Notes under the pieces: generated by a model
Seen by the model: the letters and a program-made list of their open reading frames with translations, nothing else
Told to the model about the DNA's origin: nothing
Database searches by the model: none
From: Promethearchaeota archaeon
GTDB lineage: Archaea; Asgardarchaeota; Lokiarchaeia; Sigyniarchaeales; Promethearchaeaceae
Direction: 5' to 3'
Length of the DNA stretch: 57,909 nucleotides
NCBI GenBank assembly: GCA_004524545.1
Contig: SDNX01000003.1
Location: 1 to 57,909 of the forward strand
Made by a program: the position numbers and the translations under genes
Part shown: positions 1-57,909 of the stretch, one piece after another
Layout of the letters: every line of letters begins with the position of its first letter
Numbering within the stretch: the first letter of the stretch is position 1

Positions 1-61
1 GGAAAAGAATTAAAGAAAGGAAAAGTTAATTCAAACAAGAAGAAAACTTGGCATAAAAATA

Positions 62-268
62 ATGGCGGAAGACGACTTTATGGTACGGAGGGGGCAACTT
101 TCTGAATCGCTGGCAGATCAACACCTCACGGTTATGGAATACGATAAATCTAAGAAATTTTACGAAGAAGCATACAAATATTTTAAAAAAGGCGGTCACC
201 TGCAGCATGCTGATCGTGTAAAGAAGAAATATGCTGAATGTGTCAAAAAAATCAATGGTACACAATAA
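62..268 (+). CDS. small helical protein, single TPR-like hairpin
   Basis: A 68-residue protein that I cannot assign to a named family. Its middle and C-terminal parts (about residues 28-63) form two amphipathic helices rich in Tyr, Lys and Glu, with a YEEAYKYF stretch and an HADRVKKKY stretch that look like one tetratricopeptide-type hairpin. There is no signal peptide or membrane segment. The ATG start follows an A-rich leader without a clear Shine-Dalgarno. A frame-1 reading from base 1 stays open to about base 105 and could be the tail of an upstream gene, but that is unproven. A helical adaptor role is only inference. Confidence 0.6.
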   Translation: MAEDDFMVRRGQLSESLADQHLTVMEYDKSKKFYEEAYKYFKKGGHLQHADRVKKKYAECVKKINGTQ

Positions 269-354
269 CTAATTGGAATTAACTAGTTTTTCGCAATTTC
301 TTTTAATATAAATGCAACAATATCAAATTCTGGTTTTCTTTTATTATTAGCAAG

Positions 355-1077
355 TTGAATATACGGGGCAAAATTATTCTATCGGTTGTCTTGATCGGTA
401 TAGTTGCAGGGGGGTTAGGTACCACAGCATACTTAATTTTTAGGGAGGCACCAGCTACGATAGATCCAAACAATATCTCTTTCTTAGCTTTAGGAGATTC
501 CTATACAATAGGAGAATCGGTCCCAACTAGTGATAGTTGGCCATTTCAATTACGAGACCTGGCTACGAATCGAGATCTTAACATAACCAAAATGGACATC
601 ATTGCTAAAACTGGATGGACGTCTCATGATTTACTACAAAATGTCCTAACCACTCAGGTTAATTCAACATACGACATCGTTGCTTTATTAATAGGAGTAA
701 ATGATCAATTTCAAGGTATTTTACCTGAAATATATGAATCCAATTTTACAATCCTACTCAATTTTGCGTCTTCATTGACGTATGGTTATCAGAATGTGAT
801 AATAATTTCGATACCCGATTATAGTTTAAGCCCAGCAATATGTGGATGTGCAAAAATCATTACTCAACAAGAAATTGATGCATTAAATCAAATTAATCGT
901 CACGCATCGTCACAAATGGGAACAAGATATGTTGACATAACTAGAATAACTAGATATGAAGGATTAGACTCCTCCATGTATGCAGATGACCAATTGCATT
1001 TTTCCGGTAAAATGTATGATCTTTGGGCTCAAGAAATTCTAGAGACAATAGAGACTATGGTTATGAAAAAAATATAA
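355..1077 (+). CDS. membrane-anchored SGNH/GDSL-family hydrolase
   Basis: A 240-residue protein with one N-terminal hydrophobic helix (about residues 7-29), so it is probably anchored on the outer face of the membrane. The SGNH blocks are visible: block I GDSY with nucleophile Ser49, block II Gly in KTGWTS, block III GVND with Asn116, and block V Asp212-x-x-His215. The family contains lipases, esterases and carbohydrate esterases, and the substrate cannot be read here. The start is TTG; no ATG lies upstream of the membrane segment. It is a single gene, convergent with the GTPase that ends at 1094. Confidence 0.85.
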   Translation: MNIRGKIILSVVLIGIVAGGLGTTAYLIFREAPATIDPNNISFLALGDSYTIGESVPTSDSWPFQLRDLATNRDLNITKMDIIAKTGWTSHDLLQNVLTTQVNSTYDIVALLIGVNDQFQGILPEIYESNFTILLNFASSLTYGYQNVIIISIPDYSLSPAICGCAKIITQQEIDALNQINRHASSQMGTRYVDITRITRYEGLDSSMYADDQLHFSGKMYDLWAQEILETIETMVMKKI

Positions 1078-1093
1078 TATTAAAAAGAAAGAG

Positions 1094-1714
1094 TTAATTT
1101 AAGTTCTCAACTGCAATCTGCAGCATCATTTTTGCAGCATTATCATTGTAACTAGTATATTCTTCATTGGTTTCTGCACAAGTTCTATAAAATTCCCGAA
1201 CGATGATTTTTCTCTTTGTAAAGAAATCGTTAACTTTTTCTTGAATCTCATTAAGATAGGCGTCTTTATCTTCTACTTCAATTAGGTCGAACTTATTAAA
1301 ACATACATAGATTTCTTTAGGAAAATACCTGACATCATTGAAAAATTCAAATTGTTCTTCAATAGGGCGATCACATGCAAAAACTGCTACTATTTGTTTT
1401 GCAATCCTACTAATCGTGATAATACCCATACGAACAACTGCACGTGATCGATCTCCTCCAGGAGCGAATAGTGTATGGTTCTTTCCTGTATCATCTTCTT
1501 TAAAAATCACACGATTTGGATGGATAGTTTTTGTCTCTTTATCGGATGCATCCGGATTCAAAACTGCTTCACCCGAGAAGTCATGTTTGATCACCGTGCA
1601 AGATTTACCTCCGTCAATAGAATCAATTTTATTTTTTTTGACATATAAGACAAAAAGACGAAGTAGAGTAGTCTTACCAACAGAAACAGCACCTAGTAAT
1701 CCAATGTTTACCAT
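1094..1714 (-). CDS. small Ras-superfamily-like GTPase with altered switch II motif
   Basis: A 206-residue P-loop protein. The Walker A motif is GAVSVGKTT (residues 8-16) and the G4 guanine-specificity motif is NKFD near residue 140. The usual G3 motif DxxG is replaced by APGG, so the switch II Asp is missing. Asgard genomes encode many such GTPases; the partner here is unknown. A strong Shine-Dalgarno GAGGAGG precedes the ATG at 1714. The upstream gene ends 14 bases before, so the two are very likely co-transcribed. No lipidation motif is evident at the C-terminus. Confidence 0.85.
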   Translation of the reverse strand: MVNIGLLGAVSVGKTTLLRLFVLYVKKNKIDSIDGGKSCTVIKHDFSGEAVLNPDASDKETKTIHPNRVIFKEDDTGKNHTLFAPGGDRSRAVVRMGIITISRIAKQIVAVFACDRPIEEQFEFFNDVRYFPKEIYVCFNKFDLIEVEDKDAYLNEIQEKVNDFFTKRKIIVREFYRTCAETNEEYTSYNDNAAKMMLQIAVENLN

Positions 1715-1727
1715 GATAATTCCTCCT

Positions 1728-2552
1728 CTAAAAATCCTCCATTTCTAATAATTTGTTCAGTAAGGACTCATAATCGGGAATTAAGAATTGTTCTAACATA
1801 CTTGAATTATGGCTATGAATTAAACCGACGAATAGATCCTTTAGATTGGTGGTGCTGTTTACATAATTAACTAAATTTTTACTTGAAGGCGTTCCAGTAA
1901 ATTCTCGAGGTCTTTTCCCAAAACCGAACTTTGCACTTAGGGGTAATACATTGAAGAACGCAAAACAAGTATAACCTTCATATGAGAAAAAGCAGAAGAA
2001 TCGAGATTTCAGATTTGTGACTATTTTTGATAAGTGAACTGATGGGTATAATTCACCCAAAACTAGTTCTTCATCTTGTTTAATTACATAATATGGTGAA
2101 ATCGGGGATTTTAAGTTTCCTGGAAACATCTCTTGTGGAGGTAAACTCACAAATGGTAATTTTTCTTCGATTATTATCCAGAGATCCTCTCTGTCGGCTG
2201 CCATGAGGATTTTTTTAATCTCATCATACGCGAAAAAGAAATCTACTTGAAAACTCACTAAACTACCAAGATAAACAGATAAACAAGCAAAAGTTGCGTC
2301 TAATAAGGGTTTCTTTTTATTAGATATACTAGGTTTTGCGGCGCCTCTCCAATCTCTGATTGCAGAATAAGCATACCCCTTCGTTTCAAAGAAATTCCCC
2401 GAAAGAAGCATATAGGATAATCCCGCAGATTCTTCGCCCAACAGTTCCCTTGCTTTATCGAGTAATGCGTGCTCGACTTCATCATCATTAAATGAACTAT
2501 GTGGTTGTGGCAATATGAGCCATTTAGATTTTTTATCTGTCAACTTATTCAC
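1728..2552 (-). CDS. uncharacterised protein in GTPase operon
   Basis: A 274-residue soluble protein that I do not recognise. It mixes helical segments in the N-terminal half with a more beta-like C-terminal half containing several Phe-rich strands (for example FFCFFSYEGY). There is no signal peptide and no membrane helix. The start is GTG. It lies directly upstream of the GTPase that ends at 1094, with a 14-base gap, and downstream of a coiled-coil gene. Position suggests an effector or regulator of that GTPase; this is inference only. Confidence 0.65.
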   Translation of the reverse strand: MNKLTDKKSKWLILPQPHSSFNDDEVEHALLDKARELLGEESAGLSYMLLSGNFFETKGYAYSAIRDWRGAAKPSISNKKKPLLDATFACLSVYLGSLVSFQVDFFFAYDEIKKILMAADREDLWIIIEEKLPFVSLPPQEMFPGNLKSPISPYYVIKQDEELVLGELYPSVHLSKIVTNLKSRFFCFFSYEGYTCFAFFNVLPLSAKFGFGKRPREFTGTPSSKNLVNYVNSTTNLKDLFVGLIHSHNSSMLEQFLIPDYESLLNKLLEMEDF

Positions 2553-2648
2553 CCTATTGATGTTTTTTTTTGAATTTTATAAGTATTATTAATCGTGCTA
2601 CTTAAAACTTGATGGATTTTGCTTCTATAAAGCGATAAAAAATATATG

Positions 2649-3197
2649 TCACCTATCATGATCAATTAAGTCTTGAAAGACCTTGAACACTTCGTCAATG
2701 TTTTCTGCTTTGTAGAGATTCTTAATGAGTAATTTTGTTATCATCCCTAAATCATTTTGCTTATCTACGACAACTTCCATCTCTTTTTCTTTTTCTTTCA
2801 ATGGAAATAATGGTTGTAAAATATGTTCAATGAACTCAGAGCTTTCTTTTTTTATTCGTATTTTCTCAGGTTTGATGATTGATATTTCCAACTGGTTCCC
2901 ATCATATTTCATTTTAATAAGAGGTTGATTAGAGTCTGTGGGAGAGAAAATTGTTCTAGTATCTTCGACATTTTCAACAGGTTCATCTTTCATTCGTTCA
3001 AGAAATGATTCCGCATCCATAATGTTGTTAATTCCGATTAGTTTATCAATTTCTTTCATTCGATTTTCAAGATGTCGTATTTCTTCTTGTATGTTTTCAA
3101 TTGCTTCATATTTCCTCTCGACAATATCAAACAGATCTTGTTTCAATTCCATCAGTTTCGCTACTAATTTTTTTTCGTCATAAGACATCTTTTCCAT
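2649..3197 (-). CDS. coiled-coil protein upstream of GTPase operon
   Basis: A 182-residue protein starting with a charged coiled coil (about residues 1-60, with a KYEAIENIQEEIRHLENRM region) followed by a smaller alpha/beta-like part and a final helical segment. No known domain is recognised. ATG at 3197 is chosen; a GTG lies one codon earlier and another ATG three codons later, so the exact start is open. It precedes the unassigned gene at 1728-2552 by 97 bases on the same strand and may share its transcript with the GTPase. Confidence 0.65.
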   Translation of the reverse strand: MEKMSYDEKKLVAKLMELKQDLFDIVERKYEAIENIQEEIRHLENRMKEIDKLIGINNIMDAESFLERMKDEPVENVEDTRTIFSPTDSNQPLIKMKYDGNQLEISIIKPEKIRIKKESSEFIEHILQPLFPLKEKEKEMEVVVDKQNDLGMITKLLIKNLYKAENIDEVFKVFQDLIDHDR

Positions 3198-3297
3198 CAC
3201 TTTAAGTAATCCATAGTAATTTTATAGGATTATTAATACTAAGGAGTAACGGATTTATTTTCATCTTATTAAGTTTTTAACAAAAATCCAAGAGTAG

Positions 3298-3741
3298 ATG
3301 CACATGGTCACTACATCAGAAGACAGATATAAAAGCTATATGAAAGAATGTGTGAAGGGAGATAATTTGAAAGTAATCATCACGATTCGCACAATTCGAT
3401 CTCGAAAAAAAGTATTGGATATGAAGTTAAAAGAGGAAAAAGCTGGAAATATGATTGTACGGGTGCATACGGATGACGAAAAAGCCCCAACTTGGTATGT
3501 TCATGCAATAACAATTCCATTTTCTAACTTGGGAATTGAGAAGATTAAAAATAAACGAGAACTTGCAGAAAAAATGAATTTCCAAACCGATATTCCCAAT
3601 TCAGATACAAAAGCTTTTTTGAAGAAAATTGTGAAAGACTATGGTGAAATAATCGAGGATAGCGGAAATAAACATATGTTCCGAACAGAAAAATTCAAGA
3701 AACAAAAAGATCAATTCAAAGTGAAAATGAAGTCATTTTAA
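3298..3741 (+). CDS. uncharacterised basic protein
   Basis: A 147-residue lysine-rich protein without membrane segments. It begins with a helical region, then a predicted strand-rich part (DNLKVIITIRTIRS and NMIVRVHTDD), and ends in a strongly basic tail (KFKKQKDQFKVKMKSF). I do not recognise the family. The ATG at 3298 has another ATG two codons later, so the start is uncertain by two residues. It is a single gene convergent with the histone gene. A nucleic-acid-binding role would fit the charge but is not shown. Confidence 0.6.
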   Translation: MHMVTTSEDRYKSYMKECVKGDNLKVIITIRTIRSRKKVLDMKLKEEKAGNMIVRVHTDDEKAPTWYVHAITIPFSNLGIEKIKNKRELAEKMNFQTDIPNSDTKAFLKKIVKDYGEIIEDSGNKHMFRTEKFKKQKDQFKVKMKSF

Positions 3742-3823
3742 ATAAAAAAATAGATTGTTTTTGATGAATTAACTAGCTAAACTGAAATGCTGAATCCGTA
3801 GAAAATTTCTTCGGTATTCTTTC

Positions 3824-4042
3824 TTACAGCATTTCTATAGCTAATTTCATGTCATCTTGGGTAATTTTCTTTCTCTTAGAGTGTTTCGCAAGTTTCAATG
3901 CTGAAGCGGTCAATTTCTTTGCACGTTCTTCAAGGTAGAACAATAATTGTTCAACTGCATCACGTGATACGATTTCTGCACCCGCTTTCTTCATTAATTC
4001 ACGAAGTGGGCTCCAAGCAAATACTCTACGTCTTTTTGCCAT
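3824..4042 (-). CDS. archaeal histone
   Basis: A 72-residue histone-fold protein of normal archaeal length. It shows the short helix 1 (SPLRELMKKAGAE), a central long helix (DAVEQLLFYLEERAKKLTASALKLAKHS) and the conserved RKKITQDDMKLAIEML ending that forms the last loop and helix 3. A short basic start (MAKRRR) precedes the fold; there is no long tail. It should form dimers and multimers that wrap DNA. A near-perfect Shine-Dalgarno GGAGGAT lies just upstream of the ATG, consistent with high expression. Confidence 0.95.
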   Translation of the reverse strand: MAKRRRVFAWSPLRELMKKAGAEIVSRDAVEQLLFYLEERAKKLTASALKLAKHSKRKKITQDDMKLAIEML

Positions 4043-4125
4043 TTTTAATATCCTCCGATAAATAACCTTCCATCATATGATAAAGGCTATTAATAGATGT
4101 ATGGTTTATTCTGTTATTTAAATGT
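4043..4125 (-). promoter_or_regulatory. histone promoter and leader with palindrome
   Basis: Upstream of the histone gene, on the minus strand, a TATA-like ATTTAAATA lies at about 4114-4122. A perfect 10-base palindrome ATCATATGAT lies at 4072-4081, flanked by CCTT (4066-4069) and AAGG (4083-4086) that extend it imperfectly. The expected start site (about 26 bases from the TATA box) falls close to this palindrome. It could be an operator or a leader hairpin. The Shine-Dalgarno GGAGGAT is at 4051-4057. Confidence 0.5.
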
Positions 4126-4486
4126 TTTTATGAATCCGGTAAAATATAGCGCTCGAATTTCCAAAAAGTAGCCCATTTTTTGTCGGATGTGGGAAAAAGT
4201 CCATAAGTAAAGACATAGGAAAATTGAGTCCAACACCCCATTCAAGTTCATTTTAAGACGAATTACGCTCTTAATCGAAAAAGGGGCAGAATTCATTATC
4301 ATATGAGTCTTGTACATATTATAGATCTAACCAAATAGCAAATTTTTATAGTTTTTCTATCATCAAAATTAGAGAACATTTTGGATAAAACGTGGGTAAT
4401 TTTTAAGAGAACACGATTTTGGCAGATTTTTTTTATGTTAAAAAATTATATTTCAGAAGAAAAAATGAATATGAATTATGTCGATG
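4126..4486. other. intergenic region without a supported gene
   Basis: About 360 bases between the histone promoter and the end of the downstream GTPase gene. Short open frames on both strands are compositionally unlike the neighbouring proteins. I see no tRNA arms and no convincing box C/D pair. A weak imperfect hairpin (AAGACG paired with CGCTCTT, 4255-4272) is present. The region could hold a small RNA, but nothing here proves it. Confidence 0.4.
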
Positions 4487-5170
4487 TTATTCGGTGAAAA
4501 ATTTCGCAATTTCCATTATTTTAAATGACTTATTTAATCTATCAAGCGTAATAATTCCTCTAAGTTCCATTGCATTTAAGAGATCCAAAATTTCTTCGGT
4601 AGTTTTTCCAAGCTCTTGTTTCAATCCTTGTATATCACCCTCAAATAAACATATTTTACTCACTATCGGCGACATGGATTGTTTAACTTGATGAGCTAAT
4701 TCATCTATGGGAACCTTGATATTTTCCCCTGTTAAAGCACTAATTTTGAATATTATAGCATGTGAACCAAGATAATTCTGCGCTCGCACCACTTCAACAG
4801 AACGACAGTTTGGATCGTCACTTTTACTAACGGCGTACACAATTGGAATATCCCGGCCTAAAACGTGTCTAATCTCATTCAGGATTTGCAGAGAGGCATC
4901 ATCTTTTTCCGGATGAGGTCCGTCAAAAAGAAAGATAACACCATCCGATCCTTCTGCAACGATAGTTCTCATTGCACTGAAACGTAATAGTCCCGGAGTA
5001 CCAAAGAGAGTGATATCTAGACCATTGCTGCGAGTTGATCCCACGTCCATTCCAACAGTACAATTCCAGCCATTCTTATCAATCGAAGCAATATTTAGTG
5101 CGTTTTTATCATAGGCTTGTATCAGCAAAGATTTTCCACATTGAAACGCTCCAGTGACAAGAAACTTCAT
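4487..5170 (-). CDS. small GTPase with C-terminal winged-helix-like extension
   Basis: A 227-residue GTPase of the Ras/Arf/MglA-like superfamily. P-loop GAFQCGKS (residues 7-14), G3 region FGTPG (the usual Asp is Gly), G4 SKSD and G5 SALTG are visible in order. After the G domain, about residues 170-225 carry a helix-turn-helix-like segment (LGKTTEEILDLLNAMELRGIITLD) typical of winged helices that split into an effector or DNA-binding tail. It is a single gene upstream of a 360-base gap. The combination suggests a signalling GTPase; the partner is unknown. Confidence 0.82.
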   Translation of the reverse strand: MKFLVTGAFQCGKSLLIQAYDKNALNIASIDKNGWNCTVGMDVGSTRSNGLDITLFGTPGLLRFSAMRTIVAEGSDGVIFLFDGPHPEKDDASLQILNEIRHVLGRDIPIVYAVSKSDDPNCRSVEVVRAQNYLGSHAIIFKISALTGENIKVPIDELAHQVKQSMSPIVSKICLFEGDIQGLKQELGKTTEEILDLLNAMELRGIITLDRLNKSFKIMEIAKFFTE

Positions 5171-5314
5171 AATGAGAACTTCCTAGGTAAGAGAAATTAT
5201 GGATTGTAGTATTATGGAGAAAACATCTCCAATTAAAGTTATCTGTAGAATTGGGATTGTTTCGAGAGTATCATAAAAAATTATCAACGAAAGAATTTTG
5301 GACTGGAAGTTTCA

Positions 5315-5734
5315 CTATTCACCGAGAAACTGACAATAAACTGTTCTTGTGCGATTTTTTTCATCGCATTCCAAGAAAATAATCTGCTGCCATGTGCCTA
5401 AAATAAGGTTCGAATTTGTAAACGGGATTGTTAAACTCGGATGTAAGAGAAAACTCCTCAAATGACCTCCACCATTATGGTCTCCCCATGTCTTATGGTG
5501 ATCATAATCCCGATCATATGGAATGATTTTTTCGAGAAATTTAGGGATATCTCCTTGGACTAATCCAGGTTCAAACTCCGTTGTGGAAATTGCGCTCGTA
5601 GAACTTGCAGTGAACACACATACAATTCCATCTTTCAACAGGGTTGAAGCGAGAGCTTTTTTGATTTGCAATGTAATATCAACAATATCTTTCGGTTGCG
5701 TGTTTAGTACGAAGGTTTCTAATTTAACGGGCAT
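5315..5734 (-). CDS. YjbQ/UPF0047 family protein
   Basis: A 139-residue protein of the YjbQ (UPF0047) family, small enzymes with reported weak thiamine-phosphate synthase activity and an uncertain main role. Diagnostic motifs are present: GDHNGGGHLRSFLL with the conserved His and Arg, and LGTWQQIIFLECD near the C-terminus. ATG at 5734 is chosen because it gives the normal family length; a TTG nine codons upstream would overlap the preceding Lrp gene by 17 bases. It follows the Lrp-family regulator on the same strand with a 10-base gap, so the pair is probably one operon. Confidence 0.88.
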   Translation of the reverse strand: MPVKLETFVLNTQPKDIVDITLQIKKALASTLLKDGIVCVFTASSTSAISTTEFEPGLVQGDIPKFLEKIIPYDRDYDHHKTWGDHNGGGHLRSFLLHPSLTIPFTNSNLILGTWQQIIFLECDEKNRTRTVYCQFLGE

Positions 5735-5744
5735 TGTAACCACT

Positions 5745-6221
5745 TCATTCTTCAGTATCAATACTTCTGGAATTACTCAGAAGATGATGGAAATCCTCTT
5801 TATAGACATCTAGGACGATATTTGTTTCCATTTGTTGTATTGATTCTTCTTCATTTAGAATGTTTGTAAAATCACGAAAATCTTCCATATTTTGAAATCT
5901 ACAGATCAATACGGCAGATACACTACCAGAAATGCTGTATACACTTGTAACTTGGGGGAATTCAGAAAATTTGCTAAGAATGTCTTTCAATTTTGTTCCT
6001 TTGATAACAAGAGAAATAACAGCTTTCAATGTGTAATTCAATTTTTGATCGTCTAAATGGAGTAGATATCCTTTAATTATTCCCTGTTTCTTCAATTTAT
6101 CAATTCGGTTATGAACCGTTCCAACACTGATATCTAATTTTTCCGAAATGTTTCTATAAGAAATCCTAGCATCGTTTTCCAGTAATTTTAAAATTTCTGT
6201 GTCCAAATCATCTAGTACCAT
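5745..6221 (-). CDS. Lrp/AsnC-family transcriptional regulator
   Basis: A 158-residue regulator. An N-terminal AsnC-type helix-turn-helix (LDDLDTEILKLLENDARISY to IDKLKKQGIIKGY) is followed by a RAM-type ligand and oligomerisation domain (LKAVISLVIKG to the C-terminus). The start is set at the ATG at 6221 because the fold begins there with MVLDDLDTEIL; the frame stays open 20 codons further upstream but that part is not family-like. It is divergent from the OYE-type reductase gene, with an inverted repeat between them, so autoregulation or control of the reductase is plausible. The effector is unknown. Confidence 0.93.
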   Translation of the reverse strand: MVLDDLDTEILKLLENDARISYRNISEKLDISVGTVHNRIDKLKKQGIIKGYLLHLDDQKLNYTLKAVISLVIKGTKLKDILSKFSEFPQVTSVYSISGSVSAVLICRFQNMEDFRDFTNILNEEESIQQMETNIVLDVYKEDFHHLLSNSRSIDTEE

Positions 6222-6268
6222 TACATGTAATCCTCTTTTAATTCCATTCAAATTAATTACACATTGAA

Positions 6269-6298
6269 AACAATAAGACAATAGATAATATTATTGTT
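6269..6298. promoter_or_regulatory. candidate Lrp-type operator, 8-bp perfect inverted repeat
   Basis: AACAATAA (6269-6276) and TTATTGTT (6291-6298) form a perfect 8-base inverted repeat with a 14-base spacer that itself contains a further ACAATA copy; another GACAATATT lies at about 6315. The site sits between the Lrp-family gene and the divergent reductase gene, as expected for an AT-rich Lrp operator. A TATA-like TTTTAAATATT lies at 6379-6389, about 35 bases before the reductase ATG. Binding is inference. Confidence 0.5.
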
Positions 6299-6418
6299 CA
6301 GATGAATTCGGGAGACAATATTTTTTTGTCTATGAATCTCTGGTAATTCTTGTGTAATTATGTACTTTTACCTCAATAATTTTAAATATTTTTCAATTGG
6401 TGTTTCTTTAGTATTCCT

Positions 6419-7828
6419 ATGGGGAATTTTTCTTACAAAACAATAGAGGACCTTCACAAAGATGTTAAAAAATATAATTTAGATTTAGCATTCACTGATG
6501 AGATTTCACTGTTATTTCAACCCATACAACTACCTATTCGTAATGGAGCACACGGTATTCCCAATCGTCTTGCAATACACCCAATGGAAGGATTTGACGC
6601 TACGGAAACTGGAGATCCGACTCAGCTTACACATGATAGATATATGAGATTTGGAAAATCAGGAGCAGGAATAGTATGGTTTGAGGCAACTGCTGTAGTT
6701 CCTGAAGGTAGATCCAATCCGCATCAATTAATGATTTCAGATCAAAACATTGCCAAATTTAAAGGACTAATTAAAACGTTTGATGAAGGAAGATCTCAGC
6801 TCTTGGATCAAAATGATACCTCGGTGAAAGTACACTTTCAAAACCCGCTAAAAATACTTCAACTTACACACTCAGGAAGATATTCCAAGCCTGGAAGTGA
6901 AAGATATCCACTTCGTGCAAAATTAAATTCAGAATTAGATACTGCGATGCATATTCCACCAGAAAGTGGTGAAGTAGTCACGGATGAATATTTAGATAAC
7001 CTCCAAGAAAACTACTTCGATGTCATCGGTCTTGCAAACGAAGCGGGTTTTGATGGAGTAGATATTAAATCATGTCACGGGTACCTTGTGTCAGAATTAT
7101 TAGGAGCATATACTCGTTCCTCTTCTTTATATGGAGGAGAACTCATTGAACAACGGGGAAAATTTCTTTTAGATATTGTGAAAAGAGCAAACAAGGAGTT
7201 TTCCGATCTTATTATCACCTTGCGAATTAATTTATTTGATGTATTAGCTCAACCGAATGGATTTACGACCAAAAAATTGGATGAAAATGGAACTCCTGTA
7301 GCATTTGATCTAGAGGATTTGCATGTGATATTGGACCAATTATATACCCATGGAGTCCGATTAGTGAGTTTTTCAGCTGGAAATCCGTACTTCCATCCAT
7401 ATTTATCGAGACCCTTTGTTCAAAATGCATTTAATGGACCCGATTCTCCTGAACACCCATTATTTAGCTATGCTAGAATAATTGGACTTCTCCGAGAGGT
7501 TCACAGGTATCATCCCCAGCTCATTACCATAGGAACTGCTTATTCATGGTTTCGACAATATGGACCCAATTTTGCAGCGGGAGAAATCGCACGTAATTCA
7601 TTTGATATTGCAGGTTTTGGAAGGATGGCATTCGCGTATCCTCAATTTCCTGTTGATTTATTCAAAAATGGGATAATTGACTCTAGACAAGTCTGTATTG
7701 CTTGCTCTAAATGTTCGGAATTGATGAGGATCGGTAGTGTCACGGGATGCGTGATTCGAAATAATACGTATTCAAAAATATACAAAGAAGCCTATACTGA
7801 GTTCCAGAGCAAAAAGAAAAAAGAGTAA
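6419..7828 (+). CDS. Old Yellow Enzyme-type flavin oxidoreductase with 4Fe-4S motif
   Basis: A 469-residue protein matching the FMN-binding TIM barrel of the NADH:flavin oxidoreductase/2,4-dienoyl-CoA reductase family. Visible elements are NRLAIHPMEG near the start, QLTHSGRYS, the substrate-binding Tyr/His region GVDIKSCHGYLVSELL, and the phosphate-binding end of the barrel. Near the C-terminus a Cys-x2-Cys-x2-Cys-x11-Cys set (CIACSKC with a following TGC) should bind a 4Fe-4S cluster. The NAD(P)H/FAD domains of full-length dienoyl-CoA reductases are absent, so another protein must supply electrons. It is divergent from the Lrp regulator. Confidence 0.88.
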   Translation: MGNFSYKTIEDLHKDVKKYNLDLAFTDEISLLFQPIQLPIRNGAHGIPNRLAIHPMEGFDATETGDPTQLTHDRYMRFGKSGAGIVWFEATAVVPEGRSNPHQLMISDQNIAKFKGLIKTFDEGRSQLLDQNDTSVKVHFQNPLKILQLTHSGRYSKPGSERYPLRAKLNSELDTAMHIPPESGEVVTDEYLDNLQENYFDVIGLANEAGFDGVDIKSCHGYLVSELLGAYTRSSSLYGGELIEQRGKFLLDIVKRANKEFSDLIITLRINLFDVLAQPNGFTTKKLDENGTPVAFDLEDLHVILDQLYTHGVRLVSFSAGNPYFHPYLSRPFVQNAFNGPDSPEHPLFSYARIIGLLREVHRYHPQLITIGTAYSWFRQYGPNFAAGEIARNSFDIAGFGRMAFAYPQFPVDLFKNGIIDSRQVCIACSKCSELMRIGSVTGCVIRNNTYSKIYKEAYTEFQSKKKKE

Positions 7829-7831
7829 TTA

Positions 7832-8686
7832 CTAAAAATCGATAGGAAAAAGAAATTTTTCATCGGTTGAATCCTTTTTATCTTCTCTCTCGGGTACAAA
7901 GGGATCGAGTTTTCGTGCGAAGGTGATGTAACCTGTATGGCCAATCATTCGAGAATTTGGTCGAGTCGCATCAATTTTCACTCGAATCTCACGTTTAAGC
8001 AATTCATAGGTTTTAATATCATGAAAGTGATTTTCTTTCAGCGCAGCATGGGTCTTAATGACCTGTTCTATAACTGGAGAAAATGAGCATACTACACCTG
8101 AATTCTTTAAAAATCCATGCACTTTTCCCATAGCTAACCAAGGAGTTGCGAGATCGAGAACTACAACATCTACATTGGTGTGTTCTACCTCTGTCAATAA
8201 ATCTCCTTTCTTAATAGTAACAAAATCTGAAACACCAAGTTTCTTCATATTCTTTTTTGCTTGTTTTATTGCTGAATCTCGAACATCATAAGTGTGTATG
8301 TGTCCGGTAGGTTGGACGTATTTCCCCAAAATTCCGGTTAAAGAGCCGGATCCCGTCCCTGCTTCAACAACTATGCTTCCAGGACCGATTCCTGTATAGA
8401 CGAGGATTAATCCAATGTCTTCAGGATAGATGATTTGAGACGCGCGTTCCATATTTACAACAATGTCAGAGGGTAGCGGTTTGAAAATGAAAAATTTATT
8501 ATAATAAGGTTTCGATAAGACAATGGAGCCGAATTCTTTTCCAATAATATCATTGTAATCCAAATATCCCCGATCTGTATGGAACTGTTTACCAGATTCT
8601 ACTTTTCGTAACCATTTCCGTTTTTTATTATCATACAAGATATAGACAAGATCTTGGTCTTGGATTGTATTACTTTTCTCTTCCAT
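7832..8686 (-). CDS. trmI: tRNA (adenine-N1)-methyltransferase TrmI
   Basis: A 284-residue SAM-dependent methyltransferase of the archaeal TrmI family, which makes m1A at positions 57/58 of tRNA. An N-terminal beta domain (about residues 1-80, with GSIVLSKPYYNKFFIF) precedes the Rossmann domain. SAM motif I is VVEAGTGSGSLT, motif II is HTYDVRDSA, and the catalytic region VVLDLATPW follows. The C-terminus has the family end RPNSRMIGHTGYITFARK. ATG at 8686 is chosen; a TTG nine codons upstream adds an unlikely HHH-containing leader. It is convergent with the reductase gene, with a 3-base gap. Confidence 0.93.
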   Translation of the reverse strand: MEEKSNTIQDQDLVYILYDNKKRKWLRKVESGKQFHTDRGYLDYNDIIGKEFGSIVLSKPYYNKFFIFKPLPSDIVVNMERASQIIYPEDIGLILVYTGIGPGSIVVEAGTGSGSLTGILGKYVQPTGHIHTYDVRDSAIKQAKKNMKKLGVSDFVTIKKGDLLTEVEHTNVDVVVLDLATPWLAMGKVHGFLKNSGVVCSFSPVIEQVIKTHAALKENHFHDIKTYELLKREIRVKIDATRPNSRMIGHTGYITFARKLDPFVPEREDKKDSTDEKFLFPIDF

Positions 8687-8841
8687 ATGGTGGTGATAAC
8701 ACGGAATTCCCAAAAAAGTAATTCATTTGTATGATAAATGACAACTACCTATTACTGTGATTCGAGAAAATTTTTATTCGATCGGATAAAAATAAAACTC
8801 AGCACATTATTGGCTAAATCGGCTATTTTTATTGAATTGAA

Positions 8842-9768
8842 ATGAGTAAGCGAAATAATATAAACGTGAAGCAAATCAAAGATCAGATTTCTGTGCAAGT
8901 CACTGCTGAATTGGAATCGATTGAAGACGTTGAGGTCCTAAAAGAAAAACGCGATGAATTAAATCAACAAACGAAACGTTTAGGACAAGAAAGACGCCAA
9001 CTGGAAGATGAGTGGAGAGCTAACCGGGAACGAGCATTTGAGTACAAAACAAAACGCGACGAACTGAACGCTGTCATTCAAACCTTGAAAGATGATAAAA
9101 AAGAGTTATACAATAAACTTCGAGATTTGAAAAATGAGTTTAAATCGGCAAAACAGGACGAAGAAACTCGAAAAAAGACCGAGAAGAACAGTAAAGGCCC
9201 TACCCTTAAAAAAGTAGACGGACAAATTCGACACTTAGAAAAGAAAATTATTACCGATACATTGGAGATCAAAGAAGAAAACGAAATCATCCAGCAAATT
9301 CAAAAATTAGAACAGAGTAAGTCCGAATTAGAAGCACAAAAAAACGCCAGTATGGCTTCACTAAAAGTTCAAAAGGAAATTACTAAACTCCGAAAGGAAT
9401 TGGATAAATTTAATGAAGAAATCCAAAAGAACAGCGAGGAAAGTCAAAACTACCACGTTTTGATGATGGAACTATTTAAAGAGAATGACATGAAAAAGAA
9501 AGAGTTAGATCGCATCCAAGCGGAGTTTATTGAGTCAAAAGTTACTGCCGACATCTATCATACGAAATTTAAAGACATCCGATCTACCCAGAAGAAGCGG
9601 AAGATCACCCGAATTTCAGGCGGAAAACTGAGTAGGAAACAGCAACATCAGATTCAAGAGATGACTCTTAACGATGCCTTAGAGAAAAAGAAGAAAGGCG
9701 AAAAATTGAATATTTTTGAAGCTAGAGCGTTGTTTGAATCTGGTTCAAATGGAAATTCTAATGAATAA
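8842..9768 (+). CDS. archaeal coiled-coil protein, COG1340 type
   Basis: A 308-residue, almost entirely coiled-coil protein (about residues 20-240) rich in Lys, Glu and Gln. The C-terminal segment has the conserved ending LNDALEKKKKGEKLNIFEAR that is characteristic of a widespread archaeal family of unknown function (COG1340). No membrane segment or enzymatic motif is present. It is a single gene with a T-rich stretch after the stop codon (about 9787-9809) that may terminate transcription. A structural or scaffold role is likely but not known. Confidence 0.85.
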   Translation: MSKRNNINVKQIKDQISVQVTAELESIEDVEVLKEKRDELNQQTKRLGQERRQLEDEWRANRERAFEYKTKRDELNAVIQTLKDDKKELYNKLRDLKNEFKSAKQDEETRKKTEKNSKGPTLKKVDGQIRHLEKKIITDTLEIKEENEIIQQIQKLEQSKSELEAQKNASMASLKVQKEITKLRKELDKFNEEIQKNSEESQNYHVLMMELFKENDMKKKELDRIQAEFIESKVTADIYHTKFKDIRSTQKKRKITRISGGKLSRKQQHQIQEMTLNDALEKKKKGEKLNIFEARALFESGSNGNSNE

Positions 9769-9870
9769 AATTAAAATTAATAACTATTCTCTCTTTTTGT
9801 TTATCTTTTACTGACTATCCCAATATTACATTCATAATGTTTTTATGGGTTTTCTCAGAAAATATTAGGT

Positions 9871-11208
9871 ATGTCTAACACACTTAAGAAAATCAAAGAT
9901 CTTCTCGTGGAGCATCATCACGCATTTGAGAATGCGATCCCCCTAATTGCGAGTGAAAATGTCACTTCTATCCAATGTAAAGAAGCATGCAATTCTGATT
10001 TGAGCCATCGGTATGCAGAAGGATGGCCGGGAGAACGAGTCTACGCAGGTTGCGAATGGTTAGATCAAATAGAAGAGATGGCGATTGATCTTGCTAAAAA
10101 ATATTTCCGAGTGAATTTTGCAGATGTTCGTCCTATTTCTGGAGTCGTGGCAAATCTTACTGCTTATACCGCGTATACTGATCCGGGAGATGTGATGTGT
10201 TGTATGCCAATTCCAAGTGGTGGTCATATATCGCATGGACCCAAGTTCGGAAGAGTATCGAAAAATTTAATCAATGGAACAGCAGGAGCCGTTCATGGAC
10301 TTGACATCCAATACCTCAATTTTAATTGGGAAGAAATGAATATAGATGTGGAAAAATCTGCAGCGATAATTCGAGAACATGAACCTAAGTTGTTATTGTT
10401 TGGAGGATCGGTGTTCTTATTCCCCCATCCTGTGAAAGAGTTGAGCGAAGTTGCTCGAGAGGTAGGAGCAAAAGTAATGTTTGACGCAGCTCATGTTTTA
10501 GGATTAATAGGGTCCGGATATTTCCAAGATCCTCTTAGAGAGGGGGCAAATATAATGACTGGTAGCACTCATAAAACTTTCCCAGGACCCCAACACGGAA
10601 TAGTTCTGTCCAATACGGAGGACAAAGAAGAAACCGAATTGTTGAAAAAATGTGCATTTCCAGCAATGCTTTCAAACCATCACTTGCATAATGTGGCTGG
10701 ATTAGCTATAACTCTTGCTGAAATGATAGAATTTGGAAAAAATTATCATGGACAGGTGATTAAAAATGCTAAAGCTTTTGCACAAGCATTATACGAACGT
10801 GGATTCAAAGTTTTATGTGAGCATAAAGGATTTACTGAAAGCCACCAAGTTGTCGCAGATATAACCAACTTTGAAAAAACAATTGGGTTGGGTGGAGATA
10901 TCGAAAAAACACTAGAGAAAGCAAATATTATTATTAATCGAAATTTACTTCCTTGGGACATAACACGAGATCATCGAGATTACATGAATCCCGGAGGAAT
11001 TCGATTGGGAGTATCAGAAGTTACTCGTCTTGGGATGAAAGAAAAAGAAATGGAAGCAATTGCAGAAATTATGAAGAAAGTCGTTGTGGATCTCAAGAAT
11101 CCTAAAGATGTAAAAGCAGATGTTTCCGAATTACGTAAAGAATTCCAGGATGTAAAATATTGTTTTCCAGCAAAAACAAAAGCCTACGAATATATCTCAT
11201 TCAAATAA
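9871..11208 (+). CDS. glyA: serine hydroxymethyltransferase
   Basis: A 445-residue PLP enzyme that interconverts serine and glycine with transfer of a one-carbon unit to a pterin. Family motifs are complete: PLIASENVTS at the start, HRYAEGWPGERVYAGCE, the PLP-binding Asp-Ala-Ala-His (FDAAHVLGL), and the PLP lysine in TGSTHKTFPGPQHG. Length matches archaeal SHMT. In this organism the pterin is probably tetrahydromethanopterin, because Ftr and Mch lie in the same window. A U-rich tract follows the stop codon. Confidence 0.97.
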   Translation: MSNTLKKIKDLLVEHHHAFENAIPLIASENVTSIQCKEACNSDLSHRYAEGWPGERVYAGCEWLDQIEEMAIDLAKKYFRVNFADVRPISGVVANLTAYTAYTDPGDVMCCMPIPSGGHISHGPKFGRVSKNLINGTAGAVHGLDIQYLNFNWEEMNIDVEKSAAIIREHEPKLLLFGGSVFLFPHPVKELSEVAREVGAKVMFDAAHVLGLIGSGYFQDPLREGANIMTGSTHKTFPGPQHGIVLSNTEDKEETELLKKCAFPAMLSNHHLHNVAGLAITLAEMIEFGKNYHGQVIKNAKAFAQALYERGFKVLCEHKGFTESHQVVADITNFEKTIGLGGDIEKTLEKANIIINRNLLPWDITRDHRDYMNPGGIRLGVSEVTRLGMKEKEMEAIAEIMKKVVVDLKNPKDVKADVSELRKEFQDVKYCFPAKTKAYEYISFK

Positions 11209-11213
11209 TCTAA

Positions 11214-11231
11214 ATTTTTCTTCTTTTTTAC
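11214..11231 (+). terminator. U-rich terminator after glyA
   Basis: Two runs of T (five and six bases) separated by TTCTTC-type pyrimidines lie just 6 bases after the glyA stop codon. Archaeal RNA polymerase terminates at such oligo-U tracts without needing a hairpin. Confidence 0.5.
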
Positions 11232-11308
11232 AGAAGTTTAAAAATCGTCCTTATTTGGATATTTAACGCATTTCAAAAATAGAATTGAATGGGATAAGAA
11301 AAATTAGT

Positions 11309-11596
11309 TTACTTCACGACGTAAACCGTCTCTCCGAGTGCTTGCCCGGGTAATCCTGCTTTCTTAAAAACAGCCACAACTTGTCCATTTTTTCCATGAA
11401 CCCGAGTGATTTTACCTTTAAGAGTTTTCCCTCCAGGTGAATCCCATGCTACAGTTCTGCCGATCAGTGCAAAAGCTGCGTTTCGAGTCTCGTATCCGGG
11501 AAATTTTACTATTGAATGCTTAAGATGTTGTCTGTGTCGACTTCGACGGTAATTAACGAATATTCCTTCCAAGTCGGATAGTGCTTTCTGATTCAT
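11309..11596 (-). CDS. rpl35ae: 50S ribosomal protein eL33 (L35Ae)
   Basis: A 95-residue protein of the eukaryote/archaea-specific L35Ae family. The family pattern is complete: an N-terminal strand with [11 protein letters not shown], then [19 protein letters not shown], then [16 protein letters not shown] and the short [13 protein letters not shown] end. The protein binds large-subunit rRNA. It is absent from bacteria and patchy in archaea, and it supports an Asgard-like origin. A TATA-like AACTATATTT lies 24-33 bases upstream of the ATG, suggesting a very short leader. Confidence 0.95.
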
Positions 11597-11917
11597 TGAT
11601 TTCTACCTAACAAGTAAATATAGTTGATTCTATACATTCTAAGATTTTAATTTTGCGAATACTGTCCATAAAAAAATGGGATGAGAATGTTCAATCCCCC
11701 GCGTTGATAGTAGAGACCACGGCAATTTTTCAGTTTTTTTTCTTCATAATTCCAATTTTTACGTATGGAAGTACCTTACTCTGTACTTACATCTTTGGAT
11801 TCTATCCTGCAATTTGGACAAATATTTCTGACGCATCATGATGAATATAATATGGTTTATCTCCACAATTCCCATTACCCTATTTTCCACTAGTTCCAAC
11901 ACACTATTTATAAAAAT
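11597..11917. other. intergenic region, eL33 promoter, no gene supported
   Basis: The 321 bases hold the eL33 promoter at their left end and AT-rich sequence at the right end, next to the stop codon of the PAC2 gene. A 62-codon open frame on the plus strand has a non-ATG start and Phe/Ile-rich content without family features. A GGGAT/ATCCC stem around 11678-11698 is the only structure I see. I find no tRNA. Confidence 0.4.
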
Positions 11918-12730
11918 TTATAAATAAATATTCCGGGAGGGCTCCGATTTATTCATTTCAATCATTTCTCCGTGCTGTTGTTGAGTTTTCTGGTTTAATT
12001 CGGCGAGTTTCTCTTTTATTTTTTGTGCGTCTTCCATCAATTTCGAAGTTTCTAAGTTTAAAGAATAGATTTTATTAAGTTCATTTATAATATTGCTTGC
12101 TCCATCAGGAGAAGGAACTTGTGGGGATACCGGTACTAGAAGTACGTAGCAATTTAGACGATTACTCAAGCCTTCATTCAATAAAGCTGCTTCTGGCCCT
12201 AGTACCAATCCTTGAGGAAGGATTTTCACTCCGCTTTTTTGCAACAATCGGTCTAAAATTTCTTTTTCAGCAGCTACATACACGGGAGGATTCTCCGGAG
12301 GAAATGTGCCTTGAGGACCAGAGAGTCCTTGAATCGTGCACACTTCATCAATCCCAATTTTTAAAGCCCAATCTGAAAGCAATCGTGCAAGGTCTTGGTA
12401 TGTTGAAGATTTGTTAAAGGGGACTTCACACTGGGCTACCAAGATGTTTTTCTCCGCGGAGTAATATAATCTAAACGGATGTTTGAGAATTCCATCATAA
12501 AAAATTGCAATGGGTGGGAGATCTATTGTGTTAACGAATCCGATCTGTTCCATTTGCAGCTGATTTACGAATTCAGAAGCAACAATATTCCCGACTAATC
12601 CGGCACCTAGAAATCCTACTATCAACAAAGGGTGTTTATCTTTAACGAGTTTTATCTTTTCTTCATTAGAAACTAACTTACAATCACGTGCAGGTATACA
12701 CGCGAGATTCTCTTCATTTAAATGACTCAT
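11918..12730 (-). CDS. PAC2-family proteasome assembly chaperone-like protein
   Basis: A 270-residue protein of the PAC2 superfamily (archaeal PbaA/PbaB, eukaryotic Pba2). The signature Gly-rich start of the fold is present (LLIVGFLGAGLVGNIVASEF), then TIDLPPIAIFYDG, and later IQGLSGPQGTFPPENPPVYV and LPQGLVLGPEAALLNE. These proteins bind 20S proteasome alpha rings or act as related chaperones. The C-terminal 50 residues form a coiled coil and end with a polar tail (PSRNIYL). No HbYX motif (hydrophobic-Tyr-any) is at the extreme end; NIYL is near but not identical. It is a single gene. Confidence 0.88.
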   Translation of the reverse strand: MSHLNEENLACIPARDCKLVSNEEKIKLVKDKHPLLIVGFLGAGLVGNIVASEFVNQLQMEQIGFVNTIDLPPIAIFYDGILKHPFRLYYSAEKNILVAQCEVPFNKSSTYQDLARLLSDWALKIGIDEVCTIQGLSGPQGTFPPENPPVYVAAEKEILDRLLQKSGVKILPQGLVLGPEAALLNEGLSNRLNCYVLLVPVSPQVPSPDGASNIINELNKIYSLNLETSKLMEDAQKIKEKLAELNQKTQQQHGEMIEMNKSEPSRNIYL

Positions 12731-12823
12731 GGTTATAATCTCTCTTTTAATAATTAGAATATATTATTTAGAAGTTAAGTCTACATAAAGTTATTAGCAA
12801 TAATAAATCTCTGGGTTAAACAC

Positions 12824-14629
12824 ATGCAAAATCTCTGGGTGTTTTCATTTGAATACGCTGGAATAATTAAGGTTGGTGGTTTAGGTGAAGTGCCTGCGAA
12901 CCAAACCAAATGGCTTGCTAATCGATACAACATCACGCTGTTTATACCATCTCATGGAGTCCATTTAAAATCGGAAATAATCGAAAAGTTGAGCCTTCAA
13001 AAACTTGGTATTGAAACCAAACTCTCGCTTGATGCCTTGACAATTGGGTTAGGAGATACTAGTGAAGAAATTCATATCGAATATTTTAAGGGTTCAATTA
13101 ATGGGATCACTGTTATCATGATGGTCGGTAAAAATGAGTTTTCATCGAAGATTCTCAATGATCCAATCGTATACAGCCCAGATTCACTTACTGGAAAGTT
13201 TGTACTATTCTCTCATGGGATGAAATTCTATATTCAACATACATTACACAAAAAACCAAGTGATCTCCCTCATTTAATTCATTGTCATGATCACCACGGA
13301 GTACCTGCATTGATGTGTTGCAGACAATCACTAATTAAAGAGAATAAAGATGTGCCTACTCTCTTGACCATTCATCTTATGTCGTGGCCTCGGTTGAATT
13401 TAGATTTTTTACTGGCATGTGGGGTGGAAAATACAAATTTTGATGTATTTGTGGGTGGAGAACATAATACATATGATTTAACTGAATTTTATCGCCTGTG
13501 CAAGGGTTCAGAAGCTTTAGAGCCTACATTAGAAAAAATTGGAGTATTCTTTGCAGATTTAGTTACCAGTGTCAGTGAAGATTATGCTTTATCAAATGTG
13601 GTGGGAAACTTAGGAGGAGGATGGATTTTCCCCAAAATAGATTTTACATGGAATGGATGTGATTGGGATTACAATTCCATGGTTGAAAGCGTTAAAACTG
13701 ATTTTGAACACGAACTGAAAGTACTAGATAACGGTGAAACTACATGGTATTCACGAAATAATCTCCGGAATTTCTTATTAACAAGAGGTTTTAGCCAGAT
13801 GAGTGAAGTAGAACCAATTATCCCCTCTAAAAAAGTTCGAGAGTATTTGCAAGAAACCCTAACATTTTTCCCCTTTGTTAAAGATAAGGATGGAATATAT
13901 CGGGGAAAATTAGCAAACTTCTATGAAGATGGACCTTTAATTATTACCACCGGAAGAGTATCTAAGCAAAAAGGAATTGATATCTTGTTGGATGCTATTC
14001 CATTGGTGTTAAAGAATCATCCAGATGCTAAATTTGTGTTATCCGTTCTCCCGACCGAGTTTTCCATTCCTGATATTGAATCCTATCTTGGGCGCATAAA
14101 AATGTATAAAAATAATGTGCGGATGATTTTTGGTGGAGTAAACACTTTATTTTATCTGATGTATCTCGCTGCAGATATATATTGTGCTCCTTCTCGTTGG
14201 GAACCGTTTGGAATTACTGCTTTAGAAGCAAGTATTTCAAAGGATATTGTAGTAGCTTCCCAAACCGGGGGATTACAGGAAATTGTCCTTGATGTGAGTA
14301 AGGCAAAAGCCAAAGCAACAGGAATTTTGGTGCATGTAGAAGAAGTAGAAATGTTCGCGAGTGCAATATCTGATTTGATTTCAGTAATTAAGATAGAGAA
14401 ATTGTCTGAATCGTCATTGAAAAGCGATTTAGAATCAATAAGGAAACTCACAAAATCCATAGTAAATCCCGATGTCGAGAAGATGATAAAATTATATCCT
14501 AATTATGCCACCATATTACGGGAAAATGCATATAATCGCGTTGTAAACGAATTTCGGTGGAAAAGAGTGACTCAGAAGCTTCCTAAACTTTACGACCAAG
14601 CCATAATTAATCGAGGAAACAATATATAA
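12824..14629 (+). CDS. glgA: glycogen/starch synthase (GT5-type glycosyltransferase)
   Basis: A 601-residue GT-B glycosyltransferase. The N-terminal domain has the nucleotide-sugar loop KVGGLGEVP (compare K-x-GG-L-x-DV), and HCHDHHG. The C-terminal domain has TTGRVSKQKGIDILLDA, then CAPSRWEPFGITALEAS with the catalytic Glu, and ASQTGGLQEIV. This supports an ADP/UDP-glucose-dependent alpha-glucan synthase of family GT5. It is longer than typical bacterial GlgA (about 480 residues), with an insertion of roughly 100 residues between the two halves. It is a single gene whose 3' end overlaps the convergent membrane gene by 40 bases. Confidence 0.9.
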   Translation: MQNLWVFSFEYAGIIKVGGLGEVPANQTKWLANRYNITLFIPSHGVHLKSEIIEKLSLQKLGIETKLSLDALTIGLGDTSEEIHIEYFKGSINGITVIMMVGKNEFSSKILNDPIVYSPDSLTGKFVLFSHGMKFYIQHTLHKKPSDLPHLIHCHDHHGVPALMCCRQSLIKENKDVPTLLTIHLMSWPRLNLDFLLACGVENTNFDVFVGGEHNTYDLTEFYRLCKGSEALEPTLEKIGVFFADLVTSVSEDYALSNVVGNLGGGWIFPKIDFTWNGCDWDYNSMVESVKTDFEHELKVLDNGETTWYSRNNLRNFLLTRGFSQMSEVEPIIPSKKVREYLQETLTFFPFVKDKDGIYRGKLANFYEDGPLIITTGRVSKQKGIDILLDAIPLVLKNHPDAKFVLSVLPTEFSIPDIESYLGRIKMYKNNVRMIFGGVNTLFYLMYLAADIYCAPSRWEPFGITALEASISKDIVVASQTGGLQEIVLDVSKAKAKATGILVHVEEVEMFASAISDLISVIKIEKLSESSLKSDLESIRKLTKSIVNPDVEKMIKLYPNYATILRENAYNRVVNEFRWKRVTQKLPKLYDQAIINRGNNI

Positions 14630-15402
14630 TGTTTAATGATATTGAAATAGATAATTTTTGAAAAATCTAAATTTTCGCGTATTAACAATATAGCATTTTT
14701 CAAGATTGTAAGATGAGTGGAACAAAATAACACAATTGGATGAATTGATGCTAGAGTTATTATTGGAACTAATAGGTGAGACACGTAGAGTTTTTCGGTA
14801 GTTGCTGGAATTAAAATTGTAAAACTTAATATTTTGAAATATCCCATAATAGCGGATCCTATCCATAGCAGAGATATAGCTATGATTGAGATAACCGAAA
14901 CACGAAAAATTCGCTTTTTTTGAGATTGATCCAGAACAATCGTAATGGGATCTTGCCCGACAATTGTTATTACAATTCTTGTATCTTCGATGAGGTCATT
15001 CATACTAAAAAACGTAGAGAAAACATACACCAACACAATAGGAATAATATATAATACAAAATGTGAGTTTACTAGTTGAGGATGAAATTTTGCTTCAATT
15101 CCCATTATGATTATTAGAGAAATCTCTACTATGGAACAATAGAAGTTATATCGAGAGATCTTATTCTCATCTCCCAAACTATGAAATTGGATTTGATATT
15201 GGTCAACTATATGAGGAGTAGTCAATATATGCAGAATCTGTAACCAAACAAAGAAAAGATATTGAAAAAGGGGGATTATCAATAGAGAAAGTGCGTTCCA
15301 TCCTTGGAAAAGTGCTCCAAAATAAAAACTCCAAAATACCACGCTGAACGACAAAAGTATGCCATAATTCTCTAGGAATTTACTGTTTAGTCGCATTTTC
15401 AC
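14590..15402 (-). CDS. polytopic membrane protein
   Basis: A 270-residue protein with about six or seven hydrophobic helices (for example around residues 13-32, 37-58, 90-107, 119-137, 170-190 and 205-230). I do not recognise a family, and there are no conserved charged residues within helices that would suggest a transporter class. Its last 13 codons overlap the convergent glycogen synthase gene. Both frames read cleanly in the overlap, so the end may be genuine. Confidence 0.6.
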   Translation of the reverse strand: MKMRLNSKFLENYGILLSFSVVFWSFYFGALFQGWNALSLLIIPLFQYLFFVWLQILHILTTPHIVDQYQIQFHSLGDENKISRYNFYCSIVEISLIIIMGIEAKFHPQLVNSHFVLYIIPIVLVYVFSTFFSMNDLIEDTRIVITIVGQDPITIVLDQSQKKRIFRVSVISIIAISLLWIGSAIMGYFKILSFTILIPATTEKLYVSHLLVPIITLASIHPIVLFCSTHLTILKNAILLIRENLDFSKIIYFNIIKHYILFPRLIMAWS

Positions 15403-15519
15403 ACCCTTATTATATATGATAGCATTAGGATCTTAATAAAATGCTTGATAATGTCGAGCTAAGTACATTTAAATCATGTGCATTGTGTAATTTGTATGTA
15501 AAAAGAGGGTCATGAACCA

Positions 15520-17460
15520 ATGGATTACAGTGATATTTTTCCCTACAGTTCCTATCGAAGAAACCAAGAAGACGTTATTAAATCACTTTACACAGCGTTT
15601 CAGGCTCAAGAACATTCCCTTTTTATCGCTCCAAACGGTACGGGCAAAACTATTTGCAATTTAGCTGCAGCAATTCCTATTATTATAAAAACTGACTTAA
15701 GATTAGTGTATTTAGCACGAACACATACCCAGTCTGCCAGAGTAATTGAGGAAATAAATGAAATAAATAAAAATACGGGTTTGGGATTAAGTGCCGTCTC
15801 CTTAAGGGGGAGAAAAGAAATGTGTATACATCGAACCTTACAGAAAATTAAAGGCAGTCCAACAGATATTATGAACATCTGCTCTGATCTAAGAAAAAAT
15901 GGGAATTGTAAATACTTCAACAAGGTATCTAAACTGAAGAATGATTCCAAAATGAGTAAAATCATTCATAATACTTGTAATGAGGCTCAAGAATTAATCA
16001 AGTTATGTGGAGAAAAAGGATTATGCCCATATTTTTTAGCAAGGTACTTGATGGAAGAAGCCAAGGTAATCGTTTGTAATTATCAATGGATTTTTAATCC
16101 TTTTATTCGAAATGCATTCCTCGGGGGAGCAAAAATTGAGGATTTAAGTAAAACTATTATTATAATGGACGAATGCCACAATCTTGCAGATTACTTAGCA
16201 GATATTGATTCATCACGCCTAACCACATATTCTTTACAACAGGCCCGAAAAGAATTGCGATCTAACAATGCACATATAGATTACATTCGTTTGGTAGACG
16301 CATGGATTGACATAATAGAAAAACTTCAAATTAAAGTAAAAAAAGAGGAACTGAAGTTATTCCCAGGTAAAGTTCTTCAAAGAATCGCAAAAGAAATTCA
16401 AGTTAGTAATATGGGTGAATTATTAGATGCTGTTGTAGATCTGAAAGAATATGGAGAAGGTTTACTCCATGAAAGAATTTCTGCGGGAATGAATCCTATC
16501 GATTTTATCGGCACTATCACCCATTTCATGGAAAAATTGATCGATGTAATGGACAAGGACAATTATTTCTTTTGTATTGTTCCAAGCCATCAAAAATCGG
16601 GAGAAATGACCTTTCATTTAGAAATTGTGGCATTAGATCCCATTGAAATTTCGAAACCAATTTTTGCTGAAAGTTATGCTACATGTTCATGTTCGGGAAC
16701 ATTGAATGCAGAAACCTATTCTCAAGTTATTGGATTATCCCAATTAGACCGAAAAACGAAAATCGTAGAAGTCAGTAGTCCCTTTCCAAAAAATCATGTC
16801 AAAGTTATTCTTCTAGATCAACTAAACACAAAATTAAGTAACCGGACCAGTGAGACCTTTCAGAATATGAATGAAATGATAGCCGAGGTTTTATTCAACA
16901 CCCCAAAAAATATCGGTATTTTTTGTGCAACATATGGCATTCTCAATAGTTTAGTAAAAAATGGAATATTAGATCTCATTCGTTTTTCAAATAAGGAAGT
17001 TTTCATTGAGGATGCGAAGAATTCAGCGTCTGAAAATGCGATGCTTATCGAATCTTTCAAAGCATCTTCGAAAAGGCATGGTGCAGTGCTGTTAGGAGTT
17101 TGTGGGGGACGAAATAGCGAAGGAGAGGATTTTCCAGGGGATTTTATGAACGCTTCAATTATAGTTGGTTTACCTTTTCATCGTCCTACCCCTCGAACTA
17201 CTGCTAAAATTGATTACTATGACACAAAATTTGGTCCAGGAAAGGGATGGAATTATGCATATTTGGAACCAGCTATCAAACGTGCCAATCAAGCAGCAGG
17301 ACGCCCAATTAGAAAATTAGAAGATAAAGGCGCTATAATCTTAATGGACAATAGATTTACAAAATACAAACATTTATTATCAAAATGGATTGTCGAGAAT
17401 CTAATAATTGTCCCAAATAAGCCAAATAAAATAGGAGAACAATTGGAATATTTTTTTTAA
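15520..17460 (+). CDS. XPD/Rad3-family iron-sulfur DNA helicase
   Basis: A 646-residue superfamily 2 helicase. Motif I is APNGTGKTI (residues 38-46), motif Ia region VYLARTHTQSARV, and motif II is DECH. Between motifs Ia and II are Cys residues (KEMCIH, NICSDL, NGNCKYF, CGEKGLCPYF) in the arrangement of the XPD 4Fe-4S domain. Motif VI region ANQAAGRPIRKLEDKGAIILMD is conserved. It should be an ATP-dependent 5'-3' helicase in DNA repair or, as in eukaryotes, TFIIH-like functions. It is a single gene, convergent with a 59-residue protein gene. Confidence 0.93.
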   Translation: MDYSDIFPYSSYRRNQEDVIKSLYTAFQAQEHSLFIAPNGTGKTICNLAAAIPIIIKTDLRLVYLARTHTQSARVIEEINEINKNTGLGLSAVSLRGRKEMCIHRTLQKIKGSPTDIMNICSDLRKNGNCKYFNKVSKLKNDSKMSKIIHNTCNEAQELIKLCGEKGLCPYFLARYLMEEAKVIVCNYQWIFNPFIRNAFLGGAKIEDLSKTIIIMDECHNLADYLADIDSSRLTTYSLQQARKELRSNNAHIDYIRLVDAWIDIIEKLQIKVKKEELKLFPGKVLQRIAKEIQVSNMGELLDAVVDLKEYGEGLLHERISAGMNPIDFIGTITHFMEKLIDVMDKDNYFFCIVPSHQKSGEMTFHLEIVALDPIEISKPIFAESYATCSCSGTLNAETYSQVIGLSQLDRKTKIVEVSSPFPKNHVKVILLDQLNTKLSNRTSETFQNMNEMIAEVLFNTPKNIGIFCATYGILNSLVKNGILDLIRFSNKEVFIEDAKNSASENAMLIESFKASSKRHGAVLLGVCGGRNSEGEDFPGDFMNASIIVGLPFHRPTPRTTAKIDYYDTKFGPGKGWNYAYLEPAIKRANQAAGRPIRKLEDKGAIILMDNRFTKYKHLLSKWIVENLIIVPNKPNKIGEQLEYFF

Positions 17461-17463
17461 GAA

Positions 17464-17643
17464 TTACAGTTCAGATTCCAGGTAATACTTATCATTTTTC
17501 TTAATATAGACGATGTGGTTTCCCCACGAACTTCGGCAATACAATTTTTCGCCTTCGATTTTCTCAATTTTAATGCTATAAGGTAAATTTCGTAGACTTG
17601 ATATTTCTTTTGCCATAGCATCTAGTTCTTGTTGTGTACTCAT
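17464..17643 (-). CDS. 59-residue small protein
   Basis: A short gene of 59 codons plus stop, starting ATG at 17643 with a GGGG-containing Shine-Dalgarno (AAGGGGAATATAACT before the ATG). The product has a short helix at the start (TQQELDAMAKEISSLRNL), then a strand-rich part (PYSIKIEKIEGEKLYCRSSW, then NHIVYIKKNDKYYLESEL). It looks like a folded beta protein, not noise. The family is unknown. It lies downstream of the FrhB-like gene on the same strand, 64 bases away. Confidence 0.6.
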   Translation of the reverse strand: MSTQQELDAMAKEISSLRNLPYSIKIEKIEGEKLYCRSSWGNHIVYIKKNDKYYLESEL

Positions 17644-17707
17644 AGTTATATTCCCCTTGAATATGTAACTAACAATTAATCCTAAATCAAAAATGTTATG
17701 GAATTAG

Positions 17708-18622
17708 CTAAAATAGCGCAGATAGATTTTTAAGGTCTAACTCCAAATAACCAATTTTACCGTTTTGTTGTTTTAAGAGATTTTTGATATTATTTTTCTT
17801 CTTCTTCATAGCTAAATCTTGGATTTTTACTAATTCGGGAGATTCACTGACAATTTCAATATTTTTTGCATTTAGTGCGAGATCCAAGATTTTTTGACCT
17901 AATGTAGTGCGTACAAGCAGGATTGCGTGGCCTTTTTCAAGTCCAGTATCCGATATGGAAATATCTGAAAATTCTCCCGCATAATCAAGGCAATACATAC
18001 ATCCCGTTGCACCACCCGCCGCACACATCAAAGCAATTTTCAAGGATTGTATCTGAATATCCGTTCGGAAATCATTATTTGACATTTGTGCAAGACCTTG
18101 GAAATGACAAGGATTACCAACAAGCCCAACAGATTTTAAACCTGAGAGATAAGCCTCATTAATTCCTGTAATCAATGGACCAGTATATTCTAGATTTCGA
18201 CTTGTTAGATCTGGTGCATCTTTTGCTTTCGATATTATCATTGGAACGTTATTCACAGGTTTCTTACTTTGATTTTTCGGAACAACATATGAATCGACCA
18301 AGGTATTTTTAAACGCAATTTCGATGAGGGTGTTCACAATGGGAGTTTTGGATTTTATTAGAACCGCTTTTGAATAATATCCCAAGTATTCATCTTCTCG
18401 GGATTTTCCAAACATTTTTCCCTCAAGTTCGGGGATGTTGAGTGAAGTTCTCGGGCAGCTGTTGTAACATTTTCCAATGGTTTCGTTGCACGCATCCAGT
18501 ATTTTTGGCTCACCATTTTCCTGATATTGAATATGGGGGCAATTGCAAGCTCCGCAATGAGCACATAATCCTTTAAATATAACTTCCGCTTCGAGGTCAG
18601 GAGAGGCTTTTTCTATCTTCAT
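17708..18622 (-). CDS. FrhB/FpoF-like F420 hydrogenase/dehydrogenase beta-subunit family protein
   Basis: A 304-residue protein with the N-terminal iron-sulfur pattern CAHCGACNC followed by further Cys (DACNETIGKCYNSCP), and the family core VGLVGNPCHFQGLAQM plus CAAGGATGCMYCLDYAGEFSD split over two Cys groups. FrhB-type proteins bind FAD and iron-sulfur and reduce or oxidise coenzyme F420. ATG at 18622 is chosen; GTG two codons upstream is an alternative. It lies in a minus-strand run with a presenilin homologue and Mch. F420-dependent electron transfer fits an H4MPT-pathway organism. Confidence 0.88.
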   Translation of the reverse strand: MKIEKASPDLEAEVIFKGLCAHCGACNCPHIQYQENGEPKILDACNETIGKCYNSCPRTSLNIPELEGKMFGKSREDEYLGYYSKAVLIKSKTPIVNTLIEIAFKNTLVDSYVVPKNQSKKPVNNVPMIISKAKDAPDLTSRNLEYTGPLITGINEAYLSGLKSVGLVGNPCHFQGLAQMSNNDFRTDIQIQSLKIALMCAAGGATGCMYCLDYAGEFSDISISDTGLEKGHAILLVRTTLGQKILDLALNAKNIEIVSESPELVKIQDLAMKKKKNNIKNLLKQQNGKIGYLELDLKNLSALF

Positions 18623-18725
18623 AGGCACCAGTTTCTCAATTTATTATCGTGAAAAGTATAATACCAGTAACTCCCACATGTTTAAAAAAACTAATAATCG
18701 GTTTTTACGAAAATTGGTTAATCGA

Positions 18726-19766
18726 CTACACCACATAAATATAAAAATATCGAATATTGATCAGTATAAAATAGCTTACGATTGCAAAGACTAATCCTAT
18801 TAGTATCGATAAGGGTAATCCTGGAAGTATTGCATTTTTTCTCAATGCACGAATCGTAATGAAAGCACCTATCAAAATCCCGATTGCAGCAAAAATTGTC
18901 GTGATAATACTTCCTAATGGGGTCATTTGGATTCCTGTTAATAGTGTGTTACCGGTGTTAATCAAGCATCCTGATGTAAGCATACTATAAAATGCGATAT
19001 CACCAATCCCAATTTGAATTTCTGCATTATCAAAGTCTTCTTTTGAGAGATTTCTCACTTCACCTGGTTCAATTTGCCCCATTATTTCCATGATTCCTTT
19101 TATGGGTCCTCTTTTCACGCTTATAATGTCCCAAATACTCACGCCAACTAGTAAAACAATGGTAGTCCATAAGGGCATAGCAAAACCCATAAATGCACCG
19201 ATCATTGTGCCGATTGCGAGTACATATATGTTCCTAGGAATTTTTGGTAATTTGCCTGAAAAATATAAGTAGGTTAAACCCAAAGCTAGTATCACGCAAA
19301 ACGCCATAAATAGATAATATAAAATAGCATTTGTTCCTAATATTGGAAATATTAGGATTCCAAAGAAGAGTAGTAGAGTAAAAGTCAAAAATAAAAATGC
19401 AATACTCATGATTATTCTCAGTATATTCATTCCTTTTTTCTTGACTAAAAAATAAATAATTACACTAGATACAACAGCAAAGGTGGTGTAAACTAATCCG
19501 TTTACCAATCCTTGACCTGGATTTTCCTCCGGAATGACCGTTTCAAATCCAACTACAGAAGAAATATACCACGCAATTACTCCTGAAATAATTATTGAAA
19601 TTACAAGCGGGATTGTATGAAATTTCAACCCCACGTGATATACGGGAAGAAAATTAGAAGGATGTGTAGATTTCGGTTCCTCAGAATTGGGAGATTCTCC
19701 AATTGATCCATCATCTTTATCAGTGGAAGGATTAGAGGGATTTGTATCGGATTCTTCACTGTTCAT
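18726..19766 (-). CDS. presenilin/signal peptide peptidase-like intramembrane aspartyl protease
   Basis: A 346-residue membrane protein with about nine hydrophobic helices and a 40-residue polar N-terminus. The two catalytic aspartates of family A22 are visible: Asp213 in SIWDIISV (the usual Tyr-Asp is Trp-Asp) and Asp256 in the signature GIGD. The C-terminal PALP motif appears as Pro-Gly-Leu-Pro (315-318). These features identify an archaeal presenilin homologue that cleaves membrane helices. It is 47 bases downstream of Mch on the same strand, so they may be co-transcribed, although a metabolic link is not obvious. Confidence 0.9.
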   Translation of the reverse strand: MNSEESDTNPSNPSTDKDDGSIGESPNSEEPKSTHPSNFLPVYHVGLKFHTIPLVISIIISGVIAWYISSVVGFETVIPEENPGQGLVNGLVYTTFAVVSSVIIYFLVKKKGMNILRIIMSIAFLFLTFTLLLFFGILIFPILGTNAILYYLFMAFCVILALGLTYLYFSGKLPKIPRNIYVLAIGTMIGAFMGFAMPLWTTIVLLVGVSIWDIISVKRGPIKGIMEIMGQIEPGEVRNLSKEDFDNAEIQIGIGDIAFYSMLTSGCLINTGNTLLTGIQMTPLGSIITTIFAAIGILIGAFITIRALRKNAILPGLPLSILIGLVFAIVSYFILINIRYFYIYVV

Positions 19767-19813
19767 TATATTTTTCTTAGATTTACTGATTAAAAATCAT
19801 GTGGTTCAAATAC

Positions 19814-20830
19814 TCACGAGAAGTCTAATTTCTCTGGATTTAAACTTCCCTCAGTATAGATATTTCCTGTAGTCCGATTAATTATGGTGATCTGTGCTGG
19901 AGCAAATAATCCGTTATCAATTTTATAAAAATCCCCAGCGACATCACTCAAAATGCTATAGAACGGTTTTCCATAAGAAGGGGAGGCACTGGAAGGAGCT
20001 TTCTTAAATAATTTGAAAAAATCTGATTCCTTTCCATCAGGTATATCCATACTTAATGTAACATTCCCTGTAAAGAGGATGCAGTCGTTAGTCACACCCA
20101 TTGCTTTCATTTCATCGTTCTTCACTGGTGCTATTGGGCAAGTTCCACAAGCTGATACAATCCACTTAAGATTGATTCCCAACTCCATAAATTTATGGAG
20201 AGCCGTTTCCACAACTCGAGCGGCAATTTGCACGGAACCAGCTAAAGATGTTGAAGGTGCATATAATAGGTGCAAATTTGAGGGATCTACTCCGCTTTTT
20301 TTGCTAACATATTCAACAACACCCTCATCTGGCTTTTGAGAGGTTTCTAAAAATAACACTGCCGAATGATGGGACTCGGTATACCCAATGAAGTCGAAGA
20401 GTTCATTTTCAACTCGTGCGAGAGCTCGAGCAGGTCCGGAGCCCATCGCTCTAAAGTAAGTTTTATTTTTTCCATCCACCATTTTTTTTGCCTTAACAGT
20501 CCATCCTGCATACTGAGAGGCCATACACGCTAATAATGGATATTGCGTTTCCACTTCAATGAAATCAAGTTCTATTGGACCTGAATTCGCATTAATAATT
20601 GCTTTTACTGGAGCTAGCTGAATAGAGGATAAATCTGACATTAGAACTCGGCTTAAATATAAACTACCCTCAAGATTTGCATTTGTGAAGTCATATAACT
20701 TAGCCCCACTAGATAAGGTCTCAATTGTAAATCCAAGGACGTCTTGTTTGCTTTTAATCTGATTTAAAAGTGTCTCTGCTTTTTGGTTGATACTAAATTG
20801 GGTAGGCGACATTGTTGAATAGAACTTCAT
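19814..20830 (-). CDS. mch: methenyltetrahydromethanopterin cyclohydrolase
   Basis: A 338-residue enzyme converting formyl-H4MPT to methenyl-H4MPT in the archaeal C1 pathway. Conserved stretches include NANSGPIELDFIEVETQYPL split over the active site, FRAMGSGPARALAR, ESHHSAVLFLET, and APSTSLAGSVQIAARVVETA. The length is close to that of methanogen Mch (about 315-320), with a slightly longer C-terminus. An internal ATG at residue 7 (20812) is an alternative start. It heads a minus-strand run with the presenilin homologue and FrhB-like gene. Confidence 0.97.
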   Translation of the reverse strand: MKFYSTMSPTQFSINQKAETLLNQIKSKQDVLGFTIETLSSGAKLYDFTNANLEGSLYLSRVLMSDLSSIQLAPVKAIINANSGPIELDFIEVETQYPLLACMASQYAGWTVKAKKMVDGKNKTYFRAMGSGPARALARVENELFDFIGYTESHHSAVLFLETSQKPDEGVVEYVSKKSGVDPSNLHLLYAPSTSLAGSVQIAARVVETALHKFMELGINLKWIVSACGTCPIAPVKNDEMKAMGVTNDCILFTGNVTLSMDIPDGKESDFFKLFKKAPSSASPSYGKPFYSILSDVAGDFYKIDNGLFAPAQITIINRTTGNIYTEGSLNPEKLDFS

Positions 20831-21009
20831 CTGGTTGGAATTAAAAGGTATTTTTTTATTTTTATAAGAAACGACAGAGATGTCACATTTCTGAAAGTAA
20901 GATTCATAGGTATTTTTAATATGGAGTGTTTACAGACAAATATGACTCCTAATTAAGGAACCATACCTATATAGATATACAATCAACCACTTGATTTTTG
21001 AGGAGAATC

Positions 21010-22698
21010 ATGTCTACCAGCACTTTCAACGAGAAATTAGAGGATTTAATTTCACAAGCATTCGAGTATTTTCGAACTCACTATATTGAGAAGTATAGAA
21101 CCCACTCGAAGAATGTGCAATCTCAAGAGGGTGAAGATTCTATGGGAAATGTCCATATATATTCCCATATTGATACAGATGGATTATGTGCTGCATCAAT
21201 TTTGTCCTTAGCATTAAAACGGGAAAGTATTAGCTATCATATTACCATTCTCAAACAAATCCGAGAAAAAAATATGGAAGAAATTGCTGCTAAAATGAAG
21301 GAAAATCGAGAATTTTTGTTCTTTCTAGACTTTGGTAGCGGACATTTGAATTTACTATCTGAATATTTAGAACATGGGGAATATATCATTTTGGATCACC
21401 ATCAACCCCTAGAAACCAAGGAACCAATATCAATTTCTGGCTTTCATGCCAACTCCTATTTTGCAGAAGTTGACGGGAGTAATGATATTTGTGGGGCAGG
21501 TATGGCGTATTTATTTGCAAAAAAGATGCGGAAAGACAATACTGATTTATCGTATCTCGCAGTTATCGGAGCAATCGGTGATCATCAAAATACAGGCGAA
21601 CAGCAGTCATTTAGCGGAGAAAATTCGTTAATTCTGCAAGACGCTTTAGATTCCAATCAAGTAATTCAAGATGTAGAGCCATTACTCCCTCGAACAATAT
21701 CATTACCATTAGGTTTAGCAAATTCATTACCCGATGGAATCGAACTATTTGATAACGATATCAATAAATCGACTTTTTTCCTTAAGAAGATCGGTATTAA
21801 GCATGAAGATGGTTTTGGTCATCCAAGATTCCTACCGGATTTATCAACTTCAGAAAAGAGAACCCTCACTTCTGAATTAGTGAAAAAATTTCTTAGCGAA
21901 AACAAAGATAGTACAAAAAGTATCAGCGACCTATTAATAACCCATTATCTTCTACCCCAATTTAAAGAGCATGAATGTTATGATGCCAAGGATTTCTCAA
22001 AAATGTTAGACGCATGCGGGAGATTAAATATTCCTTCTATCGGAATTGCTTGCTGCGTAATTCGATCTGACAAAATGTTAAAAAAAGGGTTGGAGGCATC
22101 AAAAAAGTACAGTAAAAATCTCCAAGACGGAGTTAAGTGGTTAATTGATAAGAAAAAATTCACTCATTATAAGGCGATCGAGGTTTTTGATGGAGAAGAC
22201 AAGATTTCTGAATATTTAGTAGGAGTAGTAAGCAGCTTATTAATAGACTCCTCCGAATTTGCTAAATCCACAGAAGTCGATACATCAAAACCGATTATTG
22301 GATATGCCAATTCGGATGGAAATGAATATAAAGTAAGTGCGCGCTGTTCAGAAGCGGTTATAAATCAAGGAGTTGACTTGTCTCAAGCGATTCGATCCAC
22401 ATGCACTATTATGGATTTAAAAGCTAAGGGAGGAGGACACCCCCCCGCTGCTGGAGCATATGTACCAAAAAATCAGATAAGGCAATTCCTTTTTCAATTA
22501 GATCAGCAAATTCGATTGCAATTAGGTGAAAAAATTGATGATATAACGTCAACTACTAATTCTTCTCAAAATGACGCTGCAAAACACTCAGAAAAACTCC
22601 TTGAGAAGAAAAAATCTACCCAAAAACCCTCTAAGGATAAAAAAACTAAACCCCCTCCAAAGAAAAAGTCAAAAGGCTTGGATAATTTCTGGGGATAA
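21010..22698 (+). CDS. DHH-family phosphoesterase, archaeal RecJ/Cdc45-like
   Basis: A 562-residue protein with an intact DHH fold: motif I SHIDTDG (Asp residues of HIDTDG), motif II FFLDFGSG, motif III LDHHQ, motif IV GAIGDHQ, and the DHHA1 domain with GGGHPPAAGAYV. The metal ligands look complete, so it is probably an active nuclease or phosphodiesterase rather than a Cdc45-type inactive form. The lysine-rich C-terminal tail ends with SKGLDNFWG, which resembles a PCNA-binding PIP box. ATG at 21010 is chosen because GAGGAG lies just upstream; a TTG four codons earlier lacks this. Confidence 0.9.
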   Translation: MSTSTFNEKLEDLISQAFEYFRTHYIEKYRTHSKNVQSQEGEDSMGNVHIYSHIDTDGLCAASILSLALKRESISYHITILKQIREKNMEEIAAKMKENREFLFFLDFGSGHLNLLSEYLEHGEYIILDHHQPLETKEPISISGFHANSYFAEVDGSNDICGAGMAYLFAKKMRKDNTDLSYLAVIGAIGDHQNTGEQQSFSGENSLILQDALDSNQVIQDVEPLLPRTISLPLGLANSLPDGIELFDNDINKSTFFLKKIGIKHEDGFGHPRFLPDLSTSEKRTLTSELVKKFLSENKDSTKSISDLLITHYLLPQFKEHECYDAKDFSKMLDACGRLNIPSIGIACCVIRSDKMLKKGLEASKKYSKNLQDGVKWLIDKKKFTHYKAIEVFDGEDKISEYLVGVVSSLLIDSSEFAKSTEVDTSKPIIGYANSDGNEYKVSARCSEAVINQGVDLSQAIRSTCTIMDLKAKGGGHPPAAGAYVPKNQIRQFLFQLDQQIRLQLGEKIDDITSTTNSSQNDAAKHSEKLLEKKKSTQKPSKDKKTKPPPKKKSKGLDNFWG

Positions 22699-22728
22699 TC
22701 CAAATTAGTGATTATTTAATAAATGAGC

Positions 22729-22795
22729 GTCTCCACCGGAAATTGGGGGGAGTTATTGCAAAGAAATTGGGGAAAATTTGTTAACCGGTGGAGAC
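22729..22795. repeat. 11-bp perfect inverted repeat enclosing G-rich loop
   Basis: GTCTCCACCGG (22729-22739) and CCGGTGGAGAC (22785-22795) are perfect reverse complements, separated by 45 bases. The loop contains two AAATTGGGG copies. It lies 30 bases after the RecJ-like stop codon and 67 bases before the end of the convergent LarE gene. Unusually GC-rich arms in AT-rich sequence make chance unlikely. It could be a structured RNA element, a bidirectional terminator or a small mobile-element remnant. No T-tract follows. Confidence 0.7.
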
Positions 22796-22862
22796 CTTGT
22801 TTGAATAAAAATGGAGATCAATCCCCCTACTTCTTTCTCTACGATGTTTAATTTAAATGTGC

Positions 22863-23744
22863 CTATTGATTCTGATCCATACTTCCGCTACGAAAACCCT
22901 CCAAATCCAGTGTGACAAATGAAAATCCGATTTTTTTTAAGGTGTGGGTGATTTCATTTATCGCTTCAGCAGTTAGAATGTTAATAATCTGAAATTGAGG
23001 TATTTCGATTCGCGCTAGGTTATGATCGTGTAACCGAACGCGAAGAGTTCGTAAATTGAAGGAATTCTGCAAATATTGCTCAGCTTCAAAAATTTGAATC
23101 AATCTCTCTTCAGTGATTTCAATACCATAATCAATTCGGGAGCATAAACAGGGATTTGAAGGTTGAACTATTAGTTTTTTTAAAAAATCACTTAAATCTA
23201 AGGGACTTATGGAGCTTAATGGATCAATTATCCATGAAGGATCATCTATGATGAATTTAATCATATCCTTTATATCAGATTTTGTAAAATCCGATAATAC
23301 AAAAGGAGATAAAATTCCCATTTCTTGCAAAGCTTGATACCCTGGTCGAGAACTATTTAAATCGCTGGAATTTGTTCCTTCGATTATTATATCATACATA
23401 ACTTCTTTTTGTACTTGCATCAATGCATTCATTATGTATTTTTTGCAGAAATAACAACGATTTTTCGGATTCGCACGGAAATCGGGTTGATCCAAAGGAT
23501 TATGATCCATGATTTCTAACTGGATTTTTAATATTTTACAGAACTCAGATGCGCGGTTAAGTTCTTCCTTAGTGAATATTGGACCATAAAAAAATACGGG
23601 AATTATTTTTTGGGAATATTTCATTGCAGAAAGAAGAAGTAACGTACTATCTATGCCTCCAGAGAAGGCTACAATTACTTTTTTTCCTGAAAAAATTTGT
23701 TTAAGTTTTTGGATTTTTTGTTCCAAACCTCGAGAAAATACCAC
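22863..23744 (-). CDS. larE: LarE-type ATP-dependent sulfur transferase
   Basis: A 293-residue PP-loop enzyme. The ATP pyrophosphatase loop is SGGIDS (residues 28-33), followed by NPKNRCYFCKK, EGTNSSDLNSSRPGYQAL, and the end GFSFVTLDLEGFRSGSM. LarE makes the sulfur atoms of the nickel-pincer nucleotide cofactor. Besides the conserved Cys199 there is a Cys97-x2-Cys100 pair, and PCLASR is here PCLCSR. The three-Cys type is known to bind a 4Fe-4S cluster and work catalytically, not sacrificially. Start is GTG. LarB and LarC are not in the window. Confidence 0.9.
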   Translation of the reverse strand: MVFSRGLEQKIQKLKQIFSGKKVIVAFSGGIDSTLLLLSAMKYSQKIIPVFFYGPIFTKEELNRASEFCKILKIQLEIMDHNPLDQPDFRANPKNRCYFCKKYIMNALMQVQKEVMYDIIIEGTNSSDLNSSRPGYQALQEMGILSPFVLSDFTKSDIKDMIKFIIDDPSWIIDPLSSISPLDLSDFLKKLIVQPSNPCLCSRIDYGIEITEERLIQIFEAEQYLQNSFNLRTLRVRLHDHNLARIEIPQFQIINILTAEAINEITHTLKKIGFSFVTLDLEGFRSGSMDQNQ

Positions 23745-23795
23745 ATTATTGGAATGGCTTTTCGAAAGAAAAAAGTTACGAATAAAAAAGAAAAA

Positions 23796-24866
23796 TTAGA
23801 TTTTAATTAATTCATCAGAGAATTTTTCAATGTCTTTGACTGCAATGTCTTTATCAAAAACCAGTGCATTTTTTTCTCCAAAATAAGCACATGCTAAGGT
23901 GGCAGCAGCTGCAATCTCCGCTTTGTCAATGTTCTCCCCACGTTCTTTCGGTAAACCACCTTCTCGTTGAATCTTAGAACGATTCAGGAGATCAGCAATC
24001 CTATCAGCAATTTTAAAGCTCAAATCATTCTTGATAACTAATCTGATAATGGAATTAACATCAAAATATCCCAGAGCATCATATTTGGAGCGAATGTAGC
24101 TTTTTAAATTAATCGAATTGCGTTCACATTCGATTTCTGTCCAATTTTGCAAGGATAGATCACGACGCAAAAATAATAATTCCCAGTCTACATTGAGAGT
24201 TTTCAATAACTCCAAGAATGAATCATCAATTTCATCGCATTTAATGTTGATATAAAGCTGCAATCCATAATACTGATGGTATTGCTGCATATACAATCCC
24301 CTCTGATGAAGCGATGAGAGGATTTTTAGCTCGATCATTTTGATATTTTTATCGGGATTCTTGATAATGCTATTAAAGAATATTAAATTCCCTTTTTCTG
24401 GTTGATATTCCCGATCACAAAATCCAATGACTCCTTTCCGATTGGCTTTAAGAAATTCCACTAACCCTTGGATGCTTGGAAAGAAGTCAAAGTCTTCAAA
24501 TTCGGATTCATCGATGGTTACATAATCCAGTTCATTACTTCCCACCGCAAGACGAATCTTGCCCAATTGGGGAACTTTATCCTCACCGAATATTTCTTGT
24601 ATGGCGACGACAATTGGAAATATTTCTTTTTCTAAAATTTGGATGTCTGCAATAGTGATTTCAAAGGGATCGATATCTTGTTTAAGGTAATCTCCAGTCA
24701 CAGGTGCTTCAGAAGGAAAGATGTGTACATCAAATTCTGTCAGATCCTTTTTTATGATGCATTGAATTCCTGAATCTTTCTCAATAAACGATAGCGAAGT
24801 GTTTTTATCAATTTTCGCTCGAAATTTTCGTTCTTTGATTCGAGATTGGTATCTACGGATACTCAT
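23796..24866 (-). CDS. uncharacterised 356-residue protein
   Basis: A soluble acidic protein without a signal peptide, membrane helix or recognised motif. The N-terminal part is beta-rich (about residues 1-120), the middle contains mixed segments with a Tyr/Gln cluster (LYMQQYHQYYGLQLYINIK), and the C-terminal part is helical with an Ala-rich stretch (DKAEIAAAATLACAYFG). It precedes LarE on the same strand by 51 bases and follows an iron-sulfur protein gene. A relation to cofactor biology is possible but unsupported. Confidence 0.6.
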   Translation of the reverse strand: MSIRRYQSRIKERKFRAKIDKNTSLSFIEKDSGIQCIIKKDLTEFDVHIFPSEAPVTGDYLKQDIDPFEITIADIQILEKEIFPIVVAIQEIFGEDKVPQLGKIRLAVGSNELDYVTIDESEFEDFDFFPSIQGLVEFLKANRKGVIGFCDREYQPEKGNLIFFNSIIKNPDKNIKMIELKILSSLHQRGLYMQQYHQYYGLQLYINIKCDEIDDSFLELLKTLNVDWELLFLRRDLSLQNWTEIECERNSINLKSYIRSKYDALGYFDVNSIIRLVIKNDLSFKIADRIADLLNRSKIQREGGLPKERGENIDKAEIAAAATLACAYFGEKNALVFDKDIAVKDIEKFSDELIKI

Positions 24867-24959
24867 TTTTTTCTTCTAGGTACATTAGAAAGTGAAAGCC
24901 TATATTCTTTACCTATAGCTAAACAGATTTCTAGGCAAACACAGAGAGTATCTTTTTGT

Positions 24960-26057
24960 TTAAGAAAAATGAGGATGATCGTGTTGGATTCCTATTCCTA
25001 AGGGACTCATTTCTTTGGGTTTTGGTCGCTTTTTTAATTGAATTGCCGATGTTACGCAATTTGTAACGCATAATCCGCATCCATAACATAAATCAGGATT
25101 ATAGACTAGTTTCCCCTCTTTCATCTTTCTTGCTCCAAAATAACAGCGTTCTACACATTTCCCACAATTAATACACTCCCCAGCAGAATGCTGTATTGCT
25201 ATAAAAGCGCTTCGAGCTACTAAAGGCACGGGATCCATTCGTGCTCCCTTTTCATGCATTTTTCGGGATTTATATAATTTTGTGTATTGATAATATTCTT
25301 GTGAAGTCAATACACTGTGTTGTTTTTTGTAATTTAAGTCATTATACTTATCTAGTTTCTTCTGATGATACTTAATCTCTTTAATACTGTGAAATAAGGG
25401 CGCTAGAACCTCACAACAATCAGGACAACAATTACAAATAACATAGGTATTATATCTCTTGTAGAACACTACTTGATGTACTAATCCAATTTTCTCACAC
25501 CGGGTTAATAGGGTGTAAAGTGCTTTTTGTTGAGATTCATTTAATCGTGGTTTAGAATTCCGAATAGTCGAAACCGATTGAGGTAACCGTAGAGTTAAAC
25601 ACGTTCGTAAAGGAGCATCTAGTTCACATTGATGTCCATGGTATTTCATATGGTCTCTACAATAACAAATTGCTACTGATGGATTCACATCCGATCGAAT
25701 TAATAAATTGAAAATTTCCTGGGTAGGTAATATCGATAATTGCCCTTTTTCTAAAAATTCTTGACCATTTTTTGTATGGCGGTTTATATAGGGGGTTTTT
25801 CCTTCCCAAGTACGCTTTAGTGGGTTATTCTCCAAAGATATATCAAATGGAGTAACAATTCCTCCAAATCGATGGTGAATTAGTCGCATAAAACGAGAAT
25901 GAAAATTTGACCAGATGTGCCGATCAATAAAATGAACGAAATTTAATGTAAGAGTTTCAAAAAACCCCCATAACGAGGTTTTGATAAGACTAGAGATAAT
26001 GCGTCTCGTGGGGGGAGGAGAATGAATGGTATGTTGGGAATTAAGAGGATGGTTCAT
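24960..26057 (-). CDS. iron-sulfur protein with two C-terminal 4Fe-4S ferredoxin motifs
   Basis: A 365-residue protein. The C-terminal region has two ferredoxin clusters: CINCGKCVERC and CYGCGLCVTNC. The central part has extra Cys groups (CYCRDHMKYHGHQCEL, and CNCCPDCC), seen in a family of uncharacterised archaeal and bacterial ferredoxin-type proteins. The N-terminus is basic with a hydrophobic stretch (WGFFETLTLNFVHF) that could associate with membranes. It sits 17 bases downstream of the aCPSF2 gene on the same strand. Electron transfer is certain in principle; its partner is not known. Confidence 0.82.
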   Translation of the reverse strand: MNHPLNSQHTIHSPPPTRRIISSLIKTSLWGFFETLTLNFVHFIDRHIWSNFHSRFMRLIHHRFGGIVTPFDISLENNPLKRTWEGKTPYINRHTKNGQEFLEKGQLSILPTQEIFNLLIRSDVNPSVAICYCRDHMKYHGHQCELDAPLRTCLTLRLPQSVSTIRNSKPRLNESQQKALYTLLTRCEKIGLVHQVVFYKRYNTYVICNCCPDCCEVLAPLFHSIKEIKYHQKKLDKYNDLNYKKQHSVLTSQEYYQYTKLYKSRKMHEKGARMDPVPLVARSAFIAIQHSAGECINCGKCVERCYFGARKMKEGKLVYNPDLCYGCGLCVTNCVTSAIQLKKRPKPKEMSPLGIGIQHDHPHFS

Positions 26058-26074
26058 GAGGAATACCCAATTAC

Positions 26075-27379
26075 TTAAATTTTAATTGATTCACCTTGTT
26101 TTGGAGCAGCAGCTTTAAACCCGGCTTCATTCAAATCATTCACAAAAGAGATCATAACCTCTTCATCTCCATGCACAGCAAATACTTTCTTTTCTGAGTC
26201 CCGAAAATTACATTGTTTCGCAAAATCTAGTAGTTGGGATTTTCCAGAATGCGAGGAAAAGTCAAATTTGAGAACCTGACATGCAATTTCCTGTTGTTCT
26301 CCATTATTGAATGTATATTTATGTTCATTTAACAAGACTTCACCTGGTGTTCCAGGGATCTGGTAACTTACCACGAGAATCGCGGAGTTGGGATCATTTA
26401 TCACTGCTTCTGCATACATACGAGCTGTCCCCCCTTTTAACATTCCTGAAGGAGCAACAATTACTCCATTAGCTCGTTTTGCTTGTTGACGTTGTTCGAA
26501 TGTATTGTCTCTGGAAATATAATTACTTTTTTCTAAAGCATTTCTCATATCCCAGTAATTTCTGAAATAAGTTCGATATCGTTTATAGAGGCCTCCTATT
26601 TTTCGGGCCATTCCATCGACATATATTGGATATTTTGAGGCATCTATGTATTTATGAAGAACCATGAGAATTTCTTGACTACGAGAAACTCCAAAGGCAG
26701 GAACTAAAACAGTACCTCCACTTTCCAAAACTTCTATAACTTTTTCGATAAATTGTTTCTCCACATCCAATCGAGGCTGATGATCCGTAGTCCCATAGGT
26801 ACTCTCCATAACGAGAGCATCAATTTTCTGCGTTGGAGGTACCACTGGAATCATCAATTGAGTTTGAGTTGCATTCATGTCGGAAGTGTATAACATTGCC
26901 TGATCATCCATTTCTACTAACACCATAGCTGATCCAGGGATATGTCCATTATTAATCAACGTGATGAAAGATTCATCGCCAACTTGAGTACGATCATTGT
27001 AACGCAAGGTTCGGGTGTGTCGATGCATTCTTCCCAATACATCCTTATCAAATAATAAATCGGTATTGGAATTATATCGAGCGATATTAATCATGTCTCG
27101 GAGTAAAACATCAGAAATATCTTGGGTAAGTCTAGTCATATACAGAGGCACAGCTCCAGATATGAAAAAGATAGGAATACCTCCGACATGGTCTATATGA
27201 GCATGGGTCACAACTATAGCAGTTAAATCCCTTCCACGAATGTGACCGGGAAAATTGTCTTCCGTACCATCCATTTTAACACCGTAATCTAGAAGAATTC
27301 TATCATTATTTCGTTCGGATTCTACCAATACGGCTGATCGTCCGACCTCACGGCAGCTTCCGAGAAAAGATATACGCAT
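26075..27379 (-). CDS. beta-CASP metallo-beta-lactamase ribonuclease (aCPSF2-like)
   Basis: A 434-residue nuclease. The metallo-beta-lactamase zinc motif is THAHIDHVGG, followed by the further His/Asp ligands NNGHIPGSA and YTSDMNA, and the beta-CASP motifs A-C including MESTYGT, VPAFGVSRSQEI, VIVAPSGMLKGG and the final FSSHSGK and VHGDEEV. There is no N-terminal KH pair, so it resembles aCPSF2 more than aCPSF1; RNA 3'-end processing or decay is expected. ATG at 27379 is preferred over a TTG four codons upstream. Divergent from mtnP. Confidence 0.92.
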   Translation of the reverse strand: MRISFLGSCREVGRSAVLVESERNNDRILLDYGVKMDGTEDNFPGHIRGRDLTAIVVTHAHIDHVGGIPIFFISGAVPLYMTRLTQDISDVLLRDMINIARYNSNTDLLFDKDVLGRMHRHTRTLRYNDRTQVGDESFITLINNGHIPGSAMVLVEMDDQAMLYTSDMNATQTQLMIPVVPPTQKIDALVMESTYGTTDHQPRLDVEKQFIEKVIEVLESGGTVLVPAFGVSRSQEILMVLHKYIDASKYPIYVDGMARKIGGLYKRYRTYFRNYWDMRNALEKSNYISRDNTFEQRQQAKRANGVIVAPSGMLKGGTARMYAEAVINDPNSAILVVSYQIPGTPGEVLLNEHKYTFNNGEQQEIACQVLKFDFSSHSGKSQLLDFAKQCNFRDSEKKVFAVHGDEEVMISFVNDLNEAGFKAAAPKQGESIKI

Positions 27380-27481
27380 ATTCCCATTCAATTAATCAAA
27401 ACTAATTAATTTTTCTTGTTAGGAAATGATTTTTTAGGCGACAAGTAGAAGGTACTGTGTACGGTAAAATGTGATATAACT

Positions 27482-28339
27482 ATGATGGAAAATAATGTTG
27501 AAATTGGGATAATTGGAGGGACAGGCTCCGATTTGACGCTTGAAGATGAAAAACGCACGAAAATATATACACCATATGGCGCTCCAAGCGATTTAGTTAG
27601 CATTGGTTATTTTCAAGGGAAGAAAGTAGCATTCCTTCCACGACATGGAAAAGACCACCGTATCCCTCCACATATGTTAAATTTTCGCGCAAATATATGG
27701 GCAATGAAATCTATTGGTGTTCAGAGAATTATTAGCCCTTCTGCAGTTGGTAGTTTGAAAAAAGAACTGGAAAAAGGGGAATTCGTAATTTGTGACCAGT
27801 ATATTGACAGAACAAGATCTCGAGCTGGTTCGTTTTATGAAGGAGGGTCTGTATGTCACATTTCTCAAGCAGATCCTTTCTGTGAAACTATGAGTGATGT
27901 ATTTTATTCGGAAGGAAATGAACTTGGAATTCCGATTACTAAAGGGGGTACCTATGTGTGTATAGAAGGACCCCGTTTTTCAACCAGAGCTGAAAGCAAA
28001 GTATTTCGAATGTGGGGCGGAGATGTAATTGGAATGACCTGTTATCCTGAGGTGACCTTAGCTGCAGAACAATCAATGTGCTATTCCACTATTGCAATGG
28101 TGACAGATCTAGATGTATGGGCTGCAAAATGCGATAAGTGCGGAATTGTAGAATTTAATAAGACTTGCGATAAGTGCGGGGGTCCTATCCAAAAGCTTTC
28201 TGTCTCAATTGAAGAAGTGTTAGAAACAATGGAAACGAACTCGGTGAATTTAAAAAAACTCCTAGAAAGCGCAATACCTAAATTACCAACGATACGAAAA
28301 TGTGATTGTAAGGATTCAATGAATGGAACGGTAATGTAA
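27482..28339 (+). CDS. mtnP: S-methyl-5'-thioadenosine phosphorylase with inserted zinc ribbon
   Basis: A 285-residue MTA phosphorylase (PNP/MTAP family). It has the phosphate loop IIGGTGS, LPRHGKDHRIPPH, SAVGSLKKEL, and the purine/sugar site YVCIEGPRFSTRAES and VIGMTCYPE. The reaction releases adenine and methylthioribose-1-phosphate. Uniquely visible here is a Cys217-x2-Cys220 and Cys229-x2-Cys232 pair just after the VTDLDVWAAK segment, forming a zinc-ribbon-like insertion, and a CDC motif near the end (274-276). The next gene, apt, starts immediately after its stop codon. Confidence 0.95.
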   Translation: MMENNVEIGIIGGTGSDLTLEDEKRTKIYTPYGAPSDLVSIGYFQGKKVAFLPRHGKDHRIPPHMLNFRANIWAMKSIGVQRIISPSAVGSLKKELEKGEFVICDQYIDRTRSRAGSFYEGGSVCHISQADPFCETMSDVFYSEGNELGIPITKGGTYVCIEGPRFSTRAESKVFRMWGGDVIGMTCYPEVTLAAEQSMCYSTIAMVTDLDVWAAKCDKCGIVEFNKTCDKCGGPIQKLSVSIEEVLETMETNSVNLKKLLESAIPKLPTIRKCDCKDSMNGTVM

Positions 28340-28867
28340 ATGGATTTAGAAAAATATATACGCAACGTGCCGAATTGGCCAAAAGCTGGGATTGAATTTA
28401 AAGATATCACTACTTTGTGCCAAGATCATGCAGCGTTCAAAGAAACTTGTAATCGGATTGCCGAATACTACAAGGATAAAGGAATTACCAAAGTAGTAGC
28501 AATTGAAGCTAGAGGGTACGTTTTTGGTGGTGTGGTTGCATATTTGATTGGTGCGGGATTTATTCTTATTCGCAAACCTGGAAAACTACCTTATAAAACG
28601 ATTAGCGAATCTTATGAACTGGAATATGGCACAGATACCATTCACATGCATATTGATGCAATCACTGAAGGAGATAAAGTGTTAGTGTCAGATGACTTAC
28701 TTGCAACTGGAGGAACTGCTTTAGCAGCGTGTAGATTAGTAGAAAAAGCAGGAGGTATCGTTCAAGGAGTCTCTTTTGTCATAGAATTGACTGGGAGTTT
28801 ACATGGAAGAGAAAAACTGAAGGATTACAAGGTCTTCTCTTTAATAGAGATTCCAGTAGATGAATAA
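28340..28867 (+). CDS. apt: adenine phosphoribosyltransferase
   Basis: A 175-residue type I phosphoribosyltransferase converting adenine and PRPP to AMP. The features are NWPKAGIEFKDIT, AIEARGYVFGG, IRKPGKLPYKT and the PRPP-binding loop VLVSDDLLATGGTA. Its ATG directly follows the mtnP stop codon with no gap, so the two are translated from one message: MtnP releases adenine and Apt salvages it. The end is convergent with the Rag-like GTPase gene. Confidence 0.96.
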   Translation: MDLEKYIRNVPNWPKAGIEFKDITTLCQDHAAFKETCNRIAEYYKDKGITKVVAIEARGYVFGGVVAYLIGAGFILIRKPGKLPYKTISESYELEYGTDTIHMHIDAITEGDKVLVSDDLLATGGTALAACRLVEKAGGIVQGVSFVIELTGSLHGREKLKDYKVFSLIEIPVDE

Positions 28868-28877
28868 GAGGATGATA

Positions 28878-29834
28878 TTATAAACGACGTATCTTCATTA
28901 AACTTCTTATTTCATCTAATTCCTCATTTTTTGAAGTGAATATTTTTAATACTTCTGGAATGGAAGAATAGTCTTTGATATCACTGAAAAATACCATCAC
29001 TGCATTTTCCATGAAATCCTTGACTAAAACAAGTTGGGAATTGGATTCATATACTAATAGAGATAAATCAATGGATGCCGAATTTTCTTCTTTCATTTTT
29101 AGAATTTTTGAAAATACAAAGTGAATATTTGATTCCAAGGATCCCAATTCGAGTTTCATATATTTCAGTGGCTCTACTTCAAATTCTCCAAAAGTTGAGG
29201 ACACTACTAATCCGTCAGGAAGATTGAATAAAATGATGTCATACTTTAGTTGTGTTTTTAATGCTTCTAATCTTGATTGAATTTCATTCATGCGTTGTGT
29301 TTCCAATTGAGATTTCTGGATACATGTATCAAGCACTTCGATCAATCGATGTTGTGCAGAACCAGTTTTAACAGATACTGGAGTGAATTCACATTTATTC
29401 AATATGGATTTATCAATTCCCTCCACAAGCAAATTATACGCTTCATCTTCCTTGGATTCCTCTAAATCTATTTTATTAAGAAGAACATAAATTTTACAAG
29501 TTTCAGGTGAAAACTCAAACAGAGCATCCAAAAAACTATCAAAGATCTCTTTGACATTACGATCAATTACCGCTGAGTCAATCATAAAAATCGGAATCTC
29601 AACCTCGGAAAAGATTAGATCCTTTTGCTCTGTAAAGTACTTCTGTAAATAATTTTCTTGACCACCTGCATCCCACACTCTGAGTTCTAATAATCCCCGA
29701 AAGATAAAATTCTCCCGAGATATTCCCTTTGTGGGCTTGAGATCACTCACTTTTGTGAATGCATATCCCAAGCAAGCAGTACGCATTAGAGAGGTTTTTC
29801 CAGCGTTAGCAGGACCAAATAGGAGAGTCTTCAT
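28878..29834 (-). CDS. Rag/Gtr-like GTPase with C-terminal roadblock-type domain
   Basis: A 318-residue GTPase. P-loop GPANAGKTS (residues 7-15), G2 Thr in PTKGIS, G3 WDAGGQE (55-60), and G4 NKID are canonical; WDxGGQ is typical of Arf/Rag-type GTPases. After a short helical link, residues about 196-300 resemble a roadblock/longin-type fold (ILFNLPDGLVVSSTFGEFEV). Eukaryotic Rag GTPases have exactly this G-domain plus roadblock layout and sense nutrients at lysosomes. It is a single gene, divergent from Ftr across 196 bases. Confidence 0.85.
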   Translation of the reverse strand: MKTLLFGPANAGKTSLMRTACLGYAFTKVSDLKPTKGISRENFIFRGLLELRVWDAGGQENYLQKYFTEQKDLIFSEVEIPIFMIDSAVIDRNVKEIFDSFLDALFEFSPETCKIYVLLNKIDLEESKEDEAYNLLVEGIDKSILNKCEFTPVSVKTGSAQHRLIEVLDTCIQKSQLETQRMNEIQSRLEALKTQLKYDIILFNLPDGLVVSSTFGEFEVEPLKYMKLELGSLESNIHFVFSKILKMKEENSASIDLSLLVYESNSQLVLVKDFMENAVMVFFSDIKDYSSIPEVLKIFTSKNEELDEIRSLMKIRRL

Positions 29835-30030
29835 ATTGATTCAATCTGTTGAATGTCTTTGAATATACCTAGCATAATTGTTCCTAAAAATTATTCTGGA
29901 CAATAAAGAAAAAAGAAATGAGATTACGAAAACTGATCATTCATTTTAATTCTATCCTCTCAAGATAGTGGTGGTTAATTTATATTGTGTAAAATTTTGA
30001 TTTTAATAAAAAAAATGGTAAGCTACTACA

Positions 30031-30954
30031 ATGAAAATGAATCATGTTGAGATAGATGATACCTTTGCTGAAGGGTTCAGATTATATGGTGCTCGAATAT
30101 TAATTACAGCTGATAGTAAAGAAATTGCGCACACTGCAGCATTATGTGCAACAGGATTTGCATCATCCACCATTCACTGCGATTGTGAAGCCGGTATTGA
30201 TTATTTCCTCGATCCAGATAGTACTCCTGATCATCGTCCAGGAGTCGTGGTGATATTCTGCGTCCAAGGCAAAGATAATTTAGATGCAGTGCTTTTGAAT
30301 CGAATTGGACAGTGTATATTGACATGTGCAACCACGGCATGTTTCGATTGGCTTCCCGAAGATAGTATTACGGATAAAACCATTGAGGTTAAAACAGGAT
30401 TTAAACTCAAGTTTTTTGGAGATGGATTTGAGGAAAAAGAAGAGCTTGATTGGAATGGGAAAGCTATTCCTTTATGGAAAATCCCCGTGATGGATGGATA
30501 TTTCCGTGTACAATCTACTTTTAAGTTTACTAAAATCGCTGCAGGAGGAAATTTCATGGTATTTTCAAGTTCTGCGAAGGAACTTATAACCGCATGTCAA
30601 AATGCGGCAATAAAAATGAATGAAGTCGAAGGTGTAGTTCTGCCTTTTCCTGGAGGTTTTGTGCGAAGCCCAAGTAAAATCGGATCAAAATATAATTTCT
30701 TAACGGCATCCACGAATCATACACTGATTCCTGAATTACGAGAAAAAACATTAGACTCTTGTGTACCTGAACAAGCTACAGCAGGATATGAATTTGTAAT
30801 TAATGGATTTTCTGAAGAACGCGTTTGTACGGCTATGAAAATTGGTATTCTAGAATTATGCAATAATACTAGTGTCTTAAAAATCACCGCAGGAAATTAT
30901 GGAGGAAAATTGGGAAAATTAAAATTTAATTTAAAAGAAATTTTGTCTTTATGA
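30031..30954 (+). CDS. ftr: formylmethanofuran:tetrahydromethanopterin formyltransferase
   Basis: A 307-residue enzyme that moves a formyl group between methanofuran and H4MPT. The start (VEIDDTFAEGFRLYGARILI) has the conserved family opening, followed by ATGFASSTIHCDCEAGID, NRIGQCILTCATTACF, KIPVMDGYF, and FPGGFVRSPSKIGSKY. The length is near that of methanogen Ftr (about 297). With Mch (19.8 kb) and SHMT (9.9 kb), it shows the archaeal H4MPT C1 branch. Start codon ATG at 30031; another ATG lies two codons later. Confidence 0.96.
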   Translation: MKMNHVEIDDTFAEGFRLYGARILITADSKEIAHTAALCATGFASSTIHCDCEAGIDYFLDPDSTPDHRPGVVVIFCVQGKDNLDAVLLNRIGQCILTCATTACFDWLPEDSITDKTIEVKTGFKLKFFGDGFEEKEELDWNGKAIPLWKIPVMDGYFRVQSTFKFTKIAAGGNFMVFSSSAKELITACQNAAIKMNEVEGVVLPFPGGFVRSPSKIGSKYNFLTASTNHTLIPELREKTLDSCVPEQATAGYEFVINGFSEERVCTAMKIGILELCNNTSVLKITAGNYGGKLGKLKFNLKEILSL

Positions 30955-30972
30955 GAAGAAAAAACGAGTTAC

Positions 30973-32670
30973 TTATTTCTTCTTAATTTTCCTAAATAAC
31001 TCGTGCTTTTTTGTTGGAGAACTCTTTTTTGTTGAAGTCGTGGGTTCGCTTGATTCCGTCTTCTCGGTTGGAGTTGGTTTTGGTGTCTGGGAAATAGCTT
31101 TACTCGTTTTTACCTCTTGTTTTATGTAATCGCCTGATCGAGATAGGAGATTATCAAAATTACGTCTTAGGGTAATATATCGAGTTCCGAGCACTGCCAT
31201 GGATACTCCAAATGCAATTACTGCCCCAATTACTAACATTATCCAGGGTAAATAACTTGTGAATCGTTCTGGAAGGATGTCAAAGGAATATGATAAAAGA
31301 GAATGAACTTCAGCTCCATCAAAATCGACCACATATATCCATGTGATCCATTGACCGTAAGCTAAATCTTTAGCAGACAGTGTGTATTCCATGTAATCGT
31401 CTTCATTATTAAGGAATGGATAGATGTACTCTTTTCCTTCAGGAGAGATTAAATGAATTCGAATGAATTCAATACCCTCGATGTCTACATTCGTTACATT
31501 TACTGTAAACATAATGTCTTCAAATTCTTTTATTCGAAGTCCTGAGGTCGTCGGTATATTCCCATTTATGGTATACGTTATTTTTTGTCCATCCGGGAGA
31601 TTATTACCAACTATAAATGTGAAAGATGTACTAGTATTATAGTCTATAGTCGCAATTACTTCATACGCTTCAATTGTACAAGTATATTCTCCTAATCGAT
31701 AATTATCGAGAACACTAATATTACCCTCAAAATTCCAAAGGGTGGAGCGTTCCATACTGGAACTTCTCCAATAAATGGTACCTAATTCATCTGTAAGTTT
31801 GACCCGTAAATTAATATTCTCAGGTAACACTTCTACATCGGATACATTCACACTCAGAATGAATTCTTCAGTTTCTCGTAAAATTTGATCTGGATTTAGT
31901 ACATCAGGGAATGTAACCTCGTAATCTGTAATTATTGGAGCATTGTTTTTTAAAGTAAAGTAGCCATATGTGGTTGTGCTACCCCCATCATCATCACTGA
32001 CTATGCATTTAATAACATATTGTCCCAATCGAGTATTTAACGTACTAATCGGGAAGAAATGAGATAAATTGGTAAGTTTTGGACTTGTAGAGGAATTGAT
32101 GGTGACTATACCAAAGTTAATTTCCCAAGACCAGGTTAAATCATAAAAAGGAGTCTCTGCGTCTGATGGGGTTACATTGAAAAACACAAAACCATTTCTA
32201 TATACGGTGTTATTCAGTATGTTAATTGCTATTTGGGGAGCACTGTTAATAATTTCGAACGGTTGAACGTAACTATCATCCAACAATAATAAACCATTAT
32301 ATACAAACAATTGAAAAGTGGACGTTCCCAAAGGAGCATTGTGTGCAAAATAGGTTGAGAAATACCAAACGTCTGTGATATCTTCGCTTAGAGTATACGT
32401 TTCGACAGTTGCATTTATGTAGGTGATCGTAATGTTAACTTCGGTCGCTTGTGTAAAAGTAGTGGTCAGATTTAATTTCACATCAAATGATTCAACTACA
32501 CGTTGGACTTCATCTGTGTATGTAATTGTAGAGTTCGATAATTCAGCGCTGTAAGGTACGTTTAGGATTGGCGATTGAGAATTATTCTTGAAATCCACTG
32601 CCCAAATAGTATTGAGTATTCCCAAAAGTCCTACTAGAAGAAAAATGTAAGTAATCCGTTTCTTTTGCAT
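30973..32670 (-). CDS. cell-surface protein with Ig-like repeats and C-terminal membrane anchor
   Basis: A 565-residue protein: an N-terminal signal sequence (about residues 6-25), then three to four beta-sandwich-like domains of about 100 residues, and a single C-terminal membrane helix (WIMLVIGAVIAFGVSMAV) followed by a basic, Ser/Thr/Pro-rich tail of about 65 residues. Many Asn-x-Ser/Thr sequons suggest N-glycosylation. It starts 12 bases after the larger surface gene on the same strand, so both are one operon and may form a surface complex. I cannot assign a ligand. Confidence 0.75.
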   Translation of the reverse strand: MQKKRITYIFLLVGLLGILNTIWAVDFKNNSQSPILNVPYSAELSNSTITYTDEVQRVVESFDVKLNLTTTFTQATEVNITITYINATVETYTLSEDITDVWYFSTYFAHNAPLGTSTFQLFVYNGLLLLDDSYVQPFEIINSAPQIAINILNNTVYRNGFVFFNVTPSDAETPFYDLTWSWEINFGIVTINSSTSPKLTNLSHFFPISTLNTRLGQYVIKCIVSDDDGGSTTTYGYFTLKNNAPIITDYEVTFPDVLNPDQILRETEEFILSVNVSDVEVLPENINLRVKLTDELGTIYWRSSSMERSTLWNFEGNISVLDNYRLGEYTCTIEAYEVIATIDYNTSTSFTFIVGNNLPDGQKITYTINGNIPTTSGLRIKEFEDIMFTVNVTNVDIEGIEFIRIHLISPEGKEYIYPFLNNEDDYMEYTLSAKDLAYGQWITWIYVVDFDGAEVHSLLSYSFDILPERFTSYLPWIMLVIGAVIAFGVSMAVLGTRYITLRRNFDNLLSRSGDYIKQEVKTSKAISQTPKPTPTEKTESSEPTTSTKKSSPTKKHELFRKIKKK

Positions 32671-32682
32671 AATCAGTCACCA

Positions 32683-35352
32683 TTATTTAGTTCGTTTTAG
32701 TTGTTCAAGCTCCTTGTATTTAAAATAGACAATTATTCCTACGGGGATAAGTATTGGTACTACATAAAATAGGAAAATATTTAGAGTCGACGGTTTGATG
32801 TTTACCGTAATTACTTTCGTAGCGAGAATTTTACCCAAATTATCTACAATTTCAATCTCATATACTTCTTTACCGACATTGTATGGATTACGGATATTTT
32901 TATCCAACTCTACTACAAATCGAGTTTCTCCAAAAATTACGGTCTTATCGAGAACTTGTACTCCATTTGATTTTACAAATATCTGTTTATAAGTGGAATT
33001 GTAGTTAAATAATCGAATGGTTACAGTAGGTGCTTGACCTTGTAATAGGCTAAGTGTTTGAGTCGTAATACTTAAAATCTCAATCTCAGGAACTGCTTGG
33101 ATTGAGAGGTTTTGGGTAAATATGATTACATCCCCTCTCCTTATAGTCAAAATAAAATTCAATGAACCCATTTTTGCAAGATCATTTGGAATTAGAGGAA
33201 TAAGGATTTCCCTCCTGCTTTGGGGTAATAAATCTTCTACGAGTGTGTTCGAGTAAGTAAATTCAGTACCATTAATTTCTACTGTAATAGTTTGGTTGTT
33301 GATCTCATGATGATTGTAAAAGGTCAACATTAGATCTTCGGGATTGAAATCTAACAAATACTCATTCAACCATAAGGATTCAATTTCAACCACGGATTGG
33401 ATTTCAAGCTCAAATTCTTCGTAAAAGATAGGCTTTGAATTATTATTTAAAACACTAATTTCGAGAATTTGATTCCCAAGCTCTGCGGAATCCTTAGCAT
33501 TTACACGAGCAATAACTGAGCTTTCTTTTTTCCCATCAATCTCATCTTCTCGCAGAATTATATAGTGAGCGCTAATTTCTTCACTAAAATTATCTCCTGC
33601 TGTAATTGTTGTTGCATTTATGTTATCGGTTCTTGAACTTGTATAGGTGATATTGTATTCCACGCTATTACCTTGTCGAAGGGGTTCATTATAATGATTA
33701 GAACCCTCAACTAATTCAAAACTTATAATCTCTATTCCAGAAATCAGAGGAATGGTAACTTTCTCTGCCCCAATGAGGAATCCAGTTCGATTACATTGGA
33801 TATATAATTCGTATTCGTAATAGGAAGTGAGTGTAGATAGGTCATATAAATACGTATTATTACCTGATGCATCCGTTACTCGTGATTCGGAGGAAATTAT
33901 GGTGGTATTTTCGGCATATCGTAATATATAGTTGATACTGGCACCGTAGATTGAAGCTGAAATAGACCATGATTCCCCTAGCACCGAATAAGAAAAGTCC
34001 ATTGTAATATCAAATGATAGAGAGAGATTCATGTTCGGATCTAATGAATGGATGTATTCAGACTGGTTAAACTCAGTGATTATTTCGGATTCGATATAAA
34101 TCTCGTAAAAATCAGTAAGAGAATTAATCAACATCCCATACCCATCTAGTTTTTTCTCAGAAGAACCTGCAAGAGAGTAATATCCAGAGTTACTTTGATC
34201 GTAAAGATTTGTTTCAATTCCATTGAAATTATCTAACGCACTAATGTAGTAGGTAGTATTTCCACTATGTTTGAATAATTCTAGGCTTGCTTTGAGCATC
34301 CATGCATTTTGTAGCAAGTACATGTCAGAAGTGATAACAATATTCCCATTGAAATTCGTTTCGGTGATATAGAGTTGATCTACTCCATCAAATAATTTTG
34401 TGTTGAGGAATCTCCAAATTCTCTCAGCTTGTAACACTTCAGCTGAATCGACTGCATACCCATTTTGAATATTCCATTCCAATAATGCTAGTATACCAAG
34501 AGCGTTTGTGAGTAAATTTTTATTATTTGAACCGATTTTATTGTTTGCAATGTCACTGGTGTTGTAAAACCCTTCTTGACCTGAGATTGCATCATACATC
34601 TCTGAATTGAAAGTGGTCATAATCTCTTCACCAAAATTAGCAGCACTATCGCGCACTGTTTGTGTAAATAAGGGAGATTTTGCAATTGAAAAAGCGACAA
34701 TAGCTCCTAAAAAGTTATCAGCAGAATATCTTTCATCAAGGTTTGCATTAGAATGATTAAATGCATTATTAGTATTATCCCAAAATATATCCACAACATC
34801 ATACCATTGTGCGGTTATTTTATTGGCAAGTCCACTCGTTTGGCTTGCAGATTCTGCTCCTTCTAAAAGTGCAAGAATATAGAGTAAATTGTCAAATACT
34901 TTTTTCTCAGTTGAAACTTGTGTAAATGAATCTAAGGTTTTCGTATAGAACCCACCATTGGTAGAATCCCATAATGGGGTCCCGGAATAATCCACTAAGT
35001 CGATATCTGTGAGAGTATTCCCAAATCCCATTAGAAAATAGATTAGATCTGTAGCAAAATAATTAGCATCGGTGATTGTAAATTCAGGATTATTCGTAAA
35101 TGAATGATAAAAATAATCTGCGTCATATGTATCTACGGTATTATTGAGCTGTAAATACAACTCTACATCTTCTTCATAATGATCGAAGAAGGGGTTTGGT
35201 TCCATCCCCAATGATGTGGCGGATGTGGGTGTATGCGAATTTTCTGATAAATTTGAGTAGTTATTTGGGGTAGAACTGGACTGTACAATATTATATGTAA
35301 GTAATATACATAAACCAATCACGATGAGAGATCGGTGGATTTTTATTTTCAC
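32683..35352 (-). CDS. large cell-surface protein with helical-toroid-like N-terminal domain
   Basis: An 889-residue protein with an N-terminal signal sequence (about residues 8-27) and a C-terminal membrane helix (FLFYVVPILIPVGIIVYF) with a short basic tail. The N-terminal half (about residues 60-430) contains repeated hairpin motifs with WDNTNNAFNHSN-, LFDGVDQLYI- and LYDQSNSGYY-type turns, as in alpha/alpha-barrel carbohydrate enzymes. The C-terminal half is beta-rich with Ig-like repeats. Start is GTG. Catalytic residues cannot be identified. It heads the operon with the 565-residue surface protein. Confidence 0.75.
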   Translation of the reverse strand: MKIKIHRSLIVIGLCILLTYNIVQSSSTPNNYSNLSENSHTPTSATSLGMEPNPFFDHYEEDVELYLQLNNTVDTYDADYFYHSFTNNPEFTITDANYFATDLIYFLMGFGNTLTDIDLVDYSGTPLWDSTNGGFYTKTLDSFTQVSTEKKVFDNLLYILALLEGAESASQTSGLANKITAQWYDVVDIFWDNTNNAFNHSNANLDERYSADNFLGAIVAFSIAKSPLFTQTVRDSAANFGEEIMTTFNSEMYDAISGQEGFYNTSDIANNKIGSNNKNLLTNALGILALLEWNIQNGYAVDSAEVLQAERIWRFLNTKLFDGVDQLYITETNFNGNIVITSDMYLLQNAWMLKASLELFKHSGNTTYYISALDNFNGIETNLYDQSNSGYYSLAGSSEKKLDGYGMLINSLTDFYEIYIESEIITEFNQSEYIHSLDPNMNLSLSFDITMDFSYSVLGESWSISASIYGASINYILRYAENTTIISSESRVTDASGNNTYLYDLSTLTSYYEYELYIQCNRTGFLIGAEKVTIPLISGIEIISFELVEGSNHYNEPLRQGNSVEYNITYTSSRTDNINATTITAGDNFSEEISAHYIILREDEIDGKKESSVIARVNAKDSAELGNQILEISVLNNNSKPIFYEEFELEIQSVVEIESLWLNEYLLDFNPEDLMLTFYNHHEINNQTITVEINGTEFTYSNTLVEDLLPQSRREILIPLIPNDLAKMGSLNFILTIRRGDVIIFTQNLSIQAVPEIEILSITTQTLSLLQGQAPTVTIRLFNYNSTYKQIFVKSNGVQVLDKTVIFGETRFVVELDKNIRNPYNVGKEVYEIEIVDNLGKILATKVITVNIKPSTLNIFLFYVVPILIPVGIIVYFKYKELEQLKRTK

Positions 35353-35519
35353 TCTGGTTTGGCTCCGATTTCCGTTTCAACGAACGATTTTGCGGGTCTA
35401 AAGACGCTATGTTTAGGTAATCCCTATATGAAATAGGCTTATTTAAAGTCGTTTTTAAACTCTTCAGTATGATCATTTTCCAGTGTTCATAATGCAAAAT
35501 TCTAAATACGGGATTAAGA

Positions 35520-35548
35520 GATAAAAGACATATATAAAGGTGAAAAAT
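35520..35548 (+). promoter_or_regulatory. TATA-box region upstream of membrane protein
   Basis: ACATATATAAAGG (35529-35540) is a good archaeal TATA element about 15-20 bases upstream of the ATG at 35549, which would place the start site at or after the start codon, as in leaderless transcripts or with a later start. The GTG at 35540 overlaps the element and is less likely to be the start. The region up to 35352 is the divergent promoter of the surface-protein operon. Confidence 0.4.
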
Positions 35549-36331
35549 ATGTTAATTTCCGTTGTGGATTCGTTATCAATAGCATTATATTTTGTGATAA
35601 TCGGGTATATGTTTCTCTTGTTCTGTTACTTTATGTTCATTCGGTTCAGAAAAACAAAGAAACTGTATTGGTTTTATTTTTCATTATTCTTCCTCTTCTT
35701 ATTAGTGAGTAGAGCTCTCTTCATAGTGTATGATTATTATATGAAAATTTGGATACTCGACATTAGATATAATGGATCAAATTTGCCAATAGTAATCTAC
35801 AGATTAGCATCCTTCACTGGATATGCTGCTGCAGGAATGGTTGTCGGAATACTTGCCACGTTGTTATTCACAAAGGAGAACAAATTGCATAAATCCATGG
35901 CATACCTCTTACCCGCTGCAGTAATTCTAATTGCTAGTATGATACTGTGGTTACCAGCAGGATACGTTGTAGATCCAAAATACTATTGGTACGTTCTAAA
36001 TATTGCCGAAGCTCCTGTCGAAATTATTCCTTCTCCAATTTTTGGAGACACTTACCCCGCTGGACTGTTCTACTTGAATTATATCGGGTTACCAATTCTC
36101 AATTTTGCGTTACCATGCATATTTTTCTATTTAGCTGCAAAATCAGTGGGAGTAATCCGTAAGTCGTCTTTATTGAACGGATTGGGGCTAATCATATATT
36201 ATATTGGTAGATCCATTCAGCCCTTATTAAAATTTGGGGAAAACGTGCTGGTACAAGCGTTTGTTCCAGCAATTATTATTCTTTTTGGGCTCATTTTGAT
36301 CGCTCTTGCAAACTTCATGCTCCAATCTTAG
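35549..36331 (+). CDS. polytopic membrane protein, about seven helices
   Basis: A 260-residue membrane protein with about seven hydrophobic helices (for example residues 5-30, 38-60, 85-105, 120-138, 180-200, 205-220, 230-255) and short polar loops. I do not recognise a family. ATG at 35549 is chosen over GTG at 35540. It is divergent from the surface-protein operon, separated by about 196 bases; a shared role at the cell surface is possible. Confidence 0.65.
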   Translation: MLISVVDSLSIALYFVIIGYMFLLFCYFMFIRFRKTKKLYWFYFSLFFLFLLVSRALFIVYDYYMKIWILDIRYNGSNLPIVIYRLASFTGYAAAGMVVGILATLLFTKENKLHKSMAYLLPAAVILIASMILWLPAGYVVDPKYYWYVLNIAEAPVEIIPSPIFGDTYPAGLFYLNYIGLPILNFALPCIFFYLAAKSVGVIRKSSLLNGLGLIIYYIGRSIQPLLKFGENVLVQAFVPAIIILFGLILIALANFMLQS

Positions 36332-36458
36332 CCAACATATTTACCTTCTTTTATCTATTAGAAATAAAAAGAAAAATGCTTAGATCATCTCATGCATTTT
36401 TTGAGGTGGAAAATTAAGCAGTGTTATTAATATTACATAACTGGAGTTGTACGTAAAA

Positions 36459-38087
36459 ATGTCGATTCATGGTAACCAAAAGTTTCTACCGTTTATGAAA
36501 TCCAACACTGGACCACTAATAGATTCACCAGGAGACTATGTGATTGGATTTAAAATGTTGTTAGATCAGATACAATCTGGAGAAAGTTTTGTTTCTTTCT
36601 CAAGATTGGCTTGGCCATTGATTGTGGTGGCGGGGGATTCATCTTCACACATCGTGTTTGATGATGTTGGTATCTGCAATTTAAATGTTAAAATCAATAA
36701 TCCACCTCGACAGGCAATTATTGGACACATTCTAAGAAATATTGAAAACCGCACACATGACGAAATTTTAGATCTCATTCAGGATATTATTTTGTATACG
36801 GAAAGAGGTTGTAATTTCAAACTGGGAGAAATTAAAGAAGAAGCTACAGAGGAATACAAGGATATATTTATTGAAGGAATGATGAATCCAAGCTTAATTG
36901 ATGGATTAGCAAAAATAATCAGCTCTCTCCGGATTGAGTCATTGGGTAATTATGCATTACTAGAAAGCCAATATTCCGTAGAAAAAGCTTTAGATTTTTC
37001 AGAATTATTCCGACATTACATTAAAGAAACGAATGGGGATAAAATTCGCTGGAATGATCTGCGATCTCTACTTGAAAAACCTTTCAATGATTGGCAAACC
37101 GAGCTACGAGTTCAGACGAAGGATGAAGAATTGCGATTCAAATCAGAAATTGCAAAGGAAATGAATTCAATCACAGCCGAAAGTGTGGAAAACAGTCTTA
37201 AGCAACTCCACAACCATCTTGATATTGTGAGTCTACAGGAGAAAAAATCAATATTAGAGAAAGTTGGGGGATTTTTCTTTCCAATAAATGAGTTATTTAT
37301 GAATGGATCTCAAGGCCTGAAAATGTTCTTAGATACCGATTATTTCAAGAAACAACCAGTAGATAGAGCAATTCTCAATGCTACAAAACAATTAGATATT
37401 TTAGAAAAAGTCCAGCATGAAATTGGAGTAAAAGTTCAAGTGTTACGTCAAAAAATCGAAGAAAAATCTAGTGAGATAGAAAAAATCGACAAACGTATTC
37501 AGAACGAATACAAGGATAAAGAATTTGAATTAAAGAAAAATCTCTCTGAACGTAATGCGCGAGTTAAGAGATTAACAGAAGAAAAAGACGTACGAATTAA
37601 AGAATTAGAGAACCTAAACACAAAACTTACTGAAGATCTTAAGGAAATCCAAGCTATCATTCTGAAAAAAATGGAAGCGTGCGATAAAGACAAACATACA
37701 ATACTAAAATGGGGTCTGGAGGATCGTATTTCGAATATTTCCACACCTGTTATTCGGATATTCATGCCGGTTTTTGCAGGATTATTAAAAAATAAGCGTG
37801 GAAATGAACGAATTGTATTTGCTTTCCCAGGTCTCGTAGATTCAAATCTTGCTGTTACCCCGTTAAGTGAGGGTTTTGTGGATTTAAATAAGAAATTGGC
37901 GAAGGTAATAGATGATGACATGAAAACTCGTAGTAATTTCGAGTTTACAATCGAAAAAATGAATCTATTTAAATTAGAAGGGATTGATACCCTTATGCGA
38001 GATGGGTTTGCCTCTCTAAAAATTAAGGGATTAGCAAATGATCGTCTTGAGCAGAAGTATATGGAAGAATTAAAGAAATTATTGTGA
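36459..38087 (+). CDS. coiled-coil protein of unknown function
   Basis: A 542-residue cytoplasmic protein. Residues 1-130 form a mixed domain (LIVVAGDSSSHIVFDDVGIC, PRQAIIGHILRNI), the middle (about 300-410) is a long coiled coil rich in Lys and Glu, and the last 130 residues form another domain (TPVIRIFMPVFAGLLKNKRG). ATG at 36459 is chosen; a TTG four codons upstream is an alternative. Its last 9 bases overlap the convergent TPR gene. No known family is recognised. Confidence 0.7.
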   Translation: MSIHGNQKFLPFMKSNTGPLIDSPGDYVIGFKMLLDQIQSGESFVSFSRLAWPLIVVAGDSSSHIVFDDVGICNLNVKINNPPRQAIIGHILRNIENRTHDEILDLIQDIILYTERGCNFKLGEIKEEATEEYKDIFIEGMMNPSLIDGLAKIISSLRIESLGNYALLESQYSVEKALDFSELFRHYIKETNGDKIRWNDLRSLLEKPFNDWQTELRVQTKDEELRFKSEIAKEMNSITAESVENSLKQLHNHLDIVSLQEKKSILEKVGGFFFPINELFMNGSQGLKMFLDTDYFKKQPVDRAILNATKQLDILEKVQHEIGVKVQVLRQKIEEKSSEIEKIDKRIQNEYKDKEFELKKNLSERNARVKRLTEEKDVRIKELENLNTKLTEDLKEIQAIILKKMEACDKDKHTILKWGLEDRISNISTPVIRIFMPVFAGLLKNKRGNERIVFAFPGLVDSNLAVTPLSEGFVDLNKKLAKVIDDDMKTRSNFEFTIEKMNLFKLEGIDTLMRDGFASLKIKGLANDRLEQKYMEELKKLL

Positions 38088-39017
38088 TTTTTCTTTTTCC
38101 TTTTTACCTACGTCCACAGCTTGCTGCAATTCCTCTTCTGAAGCTCCCAACGTAAGCAGAACCATTTGATTTTTTTTTATTTCATCTTCTATCCCTAAAA
38201 ATGCAGCCATGGATAGAGCTTGCAGATATTCTTTCTTAGCTGATGGTATATCTCGCAGTTGGAAAAAAGTTTCGGCTACCAAAACGATACCTTGATAGAT
38301 TTTAAGGTTGTTTTCCGATTTGATGGCATAATTGACTGCTTGTTTAAAACTCGAAAGAGATTCATTGTATTGTCGAATTTTACTATATGCAATCCCAATA
38401 TCAAGATAAGTGTTTGAAATTTCATCATCTGCAGCCATGTCTAATAGAATTTTCAAGGCTTTTTTCTCAATTTCGATTACCATATCCCATTCTTGTTGCT
38501 CTCTATAATGACGACTTATCATGGTAATAATTTCCATATAATTATCAATATCCCCCAATTCAACACAAATTTCCGCTGCATCAGATAATAATTGAATACT
38601 TTCTTCATATTGTCCGGTTTTTTGAAATGCAATTCCCAATCCTTTCTTGGATATCATCATTTCCTTATTGAAAGTGTCAGTCTGGAGTAATTCAATTGAT
38701 TTTTTATAGTAGGGAATTGCTTGTGTGTAGCTGAGTCGTGCTAGATACATGGATGCAATAATACCATTCAGGTGTGCGATCTTTTGTTGATCTCCCAACT
38801 CCTCAGTCAGAGATAGGGCGATTAAAAATTCTTGCAATGATTGATCGTACAATTGAGGGAGATCTGAGTATAAATACCCCAAAGTTAAATGTAAATCGAT
38901 TACTTCTACTCGTTCTTCACTATATCCTCGTTTCAAGTGAGGAAACGAGTCAATCTCTTTACGAATTTTATCGATGAGAGCAATTCGTTCTTTTTCTTCT
39001 TCACTCTTATGGCGCAT
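38079..39017 (-). CDS. tetratricopeptide-repeat protein
   Basis: A 312-residue helical protein composed of about seven TPR hairpins (for example LHLTLGYLYSDLPQLYDQSL, IIASMYLARLSYTQAIPYYK, GLGIAFQKTGQYEESIQLLS, DIGIAYSKIRQYNESLSSFK) and a short charged C-terminus. It has no enzyme domain and should be a protein-binding scaffold. It converges with the coiled-coil gene, with an overlap of 9 bases, and the next gene upstream on the other strand is AmrS. Confidence 0.88.
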   Translation of the reverse strand: MRHKSEEEKERIALIDKIRKEIDSFPHLKRGYSEERVEVIDLHLTLGYLYSDLPQLYDQSLQEFLIALSLTEELGDQQKIAHLNGIIASMYLARLSYTQAIPYYKKSIELLQTDTFNKEMMISKKGLGIAFQKTGQYEESIQLLSDAAEICVELGDIDNYMEIITMISRHYREQQEWDMVIEIEKKALKILLDMAADDEISNTYLDIGIAYSKIRQYNESLSSFKQAVNYAIKSENNLKIYQGIVLVAETFFQLRDIPSAKKEYLQALSMAAFLGIEDEIKKNQMVLLTLGASEEELQQAVDVGKKEKEKSQ

Positions 39018-39116
39018 TGCGTGTGTCTCGAATAAGGCTTATTAAGTGGTTCAGTTCATTGTTAGTTAGGAAATGAACTGAAATATAGTTTCAGATATGG
39101 AAATATTGGTGGAAAT

Positions 39117-40223
39117 ATGAAAAAAGAAGCGGTTCTGTACGAGAAATTGGATAATAATAAGGTTCAATGTAACGTTTGTGCAAGAAGATGCATAATTAAG
39201 GAAGGTATGCGTGGGAATTGCTCCACTCGAATAAACGAAGGAGGAATTTTATATACACTTATTTATGGATCATTGATTTCCCGAGGATCAATTGATCCAA
39301 TTGAGAAAAAACCATTATATAATTATTATCCAGGGCATGATATTTTCTCGATAGCTTCTATTGGATGTAATTTCCATTGTTCTATGTGTCAGAACTGGTC
39401 TATTTCTCAATGCTATCCTAATGAAAATGGTACAAAAGCTATATGTGACGAGGGGGAATACCGAGGGCCCAATTACGAATTAGTGCAACTCTCCCCTTCA
39501 GAACTGATCAAAATCGTAGAAAAATCAGGATGTAAGTTAATTGCATTCACCTATAATGAACCTACAATTTGGCACGAATTCATAATGGATGTTGCAGAAT
39601 TAGCTCATCAGAAGAATATAAAAAATGTATTAGTAACAAACGGCTATTCCACTCCAGAAGCGTCTAAAGAACTAGTTAAGGTGATCGATGCAGCGAATAT
39701 CGATTTTAAGGCATTTACTGATGATTTTTATAAACGTATCGCGAAAGTAAAGGGGCTTCAGCCAGTTTTAGATACTGCAAAACTATGGAAATCACAGGGA
39801 CTTCATATTGAAGTAACAAACTTAATTATTCCGAATGAAAATGACAACCCTTCTGAAATTCGTAACATGTGTGAATGGATCACTGATAATTTAGGACCTG
39901 AAACTCCCATTCATTTTTCGGCTTATCATCCCGATTACAAAATGACCGACCATATGCGAACTCCAGTGGATTCTTTAGAAAATGCATATTCCATTGCAAA
40001 ACAAGTAGGATTGTATTATGTCTATATTGGGAATGTTCATAGTTCTGTTGGGAATAATAGCTTATGTTATTCTTGTAAAGAACTCTTGATTGAACGAAGC
40101 GGTTATACAATATCAAAAATCAATCTGGATGATTCTGATAGCTCCTTCAATCGCTGCCCCAATTGCGGGAAACCAACATATATCCAAGGTATGGGAAAAA
40201 AGAGGGTTGGGTTTAGCTTCTAG
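39117..40223 (+). CDS. amrS: AmrS-type radical SAM enzyme (AmmeMemoRadiSam system)
   Basis: A 368-residue radical SAM protein. The N-terminal Cys group (VQCNVCARRC and GNCSTR) precedes the cluster motif Cys84-x3-Cys88-x2-Cys91 in IGCNFHCSMCQNW, which is the AmrS/PflA-like pattern. Then follow FTYNEPTIWHEF, NGYSTPEA and the C-terminal zinc-like Cys pairs (CYSCKEL, CPNCGK). Proteins of this family are associated with Memo-like and AMMECR1-like partners; these are not in the window. Single gene. Confidence 0.93.
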   Translation: MKKEAVLYEKLDNNKVQCNVCARRCIIKEGMRGNCSTRINEGGILYTLIYGSLISRGSIDPIEKKPLYNYYPGHDIFSIASIGCNFHCSMCQNWSISQCYPNENGTKAICDEGEYRGPNYELVQLSPSELIKIVEKSGCKLIAFTYNEPTIWHEFIMDVAELAHQKNIKNVLVTNGYSTPEASKELVKVIDAANIDFKAFTDDFYKRIAKVKGLQPVLDTAKLWKSQGLHIEVTNLIIPNENDNPSEIRNMCEWITDNLGPETPIHFSAYHPDYKMTDHMRTPVDSLENAYSIAKQVGLYYVYIGNVHSSVGNNSLCYSCKELLIERSGYTISKINLDDSDSSFNRCPNCGKPTYIQGMGKKRVGFSF

Positions 40224-40288
40224 AGTGAATAATTGGAATGATTTGAACCGAAAACATATATAAAATCAAAGGAAATAGATCATAGCTC

Positions 40289-40948
40289 ATGAGTTCTCAA
40301 AACTCCATTAAAAGAAATTCCTTTAAGCGGGAACAGATTCGCAGATTTTTTTCGATCCCGACCTTCTCATATGATGAAGATGAAGAAGAAGGCAGATCTG
40401 CACAAAAAACAGAATATTCACCCCCTCCTGCAGAAGGATATCAATATGTTCAGATGAGTTTAGGTGGAGAGAATTTTACACCTGAATTTGAAGAGAAGTT
40501 ACAAAAAAGGATTTCAAGTCAGGTAAAAATTCGAAAAGCGACAGAAGATGAGATTCCATTATTAACAAAATTATACAATCGATCGTTTTTAACTGCACAA
40601 GACCCATATAGCCCAATGAAGGAGGAAGATATGCGAGATATCTTTCATTATAATAAGACTATCATTTTGATAGCTCAAATTTGGGGCACGGATGCTGGAT
40701 TTATCATAATAGATTTTGAAATTTCTGAGGATGGAAAAAAAATCGGGTATATAAGTGGCCTAGGAACACTTCCAGAATGGCAAAAACGGGGAGTTGGGAC
40801 AACACTTGGTATCGCATCTTGGGCTTATTTTAAGGAAGCAGGAGTACAAGAACTCCAATGCGAAGTGTATAAAAAAAATCTTGGTAGTTATAAACTGATA
40901 AAAGGAATGGGATTTATTGAGAAAGGGGTAAAATATTACAAATTCTAA
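40289..40948 (+). CDS. GNAT-family acetyltransferase with N-terminal extension
   Basis: A 219-residue protein. About 80 residues at the N-terminus are polar, acidic and probably unstructured (DEDEEEGRS). The GNAT domain starts near residue 86 (VKIRKATEDEIPLLTKLY) and carries the acetyl-CoA loop EWQKRGVGTTLGIASW, which matches the R/Q-x-x-G-x-G/A motif A, and the ending YKLIKGMGFIEKGVKYYKF. The substrate is unknown. It lies 65 bases after AmrS. Confidence 0.88.
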   Translation: MSSQNSIKRNSFKREQIRRFFSIPTFSYDEDEEEGRSAQKTEYSPPPAEGYQYVQMSLGGENFTPEFEEKLQKRISSQVKIRKATEDEIPLLTKLYNRSFLTAQDPYSPMKEEDMRDIFHYNKTIILIAQIWGTDAGFIIIDFEISEDGKKIGYISGLGTLPEWQKRGVGTTLGIASWAYFKEAGVQELQCEVYKKNLGSYKLIKGMGFIEKGVKYYKF

Positions 40949-41086
40949 TCATTTTTCAGCTCCCATTGAAGATTGATAATCTAGATTTTTGGAAGATTCC
41001 TAATACTTTTTTTAATACGATTGCATTTAGGGGAAAAATACCTATTATTCTATGCTAAACACTACCAAATACGAGGTAATTATTTG

Positions 41087-41947
41087 ATGACTCAAGTTAC
41101 TGAAGTTTCTTTACATGTGAAATGTCCAATTTGTGGACTAGAGAAGGATATTAACGTACCTGCATATGTATTTGAAAGCAAGCAATTTGGGGCATTGAAA
41201 ATCCAAATTCCCAAAGGAAGTGTATGTGCGGAACACCAATTTCTTATCTATGTCGATACGAAGGGTAATATTCGATCATATGAAACCTCAGATTTCCACC
41301 TACCAACTGCAATTAAACATGAAGAAAAAAAAGCCCTGTTAAAAATCACTGATTTTGTAGGTATGGTTGGAGAATTCGCAACTTTAAATGTTATTCATGC
41401 CTTGCTTTTGGATCTGCCAATCTACCTTGTTCAAACTAAATTTGACCCAGAAATGCTTGAACAAATGGAAAAAACAATCAATAATACTTTGACTGCTCTC
41501 TTACCTGGCTTCTTCAAGAATCATAATGATTTGAGAATTATCGATCGAAAAGAACTCTATGGATTCCGACAAACGGACCTTATACTAGCCATCGATCAAT
41601 TTGGGTATATTCTCATCTGCCCATGGGAAATCAACAAATTTGAGATTGAACAGGAAATACTGGAAAAAGTCTTAAAACTGGACGATTTCAAACAGCAAAA
41701 AATTATCTTTCAACAATTATTGACAACTTTTTTCCGGAAGCTCAATTATGTTGGAGATTTATTGTTGAAACAAGAAGTGATTTCTATTGATGATCTGAAA
41801 TCTGAATTTAAAAAGACATTCATGCAGAAACGAGTATCCAATTACGAAATTGAACTAATAAAAGCTGTTCTTACTCACAGATTCAAGAAAGATACTTCAA
41901 AAATTCAACAAAAAGCATTCAATAAACTCAAGGAAAGCCTTTGGTGA
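41087..41947 (+). CDS. zinc-ribbon protein of unknown function
   Basis: A 286-residue protein. The first 45 residues contain Cys-x2-Cys (VKCPICGLEK) and a Cys-x2-His (SVCAEHQF) set that could form a zinc-binding knuckle. The rest is a helical and alpha/beta mixture without recognised motifs. ATG at 41087 is preferred because a GAGGT Shine-Dalgarno lies 11 bases upstream; a TTG 22 codons earlier has no such signal. It precedes the SCP2 gene. Confidence 0.7.
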   Translation: MTQVTEVSLHVKCPICGLEKDINVPAYVFESKQFGALKIQIPKGSVCAEHQFLIYVDTKGNIRSYETSDFHLPTAIKHEEKKALLKITDFVGMVGEFATLNVIHALLLDLPIYLVQTKFDPEMLEQMEKTINNTLTALLPGFFKNHNDLRIIDRKELYGFRQTDLILAIDQFGYILICPWEINKFEIEQEILEKVLKLDDFKQQKIIFQQLLTTFFRKLNYVGDLLLKQEVISIDDLKSEFKKTFMQKRVSNYEIELIKAVLTHRFKKDTSKIQQKAFNKLKESLW

Positions 41948-42161
41948 ATGAATTCGTTTCACTGAGTAACGTAGTTTTTCATTTCTTTTTAAGTAAAATC
42001 AGATGTACTTCGATAGTGTCGTTGGTTTGTATTTCTGCAATTCGATAAAATTTAAATCTAATTTGAACCCTTTAAGAGATGATAGATAGTACATTACCAT
42101 ACATGAAACTGATACGTTTTTGCGTGTTGATGTACATTAATGTCAAGAATGGTAGATAAAA

Positions 42162-42572
42162 ATGGTTGATGAAGCATTAAAAGCAAAATTAGCGGAAAAG
42201 GTTGATGAAGGCTCCTTAACTCCAGCAGATATACCAGATTACATGGCACTTTTTGTTCAGATTTGCAACGAAAATGAGGAAGTTCAAGAAGAAGTAGAGG
42301 GATGGGATCGTACATTCCAGTTCTCCATTGAGGGTTCTGCTAACTTATGGATGAAAATAGCAGGCGGGAAATTTTCCACTGCAAGTGGAGACATACCTGA
42401 ACCAGATGTGACTCTTGAATTTGATTCTGACACAGCAGTAGGTATTTTTTCAGGCGAAATTGATGCAACTCAAGCTTACATGAACAATGAACTCAAAGTT
42501 ATTGGGGCATTGCCAGATGCAGTTAAGTTTAGAACTCTAACTGAATTAGTAAGAGACGAGTTAGAAGAATAA
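42162..42572 (+). CDS. SCP2 sterol-transfer-like domain protein
   Basis: A 136-residue single-domain protein. The family pattern is clear: an N-terminal helix pair, then a strand set (TFQFSIEGSANLWMKIAGGK, DIPEPDVTLEFDSDTAVGIF), then the helix-bearing core (SGEIDATQAYMNNELKVIG) and the end helix. SCP2 domains bind hydrophobic ligands such as fatty acyl chains or sterols. It is a single gene followed by T-rich sequence (about 42598-42611). No catalytic residues are expected. The ligand in an archaeon, which has isoprenoid lipids, is unclear. Confidence 0.9.
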   Translation: MVDEALKAKLAEKVDEGSLTPADIPDYMALFVQICNENEEVQEEVEGWDRTFQFSIEGSANLWMKIAGGKFSTASGDIPEPDVTLEFDSDTAVGIFSGEIDATQAYMNNELKVIGALPDAVKFRTLTELVRDELEE

Positions 42573-42688
42573 GAATAAAAAAATCAATATTTCTACAATC
42601 TTTCTTTTTTCACGATACAATAAGAAGAGAATTTTCTGTTTTGAGATATAAAAGATATTGATATTAAAGAATGGATTGAGATTAGGAA

Positions 42689-43600
42689 CTAAAAACGTCC
42701 CGGTGTTTTACTTTTAATATCGGGAGTTTTACTGTTGATGTTAGGAGTCTTTGATTTCATCTGAGCTTTTCGCAATAAATCTTCCAAATCTCTTTGCATG
42801 TTGTCAACTTTACGTAATTTATCATCTAATTCCTTTCTATCTTGTTTTAATCGCTTCTGTTCATCCTCCAATCGGGAGCTCTCCTTTCGCAATTGACGTT
42901 TTTCATCCTCAATAGTACGTTTTTCATTCTCGATTCGTTTATTATCATCCCTCAATCGCTCATTATCATGTTTAAGGCGATTATATTCCTTCTCTTTGTC
43001 ATCAATTCTATTCTCTAATTGCTTTGCTTTGCGTTCCAGATCAGGAATTTGTTTCTTATATGAATAATACTCATCTTCGGCTCGTTTTGCTTTTTCTTCT
43101 GCTTCGCGTTTTTTATCATTGAGTCGTTTTTCCTCACGATTTATCTTATCCTCTGCATCTCGTTTCTTTTTATTCAGATGATCTTCTTCCCTACGTTTTT
43201 TATCAGCAAATTCTTTCTGTTCATCCCTAAATTTTCTAACGGAGTAATTTATCGCATCTTCCCGACTATCCAATCGTTCTTTTTCAAGTTTTAATCCTTT
43301 ATTTTGCTTTTCTAGCCAAGCATTTTCATCTTGAAGTTTATCACGCTGTTTTTGTAAGTCTTTCATCTCTTTTTGGAATTTTTGTCTTTCTTGCTCCATT
43401 TCCTCTAATGAACGGGGATATTTCTCCATCTTCTTTAAAATTTTCTCCCATTCTTTTCGTTCGGTCTCCAACTTTCGCCTTTCACCTTCTAATCTCTCTC
43501 TTTGTCTCCGGATTTCGTTCGGGTCCACATCTGTGTTTGATCCAGGTGTTTTGGAGATTATTTCTTCGGGAGTTTTTGAATGGATTTCTTTACGTCTCAT
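42689..43600 (-). CDS. coiled-coil protein with terminal SKTP motifs next to ubiquitin operon
   Basis: A 303-residue protein made almost entirely of coiled coil (about residues 30-275; Arg, Glu and Lys rich). Its ends carry five copies of the tetrapeptide Ser-Lys-Thr-Pro: residues 8-11 and 16-19 at the N-terminus, and 283-286, 290-293 and 297-300 at the C-terminus. The C-terminal copies are spaced by exactly 7 residues. The same tetrapeptide occurs twice (7-residue spacing) in the tail of the ubiquitin-like protein encoded divergently next to it. This suggests a shared partner or a physical link; a scaffold role is inference. Confidence 0.75.
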   Translation of the reverse strand: MRRKEIHSKTPEEIISKTPGSNTDVDPNEIRRQRERLEGERRKLETERKEWEKILKKMEKYPRSLEEMEQERQKFQKEMKDLQKQRDKLQDENAWLEKQNKGLKLEKERLDSREDAINYSVRKFRDEQKEFADKKRREEDHLNKKKRDAEDKINREEKRLNDKKREAEEKAKRAEDEYYSYKKQIPDLERKAKQLENRIDDKEKEYNRLKHDNERLRDDNKRIENEKRTIEDEKRQLRKESSRLEDEQKRLKQDRKELDDKLRKVDNMQRDLEDLLRKAQMKSKTPNINSKTPDIKSKTPGRF

Positions 43601-43751
43601 ACATAATGTACAGAATTTACACTCAAAAAATTATTGAGTCAAAGTCAATCTATTTAAGGATAACATGTTTTCCGCATAAATTTTTAAATTCAAACTTGGT
43701 CATTTAGATATATTTTTTTCGACAGTAAAAAAATATCAAAGTGAAATAAAA
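43601..43751. promoter_or_regulatory. divergent promoter of SKTP coiled-coil and ubiquitin genes
   Basis: The 151 bases serve both genes. ACTCAA (43621-43626) and TTGAGT (43634-43639) form an inverted repeat with a 7-base spacer, close to the expected start site of the coiled-coil gene (TATA-like CTTAAATAG, 43651-43659 read on the minus strand). For the ubiquitin gene, an AT-rich GATATATTTT (43706-43716) lies about 40 bases before the ATG. Shared regulation of the two genes is plausible. Confidence 0.5.
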
Positions 43752-44111
43752 ATGTCAGACGAATTTGATGAAGATTTAGATGAAGAATTAGATGAACCAG
43801 AAGAAGTTGCATCTAAAACTCCAAGCGTTGCTTCTAAAACTCCAGCACCAAGAGTAGCTGGAGATGACCTATCAATTTTCCTTATGTCCACTATTGGTCC
43901 AGGAGAAAAGAAACAGAAACTTGGCATCAATACAGGAAACAGTGTTGGTGAGGTGAAAAAAACCGTTGGTAGTATTTTCGGTGTCGATCCCTCGGATTTC
44001 CATCTGAGCCATGGAGGAATTACATTGGATGATGGAAACTACATGAAAGATTATCCCCTTAAAGATGGAGATACGGTGCTATTAATCCCAGCAAGTACTG
44101 CGGGAATATAA
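43752..44111 (+). CDS. ubiquitin-like modifier with SKTP tail and non-diglycine C-terminus
   Basis: A 119-residue protein. The N-terminal 37 residues are acidic and unstructured (DEFDEDLDEELDEPEEV) with SKTP at 21-24 and 28-31. Residues 38-112 match the ubiquitin beta-grasp fold; the segment SVGEVKKTVGSIFGVDPSD aligns with the alpha-helix of ubiquitin and the following DGDTVLLI aligns with its last strand. The usual Leu-Arg-Leu-Arg-Gly-Gly ending is replaced by Ile-Pro-Ala-Ser-Thr-Ala-Gly-Ile. Removal of the last Ile would expose a single Gly, as in Ufm1 or Atg12. It is the first gene of a set with E1, E2, JAMM and RING. Confidence 0.85.
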   Translation: MSDEFDEDLDEELDEPEEVASKTPSVASKTPAPRVAGDDLSIFLMSTIGPGEKKQKLGINTGNSVGEVKKTVGSIFGVDPSDFHLSHGGITLDDGNYMKDYPLKDGDTVLLIPASTAGI

Positions 44112-44140
44112 TTATTTTTCTTTTCTTCCATTTTTTAAAT
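44112..44140 (+). terminator. U-rich tract between modifier and E1
   Basis: Three T-runs (ATTTTTC, TTTTC, ATTTTTT) lie between the modifier stop codon and the E1 start at 44179. Such oligo-U tracts can end archaeal transcription. Partial termination would give more modifier than enzyme; a secondary promoter for E1 in TTTTTTAAAT is also possible. Confidence 0.4.
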
Positions 44141-44178
44141 CAATTAAATGCCATATTGAAACCACAGAGTGACTTGAG

Positions 44179-45411
44179 ATGTCAAAATCAGATTTTTTTT
44201 CAAAGGAACTATCCGAAGAAGAACGAGAGTTATACGATCGTCAATTTCGTCTAAAGGGATGGAATCAAGGAGTTTTGAAAAACTCTCGAGTATTAATTGC
44301 AGGTATAGGAGGACTTGGATGTGAAATTGCGAAAAATTTAGCCATGGTAGGTGTTGGACACATAGATTTAGTTGATTTAGATGTAATCGAACATTCCAAT
44401 TTAAATCGGCAGATGCTTTTTGTTGGTGCAGAAGTTGCGAAACCGAAAGCACTTGCTGCTGTTGACATGCTGATGAAAATTAACCCAAACATTGTCATTA
44501 AAGGCTATCATTCGTCTCTGGAACAACTACCGCCAATATTATTTAAAAAAGCGGATGTGATTGTAGGAGGATTGGATTCTATGCAAGCCCGTCTTAATCT
44601 GAATACTCAAGCTATTCGATTTAACAAACCTCTAGTGGATGGTGGAGTGAATGGATACCACGGACATGTCTATACAATATTACCTAAAGATAATGCCTGT
44701 TTTGAATGCTATCCAGTTTCAAGCACCGAAAGCGATGATATGGCGGCATGTACTGTTGTTGGTATCCCGCGTAAAAGAATTCATTGTCTTTTCAAAGCAA
44801 TGATGAAATTTGAAGATATAAATACTAATCCACCAAATCCGAAAAACTTGAAGGAAATTAAATTTTTACAAGATGAGGCAAACATTTTGGTAGAAAAATA
44901 TGGATTCGGGCTTACATTTGAAGAAAAGGAAATCATCCAAGTAATTGACCACCATGATCCAGGGATAATCACAATCAATGCAGTAATAGCAAGTTTACAG
45001 TCCCATGAAGTTGTAAAACTTCTGAATGTGCTTAAAGGAAATAAGGGATTAGGTCTACCAAACAAAAAATATATTATTTATAATGGAATGACAGCGGGAT
45101 TTTACCATTTGGATAAACCCCGGAATGCAAATTGCACTCAATGTGGAAATAAAGTGTTACGTGAAGAATTCTACTTACGTAAGGATCAATCTCTACAGAC
45201 GATAATTAATGGATTGAAAATGAAAGGTTATCAATTAGACCCTGAAATGGAACCTGTCGTGACAGTACCTGATTTCAACACTATTCGTGAACTGGATCTA
45301 GAAAAAACAGTCTTAGATAATGAATTATTTTCACTATCCTTACTCACTGTCTCCGGATTTCTTGAAGGAGATATCTATATAACGATTCGTATATTTAAAG
45401 ATAAAAACTAA
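44179..45411 (+). CDS. E1-like ubiquitin-activating enzyme
   Basis: A 410-residue single-chain E1 of the Uba3/Uba2 type. The adenylation domain has the nucleotide loop GIGGLGCE (residues 42-49), the DLDVIEHSNLNRQ segment and GLDSMQARL. Zinc Cys are Cys174-x2-Cys177 and Cys319-x2-Cys322. The catalytic Cys is predicted to be Cys191 (MAACTVVGIPRKR), matching the position in Uba3. Residues about 330-410 resemble the E2-recruiting ubiquitin-fold domain. It should adenylate the modifier encoded upstream and pass it to the E2 encoded downstream (47 bases apart). Confidence 0.93.
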   Translation: MSKSDFFSKELSEEERELYDRQFRLKGWNQGVLKNSRVLIAGIGGLGCEIAKNLAMVGVGHIDLVDLDVIEHSNLNRQMLFVGAEVAKPKALAAVDMLMKINPNIVIKGYHSSLEQLPPILFKKADVIVGGLDSMQARLNLNTQAIRFNKPLVDGGVNGYHGHVYTILPKDNACFECYPVSSTESDDMAACTVVGIPRKRIHCLFKAMMKFEDINTNPPNPKNLKEIKFLQDEANILVEKYGFGLTFEEKEIIQVIDHHDPGIITINAVIASLQSHEVVKLLNVLKGNKGLGLPNKKYIIYNGMTAGFYHLDKPRNANCTQCGNKVLREEFYLRKDQSLQTIINGLKMKGYQLDPEMEPVVTVPDFNTIRELDLEKTVLDNELFSLSLLTVSGFLEGDIYITIRIFKDKN

Positions 45412-45458
45412 AGCCTAACAACCAATATTAAAACCAACCTAACAAGATGATGTGAAAA

Positions 45459-45986
45459 ATGTCCCTCAGACAAAAGCGAGTAGCTCAAGAATATGCTCGT
45501 TTAAAAAAATTGTATAATCAAGGCACTATTAAACAATTGAAAGCCTTTGACTCTGGTAGTAAAAGCATTGACCATTTGAAAATTCTTATTCAAGGACCGA
45601 AAGGGAGTGCATATCAAGGAGGATATTTTAAATTAGAAATGAAATTTCCTCGGGATTATCCTCAGCAGCCCCCATTCGTACGACTCCATACCCCGATTTG
45701 GCATCCTAATTTTTGGCCAAAACCATCGGAATATCCTGGACAACGGAATATCTGCTTAGCGCTGGTTGATCCGAATTACATAGGTAAGAAAGGAGGATGG
45801 AGCCCTTCAAAGACATCTGTTACCGTAATACAGGCTATAATCGCTATGTTGAACATATCCGGATCCCTAATCAATCCTACTGATGTGTTTAACAAGAAAG
45901 CTGCTTTGGAAATGATGGATAACCAACGGCAATTTGATAAAAAAGTCAAAAATCTTGTGAAAAAATATGCTACCAAAAAATGGTAG
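45459..45986 (+). CDS. E2-like ubiquitin-conjugating enzyme
   Basis: A 175-residue UBC-fold protein. Features: N-terminal helix with RVAQEYARLKKL, HLKILIQGPKGSAYQGG, FPRDYPQQPPFVRL, the His82-Pro-Asn motif, catalytic Cys99 (NICLALV), and SPSKTSVTVIQAIIAML. Between HPN and the catalytic Cys there is an insertion of about 7 residues (FWPKPSEYPGQ) compared with typical E2s; no acidic residue of the usual Cys-Leu-Asp is present. It forms an operon with E1 and the JAMM protease (19 bases). Confidence 0.94.
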   Translation: MSLRQKRVAQEYARLKKLYNQGTIKQLKAFDSGSKSIDHLKILIQGPKGSAYQGGYFKLEMKFPRDYPQQPPFVRLHTPIWHPNFWPKPSEYPGQRNICLALVDPNYIGKKGGWSPSKTSVTVIQAIIAMLNISGSLINPTDVFNKKAALEMMDNQRQFDKKVKNLVKKYATKKW

Positions 45987-46005
45987 GTAATCGGTGTAGA
46001 TTAAC

Positions 46006-46806
46006 ATGAATGATGAGGAACCAAAAGATATAGAAAGCCTAAAGAAAAAACTGAAGGAGAAGCTCAGAAATGAAATCGAAAAGGAAGTTCTTATTGAGAT
46101 TTATGAGGAATTAAAGGACGAGGAAAAAGAAACTATCCAAGATGAAATTGTTCATGAAAAACACGAATCTGAAGCTTTAGAAACAGGTCTAAAATCTCCT
46201 CCAAAAGTAGAACCCGTAAAAGAGAACAAGAAAGCTGAAAAAGTTCATGTTAAAATTAAGCCCATTATGAAAATTGTGTCCCATTCAATTAAGTACGCCA
46301 ACACAAATGTCCCCAAAGAATATTGGGTTGAGGTAATTGGCTTGTTAGCAGGGAAATATGATGAAAAGAATGACTTGCTGTACCTCGAGGACGCCTATCC
46401 AATGGGACATGGTAATGCTGTGTATGCTGAAATTAAAGATTATAAGAATTTTTATAAAGCATTTGCAGATTTACGTGCCAAAGGCCAATTTGTATGCGGA
46501 TGGTATCATTCTCACCCTTCGTATGGATTATTTTTAAGCCAAGAGGATATGGGAACGCAGGCACGCTATCAAAAATTGTGGGATAAGTCGATTGCTTTGG
46601 TGATTGATCCTACTCAACTTGATGGTACTACACTTGGGTTCAATATTTTCCGTGCGAATTTGAAAAAACAGAAGTGGTACAAGATACCGTTTTCCATCGA
46701 AGGAAATCTTGACGCAAAATCCTTACCTGGACTAGTAGATTTTGTGAGTCCTTTAGCAGAAGGTAAAAAGATTTTCTTGGAATATGACGAATCCTCAAGC
46801 GGATAA
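46006..46806 (+). CDS. JAMM/MPN+ deubiquitinase-like metalloprotease with N-terminal coiled coil
   Basis: A 266-residue protein. The first 60 residues are a charged coiled coil and a short linker follows. The MPN domain has the complete JAMM set: Glu109 (EVIG), His168 and His170 (HSHP), Ser178 and Asp181. The spacing matches Rpn11/AMSH. It should remove or process the modifier, an essential step if the modifier tail Ile must be trimmed. It lies in the operon after E2 (19 bases) and before the RING gene (21 bases). Confidence 0.94.
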   Translation: MNDEEPKDIESLKKKLKEKLRNEIEKEVLIEIYEELKDEEKETIQDEIVHEKHESEALETGLKSPPKVEPVKENKKAEKVHVKIKPIMKIVSHSIKYANTNVPKEYWVEVIGLLAGKYDEKNDLLYLEDAYPMGHGNAVYAEIKDYKNFYKAFADLRAKGQFVCGWYHSHPSYGLFLSQEDMGTQARYQKLWDKSIALVIDPTQLDGTTLGFNIFRANLKKQKWYKIPFSIEGNLDAKSLPGLVDFVSPLAEGKKIFLEYDESSSG

Positions 46807-46827
46807 GTCAATTAAAACGAAATTTTT

Positions 46828-48081
46828 GTGATTTACGTGACTACTAAAATACCTAGAATACTTATATATGTGGTCTTGATAGGACTCAGTCTCGTCATTG
46901 GAGTAATATTTGGATATACTCCAGGGATATCTGTAGAGGGTTTCTTATCTTTCTTATTCATTGGTATTTGGATATGTTATACCGTGGAGATATTTATTCG
47001 AATAAAAAAAATGAAGGAATATCGCTCCACGTTAAATAATGGGGCTTTAATTTTTGGAAATCTATTAGTCTCCAGTTTTTATGGAATATTTGGAGATTTT
47101 ACTCCATTTCTTAATCAAGCGTTGTTTCCGGATACATTTCTCCGGATTAATATCTGGGTGACGATCTTTTCTTTACCGTATCTCATTTTTGGGTCGTTTC
47201 TTCTGTTATTCTCAATTACTAAATATTTTTCCGTCTATATCAACGATAACGCATTCAACGCGAGAAAATTCACCGTGTTGATGGGTTTTGTGTTTCTTGG
47301 ATTTGATTTGGTGTATATATTACTTCGACATGGAGTATTTTCCTTGGGCCCGTTAGACTTTTCCCATTTATCTGGCACATTTAACATCTACATCATTGTA
47401 CATATGTGTATAATCGTTTTTTTTGGTTTAATAGGTATTTTCACTCGCAATCGCTCCTCATCTGCATATAATATAGACCAACTCACATCCCGCATGAATG
47501 ATATTGATCGTCGTATCAATGCTGCTGATAAGACATCTGCAGCCGCCCGTAGAAGTGAACGAAGAGCTCGAGAAGCGGAACAAGAACGTGAGAAAGAACG
47601 AAAAAAGAAAGAAGCACAACGACGTAAGCAATCGTCCAATCGTCCGAGTTCTTCGCCTAGAACGTATCTATCTTCACGATCCTCCCGATCCCAACCATCA
47701 ACGAAAGTGTCGAACATACCCCGTTCTAACTCGAGTCCCAAAACATCAGCACGGAGTAGCTCAAGCTCTCAATCCAAGCCTGTTTCAGTAAGCAATAAAG
47801 AATTAGCAAAAATGAGACCCAAAACGGGTGTCCTAAGTAAAGAAGATTTCATGTGCATTTTCTGTTTTGAAATGCCCGATAGTTCTGATAGAGAAGGTAT
47901 TGTTTTATGTCCCCATTGCCGATATCCCGCTCATTACCGTGAATTTAAGGAATGGGTACGCAATTCCAAATTATGCTCTCGATGCGATGGAGTGTTACCC
48001 CCCAGCTTTATTCAAAATCCAAAAGTAATTCCGGTTAAAACCTATCTTAAAGCCTATAAGCTCTTTAAAAAACAATTTTAA
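46828..48081 (+). CDS. membrane-embedded RING-type protein, candidate E3 ligase
   Basis: A 417-residue protein with a GTG start. The first 205 residues contain about six membrane helices (for example residues 10-30, 35-57, 70-92, 106-130, 147-165, 185-204). Then comes a long charged, Ser/Arg-rich linker with a short coiled coil, and a C-terminal RING-like motif: Cys343-x2-Cys346-x14-Cys361-x2-Cys364-x4-His369-x13-Cys383-x2-Cys386. His363 could be an additional ligand. Its place in the operon (21 bases after JAMM, 22 before GNAT) makes it the candidate E3, with the RING on the cytoplasmic side. Confidence 0.85.
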   Translation: MIYVTTKIPRILIYVVLIGLSLVIGVIFGYTPGISVEGFLSFLFIGIWICYTVEIFIRIKKMKEYRSTLNNGALIFGNLLVSSFYGIFGDFTPFLNQALFPDTFLRINIWVTIFSLPYLIFGSFLLLFSITKYFSVYINDNAFNARKFTVLMGFVFLGFDLVYILLRHGVFSLGPLDFSHLSGTFNIYIIVHMCIIVFFGLIGIFTRNRSSSAYNIDQLTSRMNDIDRRINAADKTSAAARRSERRAREAEQEREKERKKKEAQRRKQSSNRPSSSPRTYLSSRSSRSQPSTKVSNIPRSNSSPKTSARSSSSSQSKPVSVSNKELAKMRPKTGVLSKEDFMCIFCFEMPDSSDREGIVLCPHCRYPAHYREFKEWVRNSKLCSRCDGVLPPSFIQNPKVIPVKTYLKAYKLFKKQF

Positions 48082-48103
48082 GATAGCAATCCATCCAGTA
48101 TTT

Positions 48104-48670
48104 ATGAAGACCTCTGACTTGGAAATCCCTCCAGCTTTTCTCAATGGACCCCAAATTAACATGGTGCCGTTAATGACTGATCATATAGACCTATATTTTC
48201 GATGGCAGAATGATGCGGAAATCCGCAAGTACTTCGGCAATTCGGTACCTATTTCGCAAGCTTCTATCAATGAAATGATCTTAAAAACAGATGATTCCAC
48301 GATTAATTTTGAAATATGGCATATTGCAGATAAAAAACCAATTGGAATGGCGAAAATTTCCGGAATAAATTGGATTAGAAGAAAATGTTCTATCGGTGGG
48401 CTAATCGGAGAAAAATCTTACTGGGGGCAAGGACTAGCGACAGAATTAACTCAAATGTTAGTTGATTATATATTTGGGGAACTGAATCTTAATAAAATTA
48501 CAGCATTGATTTATTCTCCAAATAAAAGGTCTCAGAAATGCGCCGAACGCATTGGATTTCAATTAGAAGCAAAAATCGGGGATGCTGGGTATTTTGATGG
48601 AGAATATTGCGATGATCTCTATTATTCTCTCTATCTTAAAGACTGGAAAGAAAAGAATGACCCAAACTAA
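48104..48670 (+). CDS. RimJ/RimL-type GNAT acetyltransferase in ubiquitin operon
   Basis: A 188-residue GNAT protein. It has the family opening HIDLYFRWQNDAEIRKYFG, the acetyl-CoA loop EKSYWGQGLATELTQML (Q/R-x-x-G-x-G/A pattern), NKITALIYSPNKRSQKCAE and a final GFQLEA. Members acetylate protein N-termini, ribosomal proteins or small molecules. It follows the RING gene by 22 bases on the same strand, so it probably belongs to the operon; acetylation of a component of the modifier system would be a testable link. Confidence 0.9.
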   Translation: MKTSDLEIPPAFLNGPQINMVPLMTDHIDLYFRWQNDAEIRKYFGNSVPISQASINEMILKTDDSTINFEIWHIADKKPIGMAKISGINWIRRKCSIGGLIGEKSYWGQGLATELTQMLVDYIFGELNLNKITALIYSPNKRSQKCAERIGFQLEAKIGDAGYFDGEYCDDLYYSLYLKDWKEKNDPN

Positions 48671-48677
48671 TAGACCT

Positions 48678-49178
48678 TTATTTCTTAAGGGAGGCTAAAA
48701 GCACTTCTTCAATAGTGGAACTTTTTGGTTTTTCTTCTATTAAATCTAATAAAGTTCCTTCACTATCGAAGAAATAAATCATCGGGATCTTATCTACAGC
48801 AAATTTAGGGTTTACTGCTTCCGGTGGAGAGTGTCTAGCGGACCATTTTATATCTCCTAGTGTACGGTAAGGGTCAGTTTTAATTCCATAGAGAAATCTG
48901 ATTTCGACTTTATCTGAAGGTAATGCATCCACAATTTTAAGTAAATGAGGAACTTGCATTTTGCAGTCTTTGCACCAGGCTGCGCCCATTGCTAATATTT
49001 TAATGGATTTGTTTTTAGAAGAGAGGATGGCGACTATTTGATTGATCACCTCAGATTTCGGGATGTATGCAGAGTAATTTTCTTCAATTGAGGAATCCTC
49101 TTTGAATTTTTCAACATATTCTGCACTGTCCATTGTCGGTGAAACAATATCTGACCACAACAGTTTTTCACTTGGCAT
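48678..49178 (-). CDS. thioredoxin-like protein with CKDC motif
   Basis: A 166-residue protein with a thioredoxin fold from about residue 50: LAMGAAWCKDCKMQVPHLLKI has the Cys-x2-Cys redox centre after a Trp, then RFLYGIKTDP, the cis-Pro loop VDKIPMIYFFDSEG and the last helix. No signal peptide is present, so it is cytoplasmic. It converges with the GNAT gene at 48670, with an 8-base gap. It is a single gene. Confidence 0.9.
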   Translation of the reverse strand: MPSEKLLWSDIVSPTMDSAEYVEKFKEDSSIEENYSAYIPKSEVINQIVAILSSKNKSIKILAMGAAWCKDCKMQVPHLLKIVDALPSDKVEIRFLYGIKTDPYRTLGDIKWSARHSPPEAVNPKFAVDKIPMIYFFDSEGTLLDLIEEKPKSSTIEEVLLASLKK

Positions 49179-49338
49179 ATGCCAAAATGGTTGTGGAGAT
49201 ATTTACTTATTCCCATTTTCCCTCATAATATTGGTTACCAATTAACCACGTCAAATTTTGGAAAATTACTGTTTTATTTAAAAACTATAGGAAGAACTAA
49301 ATATGGATAGTGTGATGAAAATTATGGGAGTGTAATCA

Positions 49339-50133
49339 TTGATTGACAATCTTCAACAGATATTGACCAAATTCAAAGAACCGAATACAGAAATCCTCTA
49401 TTCAATGTTGGAATCGATGCGGGTTAATGAACTCCTTGAAGATGTACGGGTGATCCAAGCAATGCGGAATATTCGAATCGAGGATTTCATTACAGAGGAT
49501 ATGATTTTCTCAGTAATGCCCCCGGATAAAAAAGAATACGGCGTATTGATTGAAGAAGATGTTATTGGTGTTCTCAAGGAATTATTTACTCTTTTCTATA
49601 GTAATCGTCCTCTAATGTTCTATCGAGATCAAACCCCCAACCCTCCTGATTTTACGAGAACCACAGGAGCTCCCCATATGATTGCGATTATTGCGCAACT
49701 TCTTGATATAGAAGAAAACGATAAGATATTGATACTCGGCTCAAAAAGTGGGTACATGGAAAGCGTAATCCAAGATATTGAGATAAATACTGAAGCATTT
49801 GTAATCGAGCAAGTCCCAGAGATCTACCACATTACTAAATCCAATATTGGTCGTATAAAGGGAAATACAAATATCTATCTTGGAGACCCCGTTTATTATA
49901 TCAAAAATCTACCAGTTTCCCAATTTGACAAGATATTATTAACGGGATACATTAAATCTATTCCGAAACAGATTTTTGACCATCTAAAAATTGGTGGGAT
50001 CTTATGTGCTCCAGTGGGTACCTTTTATAAACAATTTTTCTTACGTTATTTTAAAACAGGAGAGGAATCCTGGGATGAAGAAACACACCTCCCGGTAATG
50101 TTCTCGCGCCTAGTCACTAGCTATCAAAATTAA
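49339..50133 (+). CDS. protein-L-isoaspartate O-methyltransferase-like protein, divergent
   Basis: A 264-residue PCMT-fold protein. After a helical N-terminus, it has FTRTTGAPHMIAIIAQLLDI, the counterpart of the PCMT segment Ser-Ala-Pro-His-Met, and then ILILGSKSGYMES, which corresponds to SAM motif I but changes the usual Gly-Thr-Gly-Ser-Gly to Gly-Ser-Lys-Ser-Gly. Typical chain lengths are about 215, so it is longer by an N-terminal extension. Start is TTG with GGGAG nearby. Activity is uncertain. Confidence 0.8.
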   Translation: MIDNLQQILTKFKEPNTEILYSMLESMRVNELLEDVRVIQAMRNIRIEDFITEDMIFSVMPPDKKEYGVLIEEDVIGVLKELFTLFYSNRPLMFYRDQTPNPPDFTRTTGAPHMIAIIAQLLDIEENDKILILGSKSGYMESVIQDIEINTEAFVIEQVPEIYHITKSNIGRIKGNTNIYLGDPVYYIKNLPVSQFDKILLTGYIKSIPKQIFDHLKIGGILCAPVGTFYKQFFLRYFKTGEESWDEETHLPVMFSRLVTSYQN

Positions 50134-50154
50134 AGAAAAAGAAAAATAATGAAT

Positions 50155-50856
50155 TTAGGGTAGTGCTGGAATGTTACCCAAATTACCCAAACCAAATCCC
50201 CACAAAAGGATTAAACCGCCTTGGACGAAACAATAAAGTGCGACCACCAGTGCGATTGGAGGGTATGAAAGCACTCTTGAAATTGATTGTAATGTTCCTA
50301 TCCAAAATTTCATTGCAAGTGCCACTAAAGTCGCTAGAACGAATCCAATACCGAAAATAATCCATTTTGCGTTTTGATATTCTAACCACTCTTTAGGTAC
50401 GAAAACTACCAGAAGAACGGCAATGGCTGCTCCTGAAAGAAGTCCGATCATACCAGCCCAAGGCAAGTCATTAATCGGTTTTAGAAACATCACAACTCCA
50501 ACCACAAAACAGGAAATTATTGTCAACCAATCCAATGGCATACCATCGAGAGGTAATCCTCCGAATCGAGTATCATACAATCTACTTGGGGCGATATTAT
50601 TGATTACACCTACAGCAGCAGCCCAAATCAGAATAACTCCTAAAAGTAATCCTAAATATGACAGAACTTTAAGGAATTTAGATACTTCTACCTCTTCCCA
50701 GTCTTCCTTTTTGAAATTTCTCTTAAAAAATGCTTGTTTCCGTTTGGTTTCGTATCCCATCCATGTAATGGCCATGATTCCTCCAATAATTAACATCCAA
50801 CCAGCGTTTCTAGGAAACCAATTAATAATAGCAGTAAATACTTCTTGAAAAGTCAT
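50155..50856 (-). CDS. polytopic membrane protein
   Basis: A 233-residue protein with about six hydrophobic helices (roughly residues 17-33, 67-84, 110-124, 133-152, 164-183, 198-220) and an acidic loop after helix 1 (NFKKEDWEEVEVSKF). I do not recognise a family. It is convergent with the PCMT-like gene, with a 21-base gap, and downstream of GlpD on the same strand by 127 bases. Confidence 0.65.
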   Translation of the reverse strand: MTFQEVFTAIINWFPRNAGWMLIIGGIMAITWMGYETKRKQAFFKRNFKKEDWEEVEVSKFLKVLSYLGLLLGVILIWAAAVGVINNIAPSRLYDTRFGGLPLDGMPLDWLTIISCFVVGVVMFLKPINDLPWAGMIGLLSGAAIAVLLVVFVPKEWLEYQNAKWIIFGIGFVLATLVALAMKFWIGTLQSISRVLSYPPIALVVALYCFVQGGLILLWGFGLGNLGNIPALP

Positions 50857-50983
50857 TTTTTCCCATCATTTTTTTTTATTATCCTAAGATAAACTAGAAC
50901 GCATTGGCTATATAAATAATACCGAGTCTATTTATTCGTAATTTAGGTCTTAACTTATCGAGAGAAGAAAAAGAGGATAATTT

Positions 50984-52660
50984 TTAAAACCAAATTGTTT
51001 TTCGGATATAATCCATGTAGTGCTCGATTTCATTGGATTTTGTCTTGTCATCCCAACTGTAAAAAGTAGCCATTATGTTAGCGACCTTTTCTGCAATAAT
51101 TCTTTGTTTAGAATGATGGATTTTTATTGCAATTTCTGTTCGTCTGCACATGACATCTATCAAACGAGGTGCAAGTTCATATTGCAAAATATAATGAATC
51201 TCGGCGGGAAGGAAATAATCATCCTCGATAAAGGATATACCTTTTTCGGGAACATCTTGAATCATTTCGACAATTTTCATGGCTCCTTTTCCATATTGCT
51301 GGTAAAGCATATCTAAAGTATAATCAGATAAATCAAGCATTTTCTCAGCAACATATTTATCCCATTCCTCTCGTTGTAAACCTATTAGGAATGGTTTGAA
51401 TGAATACCCTTCCTTCAGTTTGTCTTCAGGAATCTCCTTAGTAATTTTTTCGTTAGAGATTAAGTGGAAAAAAACATCTTCTCCCATTTTTCGCCAAGTT
51501 GTCAGTTTTCCCCCCGCGATGGTCGTCAAACCATCATCTGTATCAATTATTGTGTGTTTTCTCGATACTTTGCCTTCTTCCACACCTTCTTGACGCACAA
51601 GGGGTCGAATTCCTGCATAGGTAGAAATAATATCCTCATATGTGAGGGTTGCATTAGGATATAAGTGATTTACTCCTGTAAAGAGATAATCACAATCTTC
51701 TTTCGTGCAAAAGGGTTCATCTAAGTCTTCATTATAGTCTGTATCTGTTGTTCCAATAAGTGTATATTTTTCTCGCTTCAACACAAAATAAGCACGACCA
51801 TCAAGTATATGATTAATTACAAGTGCATTATTATTCCCAACTCTGTCTTTGGGAACCATTACATGAACCCCTTTGGTAGGACGGATAAGTTTTCTCTGAT
51901 AATTTCTTAGTAGATCATCTGTCCAAATTCCAGTAGCATTTACAAATGCTTTCCCTTTTACTCGAAATTTTTCACCCGATAATGTATCTTCAACCTGCAC
52001 TCCAGAGATTTTCTCATTCTCCAAAACATAATCGTTCACTTTCACGTAATTTACGGCTGTAGTACCCCCAAGTGCCACGCTCTCTTTAATGGCTTCTAGT
52101 GTTAACCTTGAATCATCCACATTGTTGTCATAATACTGTCCACTCATTACAAGATTATTGGGGTTCAAATTTGGTTCTTCTTCTAATGTACGTTTAAGTG
52201 AGAAATATTTTCTTTTTCCCTTGTTCTTGAATTTTGTTCCGAATTCAGACATTAAATCATAAAGAACTAGCGCTAACCATATTTTGAGTTTGGACATTTT
52301 TCCATTCTTATAATATGGCATAGTAAATTTTTCAGGACGTAATAAATGAGGGAGTGCGGTGGTTCTCATCCAATTCCGTTCAACACATGCTTCACGAACT
52401 AAGCCAAATTCCCCACTATTGAGATAACGTAAACCACCGTGAGCGAGTTTTGAGGAGCGTGAAGATGTACCAAAAGCAAAATCCTGCTTATCCAATAATG
52501 CAGTTTTCAATCCACGCAAACTAGCTTCGCGTGCAACGCCTGCACCTGTTACCCCACCACCAATAATGACAAGATCGAATTCTTCGGTTTTTAGCGTATC
52601 AATGAATTTACTTCGATTCTTAAATGTCCACTCAGCATTGAATATATCGGGTGATCCCAT
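50984..52660 (-). CDS. glpD: FAD-dependent glycerol-3-phosphate dehydrogenase
   Basis: A 558-residue flavoprotein of the bacterial-type GlpD/GlpA family. The FAD-binding start is IIGGGVTGAGVAREASLRG, followed by FAFGTSSRSSKLAHGGLRYL, TKGVHVMVPKDR, and GGKLTTWRKMGEDV. It oxidises glycerol-3-phosphate to DHAP with electrons to a quinone or other acceptor. Archaeal lipids use glycerol-1-phosphate, so a G3P enzyme indicates glycerol catabolism or uptake, or acquisition from bacteria. It lies 67 bases downstream of a PfkB-family kinase on the same strand. Confidence 0.95.
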   Translation of the reverse strand: MGSPDIFNAEWTFKNRSKFIDTLKTEEFDLVIIGGGVTGAGVAREASLRGLKTALLDKQDFAFGTSSRSSKLAHGGLRYLNSGEFGLVREACVERNWMRTTALPHLLRPEKFTMPYYKNGKMSKLKIWLALVLYDLMSEFGTKFKNKGKRKYFSLKRTLEEEPNLNPNNLVMSGQYYDNNVDDSRLTLEAIKESVALGGTTAVNYVKVNDYVLENEKISGVQVEDTLSGEKFRVKGKAFVNATGIWTDDLLRNYQRKLIRPTKGVHVMVPKDRVGNNNALVINHILDGRAYFVLKREKYTLIGTTDTDYNEDLDEPFCTKEDCDYLFTGVNHLYPNATLTYEDIISTYAGIRPLVRQEGVEEGKVSRKHTIIDTDDGLTTIAGGKLTTWRKMGEDVFFHLISNEKITKEIPEDKLKEGYSFKPFLIGLQREEWDKYVAEKMLDLSDYTLDMLYQQYGKGAMKIVEMIQDVPEKGISFIEDDYFLPAEIHYILQYELAPRLIDVMCRRTEIAIKIHHSKQRIIAEKVANIMATFYSWDDKTKSNEIEHYMDYIRKTIWF

Positions 52661-52727
52661 GATCAGAATCTAGTTCCACGAATTGATAAGTAAGATGGAA
52701 GAGTGGGTTCAAACTATTGACCAGAAT

Positions 52728-53960
52728 TTAAGGAGTGAAAGAGTCCAAGTTAAAGGTATTGTCATCCTCTTCAATGTAGTGAAAATAGTTATCTATGAAC
52801 GAGTTTGCATGGCGGATAGCGGGAGATACCCCCGTTCTCACAAATACAGCAGTAACTGCATTTCCCAACACTAAAGCTTCGTAAGGAGCTAACCCACAAA
52901 TTAAACCTAGTAAAATTCCTGCGTTATAATGGTCCCCTGCAGCAGTGGTATAATTAGGACGGGCTGTAAAGCCTTCAGTCACCCAGAAATGATCCTTACG
53001 AGTGGTGATTGTTGTAAAATGGGGATCGTGACTGGTTATGTAAGAAAGATCCAATAATTCATTCATACGTTTTCCGATATCAAAAAAATCACTTTTTTCC
53101 CGGATAGGATGAAGAGGTTTCCCTCCATATATATCAGAATTTCTAGAAAATATATTAGATACCTCGATGGTTTCCCTATCATTCATGGATAGAATGGTGG
53201 GCATAAAAGTTTCGACTCCATGCAACAGATTTAACATTTTAAGGACGTCTTTATCCGATCGTTTAGAAATGTCTGCAATATCTACCATAAAATACTTTGA
53301 TTTAGTATTGGATACACTGGGAAATATTTCTTGAATCATTTTTTCCCAAAAATTATTCATATTTGGAACCAATGCCCAATGACCGCATCCGACCGCATCC
53401 GAATCCTCAATTAAATCAATAAATTCATCTCTTGAGATAGTTTCCAGTATTTTATCCCATGTTAAAGAGTTGATACTTCCGAAATCGGTGGTCATTACTT
53501 TTCCATCATCAAATTCCAAGCATACTGTGGTTCCATGGTTTTGGATAGAAATAAGTCTAACTTTGTCACTAAATTCAGTAAATAACGGTTTTATATCGGG
53601 CTTTCCCATTGCTGCTGCGAGAATAACTTGTGAACCCAGATTCTCCAAAGCTCGAGCCATATTAGGGGCAAATCCACCCGCTATATCCTTTTTTAATACA
53701 CGTTCTATATTACAAGAAGATCCTGCTGTATCAATAATCCTTGAACCGAATTCTTTCATTGTTCTCATGCGAGTCCATTCTTCAGGACTTTCACGGGAAG
53801 ATACTAGAGAATAGATAAGATCAATATAGCCATCGAATCCTAGGAAAGTTGTTTTATCAGTAGCTATGGTGATTAGATCGCCTTTCTTTTTTAGATAAGA
53901 TACAACAGCTTTCTCTGTAACATCATATTGATGAAGTGGTGTATAGGGTCTGGAGTTCAT
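52728..53960 (-). CDS. PfkB-family carbohydrate kinase-like protein
   Basis: A 410-residue protein with the ribokinase/PfkB signatures: GGFAPNMARALENLGSQVIL near residue 95, DDGKVMTTDFGSIN, and near the C-terminus TTAAGDHYNAGILLGLI, which matches the D-T-x-G-A-G-D-x-F-x-A-G signature 2 with its catalytic Asp. It is longer than ribokinase (about 310) because of an N-terminal extension and mid-chain insertions. The sugar or nucleoside substrate is unknown. It is upstream of GlpD, and they are likely co-transcribed. Confidence 0.82.
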   Translation of the reverse strand: MNSRPYTPLHQYDVTEKAVVSYLKKKGDLITIATDKTTFLGFDGYIDLIYSLVSSRESPEEWTRMRTMKEFGSRIIDTAGSSCNIERVLKKDIAGGFAPNMARALENLGSQVILAAAMGKPDIKPLFTEFSDKVRLISIQNHGTTVCLEFDDGKVMTTDFGSINSLTWDKILETISRDEFIDLIEDSDAVGCGHWALVPNMNNFWEKMIQEIFPSVSNTKSKYFMVDIADISKRSDKDVLKMLNLLHGVETFMPTILSMNDRETIEVSNIFSRNSDIYGGKPLHPIREKSDFFDIGKRMNELLDLSYITSHDPHFTTITTRKDHFWVTEGFTARPNYTTAAGDHYNAGILLGLICGLAPYEALVLGNAVTAVFVRTGVSPAIRHANSFIDNYFHYIEEDDNTFNLDSFTP

Positions 53961-54073
53961 TTCGTTATCTCGATCCTTTGAGTTTAAATAGGATTATACT
54001 GATTTGAATAGTTTAAGTTTTACTTTCATGGTATAATATCTTCCTTTTTTAGGAAATATTACTAATTGATGGT

Positions 54074-55228
54074 ATGGCTTTTCAGATCCCAAAGGAGATT
54101 CTAGAGAAATTTAAGGGGAAATCCCTTGAAGAACTCTTTGGAAAGTGCGAGATTGTGGAAAATGAGTTCGGAGAATTTCTTAAAATCACAGATCCCTTCA
54201 ATTTCGATAAATTTGGCATTAATCCCATCCAAAAAATAGAATTAGATTTATTTGAACGCATTTTGAGATCTGAATTACAATTAATACCAGGAATAGGGGC
54301 TAAAAAATCCACACAGTTAAAAAAAAGAAAAATTCATGACATATCCGAATTGTTGGGTCTTTATACTAAAAATTTCTGCGATATCAATGATGTACTGAAT
54401 ACCATTTCAAGCAAGAATGTGTACCAATTGCGAAATTTAAGGAAAACTCATGATGAAGATTTCTTATTTTGTGTAACAGGAAGTGACCTTTTATTCATTG
54501 ACATTGAAACTACAGGACAAACAACTGCTGAAGTATTTCTGATTGGAATTGGATATTATTCCATTGAAAACGATCAATTTCAAACGGAGTTATTATTTGC
54601 ACGGGAAATTGCAGAGGAAGCTGCGGTATTGTATTATTTTCTCCAATTGCTTCCCAAATATAAAATGCTTGTAACTTATAATGGTCGAACTTTTGATATC
54701 CCGTTTATTCGAAATCGTGTATCAGTTTTATTTGAACCAGATGATATTGAAGATATTGTTGATCAAATAATTATTCCTGCTGAAAATAAAATTTCAAAAA
54801 CCAATTCCGATATTTTGGAACTTTCAAAAATTCTTTTCGATAGTTTTATCCATTTCGATCTTTATAACGCGATCCGCCGAGATTACAAGAATTTACTCCC
54901 AAACTTTCGTTTGACGACTGTGGAGGAACATTTATTAGCTTTTGAGCGAGTAGAAAACTTACCCAGTGCGGAAGTCCCTTTGGCATATAAATGCTATGTG
55001 ACCGATCCCGAGACATATATTGGAGGTATCTACAAAACTATTGAACACAATTTTTACGATGTGGTCAATCTTGAAAGATTACTGAGGTCATGGATGAGAA
55101 AACAAATAGAAGAATTTTGTTCCGTAATATTTCCATTTGGATCGAATTCATATGAGGAAATTCTCGAAAAATTACAGAAATCCAAGCAAAAATTACGATC
55201 GTTCAATTTAGATCCATTTCTAAAATAA
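54074..55228 (+). CDS. YprB-type RNase H-like exonuclease with helix-hairpin-helix
   Basis: A 384-residue predicted exonuclease of the DEDD superfamily (COG3359-type). Residues about 68-95 form a helix-hairpin-helix (LIPGIGAKKSTQLKKRKI). The nuclease motifs are Exo I FIDIETTG (Asp143, Glu145), Exo II TYNGRTFDIP (Asp208), and Exo III EHNFYDV (His325, Asp329). All four acidic residues are present. The start ATG is at 54074. The MPN-TPR gene follows by 43 bases (start 55272), so they may be co-transcribed. Confidence 0.88.
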   Translation: MAFQIPKEILEKFKGKSLEELFGKCEIVENEFGEFLKITDPFNFDKFGINPIQKIELDLFERILRSELQLIPGIGAKKSTQLKKRKIHDISELLGLYTKNFCDINDVLNTISSKNVYQLRNLRKTHDEDFLFCVTGSDLLFIDIETTGQTTAEVFLIGIGYYSIENDQFQTELLFAREIAEEAAVLYYFLQLLPKYKMLVTYNGRTFDIPFIRNRVSVLFEPDDIEDIVDQIIIPAENKISKTNSDILELSKILFDSFIHFDLYNAIRRDYKNLLPNFRLTTVEEHLLAFERVENLPSAEVPLAYKCYVTDPETYIGGIYKTIEHNFYDVVNLERLLRSWMRKQIEEFCSVIFPFGSNSYEEILEKLQKSKQKLRSFNLDPFLK

Positions 55229-55271
55229 AAAATAAAGGTAAGTATTGTTATTTTCTCATTGGAGAATTTCA

Positions 55272-57146
55272 TTGATTGACCACCATATTAGGATATCAGC
55301 TAATTGTTTTCGGGATATGATACTATTTTCAGGCAAATATGCTAATCGATTAATGGATCCCGAAGATTTAAAGCATGCTTATGGTTATATTCTTGGAAAG
55401 CAATCTGCAGAAAGTATTATTGATGTTGTACAATTCTTACCAGGAGAGGGGGGATTCAGCGAGGAAAAACAGATATCAAAATCCGGTGCAAAGGGTAACT
55501 TTGACAGTAAAGGTTTGATACCGTGTGGTTTTTTTCACGCCTTCCCAAGAAGTGGTGGGACAATATCAGAAAGAGATGTTGCAAGTCTGAGTTCTTTCGG
55601 ACTAAATTCATTGTGTATCGTGTTTGATTTTACGAAGGTGGATCAATTTAACAACGGATTTTTGGTGTTCCAAATGGAGGGAGATTACGTAATAAACACT
55701 CCATACACAATTACCCACCCAGAAAATGAAGATAAGTTCTATTTTGCTCGTTCTTTAGTTGATTTGTCTGAAGAATATGAGTTTTCAGGAAAATTATTTT
55801 CTAAGAGCACTAGTACAGACTTCAATTTTGATACTCAGCCCTCCCACATTATTACGAACGAGGAAAGAGGAAGTAAGGAAATCGAAAATCAATTGCTTGT
55901 TGAAATTCCTCTTCTTGAATTCGAAGATTATGAGTTATCTTTAATTGACCAGGATTTTGAAGTACAAAAACTACGCAACGATATTGATCGAGCAAGTAAA
56001 GAAGGAGAGTCATCTGCTTACATCAAATTACAGCTTGCAAATCGACTACTTTCCCAAATGGGTAAAGATTCGGATATTCTCCGATATTTAGAATCCGCGG
56101 AAGAAGAATTCAATGCTAGTTCTGATAAAGAATCAAGAATCGGACTTGCAATTACTAAAAATGAATTGGGGTTGTTCTATGAAGAACGGGGTAACTTCTA
56201 CACAGCACTAAACTACTTTGATGATGCTTATGCTATACTCGAAGAAATAGAGGATTTCAGCAGAAAACCGAGGATATTGAATAACATAGGCAATATCTAT
56301 TACCAATTAAATGACTTTGACAATGCTTTAAAGAAATATCATGAAGCGTATGAAAAATCTACTAATCTTGCAGAAAAAGTAATGGTTTTCAATAATATTG
56401 CAGATGTTTATCTGAAATTACGGAATTATGGGAGAACTTTTTCCATTCTAGCAAAAAATGCTGAATTTTTTCAAGAATCGCAAAATGATTACGGATTATC
56501 AGTAGTTTTTTCCAAGTTAGGCACGTTATATTATGAGCAAGGAGTAGAGTATTATAAATTGGCTAAAAAATACACTCATCTGGCTCTTGCAATAAAAAAA
56601 AGGAACGAATTTCATCGGGAATCCGTAGACGATTATAAACTACTATCCAAAATATATCTTGAAGAGAAAGCCAACAGAGTAGCGGAAGATAGTTTGGCAC
56701 AAGGATTAAATTTAGTAAGGACTCTTGGTTTTGAGCAATTAGAAGCATTCTTTTATGAAAATTTTGGGAATTTATTTCTATCAGAAAATCGGGTGGATGA
56801 GAGTATTGAGTATTTTGAACTTGCCCGTGAATCCTATGAGAAATTCGCTGAAAAAGAACGTGAAGGTCAGATTTTAGAAACCATTGGCACTATATATCTT
56901 CAGAACTTACGAAATATGTCTAAATCTTTGGAATATTTTGAAAATTCTTTGCAAATTTATAAGGAAGAAAATTTTCGGAGAAAACAAGCAGATATTCTTG
57001 TCAAAATCGCAGAATTGCACATAGATCTCAATGAGAATATATCCGCTCTTGAGTTTTTACATAAAGCTCGTACTTTATATGAGACTATGTATGATGAAGA
57101 AACGGCGAAAATCATTTCTGAACGCATAAAATCAATAGAATATTAA
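55272..57146 (+). CDS. degenerate MPN-like domain fused to TPR array
   Basis: A 624-residue protein. The N-terminal 130 residues align with JAMM/MPN domains: HAYGYILGK corresponds to the JAMM EVIGLLAGK segment (Glu replaced by His), and CGFFHAFPRSGGTISERD aligns column by column with the active site of the operon's JAMM protein. The first His (residue 89), Ser (99) and Asp (102) are kept; the second His is Phe (91). The remainder (about 220-620) is a long TPR array with repeats such as NELGLFYEERGNFYTALNYF. TTG at 55272 with upstream GGAG is chosen; TTG at 55245 is possible. Confidence 0.75.
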   Translation: MIDHHIRISANCFRDMILFSGKYANRLMDPEDLKHAYGYILGKQSAESIIDVVQFLPGEGGFSEEKQISKSGAKGNFDSKGLIPCGFFHAFPRSGGTISERDVASLSSFGLNSLCIVFDFTKVDQFNNGFLVFQMEGDYVINTPYTITHPENEDKFYFARSLVDLSEEYEFSGKLFSKSTSTDFNFDTQPSHIITNEERGSKEIENQLLVEIPLLEFEDYELSLIDQDFEVQKLRNDIDRASKEGESSAYIKLQLANRLLSQMGKDSDILRYLESAEEEFNASSDKESRIGLAITKNELGLFYEERGNFYTALNYFDDAYAILEEIEDFSRKPRILNNIGNIYYQLNDFDNALKKYHEAYEKSTNLAEKVMVFNNIADVYLKLRNYGRTFSILAKNAEFFQESQNDYGLSVVFSKLGTLYYEQGVEYYKLAKKYTHLALAIKKRNEFHRESVDDYKLLSKIYLEEKANRVAEDSLAQGLNLVRTLGFEQLEAFFYENFGNLFLSENRVDESIEYFELARESYEKFAEKEREGQILETIGTIYLQNLRNMSKSLEYFENSLQIYKEENFRRKQADILVKIAELHIDLNENISALEFLHKARTLYETMYDEETAKIISERIKSIEY

Positions 57147-57163
57147 AAAAGAAAAGAAAGAAG

Positions 57164-57909
57164 TTATTCTTTTATCAGGAAACTTGCATAATCGGTGTGT
57201 TTGTTCTTTGCATTTAAATACAATATTATAGTTATTACAAAAAATATTCCTCCGAGGGCAAGAGTTAAGATAGTAACTGATAACGGCCCGAATGGTAATG
57301 ATTTAAAATAAGTTTCCCCAAATAATGGTCCCAATGTAAGAAATGCTAATGAAACCACTAGCAAAATCCAAGTAGGTACTAGAGAAACCACTTTACTGGG
57401 CGTATGGAATAAATATCTCTGCTTTTTATCATGTAGTATTTTCATACATGCATCATCTAGCTTGCCTACTGACACCGGTGTTATATTAAATTCAATTCTT
57501 TCTTTTGGTTTTGCTTTATCTAACACAATTTCATCAGGCGTCACAATGCATCCTGAAAATTCAGGTTTGATTGTGATTTCCACAATTCCTTGTTCCTCGA
57601 AGAAGTCATCGGATTTAATGCAAAAAATGAATTTGTTTCGTGAATTGCGTGTCATTTGCTTGTTATATGTCACACCAATTTCTTTCTCGGGAGGAATTTC
57701 CTCTTTAACGATTTCTTTAACCGGTTGTGGAGTAGATTGGGGCTGAACTATAGGTGCTGAAGGCGATAGTGTGGGTACTTTATCAGGAAATGCAGCTTTT
57801 TTCGCTGCGGCTTCTTCCATTAACACTTTCAGATTCTGCAACACGTCCTCGGGCAGAAGATCTTCATCTACATCAAAATTTTTTACGATAAAATCTACAC
57901 CAACGGTTA
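57164..57909 (-). CDS. membrane protein with two C-terminal helices, 5' end outside window
   Basis: A partial gene. Reading on the minus strand, the frame is open to the window edge, giving the acidic start VDFIVKNFDVDEDLLPEDV before the Ala- and Lys-rich segment and a Pro-rich linker (about residues 40-75 of the visible part). A beta-rich domain follows, and two hydrophobic helices (VPTWILLVVSLAFLTL and LSVTILTLALGGIFFVITII) with a polar tail end the protein. The family is not recognised. The start shown by a GTG at 57844 is probably internal, since the upstream codons look protein-like. Confidence 0.6.
   Translation of the reverse strand, partial: TVGVDFIVKNFDVDEDLLPEDVLQNLKVLMEEAAAKKAAFPDKVPTLSPSAPIVQPQSTPQPVKEIVKEEIPPEKEIGVTYNKQMTRNSRNKFIFCIKSDDFFEEQGIVEITIKPEFSGCIVTPDEIVLDKAKPKERIEFNITPVSVGKLDDACMKILHDKKQRYLFHTPSKVVSLVPTWILLVVSLAFLTLGPLFGETYFKSLPFGPLSVTILTLALGGIFFVITIILYLNAKNKHTDYASFLIKE

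Follow-up and report, generated by a model that had tools for sequence, protein, structure and literature searches.

Operons of this kind, which combine a ubiquitin-like modifier with its enzymes, are already known in archaea (PMC5654768, PMC6043591, PMC9192718). The Caldiarchaeum system had no known physiological substrate, and its study made use of a stand-in from a different archaeon (PMC5654768). A Ub-ESCRT system was described in Asgard archaea; its Ub and ESCRT regions are reported to be separate in Lokiarchaeota, and the passages searched mention neither a coiled-coil neighbour nor a tail motif (Hatano et al. 2022, PMC9192718). Asgard archaea are the closest archaea to eukaryotes and relatives of the ancestors of our cells. 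The targets of archaeal ubiquitin and the choice of sites on them are an open question. SUMO-2/3 carries a disordered acidic tail with the same short lysine motif (psi-K-x-E) as its targets. UFM1 and ATG12 end in a single C-terminal glycine, not in GG, and their enzymes differ. Here we describe a Lokiarchaeia locus whose sequence by itself points to a candidate native partner, to candidate lysines and to a sequence rule. The open-licence papers searched, a part of the whole literature, gave no description of the tail motif, the coiled-coil partner or the K-x-P proteins reported below.

The DNA comes from a Lokiarchaeia genome, and the window is the whole stretch that was analysed (57,909 nt, SDNX01000003.1). 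It contains a ubiquitin operon in which the modifier gene comes first, followed by the genes for E1 (ThiF), E2 (UQ_con), a JAMM protease and a membrane RING-like protein (Table 1). The modifier matches Pfam ubiquitin above the cut-off (E 8.6e-8). In an AlphaFold2 model its core has a pLDDT of ~90 and residues 1-27 lie below 50, and the top Foldseek matches are ISG15, Caldiarchaeum ubiquitin (6fno, 6fj7) and NEDD8. Modifier C-termini read [AES]S[TIV]AG followed by a short tail; they carry a single glycine and no di-glycine. The partner protein shows heptad autocorrelation (0.52 at lag 7, 0.47 at lag 14) and has 56% charged residues; no Pfam family passes the cut-off for it, the best being APG6_N with 26.1 bits against the 45 needed. 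The E2 is a canonical UQ_con protein, and Cys99 is invariant across 32 E2s. Among solved structures, its closest relatives in sequence and in fold include Ubc13 and UbcH5 and are not specifically Ubc9; the E2 structure model, which has low-confidence stretches around the active site, served for the fold match only. In the RING-like protein, Cys pairs and a His are conserved among 38 aligned orthologues, with no Pfam RING match. Ahead of its JAMM domain, the protease has a conserved stretch at the N-terminus that is charged and helix-like and reads IKEKIKKELLEEIYTELKSEE in relatives. Elsewhere, a 308-aa protein with a CPICG element near its start is encoded at window 41021-41947, and a 319-aa protein at L126:201-1157 has an N-terminal CPKC element, SKTP and a modifier domain.

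Table 1. Genes and SKTP copies at the locus (window coordinates)
Feature	Position	Strand	Description or evidence
Ubiquitin-like modifier, 119 aa	43752..44111	+	two SKTP in an acidic, disordered tail at the N-terminus; ubiquitin fold; ends in ...LLIPASTAG-I
Coiled-coil partner, 303 aa	42689..43600	-	heptad rod, KTP-bearing tips at N- and C-end
Divergent intergenic region, 151 bp, start codon to start codon	43601..43751	.	layout conserved
E1-like activating enzyme, ThiF family	44179..45411	+	Pfam ThiF E 4.7e-57
E2 conjugating enzyme, invariant Cys99	45459..45986	+	Pfam UQ_con E 8.4e-27
JAMM-type protease	46006..46806	+	Pfam JAB E 1.4e-12; JAMM motif in 51/51 orthologues
Membrane protein with C-terminal RING-like zinc domain (CxxC...CPxC...H...CxxC)	46828..48081	+	sequence and alignment
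SKTP copy 1, modifier tail, residues 21-24	43812..43823	+	direct reading
SKTP copy 2, modifier tail, residues 28-31	43833..43844	+	direct reading; K29, P31 invariant (28 sequences)
SKTP, coiled-coil residues 8-11, N-tip	43568..43579	-	direct reading
SKTP, coiled-coil residues 16-19, N-tip	43544..43555	-	column equals EKTP of orthologues; K 37/37, P 37/37
SKTP, coiled-coil residues 283-286, C-tip	42743..42754	-	direct reading
SKTP, coiled-coil residues 290-293, C-tip	42722..42733	-	direct reading
SKTP, coiled-coil residues 297-300, C-tip	42701..42712	-	direct reading

The sequence-only reading had reported seven SKTP copies in the modifier and its divergent neighbour, 151 bp apart, and direct reading gave the same copies, residues and gap. 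Its count of four 7-residue intervals holds for three: only four within-cluster intervals exist, and the fourth is 8. SKTP had also been said to be absent from the other proteins read closely; one isolated, unrelated copy lies at window 18352 on the minus strand, inside a 306-aa protein. The coiled-coil protein has 5 KTP, against a mean of 0.04 after shuffling. In the genome searched (2.55 Mb, 76% complete), [ST]KTPxxx[ST]KTP has 3 matches, all within the two genes, and reversed-pattern controls have 0. Single SKTP-like sites show no excess genome-wide (198 versus 254 in the control), and thus the genome is not SKTP-rich. All seven copies match the longer pattern I/V/M-x-x-K-T-P, which has 36 six-frame DNA matches in the genome including these 7. 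All but three of the others were read, and none of those is clustered; most of them belong to frames that are short or spurious, and a few lie inside larger proteins. Thus, the paired pattern is exclusive to the two genes, and SKTP clusters are not spread over unrelated proteins of this genome.

The pair is conserved among Lokiarchaeia. With the coiled coil as query, one locus per genome was found in 34 of 59 relatives, and the named relatives are MAGs of Lokiarchaeota, Prometheoarchaeum, Helarchaeota, Sigynarchaeota, Sifarchaeum and Borrarchaeum. Several coiled coils scored below the first cut-off and were recognised by their tips. In nearly all loci read with enough flank, the coiled-coil gene precedes the first modifier gene in divergent orientation; the divergent layout was seen in 46/46 measured loci, with start-to-start gaps of 118-217 bp in 44 of them and of 375 and 757 bp in the other two. 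As for co-occurrence with the ubiquitin operon, a check proposed from the start, the modifier is present in 34/34 genomes with the coiled coil, and the coiled coil is present in 0/11 genomes without the modifier. The Fisher p of 1.6e-5 is optimistic since the genomes are related, and distant coiled coils are under-detected. These results strongly support a dedicated, conserved modifier/coiled-coil pair that shares a short motif. In G005, a closed genome of 4.36 Mb from the same family in which the modifier was not found, a relic of ~30 codons of the coiled-coil C-tip adjoins a relic of the RING C-terminus, in the gene order of the window (L056:6106-6390). The block from coiled coil to RING is deleted there as a unit. 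This fits a functional unit, but a single deletion of linked genes would account for it too.

Several variations of the operon were also observed. In one complete chromosome (L067:11504-12500 and L105), E1 lies beside a second modifier and is truncated to ~154 residues; E2, JAMM and RING do not follow it, and further modifier copies are located elsewhere. Modifier-less genomes retain a second E2-like family, ~40% identical to the operon E2 (L170-L175, L178-L182). In many Lokiarchaeota, a protein of 262-290 aa with a C-terminal ubiquitin domain is encoded convergently to the modifier (L105:4188-4991, minus strand, and equivalents). It adjoins a winged-helix protein and the second modifier gene, and in L105 it has an N-terminal hydrophobic segment.

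Alignments revealed which part of the motif is conserved. We aligned 48 coiled coils, of which 37 under 85% identity were used for tip counts. The N-tip (37 orthologues) reads I/V, any residue, E/S/D, K (37/37), T (30/37; V in 4, I in 2, K in 1) and P (37/37), and the C-tip (36 orthologues) reads I/M, K/R, S/T, K (36/36), T (27/36; K in 3, R in 3, and Q, H and Y) and P (35/36). Tips are better conserved than the coil (48% versus 33% identity in pairs under 50% identical). In modifier tails, K-x-P is found in 90/90 scored and KTP in 86/91; KSP, KAP or KVP is the sole form in a few of them. K29 and P31 are invariant in the alignment of 28 modifiers, matching the invariance of the ubiquitin core. 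The hydrophobic residue at -3 is present in the coiled coil and in many modifier tails. Strict SKTP with 7-residue spacing was rejected as the conserved feature, since both vary among orthologues; copies in modifier tails are ~5 to 13 residues apart. K is invariant and P nearly so, while the Ser, the +1 residue and the spacing vary. This indicates that the conserved unit, as read from the alignments, is K-x-P within [I/V]-x-[S/T/E]-K-[T/V/I]-P, with a preference for a beta-branched residue at +1. The psi-K-x-E consensus was also rejected; psi-K-x-[ED] occurs in 5/90 modifier tails.

This pattern bears on three explanations. First, the tips are lysine-rich, and the motif could be chance or low-complexity sequence. 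This is refuted by the conservation of orthologous positions throughout Lokiarchaeia, by the exclusive paired pattern and by the K-to-P spacing, which peaks sharply at 2 in the 48 coiled coils (242 cases); we regard its probability as negligible. The motif, kept as K-x-P in the orthologues of both proteins, is almost certainly real, conserved and functional. Second, the sequence-only reading had suggested proline-directed Ser/Thr phosphorylation sites, and T-P is indeed the commonest form (88/119 K-x-P in coiled-coil tips). However, K and P are kept where V, I, K, R, Y, Q, H or A takes the place of Thr, +1 is a residue other than Ser/Thr in 7/37 orthologues at the N-tip and 9/36 at the C-tip, and the K-x-P proteins of two other families described below have mostly I or V at +1. 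Replacement of Thr this often argues against phosphorylation, which was rejected as a required feature and is a very unlikely explanation. Third, the motif might be of the P-[S/T]-x-P type read by an ESCRT UEV domain. Eukaryotic UEVs bind P[ST]xP (PMC10936438), and Asgard UEV proteins bind ubiquitin (PMC9192718). P[ST]xP, however, occurs in 2/90 modifier tails and 0/96 coiled-coil tips; a PTAP-like motif was rejected on these counts, and this reading seems even less probable than phosphorylation.

We searched E1, E2, JAMM and RING orthologues for the motif as a conserved tail and found none, and a third operon protein bearing it in this way was rejected; K-x-P in JAMM and RING lies within folded parts or is scattered through linkers. 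Confined to the modifier and its partner, the motif thus belongs to the substrate side of the cascade. Its strict conservation in the disordered ends of both proteins suggests that these lysines are the site where the modifier is attached or read. A motif on the modifier and one partner is what acceptor sites should look like, or else two ligands that share a reader. Arg never takes the place of the motif lysine: R-to-P at spacing 2 was found 0 times against 242, while K and R exchange freely at position -2 from that lysine (53 to 36). This favours lysine chemistry. It is therefore plausible, and it is the reading that we tentatively prefer, that the modifier is attached to the motif lysines as its dedicated acceptor sites, that it forms chains and that the coiled coil is its dedicated substrate. 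We count for acceptor sites that, in vitro, lysines of substrate, E2 and ubiquitin receive isopeptide bonds from a related archaeal cascade (PMC5654768).

The main rival, ranked just below acceptor sites, is the other proposal of the sequence-only reading, a docking motif for a common partner. K-x-P would be bound non-covalently by one reader that all these genomes have (E2, E1, JAMM or RING); the rod would be a scaffold or competitor, not a substrate, that gathers the machinery at its tips, and the modifier would use the same site. A context of six residues, in which -3 is I/V and +1 is T/V/I, favours docking, as do multivalent copies ~5-13 residues apart. As candidate readers, the genomes examined have in common the operon enzymes and the modifier itself. 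On the other hand, a site for a positive residue usually tolerates some Arg, of which there is none in 242 cases, and it is easier to see why the modifier itself should carry an acceptor site than a docking site. We consider docking quite possible. A variant is that K-x-P peptides are bound by the modifier's own ubiquitin fold, as SIM peptides are by SUMO, so that modifiers assemble with each other and with the rod without covalent bonds. Restriction of the motif to modifier and partner, with the enzymes lacking it as a conserved tail, speaks for this variant. The single-chain AlphaFold2 model speaks against it: residues 1-27, including the first copy, are below pLDDT 50, so that no confident docking of the tail on its own core is predicted, and docking in cis was rejected. 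Overall, binding by the ubiquitin fold, in cis or in trans, is unlikely.

Other families of the phylum were also compared. A profile search found the modifier in 109/228 genomes of the phylum, and in families f12, f14, f15 and f16 most tails read keep the acidic stretch and SKTP, TKTP, AKTP or KVP, with a few copies lacking them. In f12, the divergently encoded neighbour looks disordered, is ~250 aa long and contains 13 K-x-P and 0 R-x-P; in f15, a 241-aa protein near the RING gene contains 13 K-x-P along with 2 R-x-P. Each has more K-x-P than its shuffles (p 0.0002-0.0044), the excess is larger for K[TVI]P, and no Pfam family scores above the cut-off in the K-x-P-rich proteins scanned. Fusions of the modifier domain were observed as well. 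In Sigynarchaeota (L061:11122-12852 and L086:2729-4660), a von Willebrand A domain is joined to a C-terminal modifier domain that ends in TAG and a short tail, with K-x-P in the linker directly before the modifier domain. In Borrarchaeum (L098:1539-3359 and L111:2733-4487), a HerA-like ATPase has a C-terminal modifier domain ending in AG; its gene lies on the far side of the coiled-coil gene, and no K-x-P tail precedes the domain.

For acceptor sites, then, the comparison of genomes adds that the coiled coil is found only in genomes with the modifier, that f12 and f15 have K-x-P proteins and that the 262-290 aa proteins, whose ubiquitin domain has no TAG end, also have no motif. Against them, the context (I/V at -3, beta-branched +1) exceeds that of known acceptor motifs read by an E2 and is typical of docking motifs, the E2 is nearest to Ubc13/UbcH5, the f12 and f15 proteins are rich in K and P anyway, the HerA-ubiquitin fusion has a TAG end without the motif and a few tails have K-x-P only without Thr at +1. 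If the motif lysines are acceptors, the modifier would be attached to them by the E1-E2(-RING) cascade of the operon, and the E2, with or without RING, would recognise K and the proline at +2, as Ubc9 does psi-K-x-E. The modifier tail would be the site of chain growth, like the tail lysine of SUMO-2/3. The rod, a dedicated substrate with acceptor lysines at each end, would become a platform decorated with modifier chains, which the JAMM protease may trim. The broader proposal, somewhat more doubtful, is that K-x-P is an Asgard acceptor code, common to the modifier tail and one rod per genome, that chains are built at both rod ends and that the chain-forming tail is of archaeal origin, independent of the SUMO tail. 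The parts are for the most part peptides or small soluble proteins, which makes the choice of sites by an Asgard ubiquitin system directly testable in vitro.

Among known systems, the Asgard Ub-ESCRT system concerns the same archaeal group and the same Ub genes (Hatano et al. 2022, PMC9192718). The operon of Caldiarchaeum subterraneum (Ub, E1-like, E2-like, srfp RING, Rpn11/JAMM) has the same enzyme set and the ubiquitin fold. Unlike it, the Lokiarchaeia operon has a divergent partner that shares a motif with the modifier, and the modifier has an acidic K-x-P tail and, in place of a GG end, A-[T/I/V]-A-G followed by a short variable tail. The single C-terminal glycine resembles that of UFM1 and ATG12, although the E2 here is a canonical UQ_con protein. 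The locus differs from SUMO in that Pro and not Glu is at +2, the hydrophobic residue is at -3 and not at -1, and the E2 is not specifically Ubc9-like. The likeness to SUMO-2/3 is that modifier tail and partner carry a common lysine motif in which the lysine is invariant.
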